NCBI RefSeq assembly: GCF_014643835.1
Contig: NZ_BMKD01000005.1
Span: forward strand, 124,001 to 188,000
Direction: 5' to 3'
DNA: 64,000 nucleotides
Origin: Mucilaginibacter rubeus
GTDB taxonomy: Bacteria > Bacteroidota > Bacteroidia > Sphingobacteriales > Sphingobacteriaceae
The first letter of the stretch is position 1; each line of letters opens with the position of its first letter. Shown piece after piece: positions 1 to 64,000 of the stretch. Below the pieces are notes generated by a model that had not been told where the DNA came from, did not search any database, and saw only the letters and a list, made by a program, of their open reading frames with translations. The position numbers and the translations under genes were made by a program.

Positions 1-269
1 GCTTCCCTCGTAAAACCAGTCTTGGCATTATTAAAATTTGCAGCAGTTGATTCAACAACTTGTATATACAACTTATCATTTTTTTGATAGCGGGCCAACT
101 CTTTTATATACTGATAATCTTTAGGTATCTGCATATAAACCTTAGTTCCGGTTATTCTTACAAGCTTACCGGACTTAACTGTATGTATTTGATTGGGAAA
201 TTCACTCTCAGTTTGAGCAAATGAATTAACTGCAAAAAGGGTAAGGATCAGGCTAAAGAATATTTTCAT
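1..269 (-). CDS. Secreted hypothetical protein (3' end outside window)
   Basis: Reading leftwards from the ATG at 269, about 89 codons are open to the window edge, so the C-terminus is missing. The N-terminus (MKIFFSLILTLFAVNSFAQ) is a clear Sec signal peptide with a likely cleavage after the FAQ that is typical of Bacteroidota. The mature part begins TESEFPNQIHTVKSGKLVRI and continues with a stretch rich in beta-type residues. I do not recognise the family; it is a periplasmic or secreted protein of unknown role. The next gene on the same strand, a permease, ends 250 bases upstream, with a palindromic repeat in between, so co-transcription is doubtful. Confidence 0.75.
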   Translation of the reverse strand, partial: MKIFFSLILTLFAVNSFAQTESEFPNQIHTVKSGKLVRITGTKVYMQIPKDYQYIKELARYQKNDKLYIQVVESTAANFNNAKTGFTRE

Positions 270-416
270 AAAAACGCCATGTTGGAATAGCGCTTTAAAA
301 TTAAAGCAAAATATCAAGAGCAAAAAATATTTAATAAGTGGAGTGCCCAACAGTCCAAAGGATCAAGAGGAATGGCTTTAGAGTGGTTGGTGGAATTGTT
401 TTAAGTTTCAAAGTAA

Positions 417-499
417 AGACGCGTCACATGCGTCTCCCATGAGGACAGATAAGCAATCAACGCAAAACCAGTCATTCGGGAAACGCATGTGACGAGTCT
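417..499. repeat. Imperfect palindrome, 22-nt arms
   Basis: Arms at 417-438 and 478-499 are reverse complements at 20 of 22 positions; the core CGTCACATGCG is exact. The 39-nt loop has no open frame of note. It sits between two leftward genes. There is no T-run, so it is not an obvious terminator. It looks like a dispersed intergenic palindrome. Confidence 0.7.
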
Positions 500-519
500 C
501 TACCAATTTGAACCAACTA

Positions 520-2880
520 TTATTCCCTCCGCAAACTATCAACCGGGTTAGCCAACGCGGCCTTAACCGATTGAAAACTGATAGTGATAAAAGCGATCAA
601 TACAGCAATCACAGCAGCTAATACAAAGGCTGTCCAGCTTATGACGACTCGGTAAGCAAATGCATCAAGCCAGTGGCTCATAGCCAGCCAGGCAATCGGG
701 AAAGCCACAACGATAGCAATAAGCACCAGCTTAATAAAATCTTTTGCTAAGAGGGCAACAACATTTGTTACGGTGGCACCCAAAACTTTCCGCACACCAA
801 TTTCGCGGGTACGTAACTGAGCGGTGTAAGCTGCCAAACCAAGCAGGCCAAGGCAGGAGATTAAAATAGCTATCCCCGCAAAATAGTTAAACAATGTACC
901 TTCCCGCTGTTCGCCCTGGTAAAGCTTGTTGAATATGTCATCCAGGAAAGTGTAACCAAACGGAAACTGCCCATTGTATTGTTTAAACTCTTTTTCGGCA
1001 GCTGCTATGGCTTTTGGCGCACCATCGCCGGTTGTTTTAATATACAGTGAAGCATACGTATCCGGGGCGTAGAAAAACACCATCGGCCCAATTTTTTCAC
1101 GCATACTTGCAAAGTGAAAATCCTTTACCACGCCTATGATAGTTCCTTCGGTTTTACGCAACCTGAAACGTTTGCCTATCGGGTCTTTCATACCTAACTC
1201 CTTAATTGCAGCCTCATTCAGGATATAATGAGCCGAATCACTCACCGAGCCATCAAAACCGCGACCTGCAGCCATTTTTATCTTGAAAAAAGAAATAAAA
1301 TCTTTATCAATTCCCTGGGGATGTACAATAAACGTTTGACCGGTGGCTTTACCATCCCAATCGTTATCGCCGGAAATACCACCATTATTAACAATATTGC
1401 CGCTTGAACGCGTTACGGCTTCAACCCCCGGTTGTTTCAAAAGTTCGGCTTTAACAGCATCATAATGATCTTTCATATCGCGCATCCAAAAAGCAAACAC
1501 ATGACTTTTATCATAGCCTAAATTTTTAGACCGGATGTAATTAAGCTGGCTGGTGATCACAATGGTACTGATGATCAATATTACTGAAAAGGTAAACTGC
1601 ACCACTACCAGGATCTTACGGAAAAGCACATCTCCAATACCATTGGATATTTTACCCTTAAGTGCTTTTAATGGTTCAAAAGATGAAAGCAGTAGCGCCG
1701 GGTAAATACTGGACAATACAAGGGTAGCAGTGATGGTACCCGCAATAACCAACCAGATATGGTAGTTGGAAAGATTAAATACCAGTTGCTTACCCGCAAT
1801 TTCATTAAATACAGGAATTACGTTATAAATTACCAACACTGCTAAAACCGACGAAAGGATAAACAGCAAAGCTGTTTCTACCACAAACTGCATAAACAAT
1901 TGTGTTTTTGCCGCGCCGATGATCTTTCGCATGCTTATTTCCTTGGCGCGCAGCATGGCCCGCGCGGTTGAAAGGTTAACATAGTTGATACAGGCAATCA
2001 CTAATATTACTAAGGCGATAATGATAAAGATATGTACAGTGCTGATCCCCCGGTCGGTGCCGTCCGCATTATAAAGATGCATTTTAGTTGCGGGCAGCAA
2101 GAGGTAATCGGCATCGGTATCTTCAGGCTTCCGTTTCAGGTGAACTTTATTCAAATCGGCCGATAGCTTTTTTAAAGAAGTGCCCGGTTTCAACAACAAA
2201 TAGGTTTCATAAGCGTAATTGCTGAAATCATGGTTCAGATCAACCTTATTGTTGGTAAACATATATTTGATATGATAGCTCATGGACATGATCATATCAT
2301 AATTAATGCTTGAGTTAAGCGGGAAATCATCAATAACGCCCGATACAGTAAAATTCTCTTTATTATCGGCCACAATAACTTTTCCTAAAGCATCTTCATT
2401 ACCGAAATATTTTTTTGCCGTTCTTTTTGTAATCACTACGGAATTATCGTTCGTAAAAGGCTTTGCCTTGTTACCTTCAATCAGCGGAAAATCAAAAACA
2501 GTAAACAGGGAGGGATCAGCAAAGCCTACCGCCTGCTCGTTAAAAATTTTATCCTGGTATTTAAATAATGAGAAAAACCAGTTATTGGTTATGCGCACCT
2601 GATCTTGCACAACGGGCAGTTCCTGTTTAGCCAGCGGCCCCATCGGTGCCACTGTTGTTTGCCAGATCTGCTTGCTGGCCCCTGTACCGCCAAAAAGCTC
2701 TACCCGGTAAATATTTGATGCGTTTTTATGAAAGCTATCAAAGCTAAATTCGTCCTGCACCCAAAGCAGGATCAGGATCCCAATGGCGAGGCCCAGGGTT
2801 AACCCGGCAATATTGATCACCGAATAAAACTTATTGCGGACAAGGTTCCGCCAGGCGGTTTTGATATAGTTCTTCAGCAT
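520..2880 (-). CDS. MacB/FtsX-like ABC transporter permease, no cognate ATPase nearby
   Basis: 786 residues with the layout of the large Bacteroidota 'ABC transporter permease' family. A first membrane helix lies at about 20-42, followed by a MacB-type periplasmic domain (about 50-270) and an FtsX block of three helices (about 282-400) containing the loop ISMRKIIGA. A second periplasmic part follows, then a closing FtsX block (about 665-780) containing TREIGVRKVLGA. MacB-type permeases transmit ATP hydrolysis to periplasmic machinery for efflux or lipoprotein handling; the substrate here is unknown. No ATP-binding subunit lies in the window. The neighbouring gene (3023-5389) is a paralogue in the same orientation, 142 bp upstream, and both share a motif about 100 bp before the start. 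Confidence 0.9.
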   Translation of the reverse strand: MLKNYIKTAWRNLVRNKFYSVINIAGLTLGLAIGILILLWVQDEFSFDSFHKNASNIYRVELFGGTGASKQIWQTTVAPMGPLAKQELPVVQDQVRITNNWFFSLFKYQDKIFNEQAVGFADPSLFTVFDFPLIEGNKAKPFTNDNSVVITKRTAKKYFGNEDALGKVIVADNKENFTVSGVIDDFPLNSSINYDMIMSMSYHIKYMFTNNKVDLNHDFSNYAYETYLLLKPGTSLKKLSADLNKVHLKRKPEDTDADYLLLPATKMHLYNADGTDRGISTVHIFIIIALVILVIACINYVNLSTARAMLRAKEISMRKIIGAAKTQLFMQFVVETALLFILSSVLAVLVIYNVIPVFNEIAGKQLVFNLSNYHIWLVIAGTITATLVLSSIYPALLLSSFEPLKALKGKISNGIGDVLFRKILVVVQFTFSVILIISTIVITSQLNYIRSKNLGYDKSHVFAFWMRDMKDHYDAVKAELLKQPGVEAVTRSSGNIVNNGGISGDNDWDGKATGQTFIVHPQGIDKDFISFFKIKMAAGRGFDGSVSDSAHYILNEAAIKELGMKDPIGKRFRLRKTEGTIIGVVKDFHFASMREKIGPMVFFYAPDTYASLYIKTTGDGAPKAIAAAEKEFKQYNGQFPFGYTFLDDIFNKLYQGEQREGTLFNYFAGIAILISCLGLLGLAAYTAQLRTREIGVRKVLGATVTNVVALLAKDFIKLVLIAIVVAFPIAWLAMSHWLDAFAYRVVISWTAFVLAAVIAVLIAFITISFQSVKAALANPVDSLRRE

Positions 2881-2910
2881 AAAAATCCGTTTTATTTAAT
2901 TGTGTGGCAT

Positions 2911-2924
2911 GCAAAACAGTGCCA
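2911..2924 (-). promoter_or_regulatory. Possible sigma-54-like -24/-12 element (imperfect)
   Basis: On the minus strand this reads TGGCACTGTTTTGC, ending 31 bases before the permease start. It resembles the sigma-54 consensus TGGCACG-N4-TTGC, but the GG and GC are 9 nt apart instead of 10. Normal sigma-54 promoters do not tolerate that well, so this is only a candidate. Confidence 0.25.
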
Positions 2925-2975
2925 ATATCACAAATAGCTACATGTCAACAACTTAAATGAAAGCAACAGCACATT

Positions 2976-3004
2976 ATCGTTCGGATACGGACAATTGGGT
3001 GTTC
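2976..3004 (-). promoter_or_regulatory. Shared upstream motif of the permease pair, copy 1
   Basis: The plus strand reads ATCGTTCGGATACG, 7 variable bases, then GGGTGT. The same 14-mer, spacer length and GGGTGT recur at 5501, and both copies lie about 100 bp upstream of a permease start (96 and 112 bp). A half-palindrome CGTTCG/CGGACA is visible. It is a probable activator or repressor site. Confidence 0.55.
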
Positions 3005-3022
3005 ATTTATGTAACGCAAGCA

Positions 3023-5389
3023 TCACTCAGTTTTTAAGCTCTTAATAGGGTTCACGGTTGCGGCTTTGATAGATTCATAGCTAACCGTAAGCCAGGCTAT
3101 ACCCAAAGCTGACCCCGATGCCACCAAGAATATCAGCCAGCTAACATTAATATGATAAGCAAATCCAGCCAGCCAGGTATTTGCCGCGTACCACGCAACC
3201 GGTAATGCTATACAGATAGCTATCAGGATCAACCTGGTAATTCCGGATGATAATAAATAAACCAGGTTAAATACCGATGCGCCCAATACCTTGCGTACGC
3301 CTATTTCCCTGGTACGCTGTTCGGCAATAAACGCCGATAAACCGTATAAACCAAGACATGAAATAAAAATGCCTATTGCCGCAAATAGTTTAAAAATATT
3401 ACCCATCTGCTGCTCTCCATGGTAAAGGCTTGCCATTTGCTGGTCAACAAAATTGAAGCTGAAAGGATAAGCAGGACTAATTTCTTTACTCATTTTCTCC
3501 AGAGCCTTTATAGTTGCAAAGGTTGCTCCGGGCTTAGTTCGTATAACCACATTACCGCCACCACCTGTTAAAGCAATGATCAGGGGTTCAATGGCCGACT
3601 GGGCAGGTTTGAAATTAAAGTCTTTAACCACACCAATAATAACACTGGGTTTATTGTGCAATGTCATCGGTTTGCCAATGGCTGCCGCAGGATCAGTAAA
3701 GCCCATCAAGCTCAATAGTTTTTGGTTAATGACACAATTATCTGAATCGGTTTTAATTGATTCGGAAAAGAAACGGCCTGCCAGTAATTTCAATCCGAAT
3801 AGATGGGCAAAATTCTCACTTACATATAACCCGGGTGTCGGGTTACCAAGTGTTTTGGGATCTTTGCCCGGCCATGAAACGTTTGCGCCAGATCCTACAT
3901 CGATAGGAAGCTCGCTGGTAATGGTAAAATCACTGGTAAGCTGATCCTGTTTCAACTCGTTTCGCAATAAAGCCTCTTTATTAGCCATATCGCCATTTAT
4001 ATCCATATACAAAAGGCTGGATTTATTAAAGCCGGGGTTCCTTTCTCTTACAAACTTAAGTTGCTGGTAAATAACCACCGTACCTATCAGCAACACCACC
4101 GAAACCACAAACTGGGTAACCACCAAAGCGTGGCGAAAAATTAAATTACCACCCATTGATTTCACATTCCCCTTAAGCACTTTAACAGGGTTGAAACCGG
4201 ATAAAAACAACGCCGGGTAACTGCCCGATATCACCCCGGTTACCAAGGCAATACACAGCAAACTAAGCCAGAGCTTCGCATCACCGAAATTAACTGCGAG
4301 TTGCTTACCAACTAACTGATTAAACTGTGGCAGAACTAAAATCACTATCCAAAGTGCCAGCAACAACGATAAAAAAGCAATGAACACGGCTTCACTTAAA
4401 AACTGGAATATCAATTGAAACCTTTGCGCTCCGGCTACTTTACGCAAACCAATTTCCTTAGCCCTTCGGGCCGAACGCGCAGTAGCCAGGTTCATGAAAT
4501 TGATACAGGCAACGGCAAGTATTAAAATAGCTACAACAAAAAACATTTTTAGGTACAGCGCATTACCGTGTCCGGGTAAATCCATCTCTATCGCCGGGGC
4601 CATGTGAATTTGGGTAACGGGTTGAAGATGGAACGCGCTTTTCATTTGCGGTTCGTATTTATGATAGATCTGAAAAATCTGACTTTCCAATTTTTTTAAA
4701 TTGGCAGGGCTTGGGTCAAAATTTTCATCTAACTGAAGATAAGTATGAAAATACGGCGCTTCCCATTGATATTTTTCAACCTTTGGGTTAGTTCTGTACA
4801 ATGCTGCTGTTGGCATTACAAAATCAAATTGCATGTGCGAGTTAGCAGGGATGTTGGCTAAAACCCCGGTCACTATTACGTTTTCACTATGGTCTTTCTT
4901 TAAAAACCTACCAACGGGATTTTGATCGCCAAAATATTTCGCGGCTGTTGCTTCTGTTATTAAAACGCCATCTATTTGCTTTAGAGCTTCTGCACGATCA
5001 CCTTTTACAAGCGGAAATGAAAATACATCCAGGAAATTAGGATCGGCATAAATTACTTTGTCTTCTATAAACCTTTTATCGTTGGCTTCAAACAGGTAAC
5101 TCTTCGGGCTGATGCGCACCGCATTTCTAACAACCGGCAATTGTGATTTTACGGATGCGGCCATTGCGGTAGGGGTACCGGCCACAGTTAAACCATCAAC
5201 ATCCCAGTTTATACGGTATAATTGCCCTGCATTTTTATGGAACTGATCATAACTTGTTTCGTTTTGTACCCAAAGCAATATCAGGATACTTGCTGCAAGG
5301 CCAACAGCTAAACCTGATATATTAATAATAGAATAAGCTTTATCCTTAATTAAATTGCGGTAGGCAAGTTTAAAGTAAGTTCTGATCAT
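3023..5389 (-). CDS. MacB/FtsX-like ABC transporter permease (paralogue)
   Basis: 788 residues, same architecture as the gene at 520-2880. One N-terminal helix (about 22-44) and a MacB periplasmic domain come first. An FtsX block (about 280-410) contains EIGLRKVAGA; a second periplasmic region follows. The C-terminal FtsX block (about 670-780) contains TREIGVRKVLGA. The two proteins align over their full length by eye but are clearly diverged, so this is an old tandem duplication. It is probably an inner-membrane mechanotransmission permease of unknown substrate; no ATPase is encoded beside it. Start chosen at the ATG at 5389, which gives the usual short cytoplasmic lead MIRTYFKLAYRNL before the first helix. 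Confidence 0.9.
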   Translation of the reverse strand: MIRTYFKLAYRNLIKDKAYSIINISGLAVGLAASILILLWVQNETSYDQFHKNAGQLYRINWDVDGLTVAGTPTAMAASVKSQLPVVRNAVRISPKSYLFEANDKRFIEDKVIYADPNFLDVFSFPLVKGDRAEALKQIDGVLITEATAAKYFGDQNPVGRFLKKDHSENVIVTGVLANIPANSHMQFDFVMPTAALYRTNPKVEKYQWEAPYFHTYLQLDENFDPSPANLKKLESQIFQIYHKYEPQMKSAFHLQPVTQIHMAPAIEMDLPGHGNALYLKMFFVVAILILAVACINFMNLATARSARRAKEIGLRKVAGAQRFQLIFQFLSEAVFIAFLSLLLALWIVILVLPQFNQLVGKQLAVNFGDAKLWLSLLCIALVTGVISGSYPALFLSGFNPVKVLKGNVKSMGGNLIFRHALVVTQFVVSVVLLIGTVVIYQQLKFVRERNPGFNKSSLLYMDINGDMANKEALLRNELKQDQLTSDFTITSELPIDVGSGANVSWPGKDPKTLGNPTPGLYVSENFAHLFGLKLLAGRFFSESIKTDSDNCVINQKLLSLMGFTDPAAAIGKPMTLHNKPSVIIGVVKDFNFKPAQSAIEPLIIALTGGGGNVVIRTKPGATFATIKALEKMSKEISPAYPFSFNFVDQQMASLYHGEQQMGNIFKLFAAIGIFISCLGLYGLSAFIAEQRTREIGVRKVLGASVFNLVYLLSSGITRLILIAICIALPVAWYAANTWLAGFAYHINVSWLIFLVASGSALGIAWLTVSYESIKAATVNPIKSLKTE

Positions 5390-5436
5390 GATTACAAAGG
5401 CTAAAGGTTACTAACGAAGATCTGGGGTTTTGTGTC

Positions 5437-5452
5437 TTCAAAATTCGAGCCA
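5437..5452 (-). promoter_or_regulatory. Possible sigma-54-like element
   Basis: The minus strand reads TGGCTCGAATTTTGAA, 48 bases before the permease start. The GG to -12 spacing fits sigma-54, but the -12 is TTGA rather than TTGC. Together with the equivalent position upstream of the sister gene it is suggestive only. Confidence 0.25.
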
Positions 5453-5500
5453 TGATATAAACCATTAATAATCAATTTATTAAAAACATAGACAGATAAT

Positions 5501-5530
5501 ATCGTTCGGATACGTTACAACGGGTGTACG
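5501..5530 (-). promoter_or_regulatory. Shared upstream motif of the permease pair, copy 2
   Basis: The plus strand reads ATCGTTCGGATACG, 7 variable bases, then GGGTGT: identical in core, spacer length and approximate distance from the start to the copy at 2976. Surrounding spacer sequence is not conserved, which argues for selection on the site rather than recent duplication. Confidence 0.55.
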
Positions 5531-5595
5531 AATTTAAAATTCCGCATCAGATGAAATAGCTCAGGAAAATTGAAACGCGGGCACCCGGAGGGCAA

Positions 5596-5871
5596 TCAAC
5601 CTTCAAAAACAGGAGTTATCATGTTGTGATTAACCAGGATCCGCATCAGCATCTCAACCGAAAAATCGCGCGTTATATCAATACTGATAAAATCTGTTTC
5701 TCCATTTTTCACCTCGCATGCATCGCGGTCAAAATACAATACCAATCCGCGCATGCTGCCCGAAATAATAACGATCCGCTCATTATTAATAAGCTTAAAA
5801 CTATTGCGGGTGCGCTTAAAAAAGCTGCAAAGGTTTTTAATATGCCGATAGGTAAGTAATGAAATGATCAT
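5596..5871 (-). CDS. Hypothetical protein, 91 aa
   Basis: A small frame starting 4 bases after the stop of the SDR gene on the same strand, so it is likely the last gene of that operon. The C-terminal half (IVIISGSMRGLVLYFDRDACEV, then ITRDFSVEMLMRILVNHNM) reads like a compact alpha/beta protein. The first 25 residues are less convincing, and a later start is possible. No signal peptide or known motif. I do not recognise it. The tight spacing is the main reason to accept it. Confidence 0.5.
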   Translation of the reverse strand: MIISLLTYRHIKNLCSFFKRTRNSFKLINNERIVIISGSMRGLVLYFDRDACEVKNGETDFISIDITRDFSVEMLMRILVNHNMITPVFEG

Positions 5872-5875
5872 GCTG

Positions 5876-6667
5876 TCAGCTTTTAATAATGGTGGCCAGT
5901 CGCTGCCTTATAATGATTTCTTTAACACCGGCAGGCAGCAAACTGTTTAATAAAACAAGCATCCGGTTTACCACACCCGGGATGATCTCTTTTTTCCCTT
6001 TCAGCAAACCATCCACCGCTATACGTGCTACGTGCCCGGGCTCCATAATGGTTGCCTTTGATATGCCTTTGAGTTTATTATTCATTACCAGCAACTCGGG
6101 CTTGGTATTGATCCCTCCAGGACTAAGCAAGCTGATCTTCACATTTGAGCCATGAAGTTCCAGCTGCAAACATTTGGTAAAATACCTGATAAATGATTTG
6201 GTAGCACCGTAAACCTGCTTTTTAGGCACCACAAACAAGCCGCCCAAACTCCCTACATTCAATATATAAGAGGTAGCAGAGACATCGGCCTGGGCCAGGA
6301 ACAAGCGTGTAAGCAGTACAGGTGTAATCACGTTCAGTTCAATTTGCTTTTTATAAAACCCAATGTTCAAATCTTCAAACCACGACCAGTTACCTAAACC
6401 CGCATTATTGATGAGCAGGTGGGCCGTAATTTGCTCATCACTAAGGTAATTAAAAATTGCAGGGTAACTTTCGGCAAGTGTTAAATCAATTTCCAAATAA
6501 TTCACTTTAACCTCAAAGTTTTTACGGATAAAGGATGCCAGCTCAGGCAATCCGGTAGCTGGCAATGATACCAGTACCAGGTTTATTTGCCGCGACGCCA
6601 GTTCAATGGCAAACGATTTACCCAACCCTTCGCTGGCTCCGGTTATAATGGCTGTCTGATCTATCAT
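5876..6667 (-). CDS. Short-chain dehydrogenase/reductase (SDR)
   Basis: 263 residues with all classical SDR landmarks. The cofactor motif TGASEGLG is at 9-16, NNAG at 87-90, the catalytic Ser at 140, and the YxxxK pair at Tyr153/Lys157. It is an NAD(P)-dependent oxidoreductase acting on an unknown alcohol or ketone. The closing GXNT-type segment (SLLSPGGINT) is typical of ketoreductase-like SDRs of the YqjQ/DltE type. It lies 3 bases downstream of an NAD-dependent epimerase and 4 bases upstream of a small hypothetical gene, all on one strand, so one transcript is expected. The pairing suggests modification of a lipid or sterol-like substrate, but nothing here identifies it. Confidence 0.9.
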   Translation of the reverse strand: MIDQTAIITGASEGLGKSFAIELASRQINLVLVSLPATGLPELASFIRKNFEVKVNYLEIDLTLAESYPAIFNYLSDEQITAHLLINNAGLGNWSWFEDLNIGFYKKQIELNVITPVLLTRLFLAQADVSATSYILNVGSLGGLFVVPKKQVYGATKSFIRYFTKCLQLELHGSNVKISLLSPGGINTKPELLVMNNKLKGISKATIMEPGHVARIAVDGLLKGKKEIIPGVVNRMLVLLNSLLPAGVKEIIIRQRLATIIKS

Positions 6668-6670
6668 GCT

Positions 6671-7654
6671 TCAGGCTTGTTGAAGGTAATTAATGGTTTT
6701 ATGCATCCCCTCTGTAAAAGGGGTTATCCGGTAACCAAGCTGCGTTATGGCTTTATTGCTGCTGTATTTTTGATCATACTTTAAACGTTCGGCAAACTCA
6801 GGCAAAAAGAAAGGGCGCAGCCCGGTAAGCTGTGATTTAAGCTTTTCAAAATGGCTATAAAATTCAATAGTCTTTAACGGCAGATGAATGAGACGATGTT
6901 GTTTACCTGATACCTGATGTACTGTTTTGAAAAAATCATTAAAACTAATATCCTCTCCGCCTAAAATATAGCGTTCGCCGCTGGTTCCATTATTCATAGC
7001 CGCCAAATGTCCATCAACCACATCGGTTAAAAAAGCATAATTGGCTACCTGTTCGCCATTGCCAGGAATAAAATGCCATTTGCCGCGTAAATAGGCCGAA
7101 ACCATTTTACCTACTGTATTACTTTCGGTAACAGGCCCTTCGCCATATACGCGTGATGGATTTACTGTAACGATGTAAATCCCTCCCTGCTTTGCAAAAT
7201 TTTGCACTTCAAGCTCGGCCAGGTATTTGGTACGCTCGTAAGCAATGGGGAAACCAGCTATTCTTGGATCATTCTCGCTCATGGGATGTTTTACTGTTGG
7301 GCCCCAAACACCGCAGGTTGAGGTGTAAACTATTTTCTGTACACCGGCACCTGCCGCAACTTCAAGCACGTTACGGGTACCAACAACATTGGTTTCATGG
7401 TAATCATCGGGGTTACGGCACCACATTTTGGCCATGGCGGCTGTATGATACACCTGCTGGCAGCCCTGCATTGCCCTGCCCAGGCTTTGCCGGTACAGGA
7501 TATTGCCGGTAACCGGTTCGATATTTTTATGCTCTATTAAATAAGGGTGATCGGTATTACGGCATAAGGCTTTAACATCATAGCCCTGCATAGCCAGCGA
7601 TAACGTGAGCTGCCTGCCAATAAACCCTGTTGCCCCGGTTACTAAAACTTTCAT
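6671..7654 (-). CDS. NAD-dependent epimerase/dehydratase (extended SDR)
   Basis: 327 residues. The Rossmann motif TGATGFIG is at 6-13, the catalytic Ser near 112, and Tyr139/Lys143 form the YxxxK motif. The region around PSRVYGEGP is a substrate-loop signature of extended SDRs. Family members act on nucleotide sugars, flavanone-like ketones or 3-beta-hydroxysteroid-like substrates; the sequence resembles the dihydroflavonol reductase/3-beta-HSD branch more than sugar epimerases. First gene of the leftward operon with the SDR at 5876. The ATG at 7654 gives the usual start directly before beta-strand 1. Confidence 0.88.
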   Translation of the reverse strand: MKVLVTGATGFIGRQLTLSLAMQGYDVKALCRNTDHPYLIEHKNIEPVTGNILYRQSLGRAMQGCQQVYHTAAMAKMWCRNPDDYHETNVVGTRNVLEVAAGAGVQKIVYTSTCGVWGPTVKHPMSENDPRIAGFPIAYERTKYLAELEVQNFAKQGGIYIVTVNPSRVYGEGPVTESNTVGKMVSAYLRGKWHFIPGNGEQVANYAFLTDVVDGHLAAMNNGTSGERYILGGEDISFNDFFKTVHQVSGKQHRLIHLPLKTIEFYSHFEKLKSQLTGLRPFFLPEFAERLKYDQKYSSNKAITQLGYRITPFTEGMHKTINYLQQA

Positions 7655-7784
7655 ACAGGTATTACAACCTCACTATTGTTTACCCCTATGTATGGAAAAG
7701 AATTTTTAAATCATTTTTAACCTATAGTTTTAATGCGGTAAATATTTAAATTTGGCTTATTACTTTTTAATAAGCCTTACCTAT

Positions 7785-8147
7785 ATGAACATGTACCAGG
7801 ACCCGCATAGTACGTTTGCCGGTTTTTCGCCGGAAGAGTTGGGATTTTTACAGCACGCCACCCCCGATCTTACAGAAAGCCAGAAAAAATATTTTTACAT
7901 GGTTTACAGCAATAAGCGCAAAAACTCGCAGGATATATTGTTGTTTACCTTGCTTGGTTTTGTAGGTTTTGCCGGCATTCAGCGCTTTGTATTAGGCCAG
8001 ATTGGGATGGGTATTGTTTATTTGCTAACAGTAGGCTTTTGCTGGATTGGCACTATTGTGGATTTGATCAACAATAAGTCGATAACTTTGGAGTATAATA
8101 AGAATATGGCTTATGAAAGCTACCAAATGGCTAAAATGAGCAGCTAA
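7785..8147 (+). CDS. TM2 domain membrane protein
   Basis: 120 residues from the ATG at 7785; an in-frame TTG at 7752 would add 11 residues, but the ATG is preferred. The N-terminal 45 residues are soluble. Then comes a TM2 domain: two helices (LLFTLLGFVGFAGIQRFVLGQ and GIVYLLTVGFCWIGTIVDLI) with the conserved G-x-x-R-F-x-L-G turn. TM2 proteins are small membrane proteins of unclear function, widespread in Bacteroidota. A good AT-rich -7-like sequence (TAAATTTG, 7747-7754) lies just upstream. Followed after 32 bases by the Nif3-like gene on the same strand. Confidence 0.85.
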   Translation: MNMYQDPHSTFAGFSPEELGFLQHATPDLTESQKKYFYMVYSNKRKNSQDILLFTLLGFVGFAGIQRFVLGQIGMGIVYLLTVGFCWIGTIVDLINNKSITLEYNKNMAYESYQMAKMSS

Positions 8148-8179
8148 ACAAAGCGGCTATTTATCTCTAAAAAAACTTA

Positions 8180-9277
8180 ATGAAACTATCTGCCCTAACC
8201 GCTTACCTTGAAAGCCTCGCACCGCTCAACTATCAGGAAGATTATGACAATTCTGGCCTGATAGTTGGCAACCCGGAGCAGGAGGTAAGCCAGGCCCTGA
8301 TCTCTCTTGACTGTACCGAAGCTGTGGTTGATGAGGCTATTGCTACCGGCTGCCAGGTGATCATATCGCACCACCCTATCGTTTTCAAGGGGTTAAAAAA
8401 ATTCAACGGCAAAACCTATGTGGAACGGGTAGTTGAAAAAGCTATTCGTAAAGGTATTGCCATATACGCTATTCACACCAATTTGGATAGCATCATGACC
8501 GGTGTTAATGCCCGTATCTGTGAAACTTTGGGTTTAAAAAACAGCCGAATACTGCTGCCCAAACATAACCTGATCAAAAAACTGGTTACTTACGTTCCGC
8601 TAAACCATGCCGACACTGTACGCGATGCTTTGTTTAATGCAGGAGCAGGCAACATTGGCAATTACAGCGAGGTTAGTTTTAATGCACAGGGAACAGGGAC
8701 ATTTAAAGGCAATGATGCCGCAACCCCTTATGTGGGCGAAATTGGCAAACGCCACAAGGAAGATGAGATCCGCATTGAAACGGTGTATCCGGCCAATTTG
8801 GAGAGCAAGATCCTGATGGCTTTGATCCTGGCCCATCCGTATGAAGAAGTTGCCTATGATCTTTACAATTTAACCAACCAGCACCAGCAGGTAGGCTCGG
8901 GTATGATAGGCGAGTTGGAAATGCCGCTTAATGAAGAAAGTTTCCTGCTTCATGTAAAGGATAAGATGCGCACGCATGTGATACGGCATACTAAATTATT
9001 GGGCAAACACGTTAAAAAAGTAGCTGTGTGCGGCGGTTCGGGGGGCTTTTTGCTAAAGCATGCCATAGCCGCAGGAGCCGACGTTTTTATCACGGCCGAT
9101 TACAAGTATCATGAGTTTTTTGATGCCGAAGGAAAGATAGTTATTGCAGATATCGGACACTTTGAGAGTGAACAATTTACGCAGCAATTATTGTATGAAA
9201 TAATTAGAAAAAAATTCCCTATCTTTGCCGTCCGTTTAACAGAAGTAAATACAAACCCCGTCAAATATTTTATTTAA
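8180..9277 (+). CDS. Nif3-like dinuclear metal centre protein (GTP cyclohydrolase I type 2-like)
   Basis: 365 residues, the length of the long NIF3/YqfO form, which has an extra PII-like domain inserted in the middle (about 130-230). Metal-site motifs are visible: HHPIVFKG near 70, IYAIHTNLDS near 95, and near the C-terminus TADYKYHEFFDAEG and IADIGHFESE. Family members form hexameric rings with a dinuclear metal site; some hydrolyse the GTP ring, but the physiological role is unsettled. Its stop codon overlaps the next start by one base (TAATG), so it is translationally coupled to the zinc-ribbon protein, an arrangement often seen in this phylum. Confidence 0.93.
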   Translation: MKLSALTAYLESLAPLNYQEDYDNSGLIVGNPEQEVSQALISLDCTEAVVDEAIATGCQVIISHHPIVFKGLKKFNGKTYVERVVEKAIRKGIAIYAIHTNLDSIMTGVNARICETLGLKNSRILLPKHNLIKKLVTYVPLNHADTVRDALFNAGAGNIGNYSEVSFNAQGTGTFKGNDAATPYVGEIGKRHKEDEIRIETVYPANLESKILMALILAHPYEEVAYDLYNLTNQHQQVGSGMIGELEMPLNEESFLLHVKDKMRTHVIRHTKLLGKHVKKVAVCGGSGGFLLKHAIAAGADVFITADYKYHEFFDAEGKIVIADIGHFESEQFTQQLLYEIIRKKFPIFAVRLTEVNTNPVKYFI

Positions 9278-10020
9278 TGGAACAAACCGTAGAACAAAAG
9301 CTTAAAGCTTTATACGAACTACAAACTATCCACACCAAGATTGACAGGATCCGCCAGGTAAGGGGCGAATTGCCAATGGAAGTTGCCGACCTTGAGGACG
9401 ACGTTGCAGGCCTTGAAACCCGCATCCAAAAGATCAAAGGTGAACTTGACGATGTGGAAGATGACATAGTTACCCGTAAAAACCTGATCAAAGAAGCTCA
9501 GGCAAACATCAAAAAATACGAAGGCCAGCTTAACGAGGTTAAAAACAACCGCGAATATGATGCAATCTCAAAAGAAATTGAGATCCAGGGCTTAGATATA
9601 CAGGTAAGTGAAAAGAAGATTCGCGAATACGGCTTCGAAATCACCAACAAAACCCAGGTTTACGAAAAAGCATTGGCCGATCTGGAAGCCCGCCAGGCCG
9701 ACCTTGACGCCAAGAAAGAAGAATTAGGCACCATTACTGCCGAAACTGAAAAAGAAGAAACCGAGTTGAATGCCCAGGCTGCAAAAGCTATGGATAACAT
9801 CGAAGAGCGTTTATTAACTGCTTACACCCGTTTACGTCAAAACGCAAAAAACGGTCTTGCGGTTGTAACTATCCAGCGTGATTCATGCTCTGGTTGCTTT
9901 AACCAAATCCCGCCTCAGCGCCAGTCAGACATCCGTCAGCGTAAAAAGATCATCGTTTGCGAGCATTGCGGACGTATCCTTGTTGACGAGCAAATGGCTT
10001 TAGAAGCTGAAGAAGCATAA
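9277..10020 (+). CDS. Coiled-coil C4 zinc-ribbon protein (DUF164 / CT398 type)
   Basis: 247 residues. Residues about 5-180 are heptad-rich and highly charged, forming a long coiled-coil hairpin. A C4 zinc ribbon follows with Cys204, Cys207, Cys228 and Cys231 (CSGC and CEHC). Homologues (CdsZ/HP0958 group) bind RNA or secretion components, but in Bacteroidota the function is unknown. It is coupled by a one-base overlap to the Nif3-like gene, and a strong terminator follows at 10048, closing the operon. Confidence 0.92.
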   Translation: MEQTVEQKLKALYELQTIHTKIDRIRQVRGELPMEVADLEDDVAGLETRIQKIKGELDDVEDDIVTRKNLIKEAQANIKKYEGQLNEVKNNREYDAISKEIEIQGLDIQVSEKKIREYGFEITNKTQVYEKALADLEARQADLDAKKEELGTITAETEKEETELNAQAAKAMDNIEERLLTAYTRLRQNAKNGLAVVTIQRDSCSGCFNQIPPQRQSDIRQRKKIIVCEHCGRILVDEQMALEAEEA

Positions 10021-10047
10021 GCAACCATTTATAAAGTTAAATATATC

Positions 10048-10074
10048 AAAGGCGCCCAATGGGTGCCTTTTTTG
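10048..10074 (+). terminator. Intrinsic terminator after the zinc-ribbon gene
   Basis: Arms AAAGGCGCCCA and TGGGTGCCTTT pair with one G-T, with a 1-nt loop apex and a following T6 run. It ends the Nif3/zinc-ribbon operon, 28 bases after the stop codon. Confidence 0.85.
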
Positions 10075-10102
10075 TTGCATTTATTTAGCCGATATTTATT
10101 TT

Positions 10103-10492
10103 ATGCCTAAAACCAGGATAACCTACTTTATATTAACAATAGCAACCATTATCTTCGGCTTGCTATCCCGTCACTTTAAATTTATCCCTTTATTTATTGG
10201 CGATATTTTATGGGCTGCCATGGTTTACTTTATTATGCGGTTCCTGTTTATTAGCAAGCCCCGTATGTTTACTGTTGTAGCTGCGTTGGCGTTTTGCTTC
10301 GTGATAGAGTTTAGCCAGCTTTATAAAGCGCCCTGGATAAATGACCTGAGGCATACCCTGTTTGGCAGGCTCGTTTTAGGTGAGGGCTTTTTGTGGGGCG
10401 ATTTGTTGTGTTATGTTTTTGGGGTGGGGATAGGCGTTGGGGTTGACGGCTTAGGGTTAAAAAATTCAAATCTCATAAGAAACAAGCTTTAG
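10103..10492 (+). CDS. DUF2809 family membrane protein
   Basis: 129 residues, about four membrane helices. It has the family hallmarks RITYFILTIATIIFGLLSR at the N-terminus, IGDILWAAMVYFIMRFL, then FVIEFSQLYKAPWINDLRHT and GEGFLWGDLLCYVFGV. DUF2809 proteins are small integral membrane proteins of unknown function (YjgA-like in Firmicutes). It has its own transcription unit: a terminator lies before it, and a convergent toxin-like gene overlaps its last 27 bases. Confidence 0.88.
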   Translation: MPKTRITYFILTIATIIFGLLSRHFKFIPLFIGDILWAAMVYFIMRFLFISKPRMFTVVAALAFCFVIEFSQLYKAPWINDLRHTLFGRLVLGEGFLWGDLLCYVFGVGIGVGVDGLGLKNSNLIRNKL

Positions 10493-10824
10493 CTTATTTA
10501 TAGTTTTGAATTGTTTATCAGATGTTATAAACGGCAGATTGAATGAAATGGCTGTTGCCGCTATGATAGCATCTGGTAGTTTTAAACTATATTTTTTTCT
10601 TATTGTTACGTATTGTTCTTTCAATTTGTTATTCATCTGAATAATTGAACAATCACTTAATAAGCTGTGTATTTGTTTTTCATCGCGATCTGAAAGGTTT
10701 TTAAATCCTATTAATTCCAGCTCGGTTATAAATGAAATATAGATCTGCTTACCCTGCAATAACTTTTCCCATCCAGCAAGTACAATATAATGTTCATATC
10801 AACTAATATTTCTTTCCCACTCAT
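10466..10824 (-). pseudogene. PIN-domain toxin (VapC type) broken by a frameshift
   Basis: An ATG at 10824, overlapping the antitoxin gene by 26 bases, opens MSGKEILVDMNIILYLLDGK, the standard PIN N-terminus. It then runs out of frame at GGGAAAAG (10763-10770). The next frame continues with LLQGKQIYISFITELELIGF, LPDAIIAATA and FITSDKQF to the stop at 10466. At least one base is missing; relatives usually have several more residues here, so a 1+3n deletion is equally possible. Asp9, Asn11, the Glu in ITELEL and two C-terminal Asp keep the PIN acid set, though the usual DTN is DMN. Either a dead toxin or a sequencing error. The downstream part alone (97 codons from a TTG) would lack the first active-site strand. 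Confidence 0.7.
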
Positions 10825-10984
10825 CTCTTAATTTAGTTTGAATGGTCAATGGATCTTCTTTTAATGGTACTTTTCCATTGTATTTTTTTGCGTCGAAACC
10901 CATAGATGGGGCTTCCTTATAAAGCGCCTTTTCAATAGCCTCTATATCCTTTTTGGATGCTCCCTTTTTTAATACCAATACCAT
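10799..10984 (-). CDS. Antitoxin-like protein preceding PIN toxin
   Basis: 61 residues (MVLVLKKGASKKDIEAIEKA to DEWERNIS). It is very charged and mostly helical, with the KYNGKVPLKEDPLTIQTKLRDEW segment seen in small proteins that precede PIN toxins in Bacteroidota. Its last 26 bases overlap the start of the PIN gene in another frame, the normal toxin-antitoxin coupling. By position and size it is the antitoxin; the fold is not certain. It remains intact although the toxin is frameshifted, the usual order of decay for such pairs. Confidence 0.75.
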   Translation of the reverse strand: MVLVLKKGASKKDIEAIEKALYKEAPSMGFDAKKYNGKVPLKEDPLTIQTKLRDEWERNIS

Positions 10985-11032
10985 ATCAATCCTTTCATAA
11001 CAAATTTAATGTTTTTTACATAAATATCCTCT

Positions 11033-12103
11033 TCAAAACATACTCGTCTGTTTCCCTTTCCTTGGTACAAATAAACTATAATCATATTCTGGCATCTGCC
11101 TATCGCTCATAAAGCGTTTGCAAGCCATTTTAAACATCTGGTGAACGGATTCGGCTACCTTGCCCTCGCCGCTCATCCGGCGACCGTAATCGCTATCATT
11201 CAACTTGCCGTCATGTGTCGAGCGGATCATATTCAATACCTTTTCGGCGCGATCTGGAAAAGCCTTGTAGATCCAGTCGCTAAAAATTTCGGCTATGCTG
11301 CCATTGAGCCTCACCATGGTAAAACCGGCGGCTAAAGCGCCTCTGTCGGCGGCAGCTTTAATGATATTAGGCACTTCATTACTGTTTAAACCCGGGATAA
11401 TAGGAGCAGCCATTACCCGTACCGGAATGCCCCTTTCTGATAGCTTCTGCACCACCGCCAGTCTGCCGGTTGCAGTTACTGTACGTGGCTCCAGTTTTTG
11501 GCGCAGCTGCTCGTTAAGCGAGGTAATAGAAACATTTACATGCACCAGGTTCAGCTTAGCCATATCAGCAAGCAAGTCGATATCGCGCAGTATCACATTG
11601 TTTTTGGTAATGATGCTAACCGGGTTTTTATACTTCCAGAAAACCTCAAGCAACGCCTGGGTGATACCGAGCTTACGTTCAACAGGCTGATAGCAATCCG
11701 TATTGCCCGATAGCATGATGCAAACGGGCTTATAATTTTTTTTGTTGAAATATTGCTCAAGCAACTGGGGGGCATTAGGTTTAATGATGATCTTGCGTTC
11801 AAAATCGAGCCCGGCGCTAAAACCGTAATATTCATGGGTGTTACGTGCATAACAGTAAATGCAGCCATGCTCGCAACCCTGGTACGGGTTGATCGAGTAC
11901 ATATGGCTCAGATCGGGACTATTGGATTCGCTTACTATTTTTTTTGGAGTTTCTTCAAAAAGCTGCGTGTTGCTATTTTCAAGCAAAGGCTCGTCAATAC
12001 CCTCGATATGATCAAGTACATACTTGTTTTTCAGAAACTTATTGTGCGTATTTACCTGCGCCCCTCGTCCTTTAAAAAAATCCGGATTTTCCTCATGTGA
12101 CAT
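11033..12103 (-). CDS. PA0069-family radical SAM protein
   Basis: 356 residues. The [4Fe-4S]/SAM cysteines are Cys77, Cys81 and Cys84 in CEHGCIYC, preceded by INPYQGCEHG and followed by YARNTHEYYG, which are hallmarks of the PA0069/Rv2578c (SplB-like) group. Later conserved parts include VSITSLNEQLRQKLEPRT and MAAPIIPGLN. Radical SAM enzymes cleave SAM to a 5'-deoxyadenosyl radical; the substrate of this group is not established, although a relation to spore photoproduct lyase has often led to annotation as DNA repair. Monocistronic, with 29 bases to the response regulator on the same strand. Confidence 0.9.
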   Translation of the reverse strand: MSHEENPDFFKGRGAQVNTHNKFLKNKYVLDHIEGIDEPLLENSNTQLFEETPKKIVSESNSPDLSHMYSINPYQGCEHGCIYCYARNTHEYYGFSAGLDFERKIIIKPNAPQLLEQYFNKKNYKPVCIMLSGNTDCYQPVERKLGITQALLEVFWKYKNPVSIITKNNVILRDIDLLADMAKLNLVHVNVSITSLNEQLRQKLEPRTVTATGRLAVVQKLSERGIPVRVMAAPIIPGLNSNEVPNIIKAAADRGALAAGFTMVRLNGSIAEIFSDWIYKAFPDRAEKVLNMIRSTHDGKLNDSDYGRRMSGEGKVAESVHQMFKMACKRFMSDRQMPEYDYSLFVPRKGKQTSMF

Positions 12104-12132
12104 CGAACAAATTTGCTAAATTTATTAGCAAA

Positions 12133-12774
12133 TTACAATTCAATCAGTTTATTTTTTATGCTATACAAAACCAGCCCTACGCGGCTTTTGATCTGGAGTT
12201 TTTCAAAAAGCTGGTCGCGATAGCTATCAACGGTGCGCACGCTGATGTTCATGGTTTCGGCAATTTCTTTATAAGTAAGTTCGGTACCGGTAAGACGAAG
12301 GAACTCGATCTCGCGGGGATTAAGCTTTATGTTTTCTAACTTACTGTTAAAGTTAGTGATCAGATGACGGGTTACAAACTCGGGGTAATAAAGCTCTCCC
12401 TGCGCAACTTTCAAAAGGGCGTCTTCAACTTCATGCGGCTCCGAATCTTTAAGCAGGTAGCCTTTTACACCCATTTTTACCATGATCAGCACCTTTTCGG
12501 CATCTTCGAACATGGATAAAATAATAATCCTGACACCGGGATGTTTGGCCCGCAGCACCTGTGCAGCTTCAACCCCATCCATAACCGGCATGCTGATATC
12601 CAACAGTATAATATCAGGGACTATGCCTTTGCTTATCGTATCAATTAGTTCCTGACCGTTTGCGGCCTCAAATAGTATATTGTATCTTTTAAAATTGGTG
12701 ACAAGAGCAGCCATACCGCTCCTGAAGAGTTTATGATCATCAACTAAGGCTATTTGAATGGGTTCCTTTAGCAT
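12133..12774 (-). CDS. NarL/LuxR-type response regulator
   Basis: 213 residues. The receiver domain has Asp12/Asp13 (VDDH), the phospho-acceptor Asp59 in IILLDISMPVMDG and the Lys of the KGYLLKDSE loop. The C-terminal LuxR helix-turn-helix (about 148-205) contains LNPREIEFLRL, TYKEIAETMNISVRTVDSYR. It is expected to be phosphorylated by the HisKA_3 kinase whose gene overlaps its start by 35 bases. The start is secure, because the receiver's first strand begins 7 residues later. Targets are unknown. Confidence 0.94.
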   Translation of the reverse strand: MLKEPIQIALVDDHKLFRSGMAALVTNFKRYNILFEAANGQELIDTISKGIVPDIILLDISMPVMDGVEAAQVLRAKHPGVRIIILSMFEDAEKVLIMVKMGVKGYLLKDSEPHEVEDALLKVAQGELYYPEFVTRHLITNFNSKLENIKLNPREIEFLRLTGTELTYKEIAETMNISVRTVDSYRDQLFEKLQIKSRVGLVLYSIKNKLIEL

Positions 12775-13570
12775 AAATTTGTTGTACCAGGGGATTGAAC
12801 GACAATTTTATCTGGCAACCCTTACCAGGCGAGCTGGCAATAATTACGTCCGCGCCTACTAAAGCTGCCCTGTTTTCAATGTTCCGCAATCCCGAACCGC
12901 CCTTATTATCAACCTTTTCGGTATTGAAACCAGCACCATCATCTTCGATGAGCAAATTAAACATTTGTGCAGTATAATACAAACCGATTTTAAGGTTAGC
13001 TGCCTTAGCGTATTTCAAAGTATTATTTACCGCTTCCTGGAAGATCCGGAATATCACCAGTTCGCGCTGCTCGCCTAAACTATATACATCACCTTCAACG
13101 GCAAAAATAACATTGATGATACCGCTGCGGGTTAAACGTTCGGTTTCGGTTTCGAGGGTTTTTATAAGCCCCTGTGAGCTGATATGCTCAAAGCTCATGC
13201 TTTTTGAAAGGTGCCTCAAATCATTAATGGTTTGCGAAACCAGTTCGCGGTTCTCATTTACACGGGCTTTTTTTTCATCATCAAGGCTATTGTTAAGCAG
13301 GCCCAGGTTCAATTTCACAAATGATAAAACCTGTGTAATGTTATCATGGATCTCACGGCTTATATCGTTAAGCGTTTGCTCCTGAATCTCTATCTGCGTT
13401 TTAAGCATTTCCTGCTTAAATGAGGCCTTTAGGTTTTCGCGCTCAAGCAGGTTTTTGTTCTGCTTTTTTTGGTACATGAGCATAAAGCTAACCATGAACA
13501 CCCCTAACAGAAGCAATAAAGCAGTACCCGCTATTATTATGAGGATAAATTGTTCTTCCTGAAAAAGCAT
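12740..13570 (-). CDS. NarL-family sensor histidine kinase (HisKA_3)
   Basis: 276 residues. One N-terminal membrane helix (about 8-33) and a short coiled coil are followed by HisKA_3 with phospho-acceptor His75 in SREIHDNITQ. The HATPase_c domain has the N-box QEAVNNTLKYA (about 178-188), DDGAGF (210-215) and GSGLRN (225-230). There is no periplasmic or PAS sensor, so signal input probably comes from the 7-TM protein whose gene overlaps its start by 34 bases. The downstream overlap with the regulator is of similar size. Overlaps at both ends imply coupled translation and a fixed stoichiometry of the three proteins. Confidence 0.93.
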   Translation of the reverse strand: MLFQEEQFILIIIAGTALLLLLGVFMVSFMLMYQKKQNKNLLERENLKASFKQEMLKTQIEIQEQTLNDISREIHDNITQVLSFVKLNLGLLNNSLDDEKKARVNENRELVSQTINDLRHLSKSMSFEHISSQGLIKTLETETERLTRSGIINVIFAVEGDVYSLGEQRELVIFRIFQEAVNNTLKYAKAANLKIGLYYTAQMFNLLIEDDGAGFNTEKVDNKGGSGLRNIENRAALVGADVIIASSPGKGCQIKLSFNPLVQQIYAKGTHSNSLS

Positions 13571-14217
13571 ATAAAGGAAAATGAAAATAGGCCGTATAGC
13601 ATTAATGAGTTAAGATCTAACAATGTCATTGCTATCAGATAAAAATGATAATTGTTTTTATACACCATGAAGCTGAAACAAGAGTAATAAAATGTCATTG
13701 CCAAATAATAGAAAAAAATCCCCGTTATCGCCAAAAACGGGGGGTGTGATATTAATTCTATGTATTCGTCATTATCATCATTCAATAATCTATAGTAATA
13801 ATCACAAACAAGCCAAAGGCCAAATATATTCTGTATAACTATCGCGATAGTTGCTCTATGCCAAAAACCCTGAATGAGAAATATATCAATAAGCGTTAAC
13901 CCAACAATAACACCCGCAGCTATATATACAAACTTTTTTCGTTTTGTCCGATCATCAAATGACATGATGAACATTGTATAACAAATAAACTCCAGTATGT
14001 CATTGAAGTTATTACACCAGGCGTTGGTATGGTTAATAATAAGCAGTTGAAAAATAGCCGGATAATTATAAAATACCCCAAAAGCTAAGAAAGGCAAAAA
14101 CCATTTAAAATTTTTGTCAAGCGACTTATATGTGAATATACAACATATAAAAGCCACTACAAACATCACATAATAAAGGGAATCAAGCATGAACGCTAAA
14201 ATAATATATAATAGCAT
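13537..14217 (-). CDS. Seven-helix membrane protein, probable sensor partner of the kinase
   Basis: 226 residues, almost wholly hydrophobic, with about seven helices and short charged loops (DDRTKRKK near 89; LLNDDNDEYIEL near 148). I see no named domain. It resembles the membrane halves of 7TM-type receptors only in topology. Its 3' end overlaps the histidine kinase start by 34 bases, and the kinase lacks a sensor domain of its own, so a role as the input module is the simplest reading. Codon use is AT-richer than in the neighbouring genes, as is common for such membrane proteins. Confidence 0.8.
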   Translation of the reverse strand: MLLYIILAFMLDSLYYVMFVVAFICCIFTYKSLDKNFKWFLPFLAFGVFYNYPAIFQLLIINHTNAWCNNFNDILEFICYTMFIMSFDDRTKRKKFVYIAAGVIVGLTLIDIFLIQGFWHRATIAIVIQNIFGLWLVCDYYYRLLNDDNDEYIELISHPPFLAITGIFFYYLAMTFYYSCFSFMVYKNNYHFYLIAMTLLDLNSLMLYGLFSFSFICFFRKNNLSS

Positions 14218-14237
14218 TCATGCAGCTTACAAATTTA

Positions 14238-14609
14238 TCAGGATTGACATGTCGGCGGGCAATCCTTGCTTGATTTTAAAGCAGCTAACCCACTTACCGC
14301 CAGGCTTGCCACATCATCACTCTGTATAGCATCTATATGCTGATCCACACCTTTCCCTGCCACTGTACCAACTATGGCAACCGATGTTTGATGCGGTGCA
14401 TTTTTATGATCCGCATCATGCACTCCAAAATGTATCCTCACTCCAGTAGCTTCCGGCGGCAGATTATTAATAAACTCCTTCAGTTTGTCTATCGGGAGCC
14501 ATGTAGATTCGGTATCATTAACCTCATGATGTTTGTCAATAACCGCTTTTCGGGTTTGCTTATAGCGGGCTACCATTTCCCTGGCTGTTTTTAAGTCAAT
14601 AGGTTCCAT
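14238..14609 (-). CDS. Hypothetical protein, 123 aa
   Basis: Soluble, no signal peptide. It starts MEPIDLKTAREMVARYKQTR, has a middle STWLPIDKLKEFINNLPPEATGVRIHFGVH, and ends with Cys-x3-Cys in KDCPPTCQS. The pattern (an N-terminal helix, a phrase about a gated small alpha/beta domain, a Cys-containing tail) recurs in small Bacteroidota proteins, but I cannot name a function. It lies 20 bases upstream of the sensory operon on the same strand and could be its first gene. The two Cys may bind a metal. Confidence 0.7.
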   Translation of the reverse strand: MEPIDLKTAREMVARYKQTRKAVIDKHHEVNDTESTWLPIDKLKEFINNLPPEATGVRIHFGVHDADHKNAPHQTSVAIVGTVAGKGVDQHIDAIQSDDVASLAVSGLAALKSSKDCPPTCQS

Positions 14610-14759
14610 ATAATTTAGGGTGTCTTTAAATCAGGCCTAATCTAACTAATTATAATAAAACAACCTATCCGTTATTTCACTGTATTACATCCCGTTTAAA
14701 CACGGTAAAAGTAACTGTCAACTTAAAACACAATACACTATATCATACGTTAAAAAGTC

Positions 14760-15845
14760 ATGCGTAAGTTTTTACAAAAACTGTTAACTAAGCCGGTTAC
14801 CCGGTTGGCCGACAGGCTCTCGTCACGACCGGATAAGAAGCGGGTTAACAGATCATTGAACCGGTTATACAAAAGCCTGCTAACCGGGTCGGGTAAAAAA
14901 GGCCTTTTAATACCCTTTGATGCAGAAAAAGGTAAATTCATTATCTTTTCTGATCAACACAAGGGCGCCCGTGATGATATGGACATTTTCGCCCTCGCCG
15001 AGAAGAACTACCTTACAGCACTTGATTATTACTACAGCCAACAATTTTTCTACATCAATCTTGGCGACAGCGAGGAGCTTTGGGAAAACTTATTCATCAC
15101 CATAAAAAAGCACAACAAAGCCACATTTGAAAGCGAAAAACGGTTCATACAACGTAAAGAATTCATGAAAATATTTGGCAATCATGATCTGTTTTGGGAC
15201 AATGACCCTTTAGCGGCAGTTGGATTAAAGCAAATTTATGATGAAGTAATTAAGATCTATGAAGGAGCGGTACTACAAACAACCGTTAATGATAAACCAC
15301 TGAATATATTCATGACGCATGGCCACCAGGGCGATTTGCAAAGCGATGGCAACTGGTTCAGTAAATGGTTTGTATCCAATGTATGGGCACCTTTCCAGGC
15401 ATATCTGAAGGTTAATATTAATACCCCGGCAAATAACGACTTGCTCAAAACAGATCATAACCGCATTATGTATGAATGGAGCCAGAGGCAAAAAAACACG
15501 CTGCTAATAACCGGGCACACACATCAACCGGTATTCAGGTCATTAACCCATCTCGAAAAACTGTATAACGATATCGCGAAAGCAAGGAAAGCCGGAGACG
15601 ATAACCTGGCCGATGAACTAAATAAACAGATCGTTAATCGGCAAGTGAAGGGTGATGTGGCTCCCGATTTTAGCGCATGCAACCCAAGCTATTTCAATAG
15701 CGGTTGCTGTTGTTATGATGACGGCGATATAACAGGCATTGAAATCTCAGACGGCCACATCCGCCTCGTAAAATGGGAATACAACAAGCTAAATCAAAGT
15801 GAACGAATAGTATTGGAGGAATGTGGTTTGGAGGAACTATTTTAA
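14760..15845 (+). CDS. Calcineurin-like metallophosphoesterase
   Basis: 361 residues. The full metal-ligand set is visible: Asp65/His67 (SDQHKG), Asp103 (NLGDSEELW), Asn141/His142 (GNHD), His187 (MTHGH), and His253/His255 (TGHTH). A basic N-terminal 45 residues precede the domain, and the C-terminus carries NSGCCCYDDGDITGIEI, typical of a serine/threonine-phosphatase-like group in this phylum. It is a cytosolic phosphoesterase; the substrate (protein, nucleotide or lipid head group) cannot be inferred. It stands alone, divergent from the hypothetical gene at 14238. Confidence 0.88.
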   Translation: MRKFLQKLLTKPVTRLADRLSSRPDKKRVNRSLNRLYKSLLTGSGKKGLLIPFDAEKGKFIIFSDQHKGARDDMDIFALAEKNYLTALDYYYSQQFFYINLGDSEELWENLFITIKKHNKATFESEKRFIQRKEFMKIFGNHDLFWDNDPLAAVGLKQIYDEVIKIYEGAVLQTTVNDKPLNIFMTHGHQGDLQSDGNWFSKWFVSNVWAPFQAYLKVNINTPANNDLLKTDHNRIMYEWSQRQKNTLLITGHTHQPVFRSLTHLEKLYNDIAKARKAGDDNLADELNKQIVNRQVKGDVAPDFSACNPSYFNSGCCCYDDGDITGIEISDGHIRLVKWEYNKLNQSERIVLEECGLEELF

Positions 15846-15888
15846 GGTGAAGGTAAAAGGCGAAAGGTAAAAAATCAGACAGCAGAAA

Positions 15889-15952
15889 AATCCGACCAAT
15901 CCTCCAATCCTAAAAATCATGGTTCAGAAAAATCATCGTAATCAAAAAAATC
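15889..15952. repeat. 9-nt periodic AATC array between convergent genes
   Basis: AATC occurs at 15889, 15898, 15906 and 15915, and again at 15931, 15940 and 15949, i.e. every 9 (once 8) bases within each block. The stretch AATCAAAAAAATCA (15940-15953) is identical to the centre of the arms around the GxxExxY gene. It lies between convergent genes and borders the LUD gene's stop codon. Confidence 0.55.
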
Positions 15953-15957
15953 AGCGG

Positions 15958-16596
15958 TCACCCTTCCAGCATAAAAACAAAAAGCTCTTTAGGGCCGTGG
16001 GCGCCTAATACCAGAGTTTTTTCAATGTCAGCAGTACGGCTTGGGCCGGTTACCGTGCTGATCATAGATGGCAGTTGGTTGCCATATTTGGTTTTGATGA
16101 GTTTAAAACCATCTTTTAAGTCCATAACCATTTGCGAAGTATAAGCCAGTACAATATGCACCGATGGATAGATGCTTAACCTGCGGCCGGCCATATTACC
16201 GTTTGAAAGCAGGATGCTTCCGTTACGGGCAATCAAAGCCTCGCAAAGAGTAAAACCAACTTCGGCTTGTTCAAAGTCTTTATCGGTTTCGTAGTGCGGG
16301 TATTCAAACTGGTTCAGGATCTCCTGCAACTTAGGTTCCCAGCAGTAAATTTTGTGCCATTTACGTTCTTCGGCAAGGGTAAGCAGGTTTTCAATAAATT
16401 GCAGCTCATCCTCACAAAAAACAAACTGGCCTGCTACCTTGGTAAACTGTTCGGCGAAGACTACCTCGGGCATTTCATCCGTTGCAGGATAAAGGGGCTG
16501 GTCTTCCAGTTGAGGGTATGGGTTATCCCTTTTCTCCAAAAGTGCTTTCCTGATTTTTTTAAGCAGTTTTTCTTTTGATGTAGTGATATCCCTCAT
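15958..16596 (-). CDS. LUD-domain protein (LutC/YkgG family)
   Basis: 212 residues. A helical N-terminus (TTSKEKLLKKIRKALLEKR) is followed by the LUD domain, with GFTLCEALIARNGSILLSNG, then HIVLAYTSQMVMDLKDGF and a final STVTGPSRTADIEKTLVLGAHGPKELFVFML, the hallmark end of the family. LutC-type proteins belong to lactate utilisation with LutA and LutB, but here no lutAB lies nearby. In Bacteroidota this gene is commonly next to ftsH, as here. Whether it acts in lactate oxidation is open. Its stop codon borders a 9-nt periodic array. Confidence 0.88.
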   Translation of the reverse strand: MRDITTSKEKLLKKIRKALLEKRDNPYPQLEDQPLYPATDEMPEVVFAEQFTKVAGQFVFCEDELQFIENLLTLAEERKWHKIYCWEPKLQEILNQFEYPHYETDKDFEQAEVGFTLCEALIARNGSILLSNGNMAGRRLSIYPSVHIVLAYTSQMVMDLKDGFKLIKTKYGNQLPSMISTVTGPSRTADIEKTLVLGAHGPKELFVFMLEG

Positions 16597-16602
16597 GGCT
16601 AA

Positions 16603-16635
16603 AAAAGAAAAGCCACCAGCTTTGCCGGTGGCTTT
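16603..16635 (-). terminator. Intrinsic terminator upstream of the LUD gene (follows no other gene)
   Basis: Hairpin arms 16609-16617 (AAAGCCACC) and 16627-16635 (GGTGGCTTT), with a T-run on the minus strand. For leftward transcription it lies after ftsH (stop at 16653) and before the LUD start at 16596, so it separates or attenuates the two. Confidence 0.8.
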
Positions 16636-16652
16636 GTATTATAATTTAAAAA

Positions 16653-18764
16653 TTAAAGTTTCGGATCTTCGCTTTCTATTCTTGAAAGTTCAGGATTAGT
16701 CAGCGAGTCTGGAATAGCATTGTTATCCACATCCGGATTTAACGCGGCTTCACCGTTTACAAACTTATCATAAGTTGTGCGCTCGTCAAACGGACGCTTA
16801 CCCAAAATTTCTTCCAGATCACTTTGGAAAAGAACTTCTTTTTCCAATAGTTTCTGAGCTATCTTTTCAAGGCCATCACGTTTAGCATTCAGCAAGTCTT
16901 TGGTTTTTTGATAAACCACATCAACCAGCTTTCGTACTTCAGCGTCAATCATTTCGGCAGTAGTATCTGAGTATGGTTTGTTAAACTGGTACTCGCCCTG
17001 CGGATCATAGAATGATACATTACCAACACTATCGTTCATACCATAAATTTTGGTCATGGCATAAGCAAGTTTGGTGATACGCTCCAAATCGCTCAGTGCA
17101 CCGGTAGAAATTTTACCGAAAACGATATCCTCCGCAACACGACCGCCCATAGATACACTCATTTCGTCAAGCAATTGCTCGGTAGTGTACAAAAACTGCT
17201 CTTTTGGCAGATATTGGGCATAACCTAACGCAGCGACGCCACGAGGCACAATTGATACCTTAACCAAAGGATCGGCATGTTCAAGGAACCAGCCTGCAAT
17301 AGCGTGACCAGCTTCGTGGTAAGCAACAATGCGTTTCTCTTCAGGAGAGATGATCTTGTTTTTCTTTTCTAAACCACCAATAACACGGTCGATAGCATCC
17401 TGGAAATCGGTCATATCAACCGACTCCTTGTTTTTACGGGCAGCAATCAGCGCAGCCTCATTACAAACGTTGGCAATTTCAGCACCGGCAAAACCAGGGG
17501 TTTGTGCCGATAATTTCTTGGCATCAACACCATCAGATAATTTAATTGGTTTCAGGTGAACTTTGAAAATTTGCTCACGACCAATCAAATCCGGTTTATC
17601 GATAGATACCTGCCTGTCGAAACGTCCCGGACGCAATAACGCTGAATCCAGTACATCAGGGCGGTTAGTTGCAGCCAAGATGATGATACCCGAATCGGTA
17701 CCGAAACCATCCATTTCAACCAGCAATTGGTTCAGGGTGTTTTCGCGCTCATCATTACCGCCTACGATATTATTTTTACCACGGGCACGACCGATAGCAT
17801 CAATTTCATCAATAAATATGATACAAGGAGCTTTGTCTTTAGCCTGGCGGAACAAATCACGTACACGTGATGCACCTACACCTACAAACATCTCCACAAA
17901 GTCTGATCCTGAAAGCGAGAAGAAAGGTACCTGCGCCTCGCCTGCAACAGCTTTGGCCAATAAGGTTTTACCGGTACCTGGCGAACCTACCAATAGCGCG
18001 CCTTTAGGAATTTTACCACCCAGGTTAGTATATTTCTTCGGATTTTTAAGGAAATCAACAATTTCCATTACCTCTTGTTTGGCTTCTTCCAAACCGGCAA
18101 CATCATTAAATGTAACGGTTACCTGGGCTTCTTTATCAAACAGGGTAGCTTTTGATTTACCGATGTTAAAGATTTGGCCGCCCGGACCACCGCCCGAACC
18201 ACCGCTCATCCTGCGCATGATAAAGATCCACACGCCGGCAAACAATATCACCATGATAACACCTTGTACCAACCAGTTTGATAACAGGCTTTCATGTCCC
18301 TGTTCAAATTGTAAAGATACTTTTTGATCATCAGGTACATCTTTTTGAGCATCGGCGATAGACTTTTTCAGGCTTTCATAAGAGGCATCTGTAAAAGTAA
18401 ACTGCGGACCGCTGTTGGTACTGGTATTAAAAAAGTTTTTTTCTTTAGAGGTGTTATTAACAAAATATGGTTTTGACAAACTTTGCTGTTTAATGTAAAC
18501 ATCGGCCATTACCAGGTCACCGCTTTTATAAGCTACAATTTTTTGAACATCATTTGTACGAAGCATGTTTGCTTCAAATTCCTGGAAAGTAACCGGTTTG
18601 CCCGATCCGCCGTTTAACAAGGCCGGAATCAGTAAAAAGGCCAAAATAACAATACCATATAGCCACATGATATTGAACTTGGGCGGTTTTGGCGAGGGCT
18701 TCTTGTTCACAATTTTACGGATAGGTCTTGGATTTTCTGATTTAGAATCTTTAATATCTTTCAT
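16653..18764 (-). CDS. ftsH: ATP-dependent zinc metalloprotease FtsH
   Basis: 703 residues, the full membrane AAA protease. Two membrane helices (about 33-50 and 166-183) flank a periplasmic domain, and a glycine-rich linker follows. AAA motifs: Walker A GSPGTGKT (260-267), Walker B IIFIDE (315-320), and the SRH region [18 protein letters not shown]. The zinc site is HEAGH (483-487), with the third ligand Asp in [14 protein letters not shown]. It degrades misassembled membrane proteins and short-lived regulators. The N-terminal cytosolic tail is basic and longer than in E. coli, normal for this phylum. It is followed by the LUD gene after a terminator and preceded by rsfS. Confidence 0.98.
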
Positions 18765-18854
18765 TTCTTTTTACGAGCTCAAACTTACAATCTATAATTT
18801 AAATTTTACGCGGTAACAGTAAGACTATGCGTTGAGCCTTTTTGTGACGGATGT

Positions 18855-19232
18855 TTATGCACTTTTATAATATTTAATATCTGCATCGCCCCACAAATCT
18901 TCCACTCCATAAAACTCACGTTTATCGGTCCTGAACACATGGATCACAACATCCACATAATCAAGCAATATCCACTCGCCATGCTCAATTCCCTCTTTGC
19001 GCCAGGGCTCGGCTTGGGTGGCTTTGAAAATTTCATCCTCAATGCTATTTGCTATAGCTTTTACCTGTGTCGACGAATCAGCATGACAGATCACGAAATA
19101 ATCTGATACCGAACTGAATATATTACGAAGGTCTAACCTAATAATATCATTGCCTTTTTTTTCCTGGATACCATGTATTGCCAACTCTGAAATATAGGCA
19201 GATTCACTTAACACTTTGTTTTTTACCATCAA
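18855..19232 (-). CDS. rsfS: Ribosome silencing factor RsfS
   Basis: 125 residues covering the DUF143/RsfS fold, with DYFVICHADSSTQVKAIANSIEDEI and the signature end WILLDYVDVVIHVFRTDKREFYGVEDLWGDA. It binds ribosomal protein L14 (uL14) and blocks subunit joining under nutrient limitation. Upstream of ftsH on the same strand with a 90-base gap; birA begins 44 bases away on the other strand, so the two share a divergent promoter region. Confidence 0.97.
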   Translation of the reverse strand: MMVKNKVLSESAYISELAIHGIQEKKGNDIIRLDLRNIFSSVSDYFVICHADSSTQVKAIANSIEDEIFKATQAEPWRKEGIEHGEWILLDYVDVVIHVFRTDKREFYGVEDLWGDADIKYYKSA

Positions 19233-19276
19233 AAAGAATTAGTTTTGAACGTTTTTGAGTATAAAATTATTACACT

Positions 19277-20050
19277 TTGCAAAATAACATATTTTCAGGA
19301 TTATTTGTTGGTCAAAATTTAGTAACAATTAAACAAGTTGACTCAACAAATAGTTTTCTTAAAAATCTACTGTCAAATTCCAAGCCAGTACCCGAAGGTA
19401 CGGTCATTATGGCAGAAGAGCAATACGCCGGCCGGGGCCAGCAACAAAATACCTGGCATAGCGAACCCGGAAAAAACCTTACGTTCAGCCTTTTATTAAA
19501 ACCCCATTTTTTACCTGTTGATGCCCAGTTTGATTTGAACCGCGCGGTAAGTTTAGGGGTGTATGATGCCCTGCATCTATTATTAGGTGATGAGCTAAAA
19601 ATAAAATGGCCTAATGACATTTACTATGCCGACAGGAAACTGGGTGGCATGCTCATCGAAAATACTATACAGGGCGGGCAGCTCAAAGACTCGGTTATTG
19701 GCATAGGATTGAACATAAACCAGGAAAATTTTCCGCCCGGCGCCTCAAATGCCACCTCTGTAAAACAAATCTTACAAAAGGATTATGATTTAACACTGTT
19801 ATTATCGGAAATTTGCAAAAAGCTTGAAGTATACTACCTGAAACTGAAGGCCGGACAAATTGATTTTGTAAGGAATACTTACTTAAGCCGACTATACTGG
19901 TTAAACGAGGTTAAAAGTTTTGAGTCAAACAGCGAGCAGTTCAATGGCATTGTAAAAAATGTACTGCCAAATGGCTTGCTGGTTATTGAAGATACTAACG
20001 GACAGCAATTAGAGTTTAACCTTAAAGAATTGAAATTTTTTAATAAATAA
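19277..20050 (+). CDS. birA: Biotin--[acetyl-CoA-carboxylase] ligase
   Basis: 257 residues. Biotin-protein ligase motifs: VDSTNSFLK near 22; EEQYAGRGQQQNTWHSEPGKNL (the GRGRxGRxW-type loop); KIKWPNDIYYADRKLGGMLIEN. It attaches biotin to the carboxyl carrier protein of acetyl-CoA carboxylase. It lacks the N-terminal DNA-binding domain of E. coli BirA, so it is not a repressor. The start is a TTG at 19277. No ATG or GTG exists between the in-frame stop at 19262 and the conserved region, and MQNNIFSGLFVGQNL fits relatives, so the TTG is credible. Confidence 0.93.
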   Translation: MQNNIFSGLFVGQNLVTIKQVDSTNSFLKNLLSNSKPVPEGTVIMAEEQYAGRGQQQNTWHSEPGKNLTFSLLLKPHFLPVDAQFDLNRAVSLGVYDALHLLLGDELKIKWPNDIYYADRKLGGMLIENTIQGGQLKDSVIGIGLNINQENFPPGASNATSVKQILQKDYDLTLLLSEICKKLEVYYLKLKAGQIDFVRNTYLSRLYWLNEVKSFESNSEQFNGIVKNVLPNGLLVIEDTNGQQLEFNLKELKFFNK

Positions 20051-20065
20051 TAAAGTAAAGCACAA

Positions 20066-20518
20066 ATGAAGAAACTATTGGTATTGGTAACCGCGCTTAT
20101 CATCAGCGTTGGCGCTTACGCTCAGATCGAATCGCCGGTGAGGTGGTCATACGCGGCAAAAAAGGTAAATGAAAAAGAAGCTGTAGTATTTTTAAAAGCA
20201 ACGATACAAAGCGGCTGGCACATTTACTCACAAACCGTAAAAGACGGCGGCCCAATAAAAACTTCATTTGATTTTACCCCATCAAAATTATATGCTGCCG
20301 TTGGCAAAACTACCGAGCCTACGCCGGTAACCAAATACGAAAAATCATTCAGCATGAATGTAAGCTATTTTGAAAAGGAAGTTGTTTTTAGCCAAAAAAT
20401 CAGTTTAAAATCGCCCAAAGCAACAGCAGTTACTGGCAAACTAACCTACATGACCTGTAACGATATGAAATGCCTGCCACCGGAAGATGTTGATTTCACT
20501 ATCCCTTTAGGTAAATAA
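20066..20518 (+). CDS. Periplasmic DsbD-alpha-like protein
   Basis: 150 residues with a Sec signal peptide (MKKLLVLVTALIISVGAYAQ) and the N-terminal DsbD alpha-type immunoglobulin-like domain. It has RWSYAAKKVNEKEAVVFLKATIQSGWHIYSQTV and a C-terminal MTCNDMKCLPPEDVDFTIPL carrying the Cys pair of this domain. In E. coli this domain is fused to DsbD and passes electrons to DsbC/CcmG. Here it is a separate gene, 23 bases before the gene for the membrane part, so the two very likely form one transport chain. It starts 15 bases after birA. Confidence 0.88.
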   Translation: MKKLLVLVTALIISVGAYAQIESPVRWSYAAKKVNEKEAVVFLKATIQSGWHIYSQTVKDGGPIKTSFDFTPSKLYAAVGKTTEPTPVTKYEKSFSMNVSYFEKEVVFSQKISLKSPKATAVTGKLTYMTCNDMKCLPPEDVDFTIPLGK

Positions 20519-20541
20519 TTCAGCACACCTTAACAGTAGTC

Positions 20542-22299
20542 ATGAAATTATTAAATAAAGGTGCTTACCTGCGCGCCGGGCTTATCACATTAATTACCCT
20601 CATTATTTTTAACATAACCGGAGCAAACCCTGCTTATGCTGTGCAAAAAAAAGCAGCCGACACTTCTGTGTCAGCTGCCGATGTTACATTTACGGATATT
20701 CCCACTGCTGCCGATAGCTTAGCTATCAGGAAAAAGCAAGCCGATTCGGTAAAAAAGGCAGAAGCGGCAAAGGCATCAAAAGCGCCTGCTGCTGCTTCAA
20801 AAACAGCAGAAAAGCCAAAATCACTTTGGCAAATCTTTATTGAGGGGTTACTTGGCGGTTTCACCGCGGTAATTTTGCCATGTATTTATCCTTTACTGCC
20901 CTTAACCGTAAGCTTTTTTACCAAAAAAAGCGGCAGCAAGAGCAAAGCTGTTATGCAATCGCTTATATATGGGGTATCAATCATTGTAATTTATGTTACG
21001 TTAGGTTTGCTGATTTCTATCATTTTTGGCTCGGACGCGCTTAATGAACTGGCCACGAATGGCATATTTAATATATTCTTCTTTCTGCTGCTCATTGTTT
21101 TTGGTATTTCCTTTTTGGGCGCGTTTGAAATCACACTACCAAGTTCGCTGGCCAATAAGCTGGATGCAAATTCGGATAAAGGTGGCCTTGCAGGCATCTT
21201 CTTTATGGCTTCAACATTGGTTGTTGTTTCGTTTTCCTGTACAGGCCCTATTATAGGAACATTGCTGGTTGATGCAGCCTCAAAAGGTGATCGCCTTGGC
21301 CCGGCAATGGGCATGTTCGGCTTTTCTCTGGCTTTAGCACTGCCCTTTACCATATTCGCTTTATTCCCTTCGGCACTGAAAACCCTGCCTAAATCGGGCG
21401 GATGGCTTAATAGCGTTAAAGTTGTATTGGGTTTCCTTGAACTGGCATTTGCTTTGAAGTTTTTATCAAACGTTGATTTGGCTTATCACTGGAACTGGTT
21501 TGACCGGGAAATATTTTTATCGTTGTGGATAGCCATTGGCTTACTGATCGGGCTTTACCTGATTGGCAAGATCAAGTTTTCGCATGATAGCGATGTAAAA
21601 TTCCTTACTATTCCGCGCACGTTCCTGGCTATAATCGTATTTGCGTTTGTTATTTATATGATCCCGGGCTTGTGGGGTGCGCCTTTAAAATCCATTAGTG
21701 CGTTTTTACCTCCGGAGGCTACCCAGGATTTTAACCTGTCAGCTATTCCTGATGGTTCTGGTTCATCAACAGCAAGTCCATCAGCGGCCATACCCGCGAG
21801 CATTGGCGAACGCAAGTATGCTGCCAACTATACCCGCATCAAAACCAAAGGGTTGGATGCATGGTATGATTATGATCAAGCTTTACAGGTATCAAAGGCC
21901 CTGCATAAACCGATACTCATTGACTTTACTGGCTTTAACTGTGTTAACTGCCGTAAAATGGAAGCCAACGTATGGTCAGATCCGCAGGTGTTTAGCCGCA
22001 TTAAAAATGATTTTGTGCTGTTGCAACTGGTTGTTGATGACAAAGCCGAGTTACCGGCTGCCGAACAATTCACATCAAAATATAGTGGCAAGAAAATCAC
22101 AACCCTGGGCGGTAAATGGAGCGATTTAGAAGCGGGTACTTTCAATGCAAATTCTCAACCGTTATATGTAATGCTCGACAGCAATGGCAACCTACTTAAA
22201 GATGCGTCAGGTGCAGAAATTGCACCGTCACCTGCAAATTATGACATAGCCAGCTATCTTAAATTTTTAGACAGTGGCATAGCCGCTTACAAAAAATAG
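20542..22299 (+). CDS. dsbD: Thiol:disulfide interchange protein DsbD (membrane and thioredoxin domains)
   Basis: 585 residues. After an N-terminal signal-like helix and a linker rich in Ala, Lys and Ser (about 35-95) comes the eight-helix transporter domain. Its redox Cys114 (ILPCIYPLLP) and Cys233 (SFSCTGPIIG) are in place. The C-terminal thioredoxin domain has Cys467 and Cys470 (CVNC in DFTGFNCVNCRKMEANVW). It moves electrons from cytosolic thioredoxin to periplasmic partners for disulfide reduction and cytochrome c maturation. The N-terminal alpha domain is absent and is supplied by the gene just upstream (20066-20518). Confidence 0.94.
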   Translation: MKLLNKGAYLRAGLITLITLIIFNITGANPAYAVQKKAADTSVSAADVTFTDIPTAADSLAIRKKQADSVKKAEAAKASKAPAAASKTAEKPKSLWQIFIEGLLGGFTAVILPCIYPLLPLTVSFFTKKSGSKSKAVMQSLIYGVSIIVIYVTLGLLISIIFGSDALNELATNGIFNIFFFLLLIVFGISFLGAFEITLPSSLANKLDANSDKGGLAGIFFMASTLVVVSFSCTGPIIGTLLVDAASKGDRLGPAMGMFGFSLALALPFTIFALFPSALKTLPKSGGWLNSVKVVLGFLELAFALKFLSNVDLAYHWNWFDREIFLSLWIAIGLLIGLYLIGKIKFSHDSDVKFLTIPRTFLAIIVFAFVIYMIPGLWGAPLKSISAFLPPEATQDFNLSAIPDGSGSSTASPSAAIPASIGERKYAANYTRIKTKGLDAWYDYDQALQVSKALHKPILIDFTGFNCVNCRKMEANVWSDPQVFSRIKNDFVLLQLVVDDKAELPAAEQFTSKYSGKKITTLGGKWSDLEAGTFNANSQPLYVMLDSNGNLLKDASGAEIAPSPANYDIASYLKFLDSGIAAYKK

Positions 22300-22405
22300 A
22301 GATCGGGTTAAAAAAATAAGTGTAAATTCGCGCAAAATTCAAATTCCGCGTTTTATTGGTTAGGCGCGGCGTTTGAATAATGAACAATATTTACAACCCT
22401 AATTA

Positions 22406-22433
22406 GTTATGAATAGGTTAGCCTGTTCATAAC
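22406..22433 (+). promoter_or_regulatory. Hairpin or operator upstream of pfkA
   Basis: Arms GTTATGAATAGG (22406-22417) and CCTGTTCATAAC (22422-22433) match with one mismatch around a 4-nt loop (TTAG). The palindrome ends 11 bases before the pfkA start. There is no T-run, so it is not a terminator. An operator or an mRNA 5' hairpin near the start codon are both possible. Confidence 0.45.
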
Positions 22434-22444
22434 AAAACAAAAAA

Positions 22445-23422
22445 ATGACTCAGATCAAAAATATCGGCGTTTTTACTTCAGGTGGTGATGCCCCCGGAAT
22501 GAATGCTGCCATAAGGGCGGTGGTACGTGCCGCCATGTATTACGGAATTGAAGTCACGGGGATCCGCCGTGGTTACGACGGCATGGGCAAAGGTGATTTT
22601 TTTACCATGAACCGTAAATCCGTTTCAAACATCATCCAGCGTGGTGGTACAATCCTTAAAACTGCAAGGTGTGATGAGTTCAGAACCCCCGAAGGTCGTA
22701 AGGCAGCATATGAGCACCTGGTAAAAAATAAAGTTGACGCATTGGTAGCCATTGGCGGCGATGGTACTTTTACCGGCGCTAAAGTTTTTGGCAGCGAATA
22801 TGATATTCCGGTGGTTGGCCTACCAGGTACAATTGACAATGACCTTGTAGGCACCGATTTTACCATTGGTTACGATACCGCCATTAACACTGTTGTTGAC
22901 GCTGTTGACAAGATCAGGGATACTGCAGAATCACACGACCGTTTATTTATTGTTGAAGTAATGGGCCGCGACTCGGGCCTTATCGCTTTACGTACCGGTA
23001 TTGCTACCGGTGCCGAGGCTATCCTGATCCCCGAAAGCAAAACCGGGCTCGAAGGTTTGTTAAACCGCCTTGAATTTGGCCGTAAAGATAAAACATCGCG
23101 TATAGTAATTGTTGCCGAGGGTGAAGATGCGGGGGGCGCGTTTGAAGTGGGCAGGTTAGTGCAGGAAAAGTTCCCTAATTATGATACCCGGATCTCTATT
23201 TTAGGTCACATACAACGCGGCGGTGCGCCAAGCTGTATGGACAGGGTATTGGCAAGCCGTGTCGGCGCTGCCGCAGTTGAAGCTTTAAGAGATGGGCACC
23301 GCAACGAAATGATAGGCCTTATCAATGGTGAAATTGCTTATACCCCGTTTGAGCATGCTATTAAACACCACCAGGGCATTGATCCAAACATGATTAAACT
23401 GGTTGAAATGCTTTCTATGTAA
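22445..23422 (+). CDS. pfkA: 6-phosphofructokinase
   Basis: 325 residues, normal for the ATP-dependent bacterial PfkA. Motifs: GVFTSGGDAPGMNAAIRAVVR at 8-28; GGDGTFTG; the active-site loop GTIDNDLVGTDFTIGYDTA; EVMGRDSGLIALRTGIATGA; and the effector-site residues typical of PfkA. It phosphorylates fructose 6-phosphate in glycolysis. Monocistronic: an inverted repeat lies just before the start, and a bidirectional terminator shared with the convergent PAS-domain gene lies just after the stop. Confidence 0.98.
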   Translation: MTQIKNIGVFTSGGDAPGMNAAIRAVVRAAMYYGIEVTGIRRGYDGMGKGDFFTMNRKSVSNIIQRGGTILKTARCDEFRTPEGRKAAYEHLVKNKVDALVAIGGDGTFTGAKVFGSEYDIPVVGLPGTIDNDLVGTDFTIGYDTAINTVVDAVDKIRDTAESHDRLFIVEVMGRDSGLIALRTGIATGAEAILIPESKTGLEGLLNRLEFGRKDKTSRIVIVAEGEDAGGAFEVGRLVQEKFPNYDTRISILGHIQRGGAPSCMDRVLASRVGAAAVEALRDGHRNEMIGLINGEIAYTPFEHAIKHHQGIDPNMIKLVEMLSM

Positions 23423-23448
23423 TTTAAGCTAAAACGATAAATAAAAAC

Positions 23449-23480
23449 AGCCCCGTCTTAATCAAGCCGGGGCTATTTTA
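23449..23480. terminator. Bidirectional terminator, pfkA / PAS gene
   Basis: Stem AGCCCCG (23449-23455) and CGGGGCT (23468-23474), with A-rich sequence on the left and T-rich sequence on the right. It serves pfkA rightwards and the convergent PAS gene leftwards. Confidence 0.85.
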
Positions 23481-24830
23481 TTTGGCAATAGTACTGTCAA
23501 CAACAAGCCTTATCGCTGTATCAATTTCAGCACTCACAGTAAACAGGTGCGCTATGATCTCCTTGTTTTCGGGGTTAAAAAAATCTTCATGGTCCATTAA
23601 GCTGATAAGCCCAAGCATGCTTGCCACAGGCCGGCGCAGCTCGTGCGAGCTTAAAGAAGCAACATTTCTTAAACGATCGTTCTGACTCACGAGTTCTTTC
23701 TGTATTTTGAGCCTTTCGGTAATATCATGACCAAAACAACCTGCACCTATTATATCGCCTGCAGCGGTGTAAATAGGATTAAAATTAACTTCATAATACA
23801 AACGCTGCCCATTTACCGGATCGATGCTTTCACTGATAATATCATACCTTTCTCCGCTTAAAGCACGGTTATAGTAAACAGTCCAGTCGTCAATTAATTG
23901 CTTGCCAAAGCCCTGATGTTTATAGGAGTATTCACCTTTAAAAGGTTTTTGGCCCGTTAAATGAGTCACCTGCTCAACATAGGCCTGGTTCATGTACAAA
24001 TAACGCAACTCCTTATCAACCGACCAGATATGGTCACGGGTATTATTGATCAATGCTTCAAGGCTGTCTTTCATATGCAAAGCCTCTTCCCGCATTTGCA
24101 TTTGAGATGTAATGTCCCTGCCTATGCCCTGTATTTCAACTACCATTCCGTTATCGTCGGCGATGGATACAAACTCCCATTCGGTATCATGCAGGCTCCC
24201 ATTTTTAGCAGGCTTTTTGTGAGCGAGCCTGACGATCTTGCCGGGATTATTAATACATTCCACAAAAGCCTCCTGGCACAGCTGCGCATCTTCCGGAATG
24301 GTTGTTTTTGAAAAGTGATGACCTACTATGTCAGCCTCATCATAACCGAAGGTTTTAAAAAACCTGCGGTTAGCAAAGCTAAATCTGCCATTAATATCTA
24401 TCCGTACCAGGAAATTTGTTTGCGAATCAATAAGCGAATTGAGGAACTGCTCGCTTAGCCCGGGTTTGATAAAAGGGATCGGGGTACGTACACCTTCCAG
24501 GGCAGAGGTAATGTTACTTAATATGATTTTATGACTGGTGAGCCCATCAGTAGCAAGTGTCCGTTTTTCGGTTAGCTGCTTTTGGCTGGCCTCCAGGTGA
24601 TAAGTTATTTGGATCGACTCGTTCATAGCAAGCCCTTCAGTAAGTTGCTTTACACCGGCAAACGTTTCACCTTTTACCAGTCCAATCAAAAAATCAACAT
24701 TTTGACGAAGGTGATCAGCGCCTACTTCAAAAAGGCTGTAAAAGCTTTCACTTACAAACAGGTATTTCTGTTCATCGATATCAAAAACAATTGTACAATT
24801 TCCGGTTGCAGCCGGGTTTGGGTTAAACAT
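23478..24830 (-). CDS. PAS-domain protein ending in HisKA, no ATPase domain
   Basis: 450 residues from the ATG at 24830; the frame extends to a TTG at 24884, but the ATG is the better start. Three PAS-like segments are seen. The first is weak (about 12-110). The second is about 125-245 (FLVRIDINGRFSFANRRFFKTFGY, closing EIQGIGRDITSQM). The third is about 255-375 (IWSVDKELRYLYMNQAYVEQV, closing AGCFGHDITERL). A HisKA-like segment follows with SLSSHELRRPVASMLGLI (His about 396). The protein then stops about 54 residues later, without HATPase_c, exactly before a terminator. It may be a sensor that exchanges signal with another kinase, or a truncated kinase. Frameshift remnants of an ATPase domain are not visible downstream. 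Confidence 0.82.
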   Translation of the reverse strand: MFNPNPAATGNCTIVFDIDEQKYLFVSESFYSLFEVGADHLRQNVDFLIGLVKGETFAGVKQLTEGLAMNESIQITYHLEASQKQLTEKRTLATDGLTSHKIILSNITSALEGVRTPIPFIKPGLSEQFLNSLIDSQTNFLVRIDINGRFSFANRRFFKTFGYDEADIVGHHFSKTTIPEDAQLCQEAFVECINNPGKIVRLAHKKPAKNGSLHDTEWEFVSIADDNGMVVEIQGIGRDITSQMQMREEALHMKDSLEALINNTRDHIWSVDKELRYLYMNQAYVEQVTHLTGQKPFKGEYSYKHQGFGKQLIDDWTVYYNRALSGERYDIISESIDPVNGQRLYYEVNFNPIYTAAGDIIGAGCFGHDITERLKIQKELVSQNDRLRNVASLSSHELRRPVASMLGLISLMDHEDFFNPENKEIIAHLFTVSAEIDTAIRLVVDSTIAK

Positions 24831-24884
24831 ATAAAAAAGCTGTGAATACTTAAAGATATGGCTATTTACATGATAAACAAACAA

Positions 24885-25421
24885 CTACAATAATTTCGCT
24901 GCAACTTCCTTCCAGGTATTTACCCGCTCATAGTCGGTAAGCATCATGTTATGCGGTGAGGTATACAGGATCTTCCGGCCATTAAAGGTGGCGAAGTTTT
25001 TGATCCGGTCATCTATCATGATATCCGCGTCCAAAATCTTGTGCCCGCAAAAAATAATGTTTGTCCACGAAATAAATGGAAAATGTTCTTCCAGCCATTC
25101 CTGCTTATCCTCCAGCGAGTACTTGAACTCCATAGCAGCCGATGCTATGTACACATCGTACTTTTCGTGCAGGGCCTTCACTACTTCCTGTGCATCCGGC
25201 ATTACCGGGATATCCCTGAAAAAGCCCCGTTCATTAATATAAACCCGCAAGGTTTCGCTTAAGTGCGGCGGCAGGATCTCCCTAAACTCCTTACCTTCCA
25301 TATTGCCCAGGCTTATTTCTTCGCCATGCCGTTCTTTATACATACTGATGAATTTGCCAATGGTATCGGCAATAACTTCATCCATATCAATAGCTATCCG
25401 TATTTTTCTGTTAATGCTCAT
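24885..25421 (-). CDS. 5'(3')-deoxyribonucleotidase-like HAD phosphatase
   Basis: 178 residues. The HAD motif I is DMDEVIADT near 13-21; the Lys of motif III sits in the ASAAMEFKYSLEDKQEWLEEHF region; motif IV is DIMIDDRIKNF. This matches the NT5C group, whose members dephosphorylate nucleoside monophosphates. DxD motif I (nucleophile plus acid Asp) is intact. Monocistronic on the minus strand, 54 bases upstream of the PAS gene's ATG. Confidence 0.88.
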   Translation of the reverse strand: MSINRKIRIAIDMDEVIADTIGKFISMYKERHGEEISLGNMEGKEFREILPPHLSETLRVYINERGFFRDIPVMPDAQEVVKALHEKYDVYIASAAMEFKYSLEDKQEWLEEHFPFISWTNIIFCGHKILDADIMIDDRIKNFATFNGRKILYTSPHNMMLTDYERVNTWKEVAAKLL

Positions 25422-25505
25422 GGCGGGTAAGTTCCGATTTTTTTAAATTATTGCAATGTTAAGTTTAAAAAACAGCTGAATAAACCAAATCATGCCCTGC
25501 AAAAA

Positions 25506-25570
25506 CAACCATTCAGCAGTCAACCCAATCAACCATTCACTTCAACCATAAATAATTAATTATCAACCAT
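25506..25570 (+). repeat. CAACCAT direct repeats upstream of rpsP
   Basis: CAACC occurs at 25506, 25521, 25530, 25543 and 25564, four of these as CAACCAT and two as CAACCATTCA. They lie 25-85 bp upstream of the -7 box of rpsP. They could be binding sites or chance in AT/AC-rich sequence. Confidence 0.35.
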
Positions 25571-25592
25571 TTTTAATTATGATAAAAATTAA

Positions 25593-25627
25593 TACCTTTG
25601 CATCCCCGCAGAAAGAACTCCGGGGAT
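25593..25627 (+). promoter_or_regulatory. rpsP promoter -7 box and leader hairpin
   Basis: TACCTTTG (25593-25600) is a perfect Bacteroidota -7 element (TAnnTTTG). A hairpin follows with arms ATCCCCG (25602-25608) and CGGGGAT (25621-25627), 25 bases before the rpsP ATG. If transcription starts 5-6 bases after the -7 box, the first arm is partly missing from the RNA, so a double-stranded DNA site is equally possible. Confidence 0.5.
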
Positions 25628-25652
25628 AATGTTGAATACATAAAAATTTACA

Positions 25653-26174
25653 ATGGCAACTAAGATCAGACTACAAAGACACGGTAAAAAAGGCAAACCT
25701 TTTTATTACATCGTAGTAGCAGACTCACGCGCTCCACGTGATGGACGCTTCATTGAGCGTTTAGGTTCATACAACCCAAACACCAACCCCGCAACTATTG
25801 ACATCAATTTCGACAAAACTTTAGATTGGGTTAACAACGGTGCCCAGCCTACCGATACTTGTCGTGCTATCCTTTCATACAAAGGTGTGCTGTACAAAAA
25901 ACACTTACAAGGCGGTGTTAAAAAAGGTGCTTTAACCGAAGAGCAACTTGAAACTAAATTTGCTGAGTGGCTTGACCAGAAAGACAGCAAAATCACCGGT
26001 AAAAAAACCAGCCTTAATGTTGCTAAAGACGAAGCCCGTAAAGCCGCTTTAGCTGCCGAAGCTAAAAAGAGCGAAGAAAAAGCTGCTGCTATTGCTGCTA
26101 AAAACGCTCCTGTTGCCGAAGAAGAAGCTCCTGCAGAAGATGCAGCAACTGAAGAAACTGAAAGCGCAGAATAA
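25653..26174 (+). CDS. rpsP: 30S ribosomal protein S16 with C-terminal extension
   Basis: 173 residues. The first 80-85 residues are bS16 ([42 protein letters not shown]). Residues about 85-115 still look helical ([22 protein letters not shown]). The last 55 residues are an Ala/Lys/Glu-rich, probably unstructured tail. Long tails are usual for Bacteroidota S16. It binds 16S rRNA near helix 17 in assembly. It heads a translation cluster (rimM, later trmD and rplS), though several unrelated genes interrupt it. Confidence 0.97.
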
Positions 26175-26246
26175 TTTTGAAAAAAGCGTACAGAACGCAG
26201 GAAAAGTAATTTATCTTGAATCTATACGTTTGATTTCTTAAATCCG

Positions 26247-26279
26247 AATAATGGCGAGGCAAACAGCTTCGCCATTATT
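26247..26279 (+). terminator. Hairpin between rpsP and rimM
   Basis: Arms AATAATGGCGA (26247-26257) and TCGCCATTATT (26269-26279) are exact, followed by a T-rich stretch. It is 72 bases after rpsP and 18 bases before rimM, so it probably lowers rather than abolishes read-through into rimM. Confidence 0.7.
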
Positions 26280-26297
26280 GTTTAATTATATTTTTAA

Positions 26298-26825
26298 ATG
26301 AAAACCGAAGAGCATTTCAGGATAGGCAGCGTCCTAAAAACCAAAGGCTTAAAGGGCGAGCTACAGATCTACGTTGATTTTGATGGCATTGAAGCCATTA
26401 AATTTAACGCGGTGTTTATTGACATTGCGGGTAAAATGATCCCTTATTTTGTATCATCAATAAAGTACCTGCAAAAAAACAACGCCTACTTAAACCTGGA
26501 AGATGTTGATACCATTGAAAAAGCATCAACCCTGGTAAAGCGGGATATCTACCTGCCAGGTAAGCTAAAACCTAAAAAGAAAAAGAGCGAATTTACCCTG
26601 AATGACGTGGAAGGCTTTATTGCTATAGATGAAACCCACGGTGAACTGGGCGAAATATTATCGGTGCAGGAATATCCCCAGCAATTGATAGCCACAGTTC
26701 AATACAAAAATAAGGAAGTACTTTTCCCGCTTAACTTAGAGATCATTAAAGGTATTGATGTTGAAGGCGGTGAGATTTACATTGACCTGCCCGAAGGGTT
26801 GCTGGATATTTACCTGGACGGTTAA
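26298..26825 (+). CDS. rimM: Ribosome maturation factor RimM
   Basis: 175 residues. The N-terminal RimM beta barrel begins FRIGSVLKTKGLKGELQIYVDFDGIE, and the C-terminal PRC-barrel ends in LEIIKGIDVEGGEIYIDLPEGLLDIY. It assists assembly of the 30S head through ribosomal protein S19. Located between rpsP and, 2.3 kb later, trmD, the classic order. A strong terminator follows at 26870, so trmD is transcribed separately here. Confidence 0.95.
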   Translation: MKTEEHFRIGSVLKTKGLKGELQIYVDFDGIEAIKFNAVFIDIAGKMIPYFVSSIKYLQKNNAYLNLEDVDTIEKASTLVKRDIYLPGKLKPKKKKSEFTLNDVEGFIAIDETHGELGEILSVQEYPQQLIATVQYKNKEVLFPLNLEIIKGIDVEGGEIYIDLPEGLLDIYLDG

Positions 26826-26869
26826 GTTTGAGAGTAAAGGCTTTTAGATTAAAGAAATAAGATTCCCTC

Positions 26870-26896
26870 ATGCCCGTCTCACGGGCATTTTTTTTT
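26870..26896 (+). terminator. Intrinsic terminator after rimM
   Basis: Perfect arms ATGCCCGT and ACGGGCAT with a CTC loop and a T8 run: a textbook rho-independent terminator 45 bases past the rimM stop. Confidence 0.93.
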
Positions 26897-26979
26897 AACG
26901 GAATTTTAAAAAATACTTGTCAAAAATATTTGACATTTGTAAAGTTTATTTTACTTTTGGTAAGCCAAACTTTACAATT

Positions 26980-27414
26980 ATGAAATCACGCTTTTTATTT
27001 CCGCATTATTGTCGGCTAATCGGTTACTTGTGTTTTGTCATAGATATATTAAAAGCCGTTGCTTTAAAATTTATTTATCCCCAGGGCTTCGCCCAAACAG
27101 GAGATACTCCCAATATCTGGATGAATATCACAAACGACTTTAATATTATCATCGTTATCATCGGATTATTGCTTATAGCTTTCTCCAAAGAAAAAGATGA
27201 AGATGAGCATATTTCACAGCTGCGATTGGACTCATTACAATGGGCGATATATGTAAACTATTGCCTTTTTCTGATCTTAGTCGTTTTGATACATGGCTTT
27301 AAATTTCTCGAAATTGTAGCCTACAATGTCATTACTCCTTTGATATTCTTTATCATCCGGTTTAGATGGAAGGTTTTTTTATTAAATAGAAGCCTCGCAA
27401 AAGAATCAAATTAA
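26980..27414 (+). CDS. Small membrane protein, paralogue A of a pair with Xre regulator
   Basis: 144 residues from the ATG at 26980 (an in-frame TTG at 26917 is less likely). The start MKSRFLFPHYCRLIGYL is followed by about four membrane helices. A cytoplasmic stretch between the second and third helices reads AFSKEKDEDEHISQLRLDSLQWAIYVNY, and the end is FFIIRFRWKVFLLNRS. The same landmarks recur in the next gene, so the two arose by tandem duplication. Function unknown. The ATG is preceded by TTTACAATTATG, and the sister gene by TTTACAATCATG. These proteins usually precede a small Cro/CI-type regulator, as here. Confidence 0.8.
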   Translation: MKSRFLFPHYCRLIGYLCFVIDILKAVALKFIYPQGFAQTGDTPNIWMNITNDFNIIIVIIGLLLIAFSKEKDEDEHISQLRLDSLQWAIYVNYCLFLILVVLIHGFKFLEIVAYNVITPLIFFIIRFRWKVFLLNRSLAKESN

Positions 27415-27482
27415 ACTATACTTGATTCAATAAGAAAAATTCAGAATACAGCCATCCTGTGTTTCGAGCAAACTTTACAATC

Positions 27483-27920
27483 ATGAAATCACACTTCTTA
27501 TTTCCGCACTGGTTTAGATATTTGGGACTTGCACTTTTCCTGATCCATATCCCCATCGTAATGTTTAAAAAAGAGATGGGCTTTAGCATGCATGAAGAAC
27601 CTGTAAGCGACGACCTGTTTAACAGCCATCATATCTTTTTCATGACTACCACACTGCTCATGGCCATAGGTTTATTCTTTATCGCTTTCGCAAAAGAACG
27701 CATTGAAGACGAACAGATCTTTAAACTCCGGCTCGACTCATTGCAATGGGCCATTTATGTAAATTATATACTTTTGGTTGTGAGTTTAATATTAAGTAAA
27801 GACACCGAACATATTTTGTTTTTAAATTTATTGGTACCGCTTGTGTTTTTCATTGTGCGTTTCAGGTGGAAAATTTTTCAGAACAACCGCCTCATCAATA
27901 AGGAAGAGGGGCAGGCATGA
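27483..27920 (+). CDS. Small membrane protein, paralogue B
   Basis: 145 residues from the ATG at 27483. MKSHFLFPHWFRYLG at the start, AFAKERIEDEQIFKLRLDSLQWAIYVNY in the middle and FFIVRFRWKIF at the end match paralogue A closely; the second helix region differs. Four helices are predicted by eye. Its stop overlaps the start of the Xre gene by four bases (ATGA), so regulator and membrane protein are translated together. A membrane partner that holds or inactivates the small DNA-binding protein is a reasonable inference. Confidence 0.82.
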   Translation: MKSHFLFPHWFRYLGLALFLIHIPIVMFKKEMGFSMHEEPVSDDLFNSHHIFFMTTTLLMAIGLFFIAFAKERIEDEQIFKLRLDSLQWAIYVNYILLVVSLILSKDTEHILFLNLLVPLVFFIVRFRWKIFQNNRLINKEEGQA

Positions 27921-28117
27921 AAAATAACATTAGGGTTGAGCGCGCCATCAAAAACATAACCCAGGCCGAGCTTGCAGAGCTTATCGGGGTGTCGCGGCAA
28001 ACCATCAATACCATCGAAAGCAACAGGTACGTGCCATCTACCGTGCTGGCTTTAAAAATAGCCCGTGTATTTGGCAAACCTGTTGAAGATATTTTTTCGT
28101 TAGACGAAGAGGATTAA
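27917..28117 (+). CDS. Cro/CI-type helix-turn-helix regulator (66 aa)
   Basis: 66 residues, a lone HTH_3/XRE domain. It starts MKNNIRVERAIKNITQAELAELIGVSRQTINTIE, with the recognition helix in VSRQTINTIES, and the end VLALKIARVFGKPVEDIFSLDEED is typical of the small YozG-like regulators. Such minimal regulators are often encoded with a short membrane protein; here two paralogues precede it, the second overlapping by ATGA. It probably autoregulates this operon. No obvious operator repeat was found upstream of paralogue A beyond the shared TTTACAAT words. Confidence 0.92.
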   Translation: MKNNIRVERAIKNITQAELAELIGVSRQTINTIESNRYVPSTVLALKIARVFGKPVEDIFSLDEED

Positions 28118-28133
28118 TTAAACCAATATAACC

Positions 28134-28523
28134 ATGGCAACAAAACCAAGCTTCGCACCGCAGTTAGCCATTCCGCATGGTGTAACCGATATCAGCTTTT
28201 ACATTAAAGCTTTGGGCGCGGTAGAACTCAGGCGTTTTAGCAATGATGATGGCAGCATCCATGTATCGGAGCTTTCGATAGACGGAACTATTTTTCACCT
28301 GCATGAAGAAACCGAACGAACGGCTGTGCTTTGCCCCGATACTACAAAGGCTACCACTGTAACCATCGGTCTTTTTGTTGATGATGTGCATGCTGTGATG
28401 GAAGCTGCGAGGCAGGCAGGCGCAACAATAGCTTCGGAAGTAACAGATTGGGACTATGGTTACCGCCAGGGTGACTTTATTGACCCTTTCGGGCATCGGT
28501 GGATGATTGAGAAGGTTATTTAA
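28134..28523 (+). CDS. VOC-family (glyoxalase-like) protein
   Basis: 129 residues of the PhnB-like vicinal oxygen chelate fold: VTDISFYIKALGAVELRRF, then HVSELSIDGTIFHLHEE and TVTIGLFVDDVHAVMEAARQAGATI, ending DPFGHRWMIEKV. VOC proteins bind a metal with His/Glu residues and act on small molecules or bind drugs; here the Glu near the C-terminal GHRWMIE site and His of HLHEE are candidate ligands. Substrate unknown. It follows the Xre gene by 16 bases and may be co-transcribed. Confidence 0.85.
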   Translation: MATKPSFAPQLAIPHGVTDISFYIKALGAVELRRFSNDDGSIHVSELSIDGTIFHLHEETERTAVLCPDTTKATTVTIGLFVDDVHAVMEAARQAGATIASEVTDWDYGYRQGDFIDPFGHRWMIEKVI

Positions 28524-28544
28524 ACAAAATACTTTTATAAACCA

Positions 28545-28635
28545 TGTCATTGCGAGCGTAGCGCGGCAACCGCACGGAAGCATAGCCGCCCTGTATAGCA
28601 TGCGATTGCCACGTCGTTTCTCCTCGCAATGACAT
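28545..28635. repeat. REP-like palindrome, copy 1
   Basis: Terminal arms ATGTCATTGCGAG and CTCGCAATGACAT are exact (13 bp); weaker pairing continues inward (GCGCGGCAACCGCA against TGCGATTGCCACG). The loop contains GCATAGCCGC, which recurs in the copy at 32656. It lies between the two VOC genes. Confidence 0.85.
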
Positions 28636-28675
28636 AATTTTTGCGTAGATTTTAAAACTTTAACCCAATAACCCC

Positions 28676-29047
28676 ATGGCAAAGCAACCCACCTACGGCA
28701 ACGGCAAAATATGTTATATCGAGATTCCAGCTACTGATATCAGCATATCCACAAAGTTTTTTGAAACTGTTTTCGGCTGGCACATCCGTACGGATAATCA
28801 CGGCTCCGCCTCGTTTGATGACGGGGTAAGCGAAGTAAGCGGTATGTGGGTAACAGGTCGCGAACCGATGGGCAAAGCAGGGTTGCTGATCTCTATTATG
28901 GTTGATGATGCAGAAGCAACACTTAAGCTGATAGAGGCTAATGGAGGTATCATTGTTCAACCAATTGGCAAGGATTTCCCGGAAATTACCGCACATTTTA
29001 CTGACCCGGCGGGTAATTTATGGGGAATTTATCAGCATAGAGGATAG
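28676..29047 (+). CDS. VOC-family protein (CFP-30/glyoxalase-like)
   Basis: 123 residues: YGNGKICYIEIPATDISISTKFFETVFGWHI, then FDDGVSEVSGMWVTGREPMGKAGLLISIMVDDAEATLKLIEANGG and TAHFTDPAGNLWGIYQ. It is the shorter VOC form in which one beta-alpha-beta-beta-beta module repeats. The likely ligands are the His/Glu and the Asp-Pro-Ala-Gly-Asn end, but the full set is not certain. Distantly related to the VOC gene 150 bases upstream; a REP-like palindrome separates the two. Confidence 0.85.
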   Translation: MAKQPTYGNGKICYIEIPATDISISTKFFETVFGWHIRTDNHGSASFDDGVSEVSGMWVTGREPMGKAGLLISIMVDDAEATLKLIEANGGIIVQPIGKDFPEITAHFTDPAGNLWGIYQHRG

Positions 29048-29056
29048 TCATTGAAG

Positions 29057-29147
29057 CAAGATTGCACGACTCAGGAATCAAGACAATTTCGGAGAGAGGA
29101 CATTTTTCAGTAATCTTGCATCCTGATTCTTTTATCCTGAGTCTGAA
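29057..29147. repeat. 7-nt periodic palindromic array before trmD
   Basis: Left words CAAGATT, CACGACT, CAGGAAT, CAAGACA start at 29057, 29065, 29072 and 29079. Right words ATCTTGC, ATCCTGA, TTCTTTT, ATCCTGA, GTCTGAA start at 29113, 29120, 29127, 29134 and 29141 (exactly 7 apart). GACTCAGGA and TCCTGAGTC pair exactly. The array fills the spacer before trmD. Confidence 0.65.
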
Positions 29148-29153
29148 GAAAAT

Positions 29154-29834
29154 ATGCGTTTCGATATCATCTCTGTATTGCCCAGTTTGCTTGAAAGCCC
29201 TTTTGCACATTCTATTTTACAGCGTGCACAGAAAAAGGGGATTTCTGAAATTGTTGTTCATAACCTGAGGGATTATGCCACCAATAAGCAAAAAAGCGTG
29301 GATGATTATCCTTACGGTGGAGGCAGCGGTATGGTGATGACCATTCCACCTTTTGCGGCATGCATCGAAAAGCTAAAATCAGAGCGTGATTATGACGAGA
29401 TCATCTTCATGTCGCCCGATGGCGAAACCCTCAATCAGGCTATCGCTAACCAGCTTTCCATCAAAAAAAATATCATTATCCTTTGCGGTCATTACAAAGG
29501 TATCGATCAACGCATCCGCGACATTTACGTTACCCGCGAGATCTCGATAGGCGATTACGTACTTTCGGGCGGGGAACTGCCCGCCGCCGTACTGGTTGAT
29601 GCCGTAGTAAGGCTAATCCCCGGCGTGTTGAGTGATGAAACATCCGCATTATCTGATTCATTCCAGGATGACCTTCTGGATGCCCCTGTTTATACCCGTC
29701 CGGCCGACTGGAACGGGCACAAGGTCCCCGAGATCCTTTTAGGAGGTAATACTCCCGAAATAGAAAAATGGCGCCACGAGCAGGCATTAGAGCGCACAAA
29801 AGCACGACGGCCGGATCTTTTGGATAAAGATTAA
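29154..29834 (+). CDS. trmD: tRNA (guanine37-N1)-methyltransferase
   Basis: 226 residues, the SPOUT fold with the trefoil knot. [17 protein letters not shown] is followed by [18 protein letters not shown], the knot region [37 protein letters not shown], and the C-terminal [27 protein letters not shown]. It methylates G37 of tRNAs that read CCN and similar codons, preventing +1 frameshifting. Its stop overlaps the convergent glycosyltransferase stop by four bases (29831-29834). A 7-nt periodic palindrome precedes it. Confidence 0.97.
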
Positions 29835-31126
29835 ACAGCCGTTTCTTTAAACTTAAGGCTCATTTTTGGAAGTTTATCAATAGTACAGGCTATCCAAAAA
29901 AGCAGTATCGGCACCACAACGTCTAATTGCCTCACGTAAGCACTTGCAAAGCCGCTAAGCAAAAAGTAAACCGTAAAAAGCAGCATTGTTAGCTTAACCG
30001 GATAGATGATCTGCTTTCGGTTAATTACACTTATAACTAAACATATAACGGAAGCCCACAAAAGCAAGGATCCCGTAATAATGTTACTTATTGTTTGAGT
30101 AACCTGGTAGGTATATGAATAAGGAAAATCAAAAAGCATTCGCGAGATGTTGTAGAAGTAATTTTTTACAAATTTTTTAGGTGCGGATTTAATATTCCTG
30201 ATTGCCGCTTTTTTAAAAAGCTCATCCTGCTCAACACCTTGATGCGCCATGATAAAAGATATCTCTTTGGCATGATTTGCTTGCAGCAGCGAATCGCCTT
30301 CGGTTGATTTAAACGGCATCGGGAGTATGGAGTTAGACAGATAGGGAGCCTTCCAGTCGCCATATTCCAAATCATAAGGCGAACTCATCCAGTACAAACT
30401 CATCCCTCCGGAATTTCCCCAGTAAAAAATCTTTCCGGTAAGGTGTTGGGTATAGGAAAGATAAGGTACCGTGGTAAGCAAGGCTATAGCGAAGATATAT
30501 ACCGCATTAATACAAGATATTCTTATCGCCTTTATGATACTTAACAGCAAACAGATAATCAAACAAAGTAATATTACATAACCGAAAATGATTTTGGTTA
30601 AGGCCAGGAAACCAATCAGAAAACCTGAAAGTACAAGGTACCTTGTTTTACGTTTCACATAATACAAGGTGATGCTGTATACAATACTTACTATTAAAAA
30701 TGAAGTAAAAACCTCGGTATAAATAGCGGGTAAAAACTGGTAAAGATTAATATAAAATGCCCATATAACGGCAAATAGCATCGCCAGTTTTTCCTTAACC
30801 ACATAACGCAGGGCCTGATTAAAAAACACTACCGACAGGTAAAAGAAAAGCGCGTTTAATAAGGAATACCAAATAAGTGGCAAATGCAAGGCGGCACAAG
30901 GCATGAGTACAACAGGATAACCCGGACCACTCCATAAATTGATATCAGGCGCGGGGGGCGAATAAAAACCATGAATTAAGTTAGATGCAAAACCTACGTA
31001 CCTGGGCTCATCGCCATACAACACAGGATATTTAAATTTCAATACACGATAAACGTAATAAACAAGGAACGGTGAAAACAGGAAATAGGGGTTTTGCTTT
31101 ACATTAAAACGCATATGATATGGCAT
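29831..31126 (-). CDS. GT-C-type membrane glycosyltransferase (ArnT/PMT-like)
   Basis: 431 residues with about ten membrane helices. The first periplasmic loop contains [34 protein letters not shown], with the DE pair of PMT_2/GT83-type enzymes that take polyisoprenyl-phosphate sugars. The rest is hydrophobic, with a periplasmic loop about 222-290. It is expected to glycosylate lipid A, peptidoglycan-linked or secreted glycans on the periplasmic face; the acceptor is unknown. Convergent with trmD, four-base overlap of stops. No operon partner. Confidence 0.82.
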
Positions 31127-31205
31127 GTATCAATGATACCAATTTATAGCCTATCTCCGGATATAATTATTCAAAATTCAACGCTTTGTTAAAAGGCAAC
31201 CATAA

Positions 31206-31331
31206 ACACTCGCACTCTGCAGCGATACGCTCATCAATTTTGCATTTAACCAGCTTTTAATTGGACTGATCTACACACTTATAGCTTACTTCACCGAGAA
31301 GAGACCCGTGCTGGGAATTATTGAAAAATAA
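31206..31331 (+). other. 41-codon protein-like fragment without start
   Basis: Between two stops, 41 codons read ...NFAFNQLLIGLIYTLIAYFT EKRPVLGIIEK and look like the end of a membrane protein. No start codon or upstream extension exists (a stop lies at 31203). It may be a gene remnant or chance; I cannot assign it to a family. Confidence 0.25.
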
Positions 31332-31348
31332 AAAGCCGATTTATGGCA

Positions 31349-31807
31349 TTACGAAATATACGATGATTCGAAATGCCTTATCAATCTTAACCCTTTTACG
31401 CTGCAAACAAGAAAAGCAGCAGGATAAACGATCATCAATGCGCCGAAGGACGGCGCGCTGAAAAACCTAACCAGATAGCTAACAATAAAAATTGCATTGA
31501 CAATTATTGAGAAAACCCACCCAACCGGGTTGAGGACATTGTCTGTGTTAGTCGTCTGTCGATAGTAAATATATTGCAATGCTATACCAGATAACATTAA
31601 GCTTAGGACTATCCAATCGTAAATATTTCTAAAAGAGTTTTGTTCCAACTTATTAAAGGTGATAAAAATAACGCCTCCCGCAATAACTGTTGGTATAAGG
31701 TTGATAAAGAATAACCACCTGGCAATATTGGAGGCTCTTGCAATAATTGAATCAATTGAGTTGCGCATGTCAGGCTTGGTTAGCATTGGCAATTTAATCA
31801 AAAACAT
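31349..31807 (-). CDS. Four-helix hypothetical membrane protein
   Basis: 152 residues. After a short N-terminal lead (MRNSIDSIIARASNIARWLF) come four hydrophobic segments: FINLIPTVIAGGVIFITF, IYDWIVLSLMLSGIALQYIYY, GWVFSIIVNAIFIVSYLVRFF and LMIVYPAAFLVCSVKGLRLI. No enzymatic motif. Upstream alternatives for the start are MFLIKLP (31807) or MLTKPDM (31786). It stands alone on the minus strand between a gene remnant and the divergent rplS. Confidence 0.65.
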   Translation of the reverse strand: MFLIKLPMLTKPDMRNSIDSIIARASNIARWLFFINLIPTVIAGGVIFITFNKLEQNSFRNIYDWIVLSLMLSGIALQYIYYRQTTNTDNVLNPVGWVFSIIVNAIFIVSYLVRFFSAPSFGALMIVYPAAFLVCSVKGLRLIRHFESSYIS

Positions 31808-31984
31808 GAGTTTAATAACATCGCCAAAGCGGCAATAGGTTTAACATTGCTGTCCAATTTTAAAAAGGGGTGGTTAACCCACGCAAACATCCCCTTATCT
31901 TTGCTAAAACCACAACCTACTGTTAATAAAAAAACTAAATGTGGAAATTTTTAAATTTGGCTTTCTTTTATTGAAAATAATCCC

Positions 31985-32020
31985 TATACTTGCAATCCGA
32001 TTTTTACGGGCTAAAAATCG
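31985..32020 (+). promoter_or_regulatory. rplS promoter-like -7 box and leader hairpin
   Basis: TATACTTG (31985-31992) is one mismatch from TAnnTTTG. A hairpin with arms CGATTTTTA (31998-32006) and TAAAAATCG (32012-32020), loop of five, begins about where the RNA should start and ends 18 bases before the ATG. It is a candidate L19 mRNA leader for autogenous control. Confidence 0.5.
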
Positions 32021-32038
32021 CATTAAGAGCTTAAAATC

Positions 32039-32386
32039 ATGGATTTAGTAAAATTTGTTGAAGAGCAATCAGTAGAAAAAAAGCAGCTTCCATCCTTCAA
32101 AGCTGGTGATACTGTAAGTGTTCACTATAAAATCAGAGAAGGAAATAAAGAACGCGTTCAGGTTTACCAAGGTGTTGTTATTCAGCGTAACAGCGTTGGT
32201 GTAAGCGAAACTTTTACTGTGCGTAAAGTATCAAATGGCATTGGCGTTGAGCGTATCTTCCCTGTTAACTCTCCAAACATCGACAAGATCGAAGTTAACA
32301 GCGTTGGTAAAGTTCGTCGTTCTAAACTATACTACCTGCGTGCCCTTACTGGTAAAGCAGCTCGTATCAAATCAAAACGCGTTTAA
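32039..32386 (+). CDS. rplS: 50S ribosomal protein L19
   Basis: 115 residues, the normal length: [32 protein letters not shown] and the C-terminal [16 protein letters not shown] are the bL19 signature. It lies at the 30S-50S interface. In many bacteria it follows trmD directly; here the two are 2.2 kb apart, with its own promoter-like -7 box and leader hairpin. A strong terminator follows at 32420. Confidence 0.98.
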
Positions 32387-32419
32387 TTTACCCAACCGCT
32401 TAGCGGTATATAAAAGATT

Positions 32420-32458
32420 AAAAGGCCTTTCTGAAATAATTTCGGTAAGGCCTTTTGC
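32420..32458 (+). terminator. Intrinsic terminator after rplS
   Basis: Arms AAAAGGCCTT (32420-32429) and AAGGCCTTTT (32447-32456) with further internal pairing (CTGAAAT / ATTTCGG) and a short T-run. Confidence 0.88.
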
Positions 32459-32655
32459 TATGTGATGTTTTTTGAAAAACGATCCTCTTAATCTGTTGAT
32501 TTTCAAACACGAAGGCAAAGGCAAGCTATCAAAGTAAACTACCGCGGGTTTGTAACCCTTGGTGAACCATGGCTTAAGCTTTCAGTTTCAACGATATCGA
32601 ATCACAGATTACGCTGCCACTAAACCTGCGACAGTGCAACACCCATAAAAACCAC

Positions 32656-32749
32656 GTCAATTGCGAGGTACGAAGCAATCCCCAACTTTACAGAGCGAAT
32701 TTGCATAGCCGCTATACTAATAGAGGATTGCTTCTTACCTCGCAATGAC
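32656..32749. repeat. REP-like palindrome, copy 2
   Basis: Outer arms GTCAATTGCGAGG... and ...CCTCGCAATGAC pair over about 25 nt with one bulge and one mismatch, continuing through GAAGCAATCC/GGATTGCTTC. The loop includes GCATAGCCGC, as in the copy at 28545. It is a dispersed element, not a terminator. Confidence 0.85.
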
Positions 32750-32776
32750 GCATTTTAAATAGCTTTTCGAAAAAGC

Positions 32777-32806
32777 ACAAAAAAAGCAGATGAGTTCCCC
32801 ATCTGC
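32777..32806 (-). terminator. Intrinsic terminator of the psd operon
   Basis: Arms GCAGATG (32786-32792) and CATCTGC (32800-32806); on the minus strand a T7 run follows (32779-32785). It is 26 bases past the psd stop. Confidence 0.85.
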
Positions 32807-32832
32807 CTTTCTTTATATAAAACGTACGCTAA

Positions 32833-33762
32833 TTATTCGCTATCCGCTTCCTTTGCCGCATCACCACTATCAACTTTTTTAGCTTTTGATGCTGTTTTTT
32901 TCTTAACAGGTTTCTCTGCGGCGCTTTCTTCCACTGCCGGATTTTCAGCTGTCTCAGGATGATCAACTACCAGTGACGGAGCAGGAGTAATACTGTTCAT
33001 AGTAGGTGTTTCCTCTACCAAAACGGCTGGCTCAACTGGAGCAGCAGGCGGCTCAGGAACAACAATTGCATCAGGCTTTGCAGCTTCTTTTACAGGCTCC
33101 GGATCAACCAGCTCAGCCAAAACCGTACGACCGCCTTTTACTACATCGCCAATATTTACCAGGATCTTAGTACCCAGCGGCAGGAAAACATCCACTCTCG
33201 AGCCAAACTTAATAAAACCGAACTGTTGGCCCTGCTCAACAATATCCCCTTGTTTAACATACCAAACTATGCGGCGGGCCAGTGCACCGGCTATCTGCCT
33301 GAACAATACAGTTACACCTTTGCTGTTTTCAATAGCTATAGTTGTACGTTCGTTCTCGGTTGATGATTTAGGATGCCAGGCCACCAGGTATTTACCTTTA
33401 TGGTATTTAAAATAACTTACCACACCTGCAATAGGGTTACGGTTCACGTGCACATTAACCGGCGACATGAAAACCGATAATTGAATACGTTTATCTTTTA
33501 AAAATTCGGTTTCTTCAGTTTCTTCAATCACTACAACCTTGCCATCGGCAGGGCAAAGGATAGTATTTTCGGCGGTTTCAATATCAAAGAATGGACTGCG
33601 GAAAAACTGCAGGATGATCAAAAATAAAGCACCCGAAAAAATATAAACTATCCATTTCAGCGTATGCGCAGTTGGCATGTAAAACTGGATGAGCGCATTT
33701 AAAACAAAAATGAACAGGATAGTAATAGCGAGTGAGGTATAGCCTTCTTTATGTATGGTCAT
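32833..33762 (-). CDS. psd: Phosphatidylserine decarboxylase with C-terminal extension
   Basis: 309 residues. Two N-terminal membrane helices (about 10-55) precede the catalytic part: FFDIETAENTILCPADGKVVVIEE, then LSVFMSPVNVHVNRNP and the self-cleavage site Gly187-Ser188 in FGSRVDVFLP, which yields the pyruvoyl group. This is the short Bacteroidota form (about 220 residues), but it carries a 90-residue tail (about 221-309) rich in Ala, Pro, Glu, Val and Lys. It makes phosphatidylethanolamine from phosphatidylserine. Last gene of a phospholipid operon with cdsA, 26 bases after the cdsA stop. Confidence 0.95.
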   Translation of the reverse strand: MTIHKEGYTSLAITILFIFVLNALIQFYMPTAHTLKWIVYIFSGALFLIILQFFRSPFFDIETAENTILCPADGKVVVIEETEETEFLKDKRIQLSVFMSPVNVHVNRNPIAGVVSYFKYHKGKYLVAWHPKSSTENERTTIAIENSKGVTVLFRQIAGALARRIVWYVKQGDIVEQGQQFGFIKFGSRVDVFLPLGTKILVNIGDVVKGGRTVLAELVDPEPVKEAAKPDAIVVPEPPAAPVEPAVLVEETPTMNSITPAPSLVVDHPETAENPAVEESAAEKPVKKKTASKAKKVDSGDAAKEADSE

Positions 33763-33788
33763 TATTTATTGTGTTTAATACAAAACTA

Positions 33789-34595
33789 CTAATTTGAAAT
33801 TAAGTACAGGTATGCATATACAATTGGCGCGGCCATCAGCAAGCCGTCAAACCTGTCGAGCAGGCCGCCATGGCCTGGTAATATGCCCCCCGAATCTTTT
33901 ACGTTAAGGCTGCGCTTGAACATGGATTCAACCAGATCACCCATGGTACCAAAGTTTGAGATGATAAGCGACATAATGATCCAGTCAAAACAATTGTATT
34001 CTGTATAAAAACGGCTCAAAATATATGCCGCCAAAGCGCAGATCAGGATGCCCCCGATAAAGCCTTCCCATGATTTTTTAGGCGAATGTCTTTCAAACAA
34101 CTTGTTACGGCCAAATTTGCTGCCCACCAGGTAAGCCCCGGTATCATTGCTCCACAGCATAATTAAAAAGCCAAGCGGCACGTGAAAGTTAAAAACACCA
34201 TCTCCCCGCGTAAAAGCCATGGCATGGAAAAACATGAACGGCACAACAGCCATCAGCAAACCCAAATAAGTGAAGCCAATATTAGTGAATGGCGCGGTAG
34301 ATTTTTTATATAACTCGCCTATCGGAATAAAGCTAAGCAGTATGGGCAGCAGGATAATATATTTATATGCCGAGAAATAGCAGTTAGCCGCAAAAAAGAA
34401 GAACATGATTACGCCGGCAAGTGCCCCAGTAAAACGCTCGGGCTGCATACCGCCCTGTTTAACCAGCTTGTAAAACTCCAGCAAGCAAAACAGGCTCAAT
34501 AACAGGTAAAAAACACTAAATACATACGGGCCTAACAAATTAGACCCGATCATTACGATAATAAAAAATAAGCCAGTGATGGCGCGTTGTTTCAT
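33789..34595 (-). CDS. cdsA: Phosphatidate cytidylyltransferase
   Basis: 268 residues with about eight helices and the CdsA signature at the C-terminus: SNDTGAYLVGSKFGRNKLFERHSPKKSWEGFIGG and MGDLVESMFKRSLNVKDSGGILPGHGGLLDRFDG. It produces CDP-diacylglycerol, the branch point to phosphatidylserine (and then Psd) and to phosphatidylglycerol. Its start overlaps the DUF2007 stop by four bases (ATGA), consistent with one operon. Confidence 0.97.
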   Translation of the reverse strand: MKQRAITGLFFIIVMIGSNLLGPYVFSVFYLLLSLFCLLEFYKLVKQGGMQPERFTGALAGVIMFFFFAANCYFSAYKYIILLPILLSFIPIGELYKKSTAPFTNIGFTYLGLLMAVVPFMFFHAMAFTRGDGVFNFHVPLGFLIMLWSNDTGAYLVGSKFGRNKLFERHSPKKSWEGFIGGILICALAAYILSRFYTEYNCFDWIIMSLIISNFGTMGDLVESMFKRSLNVKDSGGILPGHGGLLDRFDGLLMAAPIVYAYLYLISN

Positions 34596-34804
34596 ATATT
34601 AATTTGATTGAGGATCATGATCTCAATAGCCTTACTAAAATCCTCCTGGTGAATGTAAACTTCTATTTCGCCAAAGCTCCGGTGCGATGAATCCTGTTTA
34701 TTCAGCAAAACGGTATCAATATGATTCCCGGTAAGCATTTGCTTAACAATTTCTGATTGGTAAAAATTAGTTGAAGTAAAAATTTTGACCCAGTTTTTTT
34801 CCAT
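34592..34804 (-). CDS. DUF2007 (putative signal-transducing) protein
   Basis: 70 residues, a single ferredoxin-like DUF2007 domain: WVKIFTSTNFYQSEIVKQMLTGNHIDTVLLNKQ and GEIEVYIHQEDFSKAIEIM. The family is small and widespread; it is often called signal-transducing, but no activity is established. Translationally linked to cdsA by ATGA overlap and directly abutting the CPBP protease gene (stop at 34805), so it belongs to this operon. Its gene is a frequent companion of cdsA in Bacteroidota. Confidence 0.9.
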   Translation of the reverse strand: MEKNWVKIFTSTNFYQSEIVKQMLTGNHIDTVLLNKQDSSHRSFGEIEVYIHQEDFSKAIEIMILNQINI

Positions 34805-35749
34805 TTAACTCAACAGCGGGCTTTTTCCTTTAGCAGTATTTCTGTACATAAAAAGCAAAATTAAAATAATTATCAGGCTTAATGCATAGCTCTGGTAATT
34901 AAAAACGTGCTGATCGTTAGGATCAAGCGTAATGCGCTTTTGCGAATACAGATACAGGATCACAACCTGGGTGGCATTATTTAAAAAATGCGCCCAAACA
35001 CTTGTCCAGATACTGCCGCTCCACATTACAAAATAGCCAAAAAACACGCCCAGCGCCACACGCGGTAAAAAGGTAAAAAACTCCATATGAAAAGCACTGA
35101 AAAGGATAGCCGTGATCCAGATAGCTGCATGCGGATTTCCTGTCCACCGGATCATGATGGTTTGCAAACACCCCCTGAATAAAAACTCTTCGGCAATGGC
35201 AGTTAACAACCCAACTACTAAAACCGCAAAAAGCATGTCGGATATGGTCTTCATTTGAAGCATGGCTTCGGTGGCTTTTTGGGCCTGGGCCTCCATTGCG
35301 CGCAACGCATCTTCCAAACTTTTTAATGGGGCCGGCAAAACCAGTTTCTGGTTAACATTTACTAATACCTCCATAACCGGGGATGAACAGATCATGATAG
35401 AGAGGATCAGCAATAACAGCACCGGTGGAAATTTGGGGGTAATCTTCAAATAATCTACAGGTTCCCTTACTATAAAGCGCGCAAAAATTACAGGGGCAAG
35501 ATATAAGGGCAACGTAGTACTGATGATTTGCAACGTCCATAAAGCGGCACCAACATGCGGATTTCGGGTATTAAAAGTAAATGTATCCGTAAGTGTTTGT
35601 GATCCGAATATTACCCCGATAATCCCGGCAGCTATTAAACCGCACACAATCAGCATCCCTATAGTTAGCGCAATCAGTATTATAAATTGTAAAAACGGCG
35701 TTATTTGACTTCCCTGTGGCTGAGGGCTTTGATATGAGGCTTTTATCAT
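34805..35749 (-). CDS. CPBP-family intramembrane glutamic protease
   Basis: 314 residues, about eight helices. The Abi/CPBP motif 1 is Glu187-Glu188 with Arg192 (AIAEEFLFRGCL); motif 2 is His221 region (FSAFHMEFFTFLPRVALGVFFGY), and a third (WAHFLNNATQVV) supplies His/Asn. It belongs to the Rce1-type glutamic proteases. Some process prenylated or bacteriocin-related peptides, but the bacterial substrates are mostly unknown. First gene of the phospholipid operon; dus starts 40 bases away on the opposite strand. Confidence 0.92.
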   Translation of the reverse strand: MIKASYQSPQPQGSQITPFLQFIILIALTIGMLIVCGLIAAGIIGVIFGSQTLTDTFTFNTRNPHVGAALWTLQIISTTLPLYLAPVIFARFIVREPVDYLKITPKFPPVLLLLILSIMICSSPVMEVLVNVNQKLVLPAPLKSLEDALRAMEAQAQKATEAMLQMKTISDMLFAVLVVGLLTAIAEEFLFRGCLQTIMIRWTGNPHAAIWITAILFSAFHMEFFTFLPRVALGVFFGYFVMWSGSIWTSVWAHFLNNATQVVILYLYSQKRITLDPNDQHVFNYQSYALSLIIILILLFMYRNTAKGKSPLLS

Positions 35750-35788
35750 TCGATGTAAAATTCGTATTTTTGCAGGCTAAAGATAAGG

Positions 35789-36781
35789 ATGTCTGTACAA
35801 ATAGGAAATATTGATTTAGGGGAGTTCCCGCTGCTGCTGGCGCCGATGGAGGATGTGAGTGATCCGCCCTTCCGCTATGTGTGTAAGCAAAACGGCGCGG
35901 ATATGATGTATACAGAGTTTATTTCAAGCGAAGGCCTTATCCGCGATGCGGCAAAAAGCAGGCAAAAGCTGGATATTTTTGAATACGAAAGGCCTATCGG
36001 CATCCAGATCTTCGGCAGTGATATTGACCACATGCGCGAAGCTACCGAAATAGCTACGCTGGCCAATCCCGATTTAATGGATATTAATTATGGCTGCCCG
36101 GTAAAACAGGTGGCCTGCCGCGGTGCCGGCGCAAGCCTTTTACAGGATATTGATAAAATGGTAGCCATGACCAAAGCGGTTGTTGAGGCCACACATTTAC
36201 CGGTAACCGTAAAAACCCGCCTGGGCTGGGACGATAACACTAAAAATGTTTACGAAGTTGCCGAACGCCTGCAGGATGTGGGGATCAAGGCACTTACTAT
36301 ACACGGCCGTACCCGCTCGCAGATGTATAAAGGCGAAGCCGATTGGTCGTTGATCAGAGATATCAAAAAAAATCCGCGGATAAAAATCCCCATTTTCGGC
36401 AATGGCGACATCGATTCGCCCGAAAAGGCCGCCGCGTGGCGTATGGAATATGAGGTTGACGGCATGATGATCGGTCGTGCCGCGATTGGTTATCCATGGA
36501 TTTTTCGTGAAGTAAAGCATTATTTTAAAACCGGCGAATACCTGGATAAGCCAACAATTGCCGAGCGCGTTGCAGCCTGCCGGGCCCATTTATACAAATC
36601 AATAGAGTGGAAAGGCCCTAAAACGGGCATTTTCGAGATGCGCAGGCATTACTCTAACTACTTTAAAGGGATAGATCATTTCAAAGAGTTCAGGATGCGT
36701 TTTGTTACCGCCCCTGATCTTGAAGCAGTTGACCAGATTTTGGCCGAGATCGAAGAAAAATATGCCATCGAAATGGCTTAA
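35789..36781 (+). CDS. dusB: tRNA-dihydrouridine synthase
   Basis: 330 residues. FMN-binding TIM barrel with LLLAPMEDVSDPPFR at 15-29, catalytic Cys103 in DINYGCPVKQV, KTRLGWDDN, and HGRTRSQMYKGEADW. The fold and the downstream helical domain match the DusB branch. It reduces uridines in the tRNA D-loop using NADPH. The choice of DusB over other Dus is by resemblance, so the symbol is moderately certain. It precedes apaG by 45 bases to the chosen start. Confidence 0.93.
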   Translation: MSVQIGNIDLGEFPLLLAPMEDVSDPPFRYVCKQNGADMMYTEFISSEGLIRDAAKSRQKLDIFEYERPIGIQIFGSDIDHMREATEIATLANPDLMDINYGCPVKQVACRGAGASLLQDIDKMVAMTKAVVEATHLPVTVKTRLGWDDNTKNVYEVAERLQDVGIKALTIHGRTRSQMYKGEADWSLIRDIKKNPRIKIPIFGNGDIDSPEKAAAWRMEYEVDGMMIGRAAIGYPWIFREVKHYFKTGEYLDKPTIAERVAACRAHLYKSIEWKGPKTGIFEMRRHYSNYFKGIDHFKEFRMRFVTAPDLEAVDQILAEIEEKYAIEMA

Positions 36782-36826
36782 TATTTGCTCCCTTTCCATA
36801 TATTTGAAATAAACGATACTTGTCAC

Positions 36827-37213
36827 ATGGTTACCACTATAACTGAGGGTGTTAAGGTTTCCATCGAAACCATATATCAGCCGGAGTATTCAAACCCGGC
36901 AAACGATCATTTTATGTTTGCCTACAAGGTAAGCATCGAAAACATGACCAACTACGCCATCAGGTTGATGAGCCGTCACTGGTATATATTTGACTCAAAC
37001 GGTGCAAAGCGCGAAGTGGAAGGCGAAGGTGTAGTAGGCCAGCAGCCTGTTATTGAGCCAGGCCATACCCATGAGTATGTATCAGGCTGTAACCTTAAAA
37101 CCGACATGGGCAACATGAAAGGCGAATACCACATGGTCCGGCTGTTGGATAACGCCAACTTCAATGTACAAATCCCGGAGTTTTATCTGATAGCGCCATA
37201 CAGGCTGAATTGA
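36827..37213 (+). CDS. apaG: ApaG family protein
   Basis: 128 residues from the ATG at 36827 (an upstream TTG would add 14 unlikely residues). ApaG/F-box-like beta sandwich: MVTTITEGVKVSIETIYQPEYS, FAYKVSIENMTNYAIRLMSRHWYIFDSNG, GVVGQQPVIEPGHTHEYVSGC, TDMGNMKGEYHMV. The family is linked genetically to Co2+/Mg2+ sensitivity in Salmonella (CorD), but its biochemistry is unclear. Possibly co-transcribed with dusB. Its stop is followed by a 7-nt periodic run and then a perfect bidirectional terminator. Confidence 0.95.
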   Translation: MVTTITEGVKVSIETIYQPEYSNPANDHFMFAYKVSIENMTNYAIRLMSRHWYIFDSNGAKREVEGEGVVGQQPVIEPGHTHEYVSGCNLKTDMGNMKGEYHMVRLLDNANFNVQIPEFYLIAPYRLN

Positions 37214-37217
37214 GAGT

Positions 37218-37253
37218 CAAGACGGCAAGATTCAAGAAACAAGAAAGACAAAT
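37218..37253 (+). repeat. 7-nt periodic CAAG run after apaG
   Basis: CAAG occurs at 37218, 37226, 37233 and 37240, spaced 8, 7 and 7. The words match those around trmD and between tkt and rpiA. It leads straight into the terminator at 37261 and has no complementary arm. Confidence 0.5.
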
Positions 37254-37260
37254 CAAAAAT

Positions 37261-37307
37261 ATAAAGAAAAGCCCTAACGGAATCACTCCGTTAGGGCTTT
37301 TCTTTAT
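37261..37307. terminator. Bidirectional terminator, apaG / YXWGXW gene
   Basis: Perfect 21-bp arms (37261-37281 and 37287-37307) around a 5-nt loop, with AAAA before and TTTT after the core CCCTAACGG/CCGTTAGGG. It serves apaG rightwards and the convergent gene at 37328 leftwards. Confidence 0.95.
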
Positions 37308-37327
37308 ATATGGTTTTAAGATTGGGG

Positions 37328-38269
37328 CTATCGTTGTCTTTCCCTATGCGGTCTTTCTTCGCGCGGAGCCAAAGCTTGCCTGCGGGGAGCTCTGTTGCTA
37401 TGCTGAGCGGCAGCCCTTGCGGCACCATTATTTACTGCCGCGACATTTGTCCTCCTGGCTGGAGAATGGCTGTTAGCGGAATTGTCGGCAGATGGTGCAG
37501 CATTACCAGCATGAGCCGGATTAGCTGCTGCATTTGCTCTTACTGAGGGTTGTGCCCTGCTTCCTTCCGGTGTAAAACGGCTTCCGTTGACCTTGTTCAT
37601 GGCAGCGGTTGCCGGATGCCCGTTATTATTTTTCGCAAATTGGCTTGGGTCTTTTACCGCAACCTGCCGGTGGGTAATTTGATCAGCAGTAGGCTGTATG
37701 TGATTTTCCTTTTCGGCAGCCTGCTCTTGCGGCTGTGGTTTTGCGGTCACACCACCCGGTCCGTTAAAACTGTTATTATTAACGGTAACGTTGTTATTGA
37801 TAACAGTTTTGTTGACATAGGTATTATGCACAACCGTGTTATTAACATTCACAACAGCGGTATTGTACTGAAATGAATTGCCGGCCCAGCGTCCGCCAAC
37901 ATAACCGGTTCCAACATAACCGTAGCCGTAGTTTACACCGCCGTAAAATCCGATGTGCGGGCCCCAGTAGCCTTCATGAAAAACGTATACTGCACCATCG
38001 TATCCCCAGTAACCAGGCGTCCACAAATAACCCACCCTGGGTGGACTCACCCACACTCCCGGAACCCAGTAATATCCGCCATCCTGGTCATAAGCCCAAT
38101 AACCGGGTGTCCATAAATATCCATCAACAGGGCAGGGCGGCTGGGTATAGGTAGGCAATACAGGCGGTGCTATATTTACAGAAACACCTATACTGATTTG
38201 TGCATAGGCTTTAACGGATGCTGCTGACACTATCAAAAGCACCATAAATACACTTGCTATTTTTTTCAT
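37328..38269 (-). CDS. Secreted YXWGXW-repeat protein
   Basis: 313 residues with a signal peptide (MKKIASVFMVLLIVSAASVKAYAQ). Next comes a Pro/Cys-containing lead, and then repeats of the GY-WxPGYW type: GYLWTPGYWAYDQDGGYYWVPGVWV, YLWTPGYWGYDGAVYVFHEGYWGPHIGFYGG (about 45-115). A stretch rich in Asn/Val follows (VNNTVVHNTYVNKTVINNNVTVNNN), and the tail is Gln/Pro/Ala rich and basic. YXWGXW proteins are secreted or outer-surface proteins of unknown function, often with a low-complexity tail. The Asn/Val stretch may form a beta-helical or fibre-like structure. Confidence 0.87.
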   Translation of the reverse strand: MKKIASVFMVLLIVSAASVKAYAQISIGVSVNIAPPVLPTYTQPPCPVDGYLWTPGYWAYDQDGGYYWVPGVWVSPPRVGYLWTPGYWGYDGAVYVFHEGYWGPHIGFYGGVNYGYGYVGTGYVGGRWAGNSFQYNTAVVNVNNTVVHNTYVNKTVINNNVTVNNNSFNGPGGVTAKPQPQEQAAEKENHIQPTADQITHRQVAVKDPSQFAKNNNGHPATAAMNKVNGSRFTPEGSRAQPSVRANAAANPAHAGNAAPSADNSANSHSPARRTNVAAVNNGAARAAAQHSNRAPRRQALAPREERPHRERQR

Positions 38270-38365
38270 GATATATGATTTTACCCAAACCTACCCGTGT
38301 AACATGAACATTACATTAAGTTTCGGCCTGTTAAATGAACAGATCATGAAGATTAAAAGCCCCCC

Positions 38366-38478
38366 GGCCCCCTAAAGGGGGAGTGCAAGTGTCATTTTAA
38401 AACACAAAGGCCTGTTTCCGAATGAAACAGGCCTTTATAATTACAACAATCCTTCCCCCTTTAGGGGGTTAGGGGGTT
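38366..38478. repeat. CCCCCTAAAGGGGG palindrome pair around a terminator
   Basis: The sequence GGCCCCCTAAAGGGGGAG (from about 38368) and CTTCCCCCTTTAGGGGGTT (to about 38470) are near-reverse complements and enclose the hairpin 38406-38436. Each is itself a small palindrome. It is a nested hairpin array, 90 bp upstream of a membrane-gene start and downstream of the metallopeptidase. Confidence 0.6.
38406..38436. terminator. Hairpin downstream of the zinc metallopeptidase
   Basis: Perfect arms AAAGGCCTGTTTC (38406-38418) and GAAACAGGCCTTT (38424-38436). For leftward transcription from the metallopeptidase (stop at 38477) it is a good terminator; the T-run is short. Confidence 0.75.
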
Positions 38479-39205
38479 AATTCCTCCTGTTAAATAAAAA
38501 CGATGCATAGTAAACCAGCGTAGCCAGAGCGCTCAACGCGGCAACTACATAGGTCATGGCAGCCCACCAGAGGGCATCTTTTGCCATTTCATGTTCTTGT
38601 CCGGTTTGTACCACAGCATAATTGTTATCCAGCCACGCCAACGCCCGGCGACTTGCATCAAACTCAACCGGCAGGGTTATAAAGCTAAAAAATGTAACCA
38701 GTGCAAGCGCGGCAACACCAACTGCCAAAACATAAGGGCTACCTGAAAAGAATAACAGCATAATGCCGATGAACAAAGTCCACTGGGTAATAGTTGATGC
38801 CACGTTGATAACGGGCACCATAGCCGATCTGAAACTTAACCAGCCGTAAGCTTCGGCATGTTGCACAGCATGGCCGCATTCATGTGCGGCGACAGCGGCA
38901 GCGGCAATGCTGCGGCTGTAAAAAACATCGGTACTCAGGTTCACTGTTTTTGTTTCGGGGTTATAATGATCCGTAAGCTGTCCTTCAACACAAATTACCT
39001 GTACATCAAAGATACCATGGGCGCGCAGCATCTTCACGGCTACTTCCTGTCCCGATAAGCCAGACATTAAGCCAATTTCAGAATACTGCTTAATTTTACT
39101 CCTGAACCGCCATTGTACAATAAAGCTTACCAGGGCAACAATAATCATCAGGAACCAGGCCGAGTTCGGCGCGATGTATCCCATAATTAATGATATGTGA
39201 TTCAT
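38477..39205 (-). CDS. YugP-type neutral zinc metallopeptidase
   Basis: 242 residues from the ATG at 39205 (an internal ATG at 39184 gives MGYIAPNSAW and is equally possible). N-terminal helix MIIVALVSFIVQWRFR; then LSGQEVAVKMLRAHGIFDVQVICVEGQLTDHYNPETKTVNLSTDVF; the zinc motif HECGHAVQH (AAAAVAAHECGHAVQH), and three C-terminal helices. Proteins of this DUF-type family (YugP) are predicted membrane-bound metalloproteases; substrate unknown. It is alone on the minus strand, with a hairpin after it. Confidence 0.9.
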   Translation of the reverse strand: MNHISLIMGYIAPNSAWFLMIIVALVSFIVQWRFRSKIKQYSEIGLMSGLSGQEVAVKMLRAHGIFDVQVICVEGQLTDHYNPETKTVNLSTDVFYSRSIAAAAVAAHECGHAVQHAEAYGWLSFRSAMVPVINVASTITQWTLFIGIMLLFFSGSPYVLAVGVAALALVTFFSFITLPVEFDASRRALAWLDNNYAVVQTGQEHEMAKDALWWAAMTYVVAALSALATLVYYASFLFNRRN

Positions 39206-39355
39206 ATGATATTGATAAATATAAGTTAAAACTAAGTAGGTTGAAACCTTACAAACGTTACAGCGCTTGTTCAAAAACTATTCCGCTTTGAGCAAAAAGT
39301 TTAAAAGCATTAGGTTACCTCAAAGTTTTTGCTTCCCGAATAGCTATTTTTGAAC

Positions 39356-40498
39356 ATGTTGGAGCCATCATTTTCATACTGGGAGCGTACAGCCTTTACC
39401 GATAACGCCGATGTTATCATTATTGGCAGCGGACTTGTTGGCCTTAGCGCCGCCCTTCAGTTAAAAAAACAGCAACCAACCTTAAAAGTTTTAGTGTTGG
39501 AACGCGGCTTCTTACCATCGGGCGCCAGTACTAAAAACGCTGGTTTTGCCTGTTTTGGTACAGTTTCGGAGCAAATTGAAGCAATAAATCATTCATCAGA
39601 AACGGAGGCCATGCACCTGGTAGCTTACAAGTGGAAAGGACTGCAACGTTTAAGGGAAAATTTGGGTGATGCTAACATCGATTATTATCAATATGGCGGG
39701 CATGAACTGTTTATGGATCATGAGGAAAGCCACGCACGTGAGTGTATTGATCAAATAGATCACCTTAACAAATTATTAAAACATGCTATAGGCCATGCTG
39801 ACATTTATTCAGTAGCCGATGAAAAAATTGCAGGTTTTGGCTTCAATAAAGTGAAGCATATCATATACAACCCTTTTGAAGGACAGATTCACACCGGCAA
39901 AATGATGCGTGCTCTATTATATAAAGCATACCAACTCGGCGTATTGGTACTTAATAATTGTGGCATTTCCGTTATCGGGCAGGAAGATCAGCACATCAGG
40001 CTAAGTACCTCGCAAGGTATTTTTAAAGCGGGCAAAGTGATCCTGGCTACAAATGCTTTTGCAAGCCAGCTATATCCTCAGCTTGATGTAGTACCCGGCC
40101 GCGGACAGGTAATGGTTACCAAGCCGGTTTCCGGTTTAAAACTTAAAGGCACTTATCATTTTAACCAGGGTTATTACTACTTCCGCAATATTGATGGGCG
40201 GGTGTTGTTTGGCGGCGGCCGCAACCTCAATTATAAAGCTGAAGAAACCTGGAATTTTGGCCATACCGATGAAGTTAAACAGCAGTTGATAAACTATCTG
40301 AACCAGGTGATCCTCCCCGGCCAAAATGTAGAGATTGATTATTGGTGGAGCGGCATCATGGGTTTCGGGCAGGAGATCAGCCCGATAGTAAAACAAGTGC
40401 AGCCTGATATTTTCTGTGCTGTGAGATGCAATGGCATGGGCGTGGCCATGGGGAGTTTGGTGGGCGAGGAAGTGGCAGAGTTGTTACTTAATTCGTAA
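39356..40498 (+). CDS. FAD-dependent oxidoreductase (DAO family)
   Basis: 380 residues from the ATG at 39356; a TTG 6 bases earlier is less likely. The dinucleotide site is DVIIIGSGLVGLSAALQL (GSGLVG), with the family motif SGASTKNAGFACFGTVSE. The C-terminal region (WWSGIMGFGQEISPIVKQV, AVRCNGMGVAMGSLVGEEVAEL) is typical of D-amino-acid-oxidase or glycine-oxidase-like enzymes. It oxidises an amine or an amino acid with FAD; the substrate is unknown. Monocistronic, with the 9-nt periodic hairpin beginning 43 bases after the stop. Confidence 0.9.
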   Translation: MLEPSFSYWERTAFTDNADVIIIGSGLVGLSAALQLKKQQPTLKVLVLERGFLPSGASTKNAGFACFGTVSEQIEAINHSSETEAMHLVAYKWKGLQRLRENLGDANIDYYQYGGHELFMDHEESHARECIDQIDHLNKLLKHAIGHADIYSVADEKIAGFGFNKVKHIIYNPFEGQIHTGKMMRALLYKAYQLGVLVLNNCGISVIGQEDQHIRLSTSQGIFKAGKVILATNAFASQLYPQLDVVPGRGQVMVTKPVSGLKLKGTYHFNQGYYYFRNIDGRVLFGGGRNLNYKAEETWNFGHTDEVKQQLINYLNQVILPGQNVEIDYWWSGIMGFGQEISPIVKQVQPDIFCAVRCNGMGVAMGSLVGEEVAELLLNS

Positions 40499-40540
40499 GT
40501 AATTGATTTTCAAGAACCCGGTAAATTACTCGCCGATTTT

Positions 40541-40631
40541 GTCTGAACTCGAATTTATGAAATTAAAAGAATTCATCGAATTTGCTTAGCATTCTGTTAA
40601 TTGATCAAATTCCATCAATTCGAGTTCAGAC
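40541..40631. repeat. 9-nt periodic AATT hairpin, no gene inside
   Basis: Exact outer arms GTCTGAACTCGAATT (40541-40555) and AATTCGAGTTCAGAC (40617-40631). Inside, AATT recurs at 40552, 40561, 40570 and 40579, and on the other arm at 40599, 40608 and 40617: exactly 9 bases apart in both arms. It follows the FAD oxidoreductase gene and resembles the arms around the GxxExxY gene in period, not in the outer sequence. Confidence 0.75.
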
Positions 40632-40748
40632 GACAGCAACACAGGTAAGAATAACCTGTTATTAGCTAAATAGATAAGCGCCTGGCACTACTGCAAATCT
40701 TTTTTGAAATTTTTTTTAATCCCTGTTGAATATTTGATTTAAAAGTCT

Positions 40749-40780
40749 GATATTTGCAAACTCTTTTTGGATAAAGGGTT
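40749..40780 (+). promoter_or_regulatory. rpmB promoter-like box and leader hairpin
   Basis: GATATTTG (40749-40756) is one mismatch from TAnnTTTG. A hairpin with arms AACTCTTT (40759-40766) and AAAGGGTT (40773-40780), one G-T pair, follows directly, 20 bases before the rpmB ATG. Confidence 0.4.
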
Positions 40781-40800
40781 GATAATTAAAAATATTTGTC

Positions 40801-41034
40801 ATGTCAAGAATTTGTGATCTAACAGGAAAAGGATCTATCGTAGGTAACAACGTTTCAAACTCAAACGTTAAAACAAAACGCAGGTTTCATCCTAACTTGA
40901 AACTTAAAAAGTTTTATATTCCTGAAGAAGATAAATGGATTACCTTAAAGGTATCTACTTCTGCTGTAAAAACTATCAGCAAAAACGGTATTACCGCCTG
41001 CATCAATAAATTTGTTAAAAAAGGCTACATTTAG
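40801..41034 (+). CDS. rpmB: 50S ribosomal protein L28
   Basis: 77 residues: [33 protein letters not shown], the bL28 signature. It has a single Cys5 and no CxxC pair, so it is the zinc-free form. First gene of a ribosomal operon followed by rpmG and DUF4295, all rightward and closely spaced (81 and 83 bases). Confidence 0.97.
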
Positions 41035-41115
41035 TAGTTGACTTTCAAGTTTAGCAGTATAATAAATTGAAAAATTACGTAAGCCGTGAGGTGACACGTA
41101 CAACATAAAAAGAAA

Positions 41116-41298
41116 ATGGCAAAAAAAGGCAACAGGGTTCAGGTGATTTTAGAGTGCACCGAACACAAAACAAGCGGTATGCCAGGCATGTCTCGCTATA
41201 TCACCACTAAGAACAAAAAAAATACAACTGAAAGATTAGAGTTGAAAAAATTCAACCCTGTTTTGAGGAAAGTAACCGTTCACAAAGAGATTAAATAA
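41116..41298 (+). CDS. rpmG: 50S ribosomal protein L33 (zinc-free form)
   Basis: 60 residues: [53 protein letters not shown]. Only one Cys remains, where zinc-binding L33 has two CxxC pairs; together with L28 this fits a zinc-independent set. It lies near the tRNA E-site. Directly followed by DUF4295. Confidence 0.97.
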
Positions 41299-41381
41299 TT
41301 AGTTGACCGGATTGATTGGCTCATTAAGTTTTATCTTGATATAGCCAACTCAATAATTCACTAAATCAATAATTAAACAAC

Positions 41382-41546
41382 ATGGCAAAGAAAGTAGTTG
41401 CAACGCTGAAAGTAGCAGGTAAAGGCAAAGAATATTCAAAAGTGATCACCATGAATAAATCACCTAAAACTGGTGCTTATTCATTCAAAGAGCAAATTGT
41501 CCCTAACGATTTAGTTAAGGATGCAATTGCAGGTAAAACTATATAA
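41382..41546 (+). CDS. DUF4295, Bacteroidota-specific small ribosomal protein candidate (bL38)
   Basis: 54 residues (MAKKVVATLKVAGKGKEYSK to VKDAIAGKTI). Very basic, and its position right after rpmB-rpmG is a hallmark of this phylum. In Flavobacterium ribosome structures a DUF4295 protein is, to my recollection, part of the large subunit and was named bL38; this is from memory, not from this window. Too short to be found by usual length cut-offs, but the start, context and conserved KK-VA pattern make it secure as a gene. Confidence 0.9.
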   Translation: MAKKVVATLKVAGKGKEYSKVITMNKSPKTGAYSFKEQIVPNDLVKDAIAGKTI

Positions 41547-41568
41547 TCACTCTTTGATTAAAATATTG

Positions 41569-41601
41569 AAGCCGTCTTGTTTTAACGAGAGGGCTTTTTT
41601 T
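41569..41601 (+). terminator. Intrinsic terminator of the ribosomal operon
   Basis: Arms AAGCCGTC (41569-41576) and GAGGGCTT (41589-41596), one mismatch, followed by a T7 run. It follows the DUF4295 stop by 22 bases. Confidence 0.8.
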
Positions 41602-41615
41602 GTTGAATGAAATTA

Positions 41616-41745
41616 GATGTGCAAATTTCAGGTGTGCAAATGCGCAGATGAAGAAAGGTGATTTGATATGGCAACATATTTGAATACTGAAATTAGTACA
41701 TTGAACAAACAATCTGCACATCTGAAATTAGCACATTTGCATATC
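41616..41745. repeat. 8-nt periodic palindromic array before ftsY
   Basis: Left words GATGTGCA, AATTTCAG, GTGTGCAA, ATGCGCAG start at 41616, 41624, 41632 and 41640. Right words TCTGCACA, TCTGAAAT, TAGCACAT, TTGCATAT start at 41713, 41721, 41729 and 41737. Both arms are built from TTGCACA-like words, reverse-complementary overall, and end 8 bases before the ftsY ATG. Confidence 0.6.
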
Positions 41746-41752
41746 AACGAAC

Positions 41753-42718
41753 ATGGGATTATTTGATTTTTTTAAGAAAAAGGAAAACACGCAGCAGGAA
41801 CAGCAGGCGCTTGATACCGGTTTGGAAAAAACCAAGGATAACTTTTTTTCAAAGATCACCAAAGCCATCGCCGGTAAATCAACCGTTGATGATGATGTGC
41901 TGGATGAGCTGGAAGAGATCCTGGTTACATCCGACGTTGGCGTAAGCACCACGCTCAAGATCATTGACAGGATCCAGGCCCGTGTTGCCCGGGATAAATA
42001 TGTAAGCACCAACGAGCTGAACACCCTGTTAAAAGATGAAATTCAACAACTGCTTGCCGAAAACAACAGTAACGACTTCCGCAATTTTGAATATGGCGAT
42101 CATAAGCCATACGTAATTATGGTAGTTGGCGTTAACGGCGTAGGTAAAACCACCACCATAGGCAAGCTGGCCCATAAGCTTAAGCAGGCTGGCAACCAGG
42201 TTGTTTTAGGCGCTGCCGATACCTTTCGTGCAGCCGCGGTTGACCAGATTAAACTTTGGGGTGAACGTGTTGGTGTAAAAGTTGTTGCTCAGGCTATGGG
42301 TTCCGATCCTGCTTCAGTTGCTTATGATACCCTTCGTTCGGCTGTGGCCAATGGCGATGATGTAGCTATTATAGATACTGCCGGCCGTTTGCATAATAAA
42401 GTTGGTTTGATGAACGAGCTAACCAAAATCAAGAACGTGATGCAAAAGGTGATCCCCGGTGCTCCGCATGAGATACTGCTGGTACTGGACGCCTCAACCG
42501 GGCAAAACGCCATTGAGCAATGCAAGCAGTTTACCGAAGCTACCAATGTAAACGCCCTGGCGCTAACCAAATTGGATGGTACAGCTAAAGGTGGTGTGGT
42601 TATAGGAATATCAGATCAGTTTAAGATTCCGGTTAAATATATAGGTGTTGGCGAGGGAATGGATCACCTGCAGCTGTTTGACAGGCAGGCGTTTGTTGAC
42701 AGCTTGTTTAAAGCTTGA
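41753..42718 (+). CDS. ftsY: Signal recognition particle receptor FtsY
   Basis: 321 residues, short acidic N-terminus then the NG domain: G1 VGVNGVGKTTTIGKLAHKL, DTFRAAAVDQIKLWGERV, DTAGRLHNK, TKLDGTAKGG. It is the SRP receptor GTPase, docking ribosome-nascent-chain complexes at the membrane. The N-terminal A-domain is reduced, as in other Bacteroidota. Its stop codon (TGA) lies inside the first unit of the 9-nt array that flanks the next gene. Confidence 0.98.
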   Translation: MGLFDFFKKKENTQQEQQALDTGLEKTKDNFFSKITKAIAGKSTVDDDVLDELEEILVTSDVGVSTTLKIIDRIQARVARDKYVSTNELNTLLKDEIQQLLAENNSNDFRNFEYGDHKPYVIMVVGVNGVGKTTTIGKLAHKLKQAGNQVVLGAADTFRAAAVDQIKLWGERVGVKVVAQAMGSDPASVAYDTLRSAVANGDDVAIIDTAGRLHNKVGLMNELTKIKNVMQKVIPGAPHEILLVLDASTGQNAIEQCKQFTEATNVNALALTKLDGTAKGGVVIGISDQFKIPVKYIGVGEGMDHLQLFDRQAFVDSLFKA

Positions 42719-42722
42719 TTTT

Positions 42723-42755
42723 TTGATTTCAGTGATTTTTTTGATTTCACCGATT
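42723..42755. repeat. Left arm of the inverted repeat around the GxxExxY gene
   Basis: A 33-nt arm in which GATT recurs at 42725, 42734, 42743 and 42752, exactly 9 apart. It matches the reverse complement of 43142-43174 at 32 of 33 positions. It begins four bases after the ftsY stop and ends four bases before the ATG of the enclosed gene. Confidence 0.85.
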
Positions 42756-42759
42756 ACCC

Positions 42760-43137
42760 ATGGCAAGTTATGAAAACGATTCATTAACAGAGAGAATAAT
42801 AGGCTGTTGCTTTGAAGTTCATAAACATTTAGGGCCAGGGTTTATCGAAAAAGTATACTCAAAAGCTTTACAACATCAGTTACAAATAGAAGGTTTAGCT
42901 TTCGAAACAGAAAAGAAATTCGAATTATATTTTAAGGAAAAGTGTGTTGGAGAATTTAGATGTGATTTTTTTATTGAAGGCAAAGTTATTGTTGAACTAA
43001 AAGCAGTGACCGGCCCTTTTTTACCGATAATTTTCCAAAAGCAACTCTTATCCTATTTAAAAGCAAGTAAAATCAAGACAGGCTTATTGATTAACTTTGG
43101 CAATGTAAGTTGTTCAATTAAAAGACTGTCTGTATAA
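42760..43137 (+). CDS. GxxExxY protein (PD-(D/E)XK nuclease superfamily)
   Basis: 125 residues. The family motif Gly27-x2-Glu30-x2-Tyr33 lies in HLGPGFIEKVYSKAL. The nuclease-like core is Asp69 (FRCDFFIEGK), Glu79 and Lys81 (VIVELKAV), which fits the PD-(D/E)XK arrangement; the end is LLINFGNVSCSIKRL. Family function is not established; many genomes hold several copies at scattered sites. The gene is flanked by a 33-nt inverted repeat with one mismatch, made of 9-nt units, and together they fill nearly the whole space between ftsY and rimO. The inference is that gene and repeats move or arose as one unit. Confidence 0.92.
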   Translation: MASYENDSLTERIIGCCFEVHKHLGPGFIEKVYSKALQHQLQIEGLAFETEKKFELYFKEKCVGEFRCDFFIEGKVIVELKAVTGPFLPIIFQKQLLSYLKASKIKTGLLINFGNVSCSIKRLSV

Positions 43138-43141
43138 ATGG

Positions 43142-43174
43142 AATCAGTGAAATCAAAAAAATCACTGAAATCAA
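43142..43174. repeat. Right arm of the inverted repeat around the GxxExxY gene
   Basis: AATC recurs at 43142, 43151, 43160 and 43169, exactly 9 apart. It is the reverse complement of 42723-42755 except for one base. It starts 4 bases after the gene's stop and ends 9 bases before the rimO ATG at 43184. Confidence 0.85.
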
Positions 43175-43183
43175 TTGGAAATA

Positions 43184-44521
43184 ATGAAGACAAAAGAAAT
43201 TTCCCGTCCATCTGTTAAGCAGGCCAAACCCCGTGTAAACGTGGTTACGTTAGGCTGTTCAAAAAATATTTACGATTCGGAAATATTGATGGGCCAACTG
43301 AAGGGCAACCAGTTTGATGTGGTGCATGAGGCCGAGAAGGTAGGCAAAAATGATATTATAGTAATTAATACCTGTGGCTTTATTGATAATGCCAAGCAGG
43401 AATCGATAGATACTATTCTGCAATACAGCGAACTTAAGGAGCAGGGCAAAGTAGGTAAGGTAATTGTTACCGGCTGCCTGAGCGAGCGTTACAAGCCTGA
43501 GCTTGAAGCCGAGATCACCAACGTTGATGCCTATTTCGGTACCAATGATCTGCAAAACCTGCTGGCTTCTGTAGGTGCAAATTACAAGCACGAACTTATT
43601 GGCGAGCGTTTATTAACAACGCCATCGCATTTTGCTTATTTTAAAATTGCTGAGGGCTGTAACCGTCCGTGCTCGTTTTGTGCCATCCCTTTAATGAGGG
43701 GTAAACACCTGAGTTCGCCGATTGAACAATTGGTTGAGGATGCAAAAAAACTCGCTAAAAACGGAACAAAAGAATTGATCCTGATTGCACAGGATTTAAC
43801 CTATTACGGTCTCGACCTTTACGGCAAACGCAATCTGGATGAGCTGCTTCGCCGTTTATCTGATGTGAACGGTATCGAATGGATCAGGTTGCAATATGCT
43901 TATCCTTCAGGTTTCCCGATGGAGATCCTGGATGTGATGAACGAGCGCGAAAACATCTGTAAATACCTTGACATGCCTTTGCAACACATCACCGATAACA
44001 TGCTGAAATCGATGCGCCGTGGTATTACCAAGCAAAAAACCATTGATATTGTGAACGAGATCCGCGATCGTGTACCGGGCATTGCTATGCGTACTACGTT
44101 AATCACCGGTTACCCGGGCGAAACCCAGCAGGATTTTGAAGAGATGGCACAATGGGTTGAGGATACCAAGTTCGACCGTTTGGGCTGTTTCACCTATTCG
44201 CACGAGGAAAAGACCCACGCTCATACTTTGGTTGATGATGTACCTGAAGAAGTAAAACAGGAGCGTGCCGATGCCATTATGGAAATCCAGCAGGGCATTT
44301 CTTTTGATAAAAACCAGGAAAAGATCGGCAATACCTATAAAGTGCTGATTGACAAAAAGGATGGCGGCTATTTTGTTGGCCGTACAGAATTTGATTCGCC
44401 CGAGGTTGATAACGAAGTTTTGATTGATGCAAGCATTGATTATGCTACCGTTGGCAGCTTTGTTAACGTAAAGATAGACAGTGCAGAAGACTTTGACCTT
44501 TATGGACAAATTGTAAAATAA
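43184..44521 (+). CDS. rimO: Ribosomal protein S12 methylthiotransferase
   Basis: 445 residues from the ATG at 43184. The N-terminal UPF0004 domain has VTLGCSKNIYDSEILMG and INTCGFIDNAKQESID; the radical SAM motif is GCNRPCSFCAIPLMRGKH; the C-terminal TRAM domain ends YATVGSFVNVKID. It adds a methylthio group to Asp of ribosomal protein S12. Start: an in-frame TTG at 43175 is less likely because it lies at the edge of the inverted repeat. A good terminator follows at 44574. Confidence 0.97.
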   Translation: MKTKEISRPSVKQAKPRVNVVTLGCSKNIYDSEILMGQLKGNQFDVVHEAEKVGKNDIIVINTCGFIDNAKQESIDTILQYSELKEQGKVGKVIVTGCLSERYKPELEAEITNVDAYFGTNDLQNLLASVGANYKHELIGERLLTTPSHFAYFKIAEGCNRPCSFCAIPLMRGKHLSSPIEQLVEDAKKLAKNGTKELILIAQDLTYYGLDLYGKRNLDELLRRLSDVNGIEWIRLQYAYPSGFPMEILDVMNERENICKYLDMPLQHITDNMLKSMRRGITKQKTIDIVNEIRDRVPGIAMRTTLITGYPGETQQDFEEMAQWVEDTKFDRLGCFTYSHEEKTHAHTLVDDVPEEVKQERADAIMEIQQGISFDKNQEKIGNTYKVLIDKKDGGYFVGRTEFDSPEVDNEVLIDASIDYATVGSFVNVKIDSAEDFDLYGQIVK

Positions 44522-44573
44522 TGTTAATTTGCGGTCGGCTGTAAAGCGATTTGCGATTTATAATCTAATTTCG

Positions 44574-44610
44574 ACATCAGCATTTAATTTTATTTGCTGA
44601 TGTTTTGTTT
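44574..44610 (+). terminator. Intrinsic terminator after rimO
   Basis: Arms ACATCAGCA (44574-44582) and TGCTGATGT (44595-44603) are exact, with a following T-rich run (TTTGTTTT). Confidence 0.85.
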
Positions 44611-44652
44611 TAGGGGAAATCTGAACTGAGCATCCAAAACCCGAAATCAACA

Positions 44653-46269
44653 ATGGACGCATCCTGTATAAGTTATAAAGACACCGGTTTTTTTTCAAGC
44701 ACAGTTGCCGAATATATCGACAATAAACCCGAACTACGCCCTTTTTATGGTTACCGTCCGGATATGGCCGGTTTTGCCGAATTTCTGAAAAACAAAAAGG
44801 TAGTTGCTGACCGCGAAGTGCTGGTACGTGTTTTAACTAAGCAATATGAGTGTTTAAGCAAAGAGCCGGGTAAATTATGTACTTATTCAACTGCCCTTAC
44901 AGCCCAAAACCTGGAGCTGTTAAAGCAGGATAATACCTTTACCATTACAACCGGCCACCAGCTTAATATCTTCGCCGGGCCTTTATATTTCCTTTATAAA
45001 ATTGCAACGGCTATCAAACTGGCTCGGCAATTGAAAACCGCCCATCCCGATAAAAATTTTGTGCCTGTTTACTGGATGGCCAGCGAAGACCACGACTTTG
45101 CCGAGATCAACTATACCAACATTGGCGGTAAAAAAGTACATTGGTGGTATGAAGCCTCGGGGGCAACCGGCCGTATCGACCCGGTGAGCATGCGCCAGGC
45201 ACTTAACCAGTACAAAGGCGTTTTAGGTATGGAAGGCCATGCAACCGAGCTGGCCGAAATTGTTGAAACCGCCTATACCAAATTTGATAAGCTTGCCGAC
45301 GCTACAAGATATCTTGTTAACTCACTTTTTGGGCAGTACGGTTTGGTGATCATCGATGCCGATGACCATGAGTTTAAAAAAGAGTTCGCGCCTTTTATGG
45401 AGCAGGACATCATCGGTCAGCATAGTTTTAAAAACATTACCGAAACTAACCAAAAGCTGCATGAGCTTGGTGTACACATCCAGGTTAACCCACGCGAGAT
45501 CAATTTCTTTTACCTGAAAGATCAGCTTCGCGAGCGGATAGTTTTCGAGAATGACAGCTATCATGTGCTCAATGCCGAAATCAGGTTTACTGAAGCTGAG
45601 CTGAAAAAGGAGATCGCCGAATATCCCGAACGCTTTAGCCCTAATGTGGTGATGCGCCCGCTGTACCAGGAATGTATTTTACCAAACATTGCCTACATCG
45701 GTGGTGGTGCAGAGGTAGTTTACTGGCTCGAGTTGAAATCCAATTTTGATCATTACAAAATTGATTTCCCTATCCTCATCCTTCGCAACTCGGCTTTGGT
45801 AATCAAGAAAGAACAAGCTGCCAAGATATCACGTATGGATCTGGATGCACTTGCCTTGTTTAAACAAAGCGATGCCCTGCAAACCTATTGGATCAAAAAG
45901 CACAGCGGCCATAACCTGAGCATTGCCGAAGAATGGCGCGAAATGGAAAACCTTTTTGAGAAAATAAAACTCCGCGCATACAAGATCGACCCTACGCTTT
46001 CACCATCAGCTGCGGCTGTACAGGCCCGCCTTAAAAAGGCAATGGATAACCTTGAAAAGAAGCTGATCCGTGCCGAAAAAAGAAATTACAGTGTACGGTT
46101 GGAGCAGCTAACCGCTGTCAAAGCCGAGCTCTTCCCTAAAGACAGCCTGCAGGAGCGTTCTGAAAACTTCGGCCTCATGTATGTAAAATGGGGGCAAACT
46201 TTTATTGATGAGCTTATCCGCCTGTTTGAACCGCTTGATTTTAAGTTTACGGTATTAACGGAAAAATGA
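44653..46269 (+). CDS. bshC: Putative cysteine ligase BshC (bacillithiol synthesis)
   Basis: 538 residues, the usual length. It has the BshC signature regions: TTGHQLNIFAGPLYFLYKIATAIKLA and YWMASEDHDFAEINYTNI, later QECILPNIAYIGGGAEVVYWLELK, and a C-terminal coiled-coil dimer region (about 440-500). It is thought to ligate cysteine to GlcN-malate, the last step of bacillithiol synthesis. BshA and BshB are not in the window. Bacillithiol is the low-molecular-weight thiol of Bacteroidota and Firmicutes. A T-rich hairpin of the AAGACGCA type follows. Confidence 0.96.
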   Translation: MDASCISYKDTGFFSSTVAEYIDNKPELRPFYGYRPDMAGFAEFLKNKKVVADREVLVRVLTKQYECLSKEPGKLCTYSTALTAQNLELLKQDNTFTITTGHQLNIFAGPLYFLYKIATAIKLARQLKTAHPDKNFVPVYWMASEDHDFAEINYTNIGGKKVHWWYEASGATGRIDPVSMRQALNQYKGVLGMEGHATELAEIVETAYTKFDKLADATRYLVNSLFGQYGLVIIDADDHEFKKEFAPFMEQDIIGQHSFKNITETNQKLHELGVHIQVNPREINFFYLKDQLRERIVFENDSYHVLNAEIRFTEAELKKEIAEYPERFSPNVVMRPLYQECILPNIAYIGGGAEVVYWLELKSNFDHYKIDFPILILRNSALVIKKEQAAKISRMDLDALALFKQSDALQTYWIKKHSGHNLSIAEEWREMENLFEKIKLRAYKIDPTLSPSAAAVQARLKKAMDNLEKKLIRAEKRNYSVRLEQLTAVKAELFPKDSLQERSENFGLMYVKWGQTFIDELIRLFEPLDFKFTVLTEK

Positions 46270-46337
46270 CAGCAGGAAGCAAAAGTTATCCCAGCACCGG
46301 CAATTACGAAAAACTTGCGCCAGATGGGGTGGTGGGG

Positions 46338-46357
46338 AAGACGCAATTATGCGTCTT
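46338..46357. repeat. AAGACGCA hairpin between bshC and the M23 gene
   Basis: Arms AAGACGCA (46338-46345) and TGCGTCTT (46350-46357) are exact around a 4-nt loop. Its word AGACGC also occurs in the palindrome at 417-499. It lies between convergent genes, 9 bases before the M23 stop. Confidence 0.6.
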
Positions 46358-46365
46358 TATGAGGC

Positions 46366-47073
46366 CTACCTTACATTTACCGCTCTCGGAAACTTCAATA
46401 TCAAGCCGGGGTCAGGTATATTCTTCCGCCAGATCTCTTTTTCCGAAAACTTAGCTACGCCGGGATAATCGCCTTGTTTACCTTCCATATCAAACATCAG
46501 CTGGAAATGCAAATGCGGTGGCCAATGGCCGTTTTCATCGGCATTGCCAATGGTTGCTATTTGGCTGTTTTTAGACACAGGCACCCCTTTAGAAAGCCCG
46601 TTCAGGCTTTTACGGCTTAAATGCCCGTACAGGCTATAAAGTGTTAAGCCATCAAGGTCGTGTTGTAAAATAATGGTTGGGCCGTAATCACCAATGGTAT
46701 TATTATCCTGGTAACTGTGTACCATGCCATCAAGCGGGGCATATACCGGCGTTCCGGCGTCGCTCCAGATATCGACACCCAAATGCAGGCGCCGGGGCTC
46801 ATCATCTGTGTCAAAATGACTGCTAAAGGCATAAATGGTACGGTGTTCCATATACCCGCCAATACCGTAACGGCAATGGTTGTCATGCAGCTTTTCGTTT
46901 ACTAACTGGCTAAACATCCACGGCTTGTTAATAACCTCAGCCGTCAATTCCTTATTGGCGGCGGTAAGGTCAAAATGGTAAAGGCGGTCATGATCTGCAT
47001 CAAAATCAACCACTTTGCCAATGGCTTCGGGATGATTGTTAACGTAATTAGCAAACAGCGTGTGCCGGTCCAT
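46366..47073 (-). CDS. M23-type metallopeptidase domain protein without signal peptide
   Basis: 235 residues. The LytM/M23 zinc site is complete: His97-x3-Asp101 (HLGVD), His151 (YGHLS) and His187-x-His189 (HLH). Usually these enzymes cut peptidoglycan crosslinks in the periplasm. Here the N-terminus (MDRHTLFANYVNNHPEAIGK) is soluble and charged, with no Sec signal or membrane helix, so the protein seems cytosolic or exported by an unknown route. The N-terminal 80 residues (VVDFDADHDRLYHFDLTAANKEL) are an extra domain. It follows rbfA by 9 bases on the minus strand. Confidence 0.85.
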   Translation of the reverse strand: MDRHTLFANYVNNHPEAIGKVVDFDADHDRLYHFDLTAANKELTAEVINKPWMFSQLVNEKLHDNHCRYGIGGYMEHRTIYAFSSHFDTDDEPRRLHLGVDIWSDAGTPVYAPLDGMVHSYQDNNTIGDYGPTIILQHDLDGLTLYSLYGHLSRKSLNGLSKGVPVSKNSQIATIGNADENGHWPPHLHFQLMFDMEGKQGDYPGVAKFSEKEIWRKNIPDPGLILKFPRAVNVR

Positions 47074-47082
47074 CAGTGACTA

Positions 47083-47460
47083 TTAGTTTTCTTCGGTATC
47101 GGGCTGGCGTTCCTCTTTACTGATCTTATCAAAGATCTTGTCCATACGCTCAACGTATTCGCTGGTGTCATCAACAAAAAACTCAAGCTGCGGAATGATC
47201 CTTACCTGGTCTTTGATGCGGGCGCCCAGTTTGTACCTGATTTCCGAAGCGTGCGATTTGATGGTATGCAAAGCGGTTTGCACATTGGGATTGCCCAAAA
47301 AGCTTAAAAATATACGGGCTATGGCCAAATCGGGCGTTACGCGTACCTTGGTTATGGTTACCAGTGTATTAGGCAAATAATTCATGCCTTCGCGCTGAAA
47401 AATAGCTGCAAGGTCTTCCTGTATTACTCCGGCAAATTTTTGCTGACGTTTTGATTCCAT
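47083..47460 (-). CDS. rbfA: Ribosome-binding factor A
   Basis: 125 residues: KRQQKFAGVIQEDLAAIFQREG, then ITKVRVTPDLAIARIFLSFLGNP and the end QVRIIPQLEFFVDDTSEYVERMDKIFDKI, the RbfA KH-type fold. It helps mature the 30S 5' end of 16S rRNA. First gene of a pair with the M23 gene; separated from the lipoprotein gene by a terminator at 47510. Confidence 0.97.
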   Translation of the reverse strand: MESKRQQKFAGVIQEDLAAIFQREGMNYLPNTLVTITKVRVTPDLAIARIFLSFLGNPNVQTALHTIKSHASEIRYKLGARIKDQVRIIPQLEFFVDDTSEYVERMDKIFDKISKEERQPDTEEN

Positions 47461-47509
47461 GGGTTGTTAGTTACGCCGATAAGGCAGATGAGTGTTTAAT
47501 GCTTAATGC

Positions 47510-47538
47510 AAAAGCCTAAGTTATTGTTTTAGGCTTTT
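47510..47538 (-). terminator. Intrinsic terminator after the lipoprotein gene
   Basis: Arms AAAAGCCTAA (47510-47519) and TTAGGCTTTT (47529-47538) are exact. On the minus strand it is 21 bases past the lipoprotein stop and 50 bases upstream of rbfA. Confidence 0.85.
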
Positions 47539-47559
47539 ATTAACAATGGCGGCAGGGGG

Positions 47560-47931
47560 TTAATTACATACGTCCTGCGGGATCTCTTTGGTTATTTTTA
47601 CTACTTTTTTTACAACGAGTGTACTGTCATATTCAGACCCGCGACCAACATCGCCCGATTTTGATTTGATGCCCTCAACCTCAACGTAAACCGGTTCGTA
47701 GGGTTTTTCGAAATTGAGCTGCGAATACTGAAGCTCCAGTTGGGCCGAACTGTCAACAGCCCAAAACTCCTGGCCGCTATCGCAATCTTTAAATGATTTA
47801 ATTTCAGGACCTGCACTATACAAGCCTTTATAAAGCGTAACCCCGTCTTTTTTATGGGCATCATTATTACATGCGTAAACAGCAATAACAACAAGCAGCA
47901 GAACAAAAACTTTGATATACCTCATACCCAT
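47560..47931 (-). CDS. Small lipoprotein, unknown function
   Basis: 123 residues. Signal sequence MGMRYIKVFVLLLVVIAVYAC with the lipobox VYAC, so Cys21 would be lipidated. Mature part: GVTLYKGLYSAGPEIKSFKDCDSGQEFWAVDSSAQLELQYSQLNFEKPYEPVYVEVEG, likely a beta-rich OB-like domain (distantly NlpE-like), ending EIPQDVCN with a possible disulfide to the earlier Cys. It starts 9 bases after the LolE stop, so it is cotranscribed with the permease. Confidence 0.85.
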   Translation of the reverse strand: MGMRYIKVFVLLLVVIAVYACNNDAHKKDGVTLYKGLYSAGPEIKSFKDCDSGQEFWAVDSSAQLELQYSQLNFEKPYEPVYVEVEGIKSKSGDVGRGSEYDSTLVVKKVVKITKEIPQDVCN

Positions 47932-47940
47932 TTAACAAAT

Positions 47941-49167
47941 TTACAAATCCTGTTTGATTTCATCCAATCCTTTAATACTTAAACGGGCGCTGATGCCGGC
48001 AGCTATTACCGAAATGCCGCCAACGGTTAGCAGCACCAGGCCAAAATCCTTAATTTTAAGGTCGATAGGATACGAGTCTAACACCGACATTTTGGCCCCC
48101 ATTTTTATCCATCCGTAATGCTGCTGCAACAGGCAAAAAATGGTGCCCAGCGTTATGCCGATAATACAGCCAATAGCGGTGATCATCATTCCCTCAAAAA
48201 AGAAAATCCCCTGGATCATATTTTTATTGGCGCCCAGTCCGCTTAAAATGGCAATGTCCTTGCGCTTATCAATAACCAGCATGGTTAACGAGCCAATGAT
48301 ATTAAATATTGCGATGATAAGCACAAAGGTAAGGATCATGTAAACCGCCCAGCTTTCGTAATTAAGGGTTTTGTAAAGTTCGCTGTTTTGTTCCTTGCGG
48401 TTTTTTACGGTAAAGTCTTTCCCTATTTTATCCTGGATGTCTTTTTGCATGGCATCGATATTGGTGCCGCGCTTAAAATTAAGCTGTAGTGAAGAAACAT
48501 TTACCGGCTGGTCAAGCAGGTCGCGGGCAAACTCTATGGGGGTTATGGCTATATCATCAAACTCCTGTTGTGTGTCGAATACGCCCGATGGGTTAATGCT
48601 GCGTACAACAAATTCATTTAAAGGATTAGCCGAGTTTTCCGCATCGCGCCGCGGCGAATAGATCTGCATGGACGAAAGCTCGTCATGAACATTAATACTT
48701 AAGCTCCCCTGTATGGTAGCGCCAATAACGGCAAAATTTTGATCGCCGCTTTTAAGCGTGAATGAGCCGCTGGCTATGGTACTGTCGAGCTGGTTGTTTT
48801 TCAAAAAATCATCGCTCACGCCCATTACGGTACCTAAAAATGGTTTATCGCCATATTTGATCAGGGCTTTTTCCTGCAATACTTCGGTAAATGAAAATAC
48901 GCGCGCATCTTTATGCAAAGAGGCGAAATAAGATGTATTGGGATTGAAGGTTTTGCCAACCTTGGCTTCTATCTTTATTTCGGGCGTAAAATTACTGTAT
49001 TGCGAAAGGATAAATTTTTCAAAACCATTGAACACCGAAAGAATGATAAGCAAAGCCGCGCTGCCAATGAGCACCCCCAACATGGATATACCCGAAATAA
49101 TGTTGATAGCATGCATTTTTTTGCCCGAGAACAGGTAACGCTTTGCTATGTAAATGGAGGTGTTCAA
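47941..49167 (-). CDS. LolE/LolC-type ABC permease
   Basis: 408 residues. First helix MHAINIISGISMLGVLIGSAALLIILSVFNGFEK; a long periplasmic domain (about 55-270); then three C-terminal helices with KRKDIAILSGLGANKNMIQGIFFFEGMMITAIGCIIG (the FtsX turn). It is the permease type that releases lipoproteins from the inner membrane to LolA. No LolD or LolA is nearby. It lies between an MBL hydrolase and a lipoprotein gene on the minus strand. Confidence 0.9.
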   Translation of the reverse strand: MNTSIYIAKRYLFSGKKMHAINIISGISMLGVLIGSAALLIILSVFNGFEKFILSQYSNFTPEIKIEAKVGKTFNPNTSYFASLHKDARVFSFTEVLQEKALIKYGDKPFLGTVMGVSDDFLKNNQLDSTIASGSFTLKSGDQNFAVIGATIQGSLSINVHDELSSMQIYSPRRDAENSANPLNEFVVRSINPSGVFDTQQEFDDIAITPIEFARDLLDQPVNVSSLQLNFKRGTNIDAMQKDIQDKIGKDFTVKNRKEQNSELYKTLNYESWAVYMILTFVLIIAIFNIIGSLTMLVIDKRKDIAILSGLGANKNMIQGIFFFEGMMITAIGCIIGITLGTIFCLLQQHYGWIKMGAKMSVLDSYPIDLKIKDFGLVLLTVGGISVIAAGISARLSIKGLDEIKQDL

Positions 49168-49229
49168 TTGTGTGGGAATTATGCGTTCAGGTTTTGCTTA
49201 TGCTCAGTAAAACGTTGCTATGATGTTAA

Positions 49230-49868
49230 CTAAGTTAAAAACGGATTGTTTTGTTTTTCGTAGCCGATGGTTGTTTCGGGACCGTGGCCAGGATAAACGG
49301 TAACATCATCAGGCAGGGTAAACAGTTTGGTTTCGATGTTATCAATCAGTTGGGTGAAGTTACCTCCCGGCAAATCCGTGCGACCGATGCTTTGCCTGAA
49401 CAGGACATCGCCCCCTATCAATATCTTAGCCTCTTTATCATAAAAACACAAGTGAGCGGGTGAATGGCCGGGTGCGAATATCAGATGCAGCGTAGTATTG
49501 CCAAAGTGAACACTGCCGGTTTCAGGCAAAAATTCATCTGGCATAGGCGATACATCGTAACGGAAGCCCATAGATGGTGCATAAGCTACTACGGCTGCCA
49601 ATACTTCCGACTCGCCAACGTGGAAACGGGGCTTAAGGCCATACTGGTCGAACACAAATTTATTGCCCAGCACATGATCGATATGGCAATGGGTGTTGAG
49701 CAGCATAACAGGCTTCAGGTTATTGTTTTTGATAAAGCTAACAACAGTGTTTTGCTCGGGCGCGGTATACATGCCCGGGTCAATGATCACACATTCGCCG
49801 GTTTCATCATACAAAACATAAGTATTTTCCTGGTAAGGGTTATTTACAAATGATATAACTTTTGCCAT
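49230..49868 (-). CDS. MBL-fold hydrolase (glyoxalase II-like)
   Basis: 212 residues. Metal site His60-x-His62-x-Asp64-His65 in NTHCHIDHVLGN; later GHSPAHLCFYDKEAKILIGGDVLFRQSIGRTDLPGG and a final YPGHGPETTIGYEKQNNPFL. It is very like the YcbL-type glyoxalase II branch, which hydrolyses thioesters; the substrate is inferred. It leads the minus-strand group with the LolE-like permease 62 bases downstream. 5' to it is the Uma2 gene. Confidence 0.92.
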   Translation of the reverse strand: MAKVISFVNNPYQENTYVLYDETGECVIIDPGMYTAPEQNTVVSFIKNNNLKPVMLLNTHCHIDHVLGNKFVFDQYGLKPRFHVGESEVLAAVVAYAPSMGFRYDVSPMPDEFLPETGSVHFGNTTLHLIFAPGHSPAHLCFYDKEAKILIGGDVLFRQSIGRTDLPGGNFTQLIDNIETKLFTLPDDVTVYPGHGPETTIGYEKQNNPFLT

Positions 49869-49944
49869 GCGGTAAAAGTACGGAATAAATTGATTGGGAT
49901 AAGTACGATCCGTAGAAGCGAATCATATACGCAAATACCGACGG

Positions 49945-50469
49945 TTACAAATTAAAACTACACCCTAAAACTTCAGAGGTGATTTTGCCGGTTAGTTCAT
50001 ATACCAGTTCGTATTGGTGCGCTTCATTATAAGCGAACATGACCACCTTTTTATCTTCAGGATCAATAATGAAATATTCCTTTACCCCCACTTTTTCGTA
50101 CAGGTTTTTCTTTTTTAAAGTGTCATGAATACGATTACCGGATAGTATTTCAAAAACAACATCAGGTGCACCATGAATGCCATCCTTTTGGATAATTGAC
50201 TTATTTTCATTCAGGATCACCAGTACATCCGGCTGTAAAACGGATTGTTCTTGTTCGAAATAAACATCAGCAGGAGCATGCAGTATTACGCCCTTACCTG
50301 TTTCTTCCAAAAAATTATAAAGCAGGGCCGAAAGTTTTACGGAAATGAATTGATGGTCGGTGTTGGGTGCCGGGGTCATGATGAGTTGGTTGTACAACAC
50401 TTCGCATCTGGTACCCTCGGGCAGCCTCCGGTATATATCGACAGCAGTTGCAGGGATGGTAGGACTCAT
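49945..50469 (-). CDS. Uma2-family endonuclease-like protein
   Basis: 174 residues with the Uma2 (DUF820) PD-(D/E)XK fold: Glu23 in GTRCEVLYNQLI, Asp81 in LQPDVLVILNE, Glu107 in APDVVFEILSGN, and Lys near 119 in DTLKKKNLYEKVGVKEYFIIDP. Members are widespread and expanded in cyanobacteria and Bacteroidota; function is unclear despite the nuclease fold. Preceded and followed by unrelated genes; no inverted repeats seen around it, unlike the GxxExxY gene. Confidence 0.9.
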   Translation of the reverse strand: MSPTIPATAVDIYRRLPEGTRCEVLYNQLIMTPAPNTDHQFISVKLSALLYNFLEETGKGVILHAPADVYFEQEQSVLQPDVLVILNENKSIIQKDGIHGAPDVVFEILSGNRIHDTLKKKNLYEKVGVKEYFIIDPEDKKVVMFAYNEAHQYELVYELTGKITSEVLGCSFNL

Positions 50470-50523
50470 GTTGTAAATACTTTTATGCTAATTTAGTTAA
50501 AACGGCTTAAATAAAAAAGTATG

Positions 50524-51153
50524 CTACGCCGCCGTTGCCCCTTCAATCAACTCCACCTCCGCTACCGGGCTAAACAGATAGATACGCTTAGTAGCTACTT
50601 CGGTACATTTAAAGCGCTTACGCAGCTTTTCGTCTTTGCGGAACACTCTACCGTCCTTTAGCTTAAACAATGCCTTAAGCGGGATCTTTTCTACCGTTAA
50701 AATTGCTTCGGATGTTTTGGGGGGATCATATTTGCGCAGCGAGCGGTACAGGTTCAAATCTGAGCAGCTTGACGCCGCCGGGTTATCCAGGTAGTTTACA
50801 ATAGCCTTTTTAACATCTGCCGGGAAAATCTCTTTTTCAAAAAATGGCTGCATCATTTTTTTGAAATTGTTTTTCCATTCTGTTCCGTGAGGTTTGGCTT
50901 TTTGCTTATGCTCGTTCCAGGTATGCAGGTGTGCAAACTCATGCACTGTAGTTACCAGGAAAGCATAGGGGTTAAGGTCGTAATTAACCGAGATACGGTG
51001 ACCTTTGCCGCCATAAGGTGAGCGGTAATCGCCAAATTTACTGTTACGGTTGCGCGAAATTTTAAATTCACATTTGAAGTAGTCAATCCACCGGGCAATG
51101 AGCGGGGCCGCTTCTGCCGGTAGATATTTCTCTAAAACTTTTACTTTATCCAA
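50524..51153 (-). CDS. SprT-like zinc metallopeptidase domain protein
   Basis: 209 residues. The SprT motif is His71-Glu72-x2-His75 in VHEFAHLHTWNEHK. N-terminal part RWIDYFKCEFKISRNRNSKFGDYRSPYGGKGHRISVNYDLNPY is typical. The C-terminal part (about 150-205) is basic and has no zinc ribbon visible. Relatives include Spartan-type DNA-protein crosslink proteases, but for this bacterial type only the fold is established. Single gene on the minus strand, with the DUF3999 gene upstream. Confidence 0.88.
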   Translation of the reverse strand: MDKVKVLEKYLPAEAAPLIARWIDYFKCEFKISRNRNSKFGDYRSPYGGKGHRISVNYDLNPYAFLVTTVHEFAHLHTWNEHKQKAKPHGTEWKNNFKKMMQPFFEKEIFPADVKKAIVNYLDNPAASSCSDLNLYRSLRKYDPPKTSEAILTVEKIPLKALFKLKDGRVFRKDEKLRKRFKCTEVATKRIYLFSPVAEVELIEGATAA

Positions 51154-51336
51154 TTTTTACCTCAATACAAATGTAAGAATTTGTGGTTGATAGTCCATAA
51201 ACCATAGTCGATGGTTTGTAAAACTTTGATTTACTCTCTAAGCTTCTGCTGACGGTTATTTGCTCTAAAGTATAAGTCTGCCGGGATGGGCAAACCTCTA
51301 CATCCAATCTCATCCTAAATTTAAAGGGTGTAAATT

Positions 51337-52554
51337 TTATCTTTCCCCTTCCTTTTTCTTCACCTCCCTGGTCATCTTCAAAGTCAACAACAACAACAAC
51401 CCTAACGAAACAATAATAGCAACCCAAATCAGTACAGTGTAATCTTTCCCGGCAGGTTTTGCTGCCACTGCATAGCCGGTATTTTTAACAACAGCCTCAT
51501 GTTTAATAACCGGGGTGTTCCCTCCAATACTATCAGCAAAAAACTTAAGATCATATTCCGGGACCTGAGCCGAGGGGTCACCGACCAGGAACCGGTAGCT
51601 TTGCTTAGTTTCAAGGTAGCTGATCAAATATTCGTCGGATTGAAACGCTTTGATCTCGCCGATGCTCAGCGGTTGGTTATCGCCATTGCTTATTTCTATT
51701 AACAGGTGATTGGTTTTTGCAGCAATTAACAGATCAGGCGTTTTATCTGATGACAGCTCGGCTTCGCTCAAGAGCTCCCTGCCATTGTTTACAAACTGGT
51801 AAACGGTAACACTCCGTTTATAATACCTCGGCGCGCTGATATTGAGGTGCAACTTATTTACCTGGTAATTATCGTTCAGCTTAATGTCGATAAAGGTAGT
51901 TTTATTACTATCGGTACGGGTGATATTTAAAGGCGCAACAGGCGTGTAACTTTGAACTGTTGATGCGTACTCTGTATAAATGCCGGCCTCCAAAAACTTA
52001 ACCGGGTTTTTGTTTTTATCGTTTACCTGGATTTTTAAATAGCGATAATTACTCGCCGGAAACGATAACGATTGCAGGTAGGTGCCTTCACTGTTTTGTA
52101 CAGCTTCCTGCAAGGGGATCTCTTCCTGGATGGCAAACCACTGTTTCAGATCATCGCTGCCCAGCAGGTTCACTTTACGTTTTACGGCTGTGTTTTGCAG
52201 CCTGATCCAAAGGCGGTCGAGTACCAGTCCGGTTTTATTTTCTATGATAAAAACAGTACTGGTATCGGTTTTTGGCGTGTTACTGATCTCCGGGAAAACA
52301 ACAAAGCTTTGCTGGCTTCTTTGCGGCAGGCTGCCAGCCTGGATGTAAGGCACAAAGTCGCCTTTCGCGTCTGCAATGCGAATGTCCGACAGGTCGGGTT
52401 TGGCCTTTGCTACCAATTCCGGCTGTAAGCCAATGCGGTAAAAACCGGTGCTGTCAATCTTGTGCAGCGCGGCTTTATATTTAAAATTTTTTTGTGCCGA
52501 TGCCGGTAATATAGCCCCGCAAAGCAGCAGTGTTAAAAGTATTAGCTTATTCAT
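51337..52554 (-). CDS. DUF3999 family membrane-anchored periplasmic protein
   Basis: 405 residues from the ATG at 52554; earlier in-frame ATGs give a longer, unlikely lead. Signal peptide MNKLILLTLLLCGAILPASAQ; several beta-sandwich regions; a C-terminal helix near 375-398 (DYTVLIWVAIIVSLGLLLLLTLKM) followed by a charged tail. DUF3999 genes commonly sit beside DUF2339 genes in Bacteroidota and Proteobacteria. Here the start overlaps the end of the DUF2339 gene by 8 bases, so the two are one unit. Function unknown. Confidence 0.88.
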   Translation of the reverse strand: MNKLILLTLLLCGAILPASAQKNFKYKAALHKIDSTGFYRIGLQPELVAKAKPDLSDIRIADAKGDFVPYIQAGSLPQRSQQSFVVFPEISNTPKTDTSTVFIIENKTGLVLDRLWIRLQNTAVKRKVNLLGSDDLKQWFAIQEEIPLQEAVQNSEGTYLQSLSFPASNYRYLKIQVNDKNKNPVKFLEAGIYTEYASTVQSYTPVAPLNITRTDSNKTTFIDIKLNDNYQVNKLHLNISAPRYYKRSVTVYQFVNNGRELLSEAELSSDKTPDLLIAAKTNHLLIEISNGDNQPLSIGEIKAFQSDEYLISYLETKQSYRFLVGDPSAQVPEYDLKFFADSIGGNTPVIKHEAVVKNTGYAVAAKPAGKDYTVLIWVAIIVSLGLLLLLTLKMTREVKKKEGER

Positions 52555-54955
52555 TTTTTTTAGCTTCATCATCGGCAATGGATCTTTTTGCTGTTCGCTG
52601 GTACATAAAGGCCACAATAAGCAATAGTACTCCCAAACAAAAGAAAGCAGCTATTTTACCCCAAACCGGGATGTTTTTAATATCGAACAAAAATAATTTT
52701 AATAGTGTGAGCGAGAACAGCGTTAGCGAAGCTACACGCATCACCCGCAGTTTGTACCTCATGCCCAGCCACATCAATGCGAAGGAAAGCAGTCCCCATA
52801 ATACGGGTAAGCCGGTTTTTACGTATACGGTTTCTATTTGATCGATAGAATTAGCTTTACTAAAAAATAGCAGGTTGCTCATCAGGCTCACCTCAAAACT
52901 TAAAAACAATACAACGCCCGCGCTTAATACCCAGGTAAACGCTTTTTTCAGGCCTTCGTTCATATTTTGCTGACATAAGCGGATCACCCTGTAAAACAAC
53001 AGACCGATAAATACAGCACCAATCCAATGTGCCATAAAATGACTGGTCGACGGCTTCTTAGTTTCGAGCATCAAATGTTGCAGGGAATAATATTGTGGTG
53101 TAAGTAACAGGTAAACAACCAGGCAGATGAACAGTATCACAAATTTTGTGTTGCTGCTAAAATTGATAACTTGTATTTTGGGCGATGACGTATAGTAGAT
53201 AAATACAAACACAGGCGTATACACCATCGCATATAAAATATTAAGGTTGGTATCCGGGTAATGGTTCAGGAACTGGTGGTTGATCTCCAGCAGGCCGCTT
53301 AAATAAAGAAGCACAAGTGCGGCTACCCCAAAAAGCTGCTCAGTAAAAACATTGGTGTGCTCCACCTTGGTTGAGTCCTTTTTAACTAATACCGAAAGTA
53401 AAAATGAACTCACAGCAGCAAATAGCGTAGTGATGAAACCCTTATTTGCAATTATGGTTAAACTCAAACTGTAGTTACTATAAGTCTGGTACATGTCCAT
53501 TAGCAAGCTTAGCAACATGGCTATCCATAAAAACACAGCTGTATATTTCATGAGCTGAATGCCAGAGCGCAGGTACAGCCAATAAAGCAACACCGTTTCT
53601 GAAGCCCAGAAAATGGTAATGTTATTGCCATGCAACTGAATAGGAGCAGCTAACGAAATAAACGTGAGCGTAATGCCGATAAGCAGGTACAAAATATTAG
53701 TATCCACCTTACGATTGCGGAACAGGACGTATGAAAGCACCAGGTTTACCACAGCCAGGCAAATACAAAACAAACCCCGGTATTGCTCAGCATGCATCAT
53801 GGTTAACAGGTACAGGCCGGTAGCAAAATATAACCCGGTATTAAGAAGCAAAATGCTGAAATCGGACGCGATAAATTTTTTGTTTTCGCGTACGTTGTTG
53901 GCTATATTGATAACAAAGTAAAGCGCGTAAAAAATGCTGGCGTAAATAAAGCCGAAATGGTAGGTAGGAGGTTTAAGTGTATACAGCACCGTTGAAAAAA
54001 CAATTACCGTAAAACCAAACGAAACAATGTTAAGCACCCTCCATGCTTTATAGTACGCAATGATGAGCAGCCCGGTATTTAATATCAGCAGATAAATAAA
54101 CAGGCCGTTATAGTTGGTGCTTCCGTTGCTCACCATAAAAGGACTGGCAAAACCGCCAACCAAAGCAATTACGGCCAGTTCCTGCTTATCATATAATAAG
54201 GAGAGTACCACTGCAAAAATGGTGATCACAATTAAAATGATGAATGCTGTTGTTTGGCTATTAAACAAGTTAAACTGTTGATAGGCCAGCGTTATGGTAA
54301 AATAAAACACAGCCAGACCACCGCCCACCAATACTGAGCTGAACGCTTTATAACTGTTGCGGAGTGCGTGTGCAACACCAATCAAAATACCGCCGCAAAC
54401 AATACCTATGCCCACGCGGCCTACTAAGCCTATCCAATCGTTATCGATAGCATATTTTACAAAGAAGCCAATGGCCAGCACCAGGATGGCTATGCCTATT
54501 TTATTGATGAGATTTTCGCCAATGAATTTTTCCAGGTCGGGATGGCGCTCAAAGAAAGACGGCCTGGGCTGCAAAGGTTTCGCGGGCCTAAAATCGCGTG
54601 TTTTTATAGGGCGATTGATAATCGACTGGCTGTCTTCAATAACTTCGGGCTGCCGTTCAATTTTTGGAGGTGTAATAGGTTCTGGTTTTATCTCTGCCTC
54701 AACAGGAGCTTTCGGTTTTTCAACAGGATGTTCTGGTATAAAAGGTGCAGGTGGCGGAGCTATGATTGCAGGTGCCCGTTCTTCTGCTTTTTTGACATCT
54801 TCAGCACCCGGCCGGGTTATCTTAAGCTGTTCAATAATACCTTTTAGTTCGAATATTCTAAATTCAAGTTCTTTGATCTTATTGTTTAAACTGCCCTTGT
54901 GGTTCAGCATCATGATAATGACAACCACTAATAAAAAGACGGCTAATACATCCAT
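52547..54955 (-). CDS. DUF2339 polytopic membrane protein
   Basis: 802 residues from the ATG at 54955 (frame runs to 55000). N-terminal helix MDVLAVFLLVVVIIMML, a short coiled coil, then a Pro/Glu/Ala-rich linker (about 55-115), then RPSFFERHPDLEKFIGENLINKIGIAILVLAIGFFVKY and more than twenty membrane segments. This is a DUF2339 protein; no catalytic motif is visible. It is coupled to the DUF3999 gene by an 8-base overlap. The pair may handle an envelope component, but this is a guess. Confidence 0.9.
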   Translation of the reverse strand: MDVLAVFLLVVVIIMMLNHKGSLNNKIKELEFRIFELKGIIEQLKITRPGAEDVKKAEERAPAIIAPPPAPFIPEHPVEKPKAPVEAEIKPEPITPPKIERQPEVIEDSQSIINRPIKTRDFRPAKPLQPRPSFFERHPDLEKFIGENLINKIGIAILVLAIGFFVKYAIDNDWIGLVGRVGIGIVCGGILIGVAHALRNSYKAFSSVLVGGGLAVFYFTITLAYQQFNLFNSQTTAFIILIVITIFAVVLSLLYDKQELAVIALVGGFASPFMVSNGSTNYNGLFIYLLILNTGLLIIAYYKAWRVLNIVSFGFTVIVFSTVLYTLKPPTYHFGFIYASIFYALYFVINIANNVRENKKFIASDFSILLLNTGLYFATGLYLLTMMHAEQYRGLFCICLAVVNLVLSYVLFRNRKVDTNILYLLIGITLTFISLAAPIQLHGNNITIFWASETVLLYWLYLRSGIQLMKYTAVFLWIAMLLSLLMDMYQTYSNYSLSLTIIANKGFITTLFAAVSSFLLSVLVKKDSTKVEHTNVFTEQLFGVAALVLLYLSGLLEINHQFLNHYPDTNLNILYAMVYTPVFVFIYYTSSPKIQVINFSSNTKFVILFICLVVYLLLTPQYYSLQHLMLETKKPSTSHFMAHWIGAVFIGLLFYRVIRLCQQNMNEGLKKAFTWVLSAGVVLFLSFEVSLMSNLLFFSKANSIDQIETVYVKTGLPVLWGLLSFALMWLGMRYKLRVMRVASLTLFSLTLLKLFLFDIKNIPVWGKIAAFFCLGVLLLIVAFMYQRTAKRSIADDEAKKNE

Positions 54956-55305
54956 AGTTTTAGGTTTGTAAAAAATAAAGATAACGGAATTATGAAACAA
55001 TCCACTATCGGGATAGATAACGGCAGGGGATATGGCCCTTAAAATGATCAGACTTGTGAATAAATTGGGGCGAAAAATTCTTACACGAATTGATTTTCAA
55101 ATCGGCCACAATTAATCGAATTACACGAATTTAAAATCGACATCAATAAAAAATTCGTGTAATTCGATTAATTCGAAAAAATTTGTGTGAAAATTTCTAC
55201 CTGTTTCTTCAAGAACCGAAAATTGATCAGGTGTACAAAAATCCCGCTTTAATTGTAATTTAGCTGTGCAGGCAATTGCCAATCACCTATAAACCACGCT
55301 ACTTC
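54956..55305. other. 350-bp intergenic region between DUF2339 and GH78 genes
   Basis: It separates divergent genes. It contains the 23-bp perfect inverted repeat (55110-55173) with weaker outer pairing from about 55075 to 55200. No convincing -7/-33 pair was located; no open frame. Confidence 0.75.
55110..55173. repeat. Perfect 23-bp inverted repeat with 9-nt periodic AATT
   Basis: Arms 55110-55132 and 55151-55173 are exact reverse complements, loop of 18. AATT occurs at 55110, 55119 and 55128, and at 55152, 55161 and 55170: 9 apart in each arm. It has the same period as the arms of the GxxExxY element. Confidence 0.85.
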
Positions 55306-57690
55306 ATGAGGCTTTTCTTAAAACGCAGCTTTTTTGCAGTCTTTCTGTTTATTACAGCATCAGCTTATGCGCAAACCATCAGTCCGGCGCTTTTAAAACA
55401 TCAGTGGAAAGCCTCCTGGATCACCGTTCCGCAGGAATCTTTAAAGGAATACGGGGTTTATTATTTCAGGAAAAACATTGACCTTGCCGCTAAACCTTCA
55501 TCCTTTATTGTTCATGTATCTGCCGATAACCGGTATAAGCTTTATGTTAACCAAACCTTGGTTTCATTAGGCCCTGCACGCGGAGATACTTATTACTGGA
55601 ATTATGAAACGGTTGATCTGGCACCATATCTTCAACCGGGCAAAAATATCATCGCTGCTGTGGTTTGGAACGATGGCGATTATCGCCCCGAAGCGCAGAT
55701 CTCGCTGCAAACAGGTTTCATTATGCAGGGCGATACGCCAAATGAAGAAATAATCAATACCAATAAAACCTGGAAATGTATCCGTGATAAATCATTTAAG
55801 CCTATCACCGGTATAGGCTGGCATCCCTATTATGTTGCCGGGCCGGGCGAGCGGATAGATTTAAACCTCTCTATAAAAGATTGGAACACGACCGGGCTTG
55901 ATGACAGTAGCTGGAAAAATGCTATCCGTATTGACAACGGAAATCCCAAAGGCGTAACCAATGCCTTTGGCTGGATGCTGGTTCCATCGTCAATACCCGC
56001 CATGGAAATGACCTTGCAAAGGATCCCGGTTTTACGGAAGGCGGATGGGGTAACTGTTTCATCTACATTCCCGGCAACAAAAACAGCGGGTATTATCCCG
56101 GCTAATACGTCGGCTACTTTATTGCTCGATCAAACCTATTTAACTAACGCGTTTTTAACCCTCAATTTCAGCAAGGGCAAAAACGCCGGTATTGGCATTA
56201 CTTATACCGAATCGCTTTTTAAAAGTTTAAGTGGCCCGGAAGGCCCGGTTAAAGGTAACCGGAATGATGTGGATGGAAAGATCTTTGTTGGCAGGCGCGA
56301 CAGCATAGTTGCTGACGGCGCCTCCGGCAATTCATTTACTACCTTAACATGGCGCACTTTCAGGTATATCGAAGTAAAAATAACCACCAAAGATGAGCCA
56401 TTGGTTATTGACGATATCTATGGAACATTCACCGGGTATCCATTTAAAATGAATGCTAAACTGGAAACTTCCAACCCCGAAATGCAGCAGATGCTGGATA
56501 TTGGCTGGCGCACCGCCCGCCTTTGCGCTGGTGAAACCTATACCGACTGTCCATACTACGAACAGCTGCAATACGTTGGCGATACCCGCATCCAGGCGCT
56601 GGTATCTTTTTATAATAGCGGCGATGACCGCCTGGTGCGCAACGCCATCAACCAGATGGATCATTCCCGTCTGGCCGAGGGCATCACACTGAGCCGCCAC
56701 CCCTCATTCTCGCCCCAAATTATTTCCACCTTTTCGCTCTGGTATATCGGCATGCTGCATGATTACTGGATGTACCGGCCCGATAGTTTATTTATTAAAG
56801 ACAAGCTGCCCGGCATGCGCGATGTGCTCAATTTTTTCAGCAAGTATCAGCAAGCCGATGGCTCCTTAAAAGATACCCCGTACTGGACATTTGTTGACTG
56901 GGTTAATGACAAAGGCTGGGATTTTGGCCAGGCCCCTAAAAGCGCCAAAGGCACTTCGGCTATATTAGATCTGCAGTTGATGTGGGCCTATCGGCAGGCC
57001 GCCGAAATAGAAGCAAAAATGGGAATGCCCGCGTTTGCTGAAATGTACAAGGCCAAAGCAGCGCAATTAAAAACCGCTATCCAAAGTAAATACTGGGATG
57101 CTGGCAAAAAACTTTATGCCGATACCGAGGACAAGCAATTATTTTCGCAGCATACCAATTCTATAGCAATATTAGCAGGTATGGTATCCAATGCCACAGC
57201 GCATAACATCAGCTTAAAATTATTGAATGACAGCACACTCACCAAATGCACTATCTACTTTAAATATTACCTGCACCAGGCCATGGTTAAAGGCGGTTTC
57301 GGCGATGATTATTTAAACTGGCTTAACATCTGGCGGGATAATATCAAAATGGGCTTAACCACCTGGGCCGAAATCTCCGACCTTGACCATAACCGCTCCG
57401 ATTGTCACGCCTGGGGTGCAAGTCCGAATATTGAATTTTACCGTACTGTTTTAGGCGTGGATACGTACGCGCCGGGTTTCAGCAAAATAAAAATTGAGCC
57501 GCATTTGGGCCAGATCAGAAATATCAGCGGTGAAGTGCCTCACCCTAACGGAAAAGTTTATGCCAAATATGTGTTCGATAAAGGAAAATGGAGTATCAAC
57601 ATAGCGCTCCCCAAAAACACATCGGGCATTTTTGTGTGGAAAGGAAAAACTTTTACACTTAAAACAGGTAATAACAGTTTAAGCATTTGA
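55306..57690 (+). CDS. Alpha-L-rhamnosidase-like glycoside hydrolase (GH78)
   Basis: 794 residues from the ATG at 55306. Signal peptide MRLFLKRSFFAVFLFITASAYAQ. N-terminal beta domains with HVSADNRYKLYVNQTLVSLGPARGD (about 65-90); then the (alpha/alpha)6 barrel with TYTDCPYYEQLQYVGDTRIQAL (about 408-430; the Glu is the candidate general acid); and a closing beta-sandwich (SKIKIEPHLGQIRNISGEVPHPNGKVYAKY). This is the GH78 pattern, so it probably releases alpha-rhamnose or a related sugar from plant or bacterial glycans outside the cytoplasm. Single gene, no SusCD partner in view. Confidence 0.85.
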   Translation: MRLFLKRSFFAVFLFITASAYAQTISPALLKHQWKASWITVPQESLKEYGVYYFRKNIDLAAKPSSFIVHVSADNRYKLYVNQTLVSLGPARGDTYYWNYETVDLAPYLQPGKNIIAAVVWNDGDYRPEAQISLQTGFIMQGDTPNEEIINTNKTWKCIRDKSFKPITGIGWHPYYVAGPGERIDLNLSIKDWNTTGLDDSSWKNAIRIDNGNPKGVTNAFGWMLVPSSIPAMEMTLQRIPVLRKADGVTVSSTFPATKTAGIIPANTSATLLLDQTYLTNAFLTLNFSKGKNAGIGITYTESLFKSLSGPEGPVKGNRNDVDGKIFVGRRDSIVADGASGNSFTTLTWRTFRYIEVKITTKDEPLVIDDIYGTFTGYPFKMNAKLETSNPEMQQMLDIGWRTARLCAGETYTDCPYYEQLQYVGDTRIQALVSFYNSGDDRLVRNAINQMDHSRLAEGITLSRHPSFSPQIISTFSLWYIGMLHDYWMYRPDSLFIKDKLPGMRDVLNFFSKYQQADGSLKDTPYWTFVDWVNDKGWDFGQAPKSAKGTSAILDLQLMWAYRQAAEIEAKMGMPAFAEMYKAKAAQLKTAIQSKYWDAGKKLYADTEDKQLFSQHTNSIAILAGMVSNATAHNISLKLLNDSTLTKCTIYFKYYLHQAMVKGGFGDDYLNWLNIWRDNIKMGLTTWAEISDLDHNRSDCHAWGASPNIEFYRTVLGVDTYAPGFSKIKIEPHLGQIRNISGEVPHPNGKVYAKYVFDKGKWSINIALPKNTSGIFVWKGKTFTLKTGNNSLSI

Positions 57691-57797
57691 AAAAAATAAC
57701 CGGGGTATTTACATTTTACCTTAATTGCACTGATTTTGCCACGCATAAGTAAAATACTTTTAAATATTGACTCGTTAAATAAAAGCAACGCTAACTT

Positions 57798-57805
57798 TAC
57801 CTTTG
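57798..57805 (+). promoter_or_regulatory. Possible -7 box (TACCTTTG)
   Basis: TACCTTTG fits TAnnTTTG perfectly, about 128 bases before ppgK. There is no clear -33 TTTG at the expected distance, and it lies in a small AAGCAAC/GTTGCTT hairpin, so the call is weak. Confidence 0.3.
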
Positions 57806-57932
57806 TTGCTTCAATGGGATAAATTGATTTTATCGCATTATTTAACAATTTGATATTATTAAAATGTGATATTTATGCGCTGGGAACTAAGGGGTTCACC
57901 AAATTGCTAACCAGCTAAATAAATTACGCTAA

Positions 57933-58688
57933 ATGAAAAAAACACCATCCCAATTAAGGGTTCTCTCAATCGATATCGGTGGATCACACATTAAAGCCAC
58001 TATCCTGAATAAAAAAGGGGATTTAAAAATGGAGTACGACAAGATACCTACTCCCGCTCCTGCAAATCCCGAAAACGTTATAAAAGCTATCAACACCCTT
58101 GTGAAGGATTTTCCGGCATATGATAAAATATCGGTTGGTTTTCCGGGCTATGTAAAAAATGGGGTTGTTAAAACCGCGCCTAACCTGGGCACCGATTATT
58201 GGGCTGATGTTGATTTAAGCAAAAAACTGGAAAAAGCATTAGGCAAACCAACACAGGTTGTAAACGATGCCGATATGCAGGGCCTTGGCGTTGTTGCCGG
58301 GAAAGGCCTTGAAATGGTGATAACCCTGGGCACAGGTTTTGGTACTGCTTTGTTAATGGATGGTCATTTATTGCCCCACTTTGAACTGGCGCACCTCCCG
58401 ATAAAAGAAGGTATTACCTATGATAACTATATAGGCGAGAAGGCTTTGGAGAAAGAAGGCAAAGAGAAATGGAACAAACGAATGAAGAAGGTTTTCAAAA
58501 TATTGAAAACTGTATTCAATTACGATACTTTATACATTGGCGGCGGCAATTCAGATGAGCTTACTTTTAAGCTTGATAAAAACATGAAAATAGTTACCAA
58601 TGCCGATGGTATCAAAGGTGGCGCGAGGCTTTGGCTCAGCGAGGACGAAAGTAAAACCAAGCGCAAAATTGCAACACCTACCGAGTAA
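57933..58688 (+). CDS. ppgK: Polyphosphate glucokinase-like ROK kinase
   Basis: 251 residues. ROK/PPGK motifs: phosphate site SIDIGGSHIKATIL; NDADMQGLG; GTGFGTALLMDGHLLPHFELAHLPIKEG; GGGNSDELTFKLDKNMKIVTNADGIKGGA. The region KEGKEKWNKRMKKVFKILKTVFN is characteristic of the polyphosphate/ATP glucokinase branch. It makes glucose 6-phosphate, possibly from polyphosphate. The choice of polyphosphate over ATP as donor is by resemblance only. It leads the run of pentose-phosphate genes. Confidence 0.86.
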   Translation: MKKTPSQLRVLSIDIGGSHIKATILNKKGDLKMEYDKIPTPAPANPENVIKAINTLVKDFPAYDKISVGFPGYVKNGVVKTAPNLGTDYWADVDLSKKLEKALGKPTQVVNDADMQGLGVVAGKGLEMVITLGTGFGTALLMDGHLLPHFELAHLPIKEGITYDNYIGEKALEKEGKEKWNKRMKKVFKILKTVFNYDTLYIGGGNSDELTFKLDKNMKIVTNADGIKGGARLWLSEDESKTKRKIATPTE

Positions 58689-58726
58689 ATTAAAAACTAA
58701 CACTAACTACAATACCTGATAACAAA

Positions 58727-60730
58727 ATGGAAAACCAACAAGACATAGAAAACTTGGCTATTGATACCGTAAGGGTATTGGCAGCCGATGCTGTGCAAAA
58801 AGCAAACTCAGGCCACCCTGGTACAGCTATGGCGCTGGCACCAATGGGCCACGTTTTATGGACAAAGTTTTTAAATTACAACCCTAAAAACCCTGATTGG
58901 GCAAACCGCGACAGGTTTATCCTTTCGGCGGGCCACGCTTGTATTTTACAGTACAACTTTTTGTATTTAATGGGCTATGATCTTTCGTTAGATGACATCA
59001 AACAATTTCGCCAGCTAAACAGCAAAACGGCCGGTCACCCCGAATATGGATTGGCTCCGGGCATTGAAGTAACTACCGGTCCGCTGGGGCAGGGTTTTGC
59101 CAATGCTGTGGGCTTTGCCATCGCGCAAAAACATTTGGCCGCACGTTACAATAAGCCAGGTTTCGAGCTATTCAATTACAATATTTACACCATCTGTAGC
59201 GATGGCGACTTGATGGAAGGTGTAACTTCCGAAGCGGCATCATTGGCTGGTCACCTGCAATTGGGTAACCTGATCTATTTATATGATGACAACCACATCT
59301 CTATTGAAGGCAGCACTGATATTGCTTTTAATGAAGATGTAAGCGCCCGTTTCCGCGCATACGGCTGGCACGTGCAGGACCTTACTGACGTAAACGATAC
59401 CCACGCGCTTGAGCTGGCTTTGATCAATGCCAAAGCCGAAACTCAGAAACCGTCATTTATCCGCGTTCGCTCGCTGATTGCCTATGGTAGCCCTAATAAG
59501 TCGGGCACTGCAGGTTCACATGGTTCGCCGCTTGGCGCCGATGAAATTAAACTGGTAAAACAATTCTTCGGTTTCGATCCTGAAAAATCATTCAACGTAC
59601 CCGACGAGGTGCTGGATTACTATCACAAAAAAGGTGCACGCGGCGCTGCAGTTGAAGAAAAATGGAACAAATTATTTGCAGATTATAAAGCAAAATTCCC
59701 TGAATTAGCAGCCGAATACGAAGCTGCCGCGAAAGGCGAACTACCTGCGGGCTGGAAAGATAAATTGCCGGTATTTAAAGGTTCAGATCCTAAAATGGCA
59801 ACCCGCCAGGCTTCAGGCAAAGTATTAAACGCTATTGCGCCGGCATTGCCAAACCTTATTGGCGGTGCGGCCGACCTTGCCCCATCAACAGAAACCAACC
59901 TGAAAGAGTACGATTCGTTTACATCAGAAAACCGTGCAGGCCGCAACTTCCACTTCGGAATCCGTGAGCATGCCATGGGTTCGGCTTTAAATGGTATGGC
60001 TTTAACCAAAGGCTTATTGCCATTTGGTGCTACGTTCCTGATGTTCTCTGAGTATATGCGCCCGCCAATCCGTTTGGCAGCCATCATGAAAATAAACCCG
60101 ATTTTTGTTTATACCCATGACAGTATCGGCTTGGGCGAGGATGGTACTACTCACCAGCCTATTGAGCAATTGGCTTCTTTACGTTCGATACCAAACTTAA
60201 CCGTGATCCGTCCGGCTGATGCCAACGAAAGCGCGCATGCATGGCGTGTTGCCATCGAGAAAAAAGGCGGCCCAACTGTGCTGATCTTCACCCGTCAGGG
60301 CTTACCTATCCTTGATCAGGACAAATATGGCAAAGCCGAAAACCTGGAAAAAGGTGCTTACATCCTTTCAGAAGGCAGCAAAGGCCCTGATTTGATCCTG
60401 ATCGCTACCGGATCTGAAGTCGCTTTAATTATGCAGGCACAGGAAAAACTGGAAGCTGAAGGCATTTCAACCCGCGTGGTAAGTATGCCGTCATGGGAGC
60501 TGTTTGAAAAACAGGATGAGGCTTACAAAGAGTCGGTATTCCCTAAAGCAAGCAAAAAACGTTTAGCAGTTGAAATGGCATCACCAATGGGCTGGCACAA
60601 ATACATCACCGACGAAGGCGATATGCTGGGCATGACCACCTTTGGTGAATCGGCCCCTGCCGAAGACCTTTACAAACATTTCGGCTTTACTGTTGATAAC
60701 GTTGTTAAAAAAGCAAAAGCTCTTTTATAG
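58727..60730 (+). CDS. tkt: Transketolase
   Basis: 667 residues, full length. TPP-binding motif GDGDLMEGVTSEAASLAGHLQLGNLIYLYDDNHIS; substrate region HPEYGLAPGIEVTTGPLGQGFANAVG; central pyrimidine part FGIREHAMGSALNGMA; YTHDSIGLGEDGTTHQPIEQLASLRSIPNL; C-terminal SMPSWELFEKQ. It transfers two-carbon units in the non-oxidative pentose-phosphate pathway. It follows ppgK by 38 bases, and rpiA follows with a 135-base spacer carrying periodic hairpins. Confidence 0.98.
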   Translation: MENQQDIENLAIDTVRVLAADAVQKANSGHPGTAMALAPMGHVLWTKFLNYNPKNPDWANRDRFILSAGHACILQYNFLYLMGYDLSLDDIKQFRQLNSKTAGHPEYGLAPGIEVTTGPLGQGFANAVGFAIAQKHLAARYNKPGFELFNYNIYTICSDGDLMEGVTSEAASLAGHLQLGNLIYLYDDNHISIEGSTDIAFNEDVSARFRAYGWHVQDLTDVNDTHALELALINAKAETQKPSFIRVRSLIAYGSPNKSGTAGSHGSPLGADEIKLVKQFFGFDPEKSFNVPDEVLDYYHKKGARGAAVEEKWNKLFADYKAKFPELAAEYEAAAKGELPAGWKDKLPVFKGSDPKMATRQASGKVLNAIAPALPNLIGGAADLAPSTETNLKEYDSFTSENRAGRNFHFGIREHAMGSALNGMALTKGLLPFGATFLMFSEYMRPPIRLAAIMKINPIFVYTHDSIGLGEDGTTHQPIEQLASLRSIPNLTVIRPADANESAHAWRVAIEKKGGPTVLIFTRQGLPILDQDKYGKAENLEKGAYILSEGSKGPDLILIATGSEVALIMQAQEKLEAEGISTRVVSMPSWELFEKQDEAYKESVFPKASKKRLAVEMASPMGWHKYITDEGDMLGMTTFGESAPAEDLYKHFGFTVDNVVKKAKALL

Positions 60731-60733
60731 AGG

Positions 60734-60853
60734 CAAGAAATCAAGAGTCAGGAATCAAGATTTTCCTGGCTCTTGATTTAAAAAATATACAAGTAAGAAT
60801 CAAACGGTAAGAAGATAAGTTTTTCTTCTTGTCTCTTGGTTCTTGACTTCTTG
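60734..60853. repeat. 7-nt periodic hairpins between tkt and rpiA
   Basis: First hairpin: AAATCAAGAGTCAGGA (60738-60753) pairs with TCCTGGCTCTTGATTT (60764-60779), one mismatch. CAAG/CAGG words start at 60734, 60742, 60749 and 60756 (8, 7, 7). Second part: CTTG at 60828, 60835, 60842 and 60850 (7, 7, 8). The 13-mer TCAGGAATCAAGA also occurs upstream of trmD. Confidence 0.65.
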
Positions 60854-60865
60854 ATTCTAATCAAA

Positions 60866-61573
60866 ATGAACTGGAACAGCAACCTGATAAATAACCTGGA
60901 GTGGGCCGATAAGATTATCAATATCGAAGGCAAACAAAAGGTAGCTGCCGAAATAGCGGCAAAAGTTAAGGATGGCGATATTATAGGTGTTGGCTCGGGT
61001 TCAACATCATACCTGGCTTTGGTGGCCATTGCCCAAAGGGTAAAAGATGAAAAGCTGAATGTAAAGGCTATCCCTACTTCGGTAGAGCTTTCTATGTTTT
61101 GCGCCAAATTAGGTTTGCCTGTTACAACACTGTATGAATATAAACCCGATTGGCTTTTTGACGGAGCAGATGAGGTTGACCCCGACAAAAGCCTGATCAA
61201 AGGGCGCGGCGGGGCTATGTTTAAAGAGAAGTTGCTCATCAGCTCAAGTGAAGTAAGTTATATTATAGTTGATGAGTCGAAAATGGTTGATAAATTAGGC
61301 TCGAAATTTCCGGTACCTATCGAGGTTTTCCCGCAGGCATTGCCTTATGTGGAAAAGGAGCTGAAAAGTTTAGGGGCCATCGAAATAGCTATCCGTCCGG
61401 CAAAAGGTAAAGACGGCCCAATAATTTCAGAAAATGGCAACCTTGTATTGGATTGCAAATTCGATGAAATTGGTAAAAGTTTTGAAAGGGATATTAAATC
61501 GATAACAGGTGTAATTGAAAGCGGGCTTTTTATCGGCTTTGATGTAAATATTATCATGGCCTCGAACAGTTAG
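60866..61573 (+). CDS. rpiA: Ribose-5-phosphate isomerase A
   Basis: 235 residues from the ATG at 60866. RpiA signatures: IIGVGSGSTSYLALVAIAQR, FDGADEVDPDKSLIKGRGGAMFKEKLL (catalytic Asp/Glu/Lys region), VDESKMVDKLGSKFPVPIEVFP and the end GVIESGLFIGFDVNIIM. It converts ribose 5-phosphate and ribulose 5-phosphate. In the pentose-phosphate run, with the transaldolase gene next. Confidence 0.95.
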   Translation: MNWNSNLINNLEWADKIINIEGKQKVAAEIAAKVKDGDIIGVGSGSTSYLALVAIAQRVKDEKLNVKAIPTSVELSMFCAKLGLPVTTLYEYKPDWLFDGADEVDPDKSLIKGRGGAMFKEKLLISSSEVSYIIVDESKMVDKLGSKFPVPIEVFPQALPYVEKELKSLGAIEIAIRPAKGKDGPIISENGNLVLDCKFDEIGKSFERDIKSITGVIESGLFIGFDVNIIMASNS

Positions 61574-61574
61574 A

Positions 61575-61609
61575 TTTAGCCTTAAGTCGACATCTTTAGT
61601 CCGAAATCT
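61575..61609 (+). repeat. 7-nt word array after rpiA
   Basis: Five heptads TTTAGCC, TTAAGTC, GACATCT, TTAGTCC, GAAATCT occupy 61575-61609, giving two 14-nt related units. A partially complementary stretch (TTTAAGACTAAA) follows near 61644. Confidence 0.5.
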
Positions 61610-61841
61610 TAAAGAAAATGAGACTTTTGATTTGCTAATTCTAATTTAAGACTAAAAACCGGCATTTACTGGTAAAAACTGCAGACTTACCCCGGAAATG
61701 TTAACAAAGTATGATATAAATCTTACAATTACTGACATTCTTATTAAGAACTTTACATAATAGACCGATTTGGTAGCAATTTTTACTACCTTCATCGCGC
61801 TTTTAACAAAATAATTAACAAACACAAAAACAAACCCTATT

Positions 61842-62930
61842 ATGGCAACTAATAACGTAGCGCAGATACATGGTTTTGGTCAGAGTATCTGGCTTGATTT
61901 TATTGACCGTGAGATCATTTCATCAGGAAAACTTAAACAATTAATTGACGTTGACGGCGTACGCGGCGTTACTTCAAACCCTGCAATTTTTGAAAAGGCT
62001 ATCAGCAGCAGTTCTGATTACGATGCTGATATCGCTGCTCTTAAATCTGAAGGCGACAACGAAAAGCTATTTTTTGAAATAGCTGTTAAAGATATCCAGG
62101 CTGCTGCCGACCTGTTTAAAGGTATTTACGAAGAATCAAACAAAGTTGATGGTTACGTAAGCCTTGAAGTTTCTCCGTTCCTGGCTTTAGATACCGAAGG
62201 TACTGCTAAACAAGCAGAAGAACTTTGGAAAAAAGTTAACCGCGAAAACGTAATGATCAAAATCCCTGGTACTAAACCAGGTTTGGCTGCTATTCAGCAA
62301 TCAATTGCAAAAGGTATCAACATCAATGTTACACTGCTGTTTGGTTTAGAGCGTTACGAAGAAGTAACTGAAGCTTACATTGCAGGCCTGGAAGAACATT
62401 TAGCTGCAGGTCATAAAATTGCCCACATCGCGTCAGTAGCCAGTTTCTTCCTGAGCCGTATTGATGTTATTGTAGACCCGATCATTGAAGCAAAAGGCGA
62501 AAAAGAGCTGTATGGTGAGGTCGCAATCGCATCAGCTAAAAAAGCATACGAAATTTATAAAAGGGTATTCAGCAGCGAAAGGTGGAAAAAACTTGCCGAG
62601 CAAGGCGCACAACCACAGCGTTTATTATGGGCAAGTACAGGCAGTAAAAACCCTGCTTTTAAAGATACCAAATATGTTGAGGCATTAATTGGCCCGGACA
62701 CAGTTGATACCGTTCCTTTGGAAACTGTTGACGCTTTCCGTGATCATGGTGTTGCTGCAAACACGTTAGAAACCGGTTTAGATAAAGCTACCGAGATCTT
62801 AGCCAAACTACCTTCTTTAGGTATCGACCTTGCTGCTGTAACCCAGCAACTGGAAGACGAAGGTATCGAGAAATTCAACAAACCATTTGAAAAGTTGTTG
62901 AACGCTATCGAAACACAGAAAAATAAGTAA
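61842..62930 (+). CDS. tal: Transaldolase
   Basis: 362 residues, the long transaldolase branch. DGVRGVTSNPAIFEKAISSSSDYD near 35-60; ENVMIKIPGTKPGLAAI with the Schiff-base Lys in MIKIPGT; NINVTLLFGLERYEEVTEAY; GSKNPAFKDTKYVEALIGPDTVDTVPLETVDAFRDHG. It transfers dihydroxyacetone in the non-oxidative pentose-phosphate pathway. The next spacer carries a strong 7-nt array. Confidence 0.95.
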   Translation: MATNNVAQIHGFGQSIWLDFIDREIISSGKLKQLIDVDGVRGVTSNPAIFEKAISSSSDYDADIAALKSEGDNEKLFFEIAVKDIQAAADLFKGIYEESNKVDGYVSLEVSPFLALDTEGTAKQAEELWKKVNRENVMIKIPGTKPGLAAIQQSIAKGININVTLLFGLERYEEVTEAYIAGLEEHLAAGHKIAHIASVASFFLSRIDVIVDPIIEAKGEKELYGEVAIASAKKAYEIYKRVFSSERWKKLAEQGAQPQRLLWASTGSKNPAFKDTKYVEALIGPDTVDTVPLETVDAFRDHGVAANTLETGLDKATEILAKLPSLGIDLAAVTQQLEDEGIEKFNKPFEKLLNAIETQKNK

Positions 62931-62932
62931 TC

Positions 62933-63018
62933 AAGTTCGAAGTCTTAAGCCGAAAGTCCAAGTTCGAAGTCGGGATTATCTCTTTGACTTTGAACTTAGG
63001 ACTTTAGACTAACGACTT
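62933..63018. repeat. 7-nt periodic palindromic array between tal and the HAD gene
   Basis: AAG starts at 62933, 62940, 62947, 62954, 62960 and 62967. CTT starts at 62982, 62988, 62995 and 63002, the variant CTA at 63009, and CTT again at 63016. Spacing is 7 with one 6 on each side. The arms are reverse complements in outline, so the whole spacer can fold into one hairpin. Confidence 0.7.
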
Positions 63019-63035
63019 TAATACAAAATACATCT

Positions 63036-63662
63036 ATGGAAGTTGCTGATCTGAAGATCCTTTTTTTTGACGTGGGCGGCATTTTGCTGTCGAACGGATG
63101 GGGGCATGAGGCGCGCGAAGAAGCGGCCAAACGTTTTAACCTTGATTACGACGAAGTTAACGCGCTGCATAATTTCATTTTTAACGTATATGAAATTGGT
63201 AGCATCACGCTCGACGAATACCTTGATACGGTGATATTTAACCACCCGAGGGATTTTGTACGCGAAGATTTTAAGGATTTTATCTATTCTACATCTGTTG
63301 AATTGCCCATGCTGCAATTCCTGAAAGATTGGAAAAAAGATTGCGGCTTCCGCATTATATCAGTGAACAACGAGGGCAAGGAACTGAACGATTATAGGGT
63401 ACGTAAGTTTAAGCTGCATGAATGTTTTGATGCCTTTGTATCATCATGCGAAGTGAAAATGCGTAAACCTGATCCGGGTATCTGGCAGTTAGCTATGGGT
63501 ATAGCCCAGGTATCGCCTCAGCAATGCGTTTATTTCGACGACAGGAAAATGTTTGTCGATACCGCGCAAAAATTAGGTATCCGTTCTTTTCAGCACACCA
63601 GCCTCGAAAACACTAAGAAAATTTTAGAAACTCTTAAAAAAGAAAACCTCAAAACAACATGA
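63036..63662 (+). CDS. HAD-like hydrolase
   Basis: 208 residues. HAD motif I is FFDVGGILLSNG near 10-21, where the second Asp of DxD is Gly (DVGG), as in some epoxide-hydrolase-like or dehalogenase-type HADs; motif II is IISVNNEGKELND; Lys in VKMRKPDPGIW; motif IV is VYFDDRKMFVDTA. The missing second Asp makes phosphatase activity uncertain. Overlaps the gnd start by four bases (ATGA), so the two are coupled. Confidence 0.85.
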   Translation: MEVADLKILFFDVGGILLSNGWGHEAREEAAKRFNLDYDEVNALHNFIFNVYEIGSITLDEYLDTVIFNHPRDFVREDFKDFIYSTSVELPMLQFLKDWKKDCGFRIISVNNEGKELNDYRVRKFKLHECFDAFVSSCEVKMRKPDPGIWQLAMGIAQVSPQQCVYFDDRKMFVDTAQKLGIRSFQHTSLENTKKILETLKKENLKTT

Positions 63663-64000
63663 GCGCAACAGAAAATAAATACGCCTTTGGTATGATAGGC
63701 CTGGGTGTTATGGGTCGCAGCCTGCTGCTGAACATGGCCGATCATGGCTTCGCGGTGGCCGGGCACGATAAAGATACCGGTAAAGTAGATTCATTGAACC
63801 AGGAAGCTGGTGACAGGGCCGCAAAGGGCTTTGCCGATGTTAAAGAATTTATACAGAGCCTTACCACACCAAGGGCTATCATGATGCTAGTGCCTGCCGG
63901 TAAAATTGTTGACGCTGTAATTGAGGAATTAACCCCCTTATTAGAAAAAGGCGATATCCTGATTGATGGCGGTAATTCGCACTTTACTGATACAAACCGT
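63659..64000 (+). CDS. gnd: 6-phosphogluconate dehydrogenase (5' part only)
   Basis: 114 codons are in the window; the rest lies beyond the edge. MSATENKYAFGMIGLGVMGRSLLLNMADHGFAVAGHD holds the NADP-binding GLGVMG, and ILIDGGNSHFTDTNR is the substrate-site loop. It decarboxylates 6-phosphogluconate to ribulose 5-phosphate, the oxidative branch of the pathway whose non-oxidative genes precede it. zwf and pgl may follow outside the window. Confidence 0.94.
   Translation, partial: MSATENKYAFGMIGLGVMGRSLLLNMADHGFAVAGHDKDTGKVDSLNQEAGDRAAKGFADVKEFIQSLTTPRAIMMLVPAGKIVDAVIEELTPLLEKGDILIDGGNSHFTDTNR

Follow-up and report, generated by a model that had tools for sequence, protein, structure and literature searches.

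What is a small nuclease-like gene doing inside a nearly perfect inverted repeat, wedged between ftsY and rimO in the chromosome of Mucilaginibacter rubeus? The question emerged from a sequence-only reading of a 64,000-nucleotide stretch of that genome, called the window here. The reading noted a GxxExxY gene enclosed by inverted arms built of 9-nt units and proposed that the gene and its arms form a mobile or copy-expanding unit. GxxExxY proteins are widespread, and to our knowledge their function is not known. Matches to the corresponding profile, PF13366, exist in 116 of 149 Mucilaginibacter genomes and in 151 of 296 genomes sampled from the phylum.

The GxxExxY gene and its arms at ftsY–rimO

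The window is bacterial chromosome, 93.9% identical to genome G001 across 60 kb, and its relevant features are collected in Table 1. The two arms are 33 nt each, 97% complementary, and separated by 386 nt, as found in an inverted-pair search of the window, and each carries four GATT or AATC words spaced 9 nt apart. The ftsY stop codon (42716–42718) lies 4 bases from the left arm, and the rimO ATG (43184) lies 9 bases from the right arm; the coordinates thus agree with the tight fit that had been described. When two 60-nt flanks are aligned, the arms score 31, while the best of 10,000 dinucleotide shuffles scores 21 and none reaches 31. Among 9,865 placements of the same spacing elsewhere in the window, the best score is 13. 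The window contains 21 inverted pairs of at least 22 nt within 900 nt; the GxxExxY arms head that list and are the only pair above 90% whose arms lie more than 100 nt apart. A three-word GATT pattern (at most one mismatch) occurs six times in the window versus 0.56 expected, and four of the six are the arms themselves. An Rfam search of 41500–43600 returned no match. Together with the profile matches given below, these results confirm a GxxExxY gene between inverted arms of 9-nt units.

Table 1. Features of the ftsY–rimO locus and gene-less arrays in the window
Feature	Position	Strand	Remarks
Short solo GATT array	15931..15952	-	9-nt period
Gene-less GTCTGAACTCGAATT palindrome	40541..40631	.	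arm-only form of another arm class; also in G001
ftsY, upstream neighbor	41753..42718	+	from ORF list and same-genus ftsY search; stop codon abuts left arm
Left arm	42723..42755	+	four GATT words in 9-nt steps
GxxExxY gene (TIGR04256, PF13366)	42760..43137	+	PD-(D/E)XK nuclease-like; 125 aa
Right arm	43142..43174	-	inverted copy of left arm, 32/33
rimO, downstream neighbor	43184..44521	+	starts 9 bases past right arm
Gene-less palindrome of CGAATTACACGAATT units	55048..55237	.	core 55110-55173; absent from G001

The encoded protein matches TIGR04256 (E 7.1e-38; 129.5 bits versus a cut-off of 35) and PF13366 PDDEXK_3 (E 3.3e-36; 124.6 bits versus a cut-off of 22). PDDEXK_3 is its sole domain at E values up to 1, and the Y1 (HUH) domain PF01797 is absent. 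The nearest fold to its AlphaFold model (pLDDT 94) is 4ic1 SSO0001 (E 2.6e-4, TM 0.58), which we take to be a Cas4 protein; weaker matches are lambda exonuclease, AdnAB, and AddAB (E 0.003–0.02). H21, E30, Y33, D69, E79, K81, Q95, and Y99 are each conserved in 132 or 133 of 133 distinct homologs, counts that include same-site relatives. Specifically, Asp69, Glu79, and Lys81, the residues picked out beforehand as PD-(D/E)XK-like, are conserved in 133, 132, and 133 of them. The D...E-x-K residues and the nuclease-fold matches of the model are those of the PD-(D/E)XK superfamily, and QxxxY is a mark of the RecB family. The protein is thus predicted to be a Cas4/RecB/lambda-exonuclease-like nuclease with conserved catalytic residues. 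It resembles Cas4, RecB-like proteins, and lambda exonuclease in predicted fold and in the conserved D, E-x-K, and Q-x-x-x-Y residues. Cas4 proteins carry an iron–sulfur cluster; unlike Cas4, the GxxExxY protein has only 125 residues, lacks cysteine in the columns that are at least 85% conserved, and is encoded beside ftsY and rimO rather than cas genes. A PDB sequence search with the protein found no match, and a PADLOC search placed GxxExxY in no defense family. Relatives occur in 8 of 72,556 plasmid records and 0 of 50,697 phage records, and plasmid or phage carriage was rejected on these counts.

Arms of other GxxExxY genes and their tie to the protein

A test set beforehand was that other GxxExxY genes should also have flanking arms. 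We compared the upstream flank of each gene with the reverse complement of its downstream flank (250-bp flanks; a score of at least 20 passes). The diverse set, the best 80 of at least 551 stretches encoding relatives, leans toward kin of the query and includes Bacteroidota, Chloroflexi, Planctomycetes, cyanobacteria, an archaeon, and others. Seventy-three of these best 80 of at least 551 have full flanks (7 were dropped); 37 of the 73 pass and 36 fail, as compared to 36 of 720 flank pairs from mismatched genes and to 2 of 113 when further ORFs from these loci are tested. In direct order, 14 of the 73 attain the same score. Of 34 Mucilaginibacter loci taken, 30 were usable, and 21 of these pass. 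In the phylum sample, which consists of 30 loci from the 151 genomes with a match, 12 pass and 18 fail; mismatched pairs pass in 12 of 289 cases, and direct order gives 6 of 30. Clear arms therefore accompany some 40–70% of GxxExxY genes, none being clear in the remainder, and the expectation is borne out. A full palindrome on each side of the gene, the RAYT-like layout, is seen in a few loci (L053, L080, L086) and was rejected as the rule: at a score of 18, full palindromes occur upstream of 8% and downstream of 4% of 126 genes, versus 2.5% of 160 control windows.

The arms are arrays of words such as GGATT, GAATT, TGATT, CGAATT, or CACAGAG, and their outer end is often TTGTCTGAAC or TTTAACCACAG. 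The mean excess identity is highest at lag 9, with 0.046 ± 0.004 across 157 flanks of the 80 diverse genes (again the best 80 of at least 551) and 0.043 ± 0.007 across 60 Mucilaginibacter flanks, with 0.006 in 328 random windows. The phylum sample, in which CACAGAG arms are common, has no excess at lag 9 (0.007) and 0.030 at lag 10; among its 30 genes, lag 10 is best in 11 and lag 9 in 3. This preference rules out a strict 9-nt rule. Kin of the window typically show the 9-nt period, which is not universal.

A link between arms and protein is provided by a Mantel test of protein identity against arm similarity. The window gene and 144 loci gave 145 genes, of which 133 distinct ones remained once short, unclear, broken, and identical ones were dropped; 240 same-site pairs were removed, so that only non-orthologous sites are compared. 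Over the resulting 8,538 pairs, r is 0.517. Permutations have a standard deviation of 0.035 and a maximum of 0.124, and 0 of 2,000 reach the observed value. Control flanks 400–520 bp out give r 0.073, a value that exceeds chance a little, with 1 permutation in 2,000 as high. For Mucilaginibacter alone, r is 0.568 versus -0.016 for the far flanks. The correlation shows that gene and arms travel together. Such co-diversification could be mere linkage; recognition of the arms by the protein does not follow from the correlation by itself.

GxxExxY genes also have a characteristic setting. Neighbors lie within 1 kb of 120 of the 133 genes (13 were dropped; same-site relatives are included), and 105 of the 120 sit between same-strand neighbors, 98 in the sense and 7 in the antisense orientation; the median gaps are 77 and 66 bp. 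Restricting the count to the diverse set (the best 80 of at least 551) gives a sense-to-antisense ratio of 56:1. The even orientation that random insertion predicts is incompatible with these counts (p 1e-21). Native small genes, at 131:18, do not differ from the full GxxExxY set (Fisher p 0.2), and their bias is slightly below that of the diverse set (p 0.028). Because it matches that of native genes, the sense bias may stem simply from residence in an operon. The most straightforward interpretation is that the GxxExxY gene would lack a promoter of its own and that the copies that survive would mainly be sense ones.

Presence, absence, and gene-less forms

The proposal of a mobile unit implied that not all relatives would carry the gene between ftsY and rimO, and they do not. 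Specifically, rimO adjoins ftsY in 29 of 30 same-genus ftsY loci, and 3 of the 29 have the gene with GATT arms. Neither the gene nor GATT arms occur in the five nearest relatives of that search (FtsY 99% identical); two further near relatives, G148 and G153, do have the gene between ftsY and rimO. At this junction, Mucilaginibacter genomes have either both gene and arms or neither. The spacer holds 457 bp of arms plus gene in the window and an 88-bp unrelated hairpin in G001; the comparison is one of replacement by another hairpin, not of a clean empty site.

The same five relatives carry other short hairpins at the ftsY–rimO spot. Across the spacers surveyed (L018–L047), species differ in their hairpin, GTCATTGCGAGG...CCTCGCAATGAC or CCCTCCCC...GGGGAGG, as if the spacer were a hot spot for interchangeable palindromes. 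Elsewhere in the window, 32660–32746 is an ATTGCGAGGTACGAAGCAATCC palindrome of the GTCATTGCGAGG kind, and 49899–50511 holds a gene that by eye looks like a Uma2-type PD-(D/E)XK gene, in place of which G001 has hairpin sequence of the GTCATTGCGAGG kind.

A protein search of the 149 Mucilaginibacter genomes revealed at least 18 close homologs (at least 61% identity over most of the protein). Of the 18 listed, 13 occupy ftsY–rimO and share one orientation, and the other 5 have neither ftsY nor rimO nearby. Three of the 18 are broken copies (G022, G005, G009); two partial, broken matches (G097, G143) lie beyond the 18. GATT-type arm words occur on at least one side of all 18 listed, at both kinds of site. 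In L283 and L290 the words are in direct, not inverted, order, L288 has no right arm, and for L281 the arm reading covers the left side. At ftsY–rimO, gene and flank identity correlate with r 0.47 over 91 pairs. Relative to the window, DNA identity in G148 is 95.8% for ftsY, 91.1% for rimO, and 88.7% for the gene; in G153 it is 91.6% for ftsY, 88.4% for rimO, and only 69.4% for the gene. The dN/dS ratio between the window and G148 genes is 0.06, and thus the protein is under selection. At another site, between an O-methyltransferase gene and ruvX (L238–L241, L249), the gene points one way in G001, G018, and G032 and the opposite way in G005; in G014, the site has a right-arm remnant and no gene.

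Arms without a gene are abundant. The two palindromes and the GATT array in Table 1 bear out the suggestion that gene-less arrays of the same period lie elsewhere in the window. The immediate flanks of the palindrome at 55048..55237 have also diverged in G001, so its absence there does not represent a clean insertion. Genus-wide, GTCTGAAC-headed arms (at most one mismatch) occur in 140 of 149 Mucilaginibacter genomes, with up to 251 matches per genome versus 0–3 for a reversed-pattern control, and 1.8 Mb of DNA, some of it overlapping or homologous, contains 47 distinct gene-less palindromes with a median length of 93 bp. Gene-less hairpins that share a gene's flanking repeat are clear for the GTCTGAAC arm class; the window's own GATTTCACCGATT class is represented by single arrays only, in G001. 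No target duplication had been noticed at the element, and likewise none was found at the 47 palindromes, where direct repeats of 2–9 bp in 16 offset combinations are in no excess over shuffled pairs.

In the 114 of 149 genomes that are at least 95% complete, arm counts correlate with GxxExxY (rho 0.53), RAYT (0.59), and PF05635 (0.31) counts and with genome size (0.56); with genome size removed, the values are 0.46, 0.46, and 0.34 for the three gene families. We reject the idea that gene-less arms are tied specifically to the number of GxxExxY copies, since RAYT counts correlate equally well. The 25 genomes without a GxxExxY gene have a median of 6 arms and the 89 with one a median of 30 (p 6e-6). 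G014, a closed genome, has no GxxExxY gene and 100 arm matches. In sum, the proposal of a mobile or copy-expanding unit is supported in that gene and arms are gained, lost, and spread jointly and have gene-less forms; the mechanism, including the copying step, is what we infer.

A proposed selfish element and its rivals

Two other gene families of the genus provide comparisons. PF05635 (23S rRNA IVP, a four-helix-bundle family; loci L208–L237 and L337–L366, one of 30 genus loci dropped) passes the inverted-flank test at a score of at least 20 in 18 of 29 Mucilaginibacter loci, with direct repeats in 10 of 29. Its arms have a period of 7, with excess identity of 0.117 at lag 7 and 0.091 at lag 14; in a phylum sample, 9 of 30 loci pass, and the best lag is 7 for 21 of the 30. 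In tandem gene pairs, PF05635 genes are sense or antisense 29:0 and 26:1. PF05635 arms, too, track their protein (59 genes, r 0.42, reached by 0 of 1,000 permutations; far flanks -0.004). Mucilaginibacter RAYTs pass in 14 of 28 loci (2 of 30 dropped) and have REP-type arms without such a period. Convergent neighbors surround 13 of 26 of these RAYTs versus 10 of 120 GxxExxY genes. The REP-type arms of the RAYT loci (L178–L207) read TGACCCATAGGGTC...CCTTTGTAG.

Our most surprising result is that two unrelated proteins share one layout with different periods. This arrangement hints that each protein reads its own arms. It also hints that the layout as such does not require a nuclease, a point against any mechanism driven by nuclease action alone.

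The explanation that we favor, with modest confidence, is that gene and arms probably constitute a small selfish element, roughly 0.45 kb in size, with a nuclease that acts on the element's own arms, in the manner of a RAYT–REPIN pair with an unrelated enzyme. The notion is that the arms would be the ends of the element. The nuclease would most likely recognize the tandem units of its own arms, either as duplex arrays or as single-stranded DNA hairpins, and its cuts there would trigger copying of the unit or its insertion, frequently in the short gaps between the genes of an operon. The gene would be expressed from the host operon's transcript, so mostly sense insertions would retain a functional gene. 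Gene-less arms, palindromes of about 93 bp, would be non-autonomous forms, mobilized in trans, or decayed ones. Because gene-free sites lack GATT arms, arm recognition would not cut the empty allele, as a homing endonuclease would. No insertion in progress was caught in this material, in which neither a target duplication nor a clean empty site was found.

Alternatively, another enzyme could move the arrays, for example a RAYT or host replication or recombination, with the nuclease gene as cargo that has some other role, such as ensuring that the genome retains the element. In favor of this, arm counts correlate with RAYT copies no less than with GxxExxY copies, G014 is rich in arms yet lacks a GxxExxY gene, and PF05635 elements share the layout although their protein is not a nuclease. 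We nonetheless consider this account unlikely. The RAYTs of the genus have arms of another sequence and without the 9-nt period, half of them lie between convergent genes, and, from site to site and from phylum to phylum, the sequence of the arms goes with the GxxExxY protein. The 98:7 sense placement within tandem gene pairs, and arms that fill the spacers, are compatible with an element of the intervening-sequence type, in which the arms pair in the operon RNA, the loop with the ORF is excised by RNase III, and the host is scarcely harmed by the insertion, as in 23S rRNA intervening sequences with the S23 ORF. PF05635, the ORF family of those intervening sequences, has the same layout. Mismatches between arms that sense RNA would tolerate are not in excess, however (123 versus 149; transversions 456 of 728), and the absence of a sense-wobble excess led us to reject an RNA-pairing signature in the arms. 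Some genes, moreover, are antisense, as at O-methyltransferase–ruvX in G001, G018, and G032. We regard this account as quite improbable.

Most doubtful, in our estimation, is an old resident gene, inherited vertically at ftsY–rimO and frequently lost, whose arms are drifting terminators or regulatory sites. The shared site and orientation of 13 of the 18 close homologs listed, the partial correlation of flank and gene identities, and a sense bias like that of native genes would fit such a history. It sits poorly with a gene far more diverged than its neighbors in G153, compared with G148, with the five of the 18 listed homologs at other sites, with the opposite orientations at O-methyltransferase–ruvX, and with arm similarity that tracks the protein across phyla.

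The selfish element that we favor works like a RAYT–REPIN pair or an ORF-bearing intervening sequence and is a member of neither group. Analogous to RAYTs and REPINs, the latter as described in PMC3116915, it consists of a single gene flanked by its own kind of inverted repeat, has gene-less hairpins that are abundant in the GTCTGAAC arm class, and displays co-diversification of repeat and protein. Unlike RAYTs, which are Y1/HUH enzymes and here often lie between convergent genes, the GxxExxY protein is a PD-(D/E)XK enzyme encoded in the sense orientation in tandem gene pairs. Its arms are tandem arrays of about 9 nt, whereas REPs carry GTAG/CGTC tags (PMC3733652). The 23S rRNA intervening sequences, as described in PMC4990558, have a small ORF between inverted arms inside a transcribed region, a layout that the PF05635 genes of the genus share. 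They differ from the present element in protein family (PF13366 here), in period (9 here versus 7), and in location, the element residing between the protein genes ftsY and rimO and not in 23S rRNA. MITEs are a further parallel, as GxxExxY elements have terminal inverted repeats. The BrickBuilt MITE of Porphyromonas gingivalis, as described in PMC4596501, is a short intergenic element with inverted repeats and an internal 23-nt tandem unit; in the GxxExxY elements, by contrast, it is the arms that consist of 9-nt arrays, and a nuclease gene can lie between them. The target site duplication of MITEs was not found at the 47 gene-less palindromes. Within open-access PMC papers, no description of such elements was seen among those listed. 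The passages considered of PMC4679880, a paper on heptamer repeats of Beggiatoaceae, name neither four-helix proteins nor intervening sequences.

We speculate, tentatively, that these observations may reflect an undescribed broad class of operon-dwelling mobile elements, each with one small sense gene between inverted tandem-repeat arms. The protein family would set the repeat period (about 9–10 for GxxExxY, 7 for PF05635), the protein would read that period, arm-only palindromes would be the non-autonomous forms, and ORF-bearing 23S rRNA intervening sequences would be one branch. Tying GxxExxY proteins to their own arms gives these proteins a first substrate for bench tests. If the favored explanation is true, dispersed repeats such as TTTAACCACAGAGG... 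and GTCTGAACC... would be termini or leftovers of a single class of element, and the long-standing puzzle of intervening sequences that carry an ORF would be linked to it. The recurrence of the gene-plus-arms layout in distant bacteria points to a little-noticed, tiny kind of mobile element that lives inside operons of other genes.
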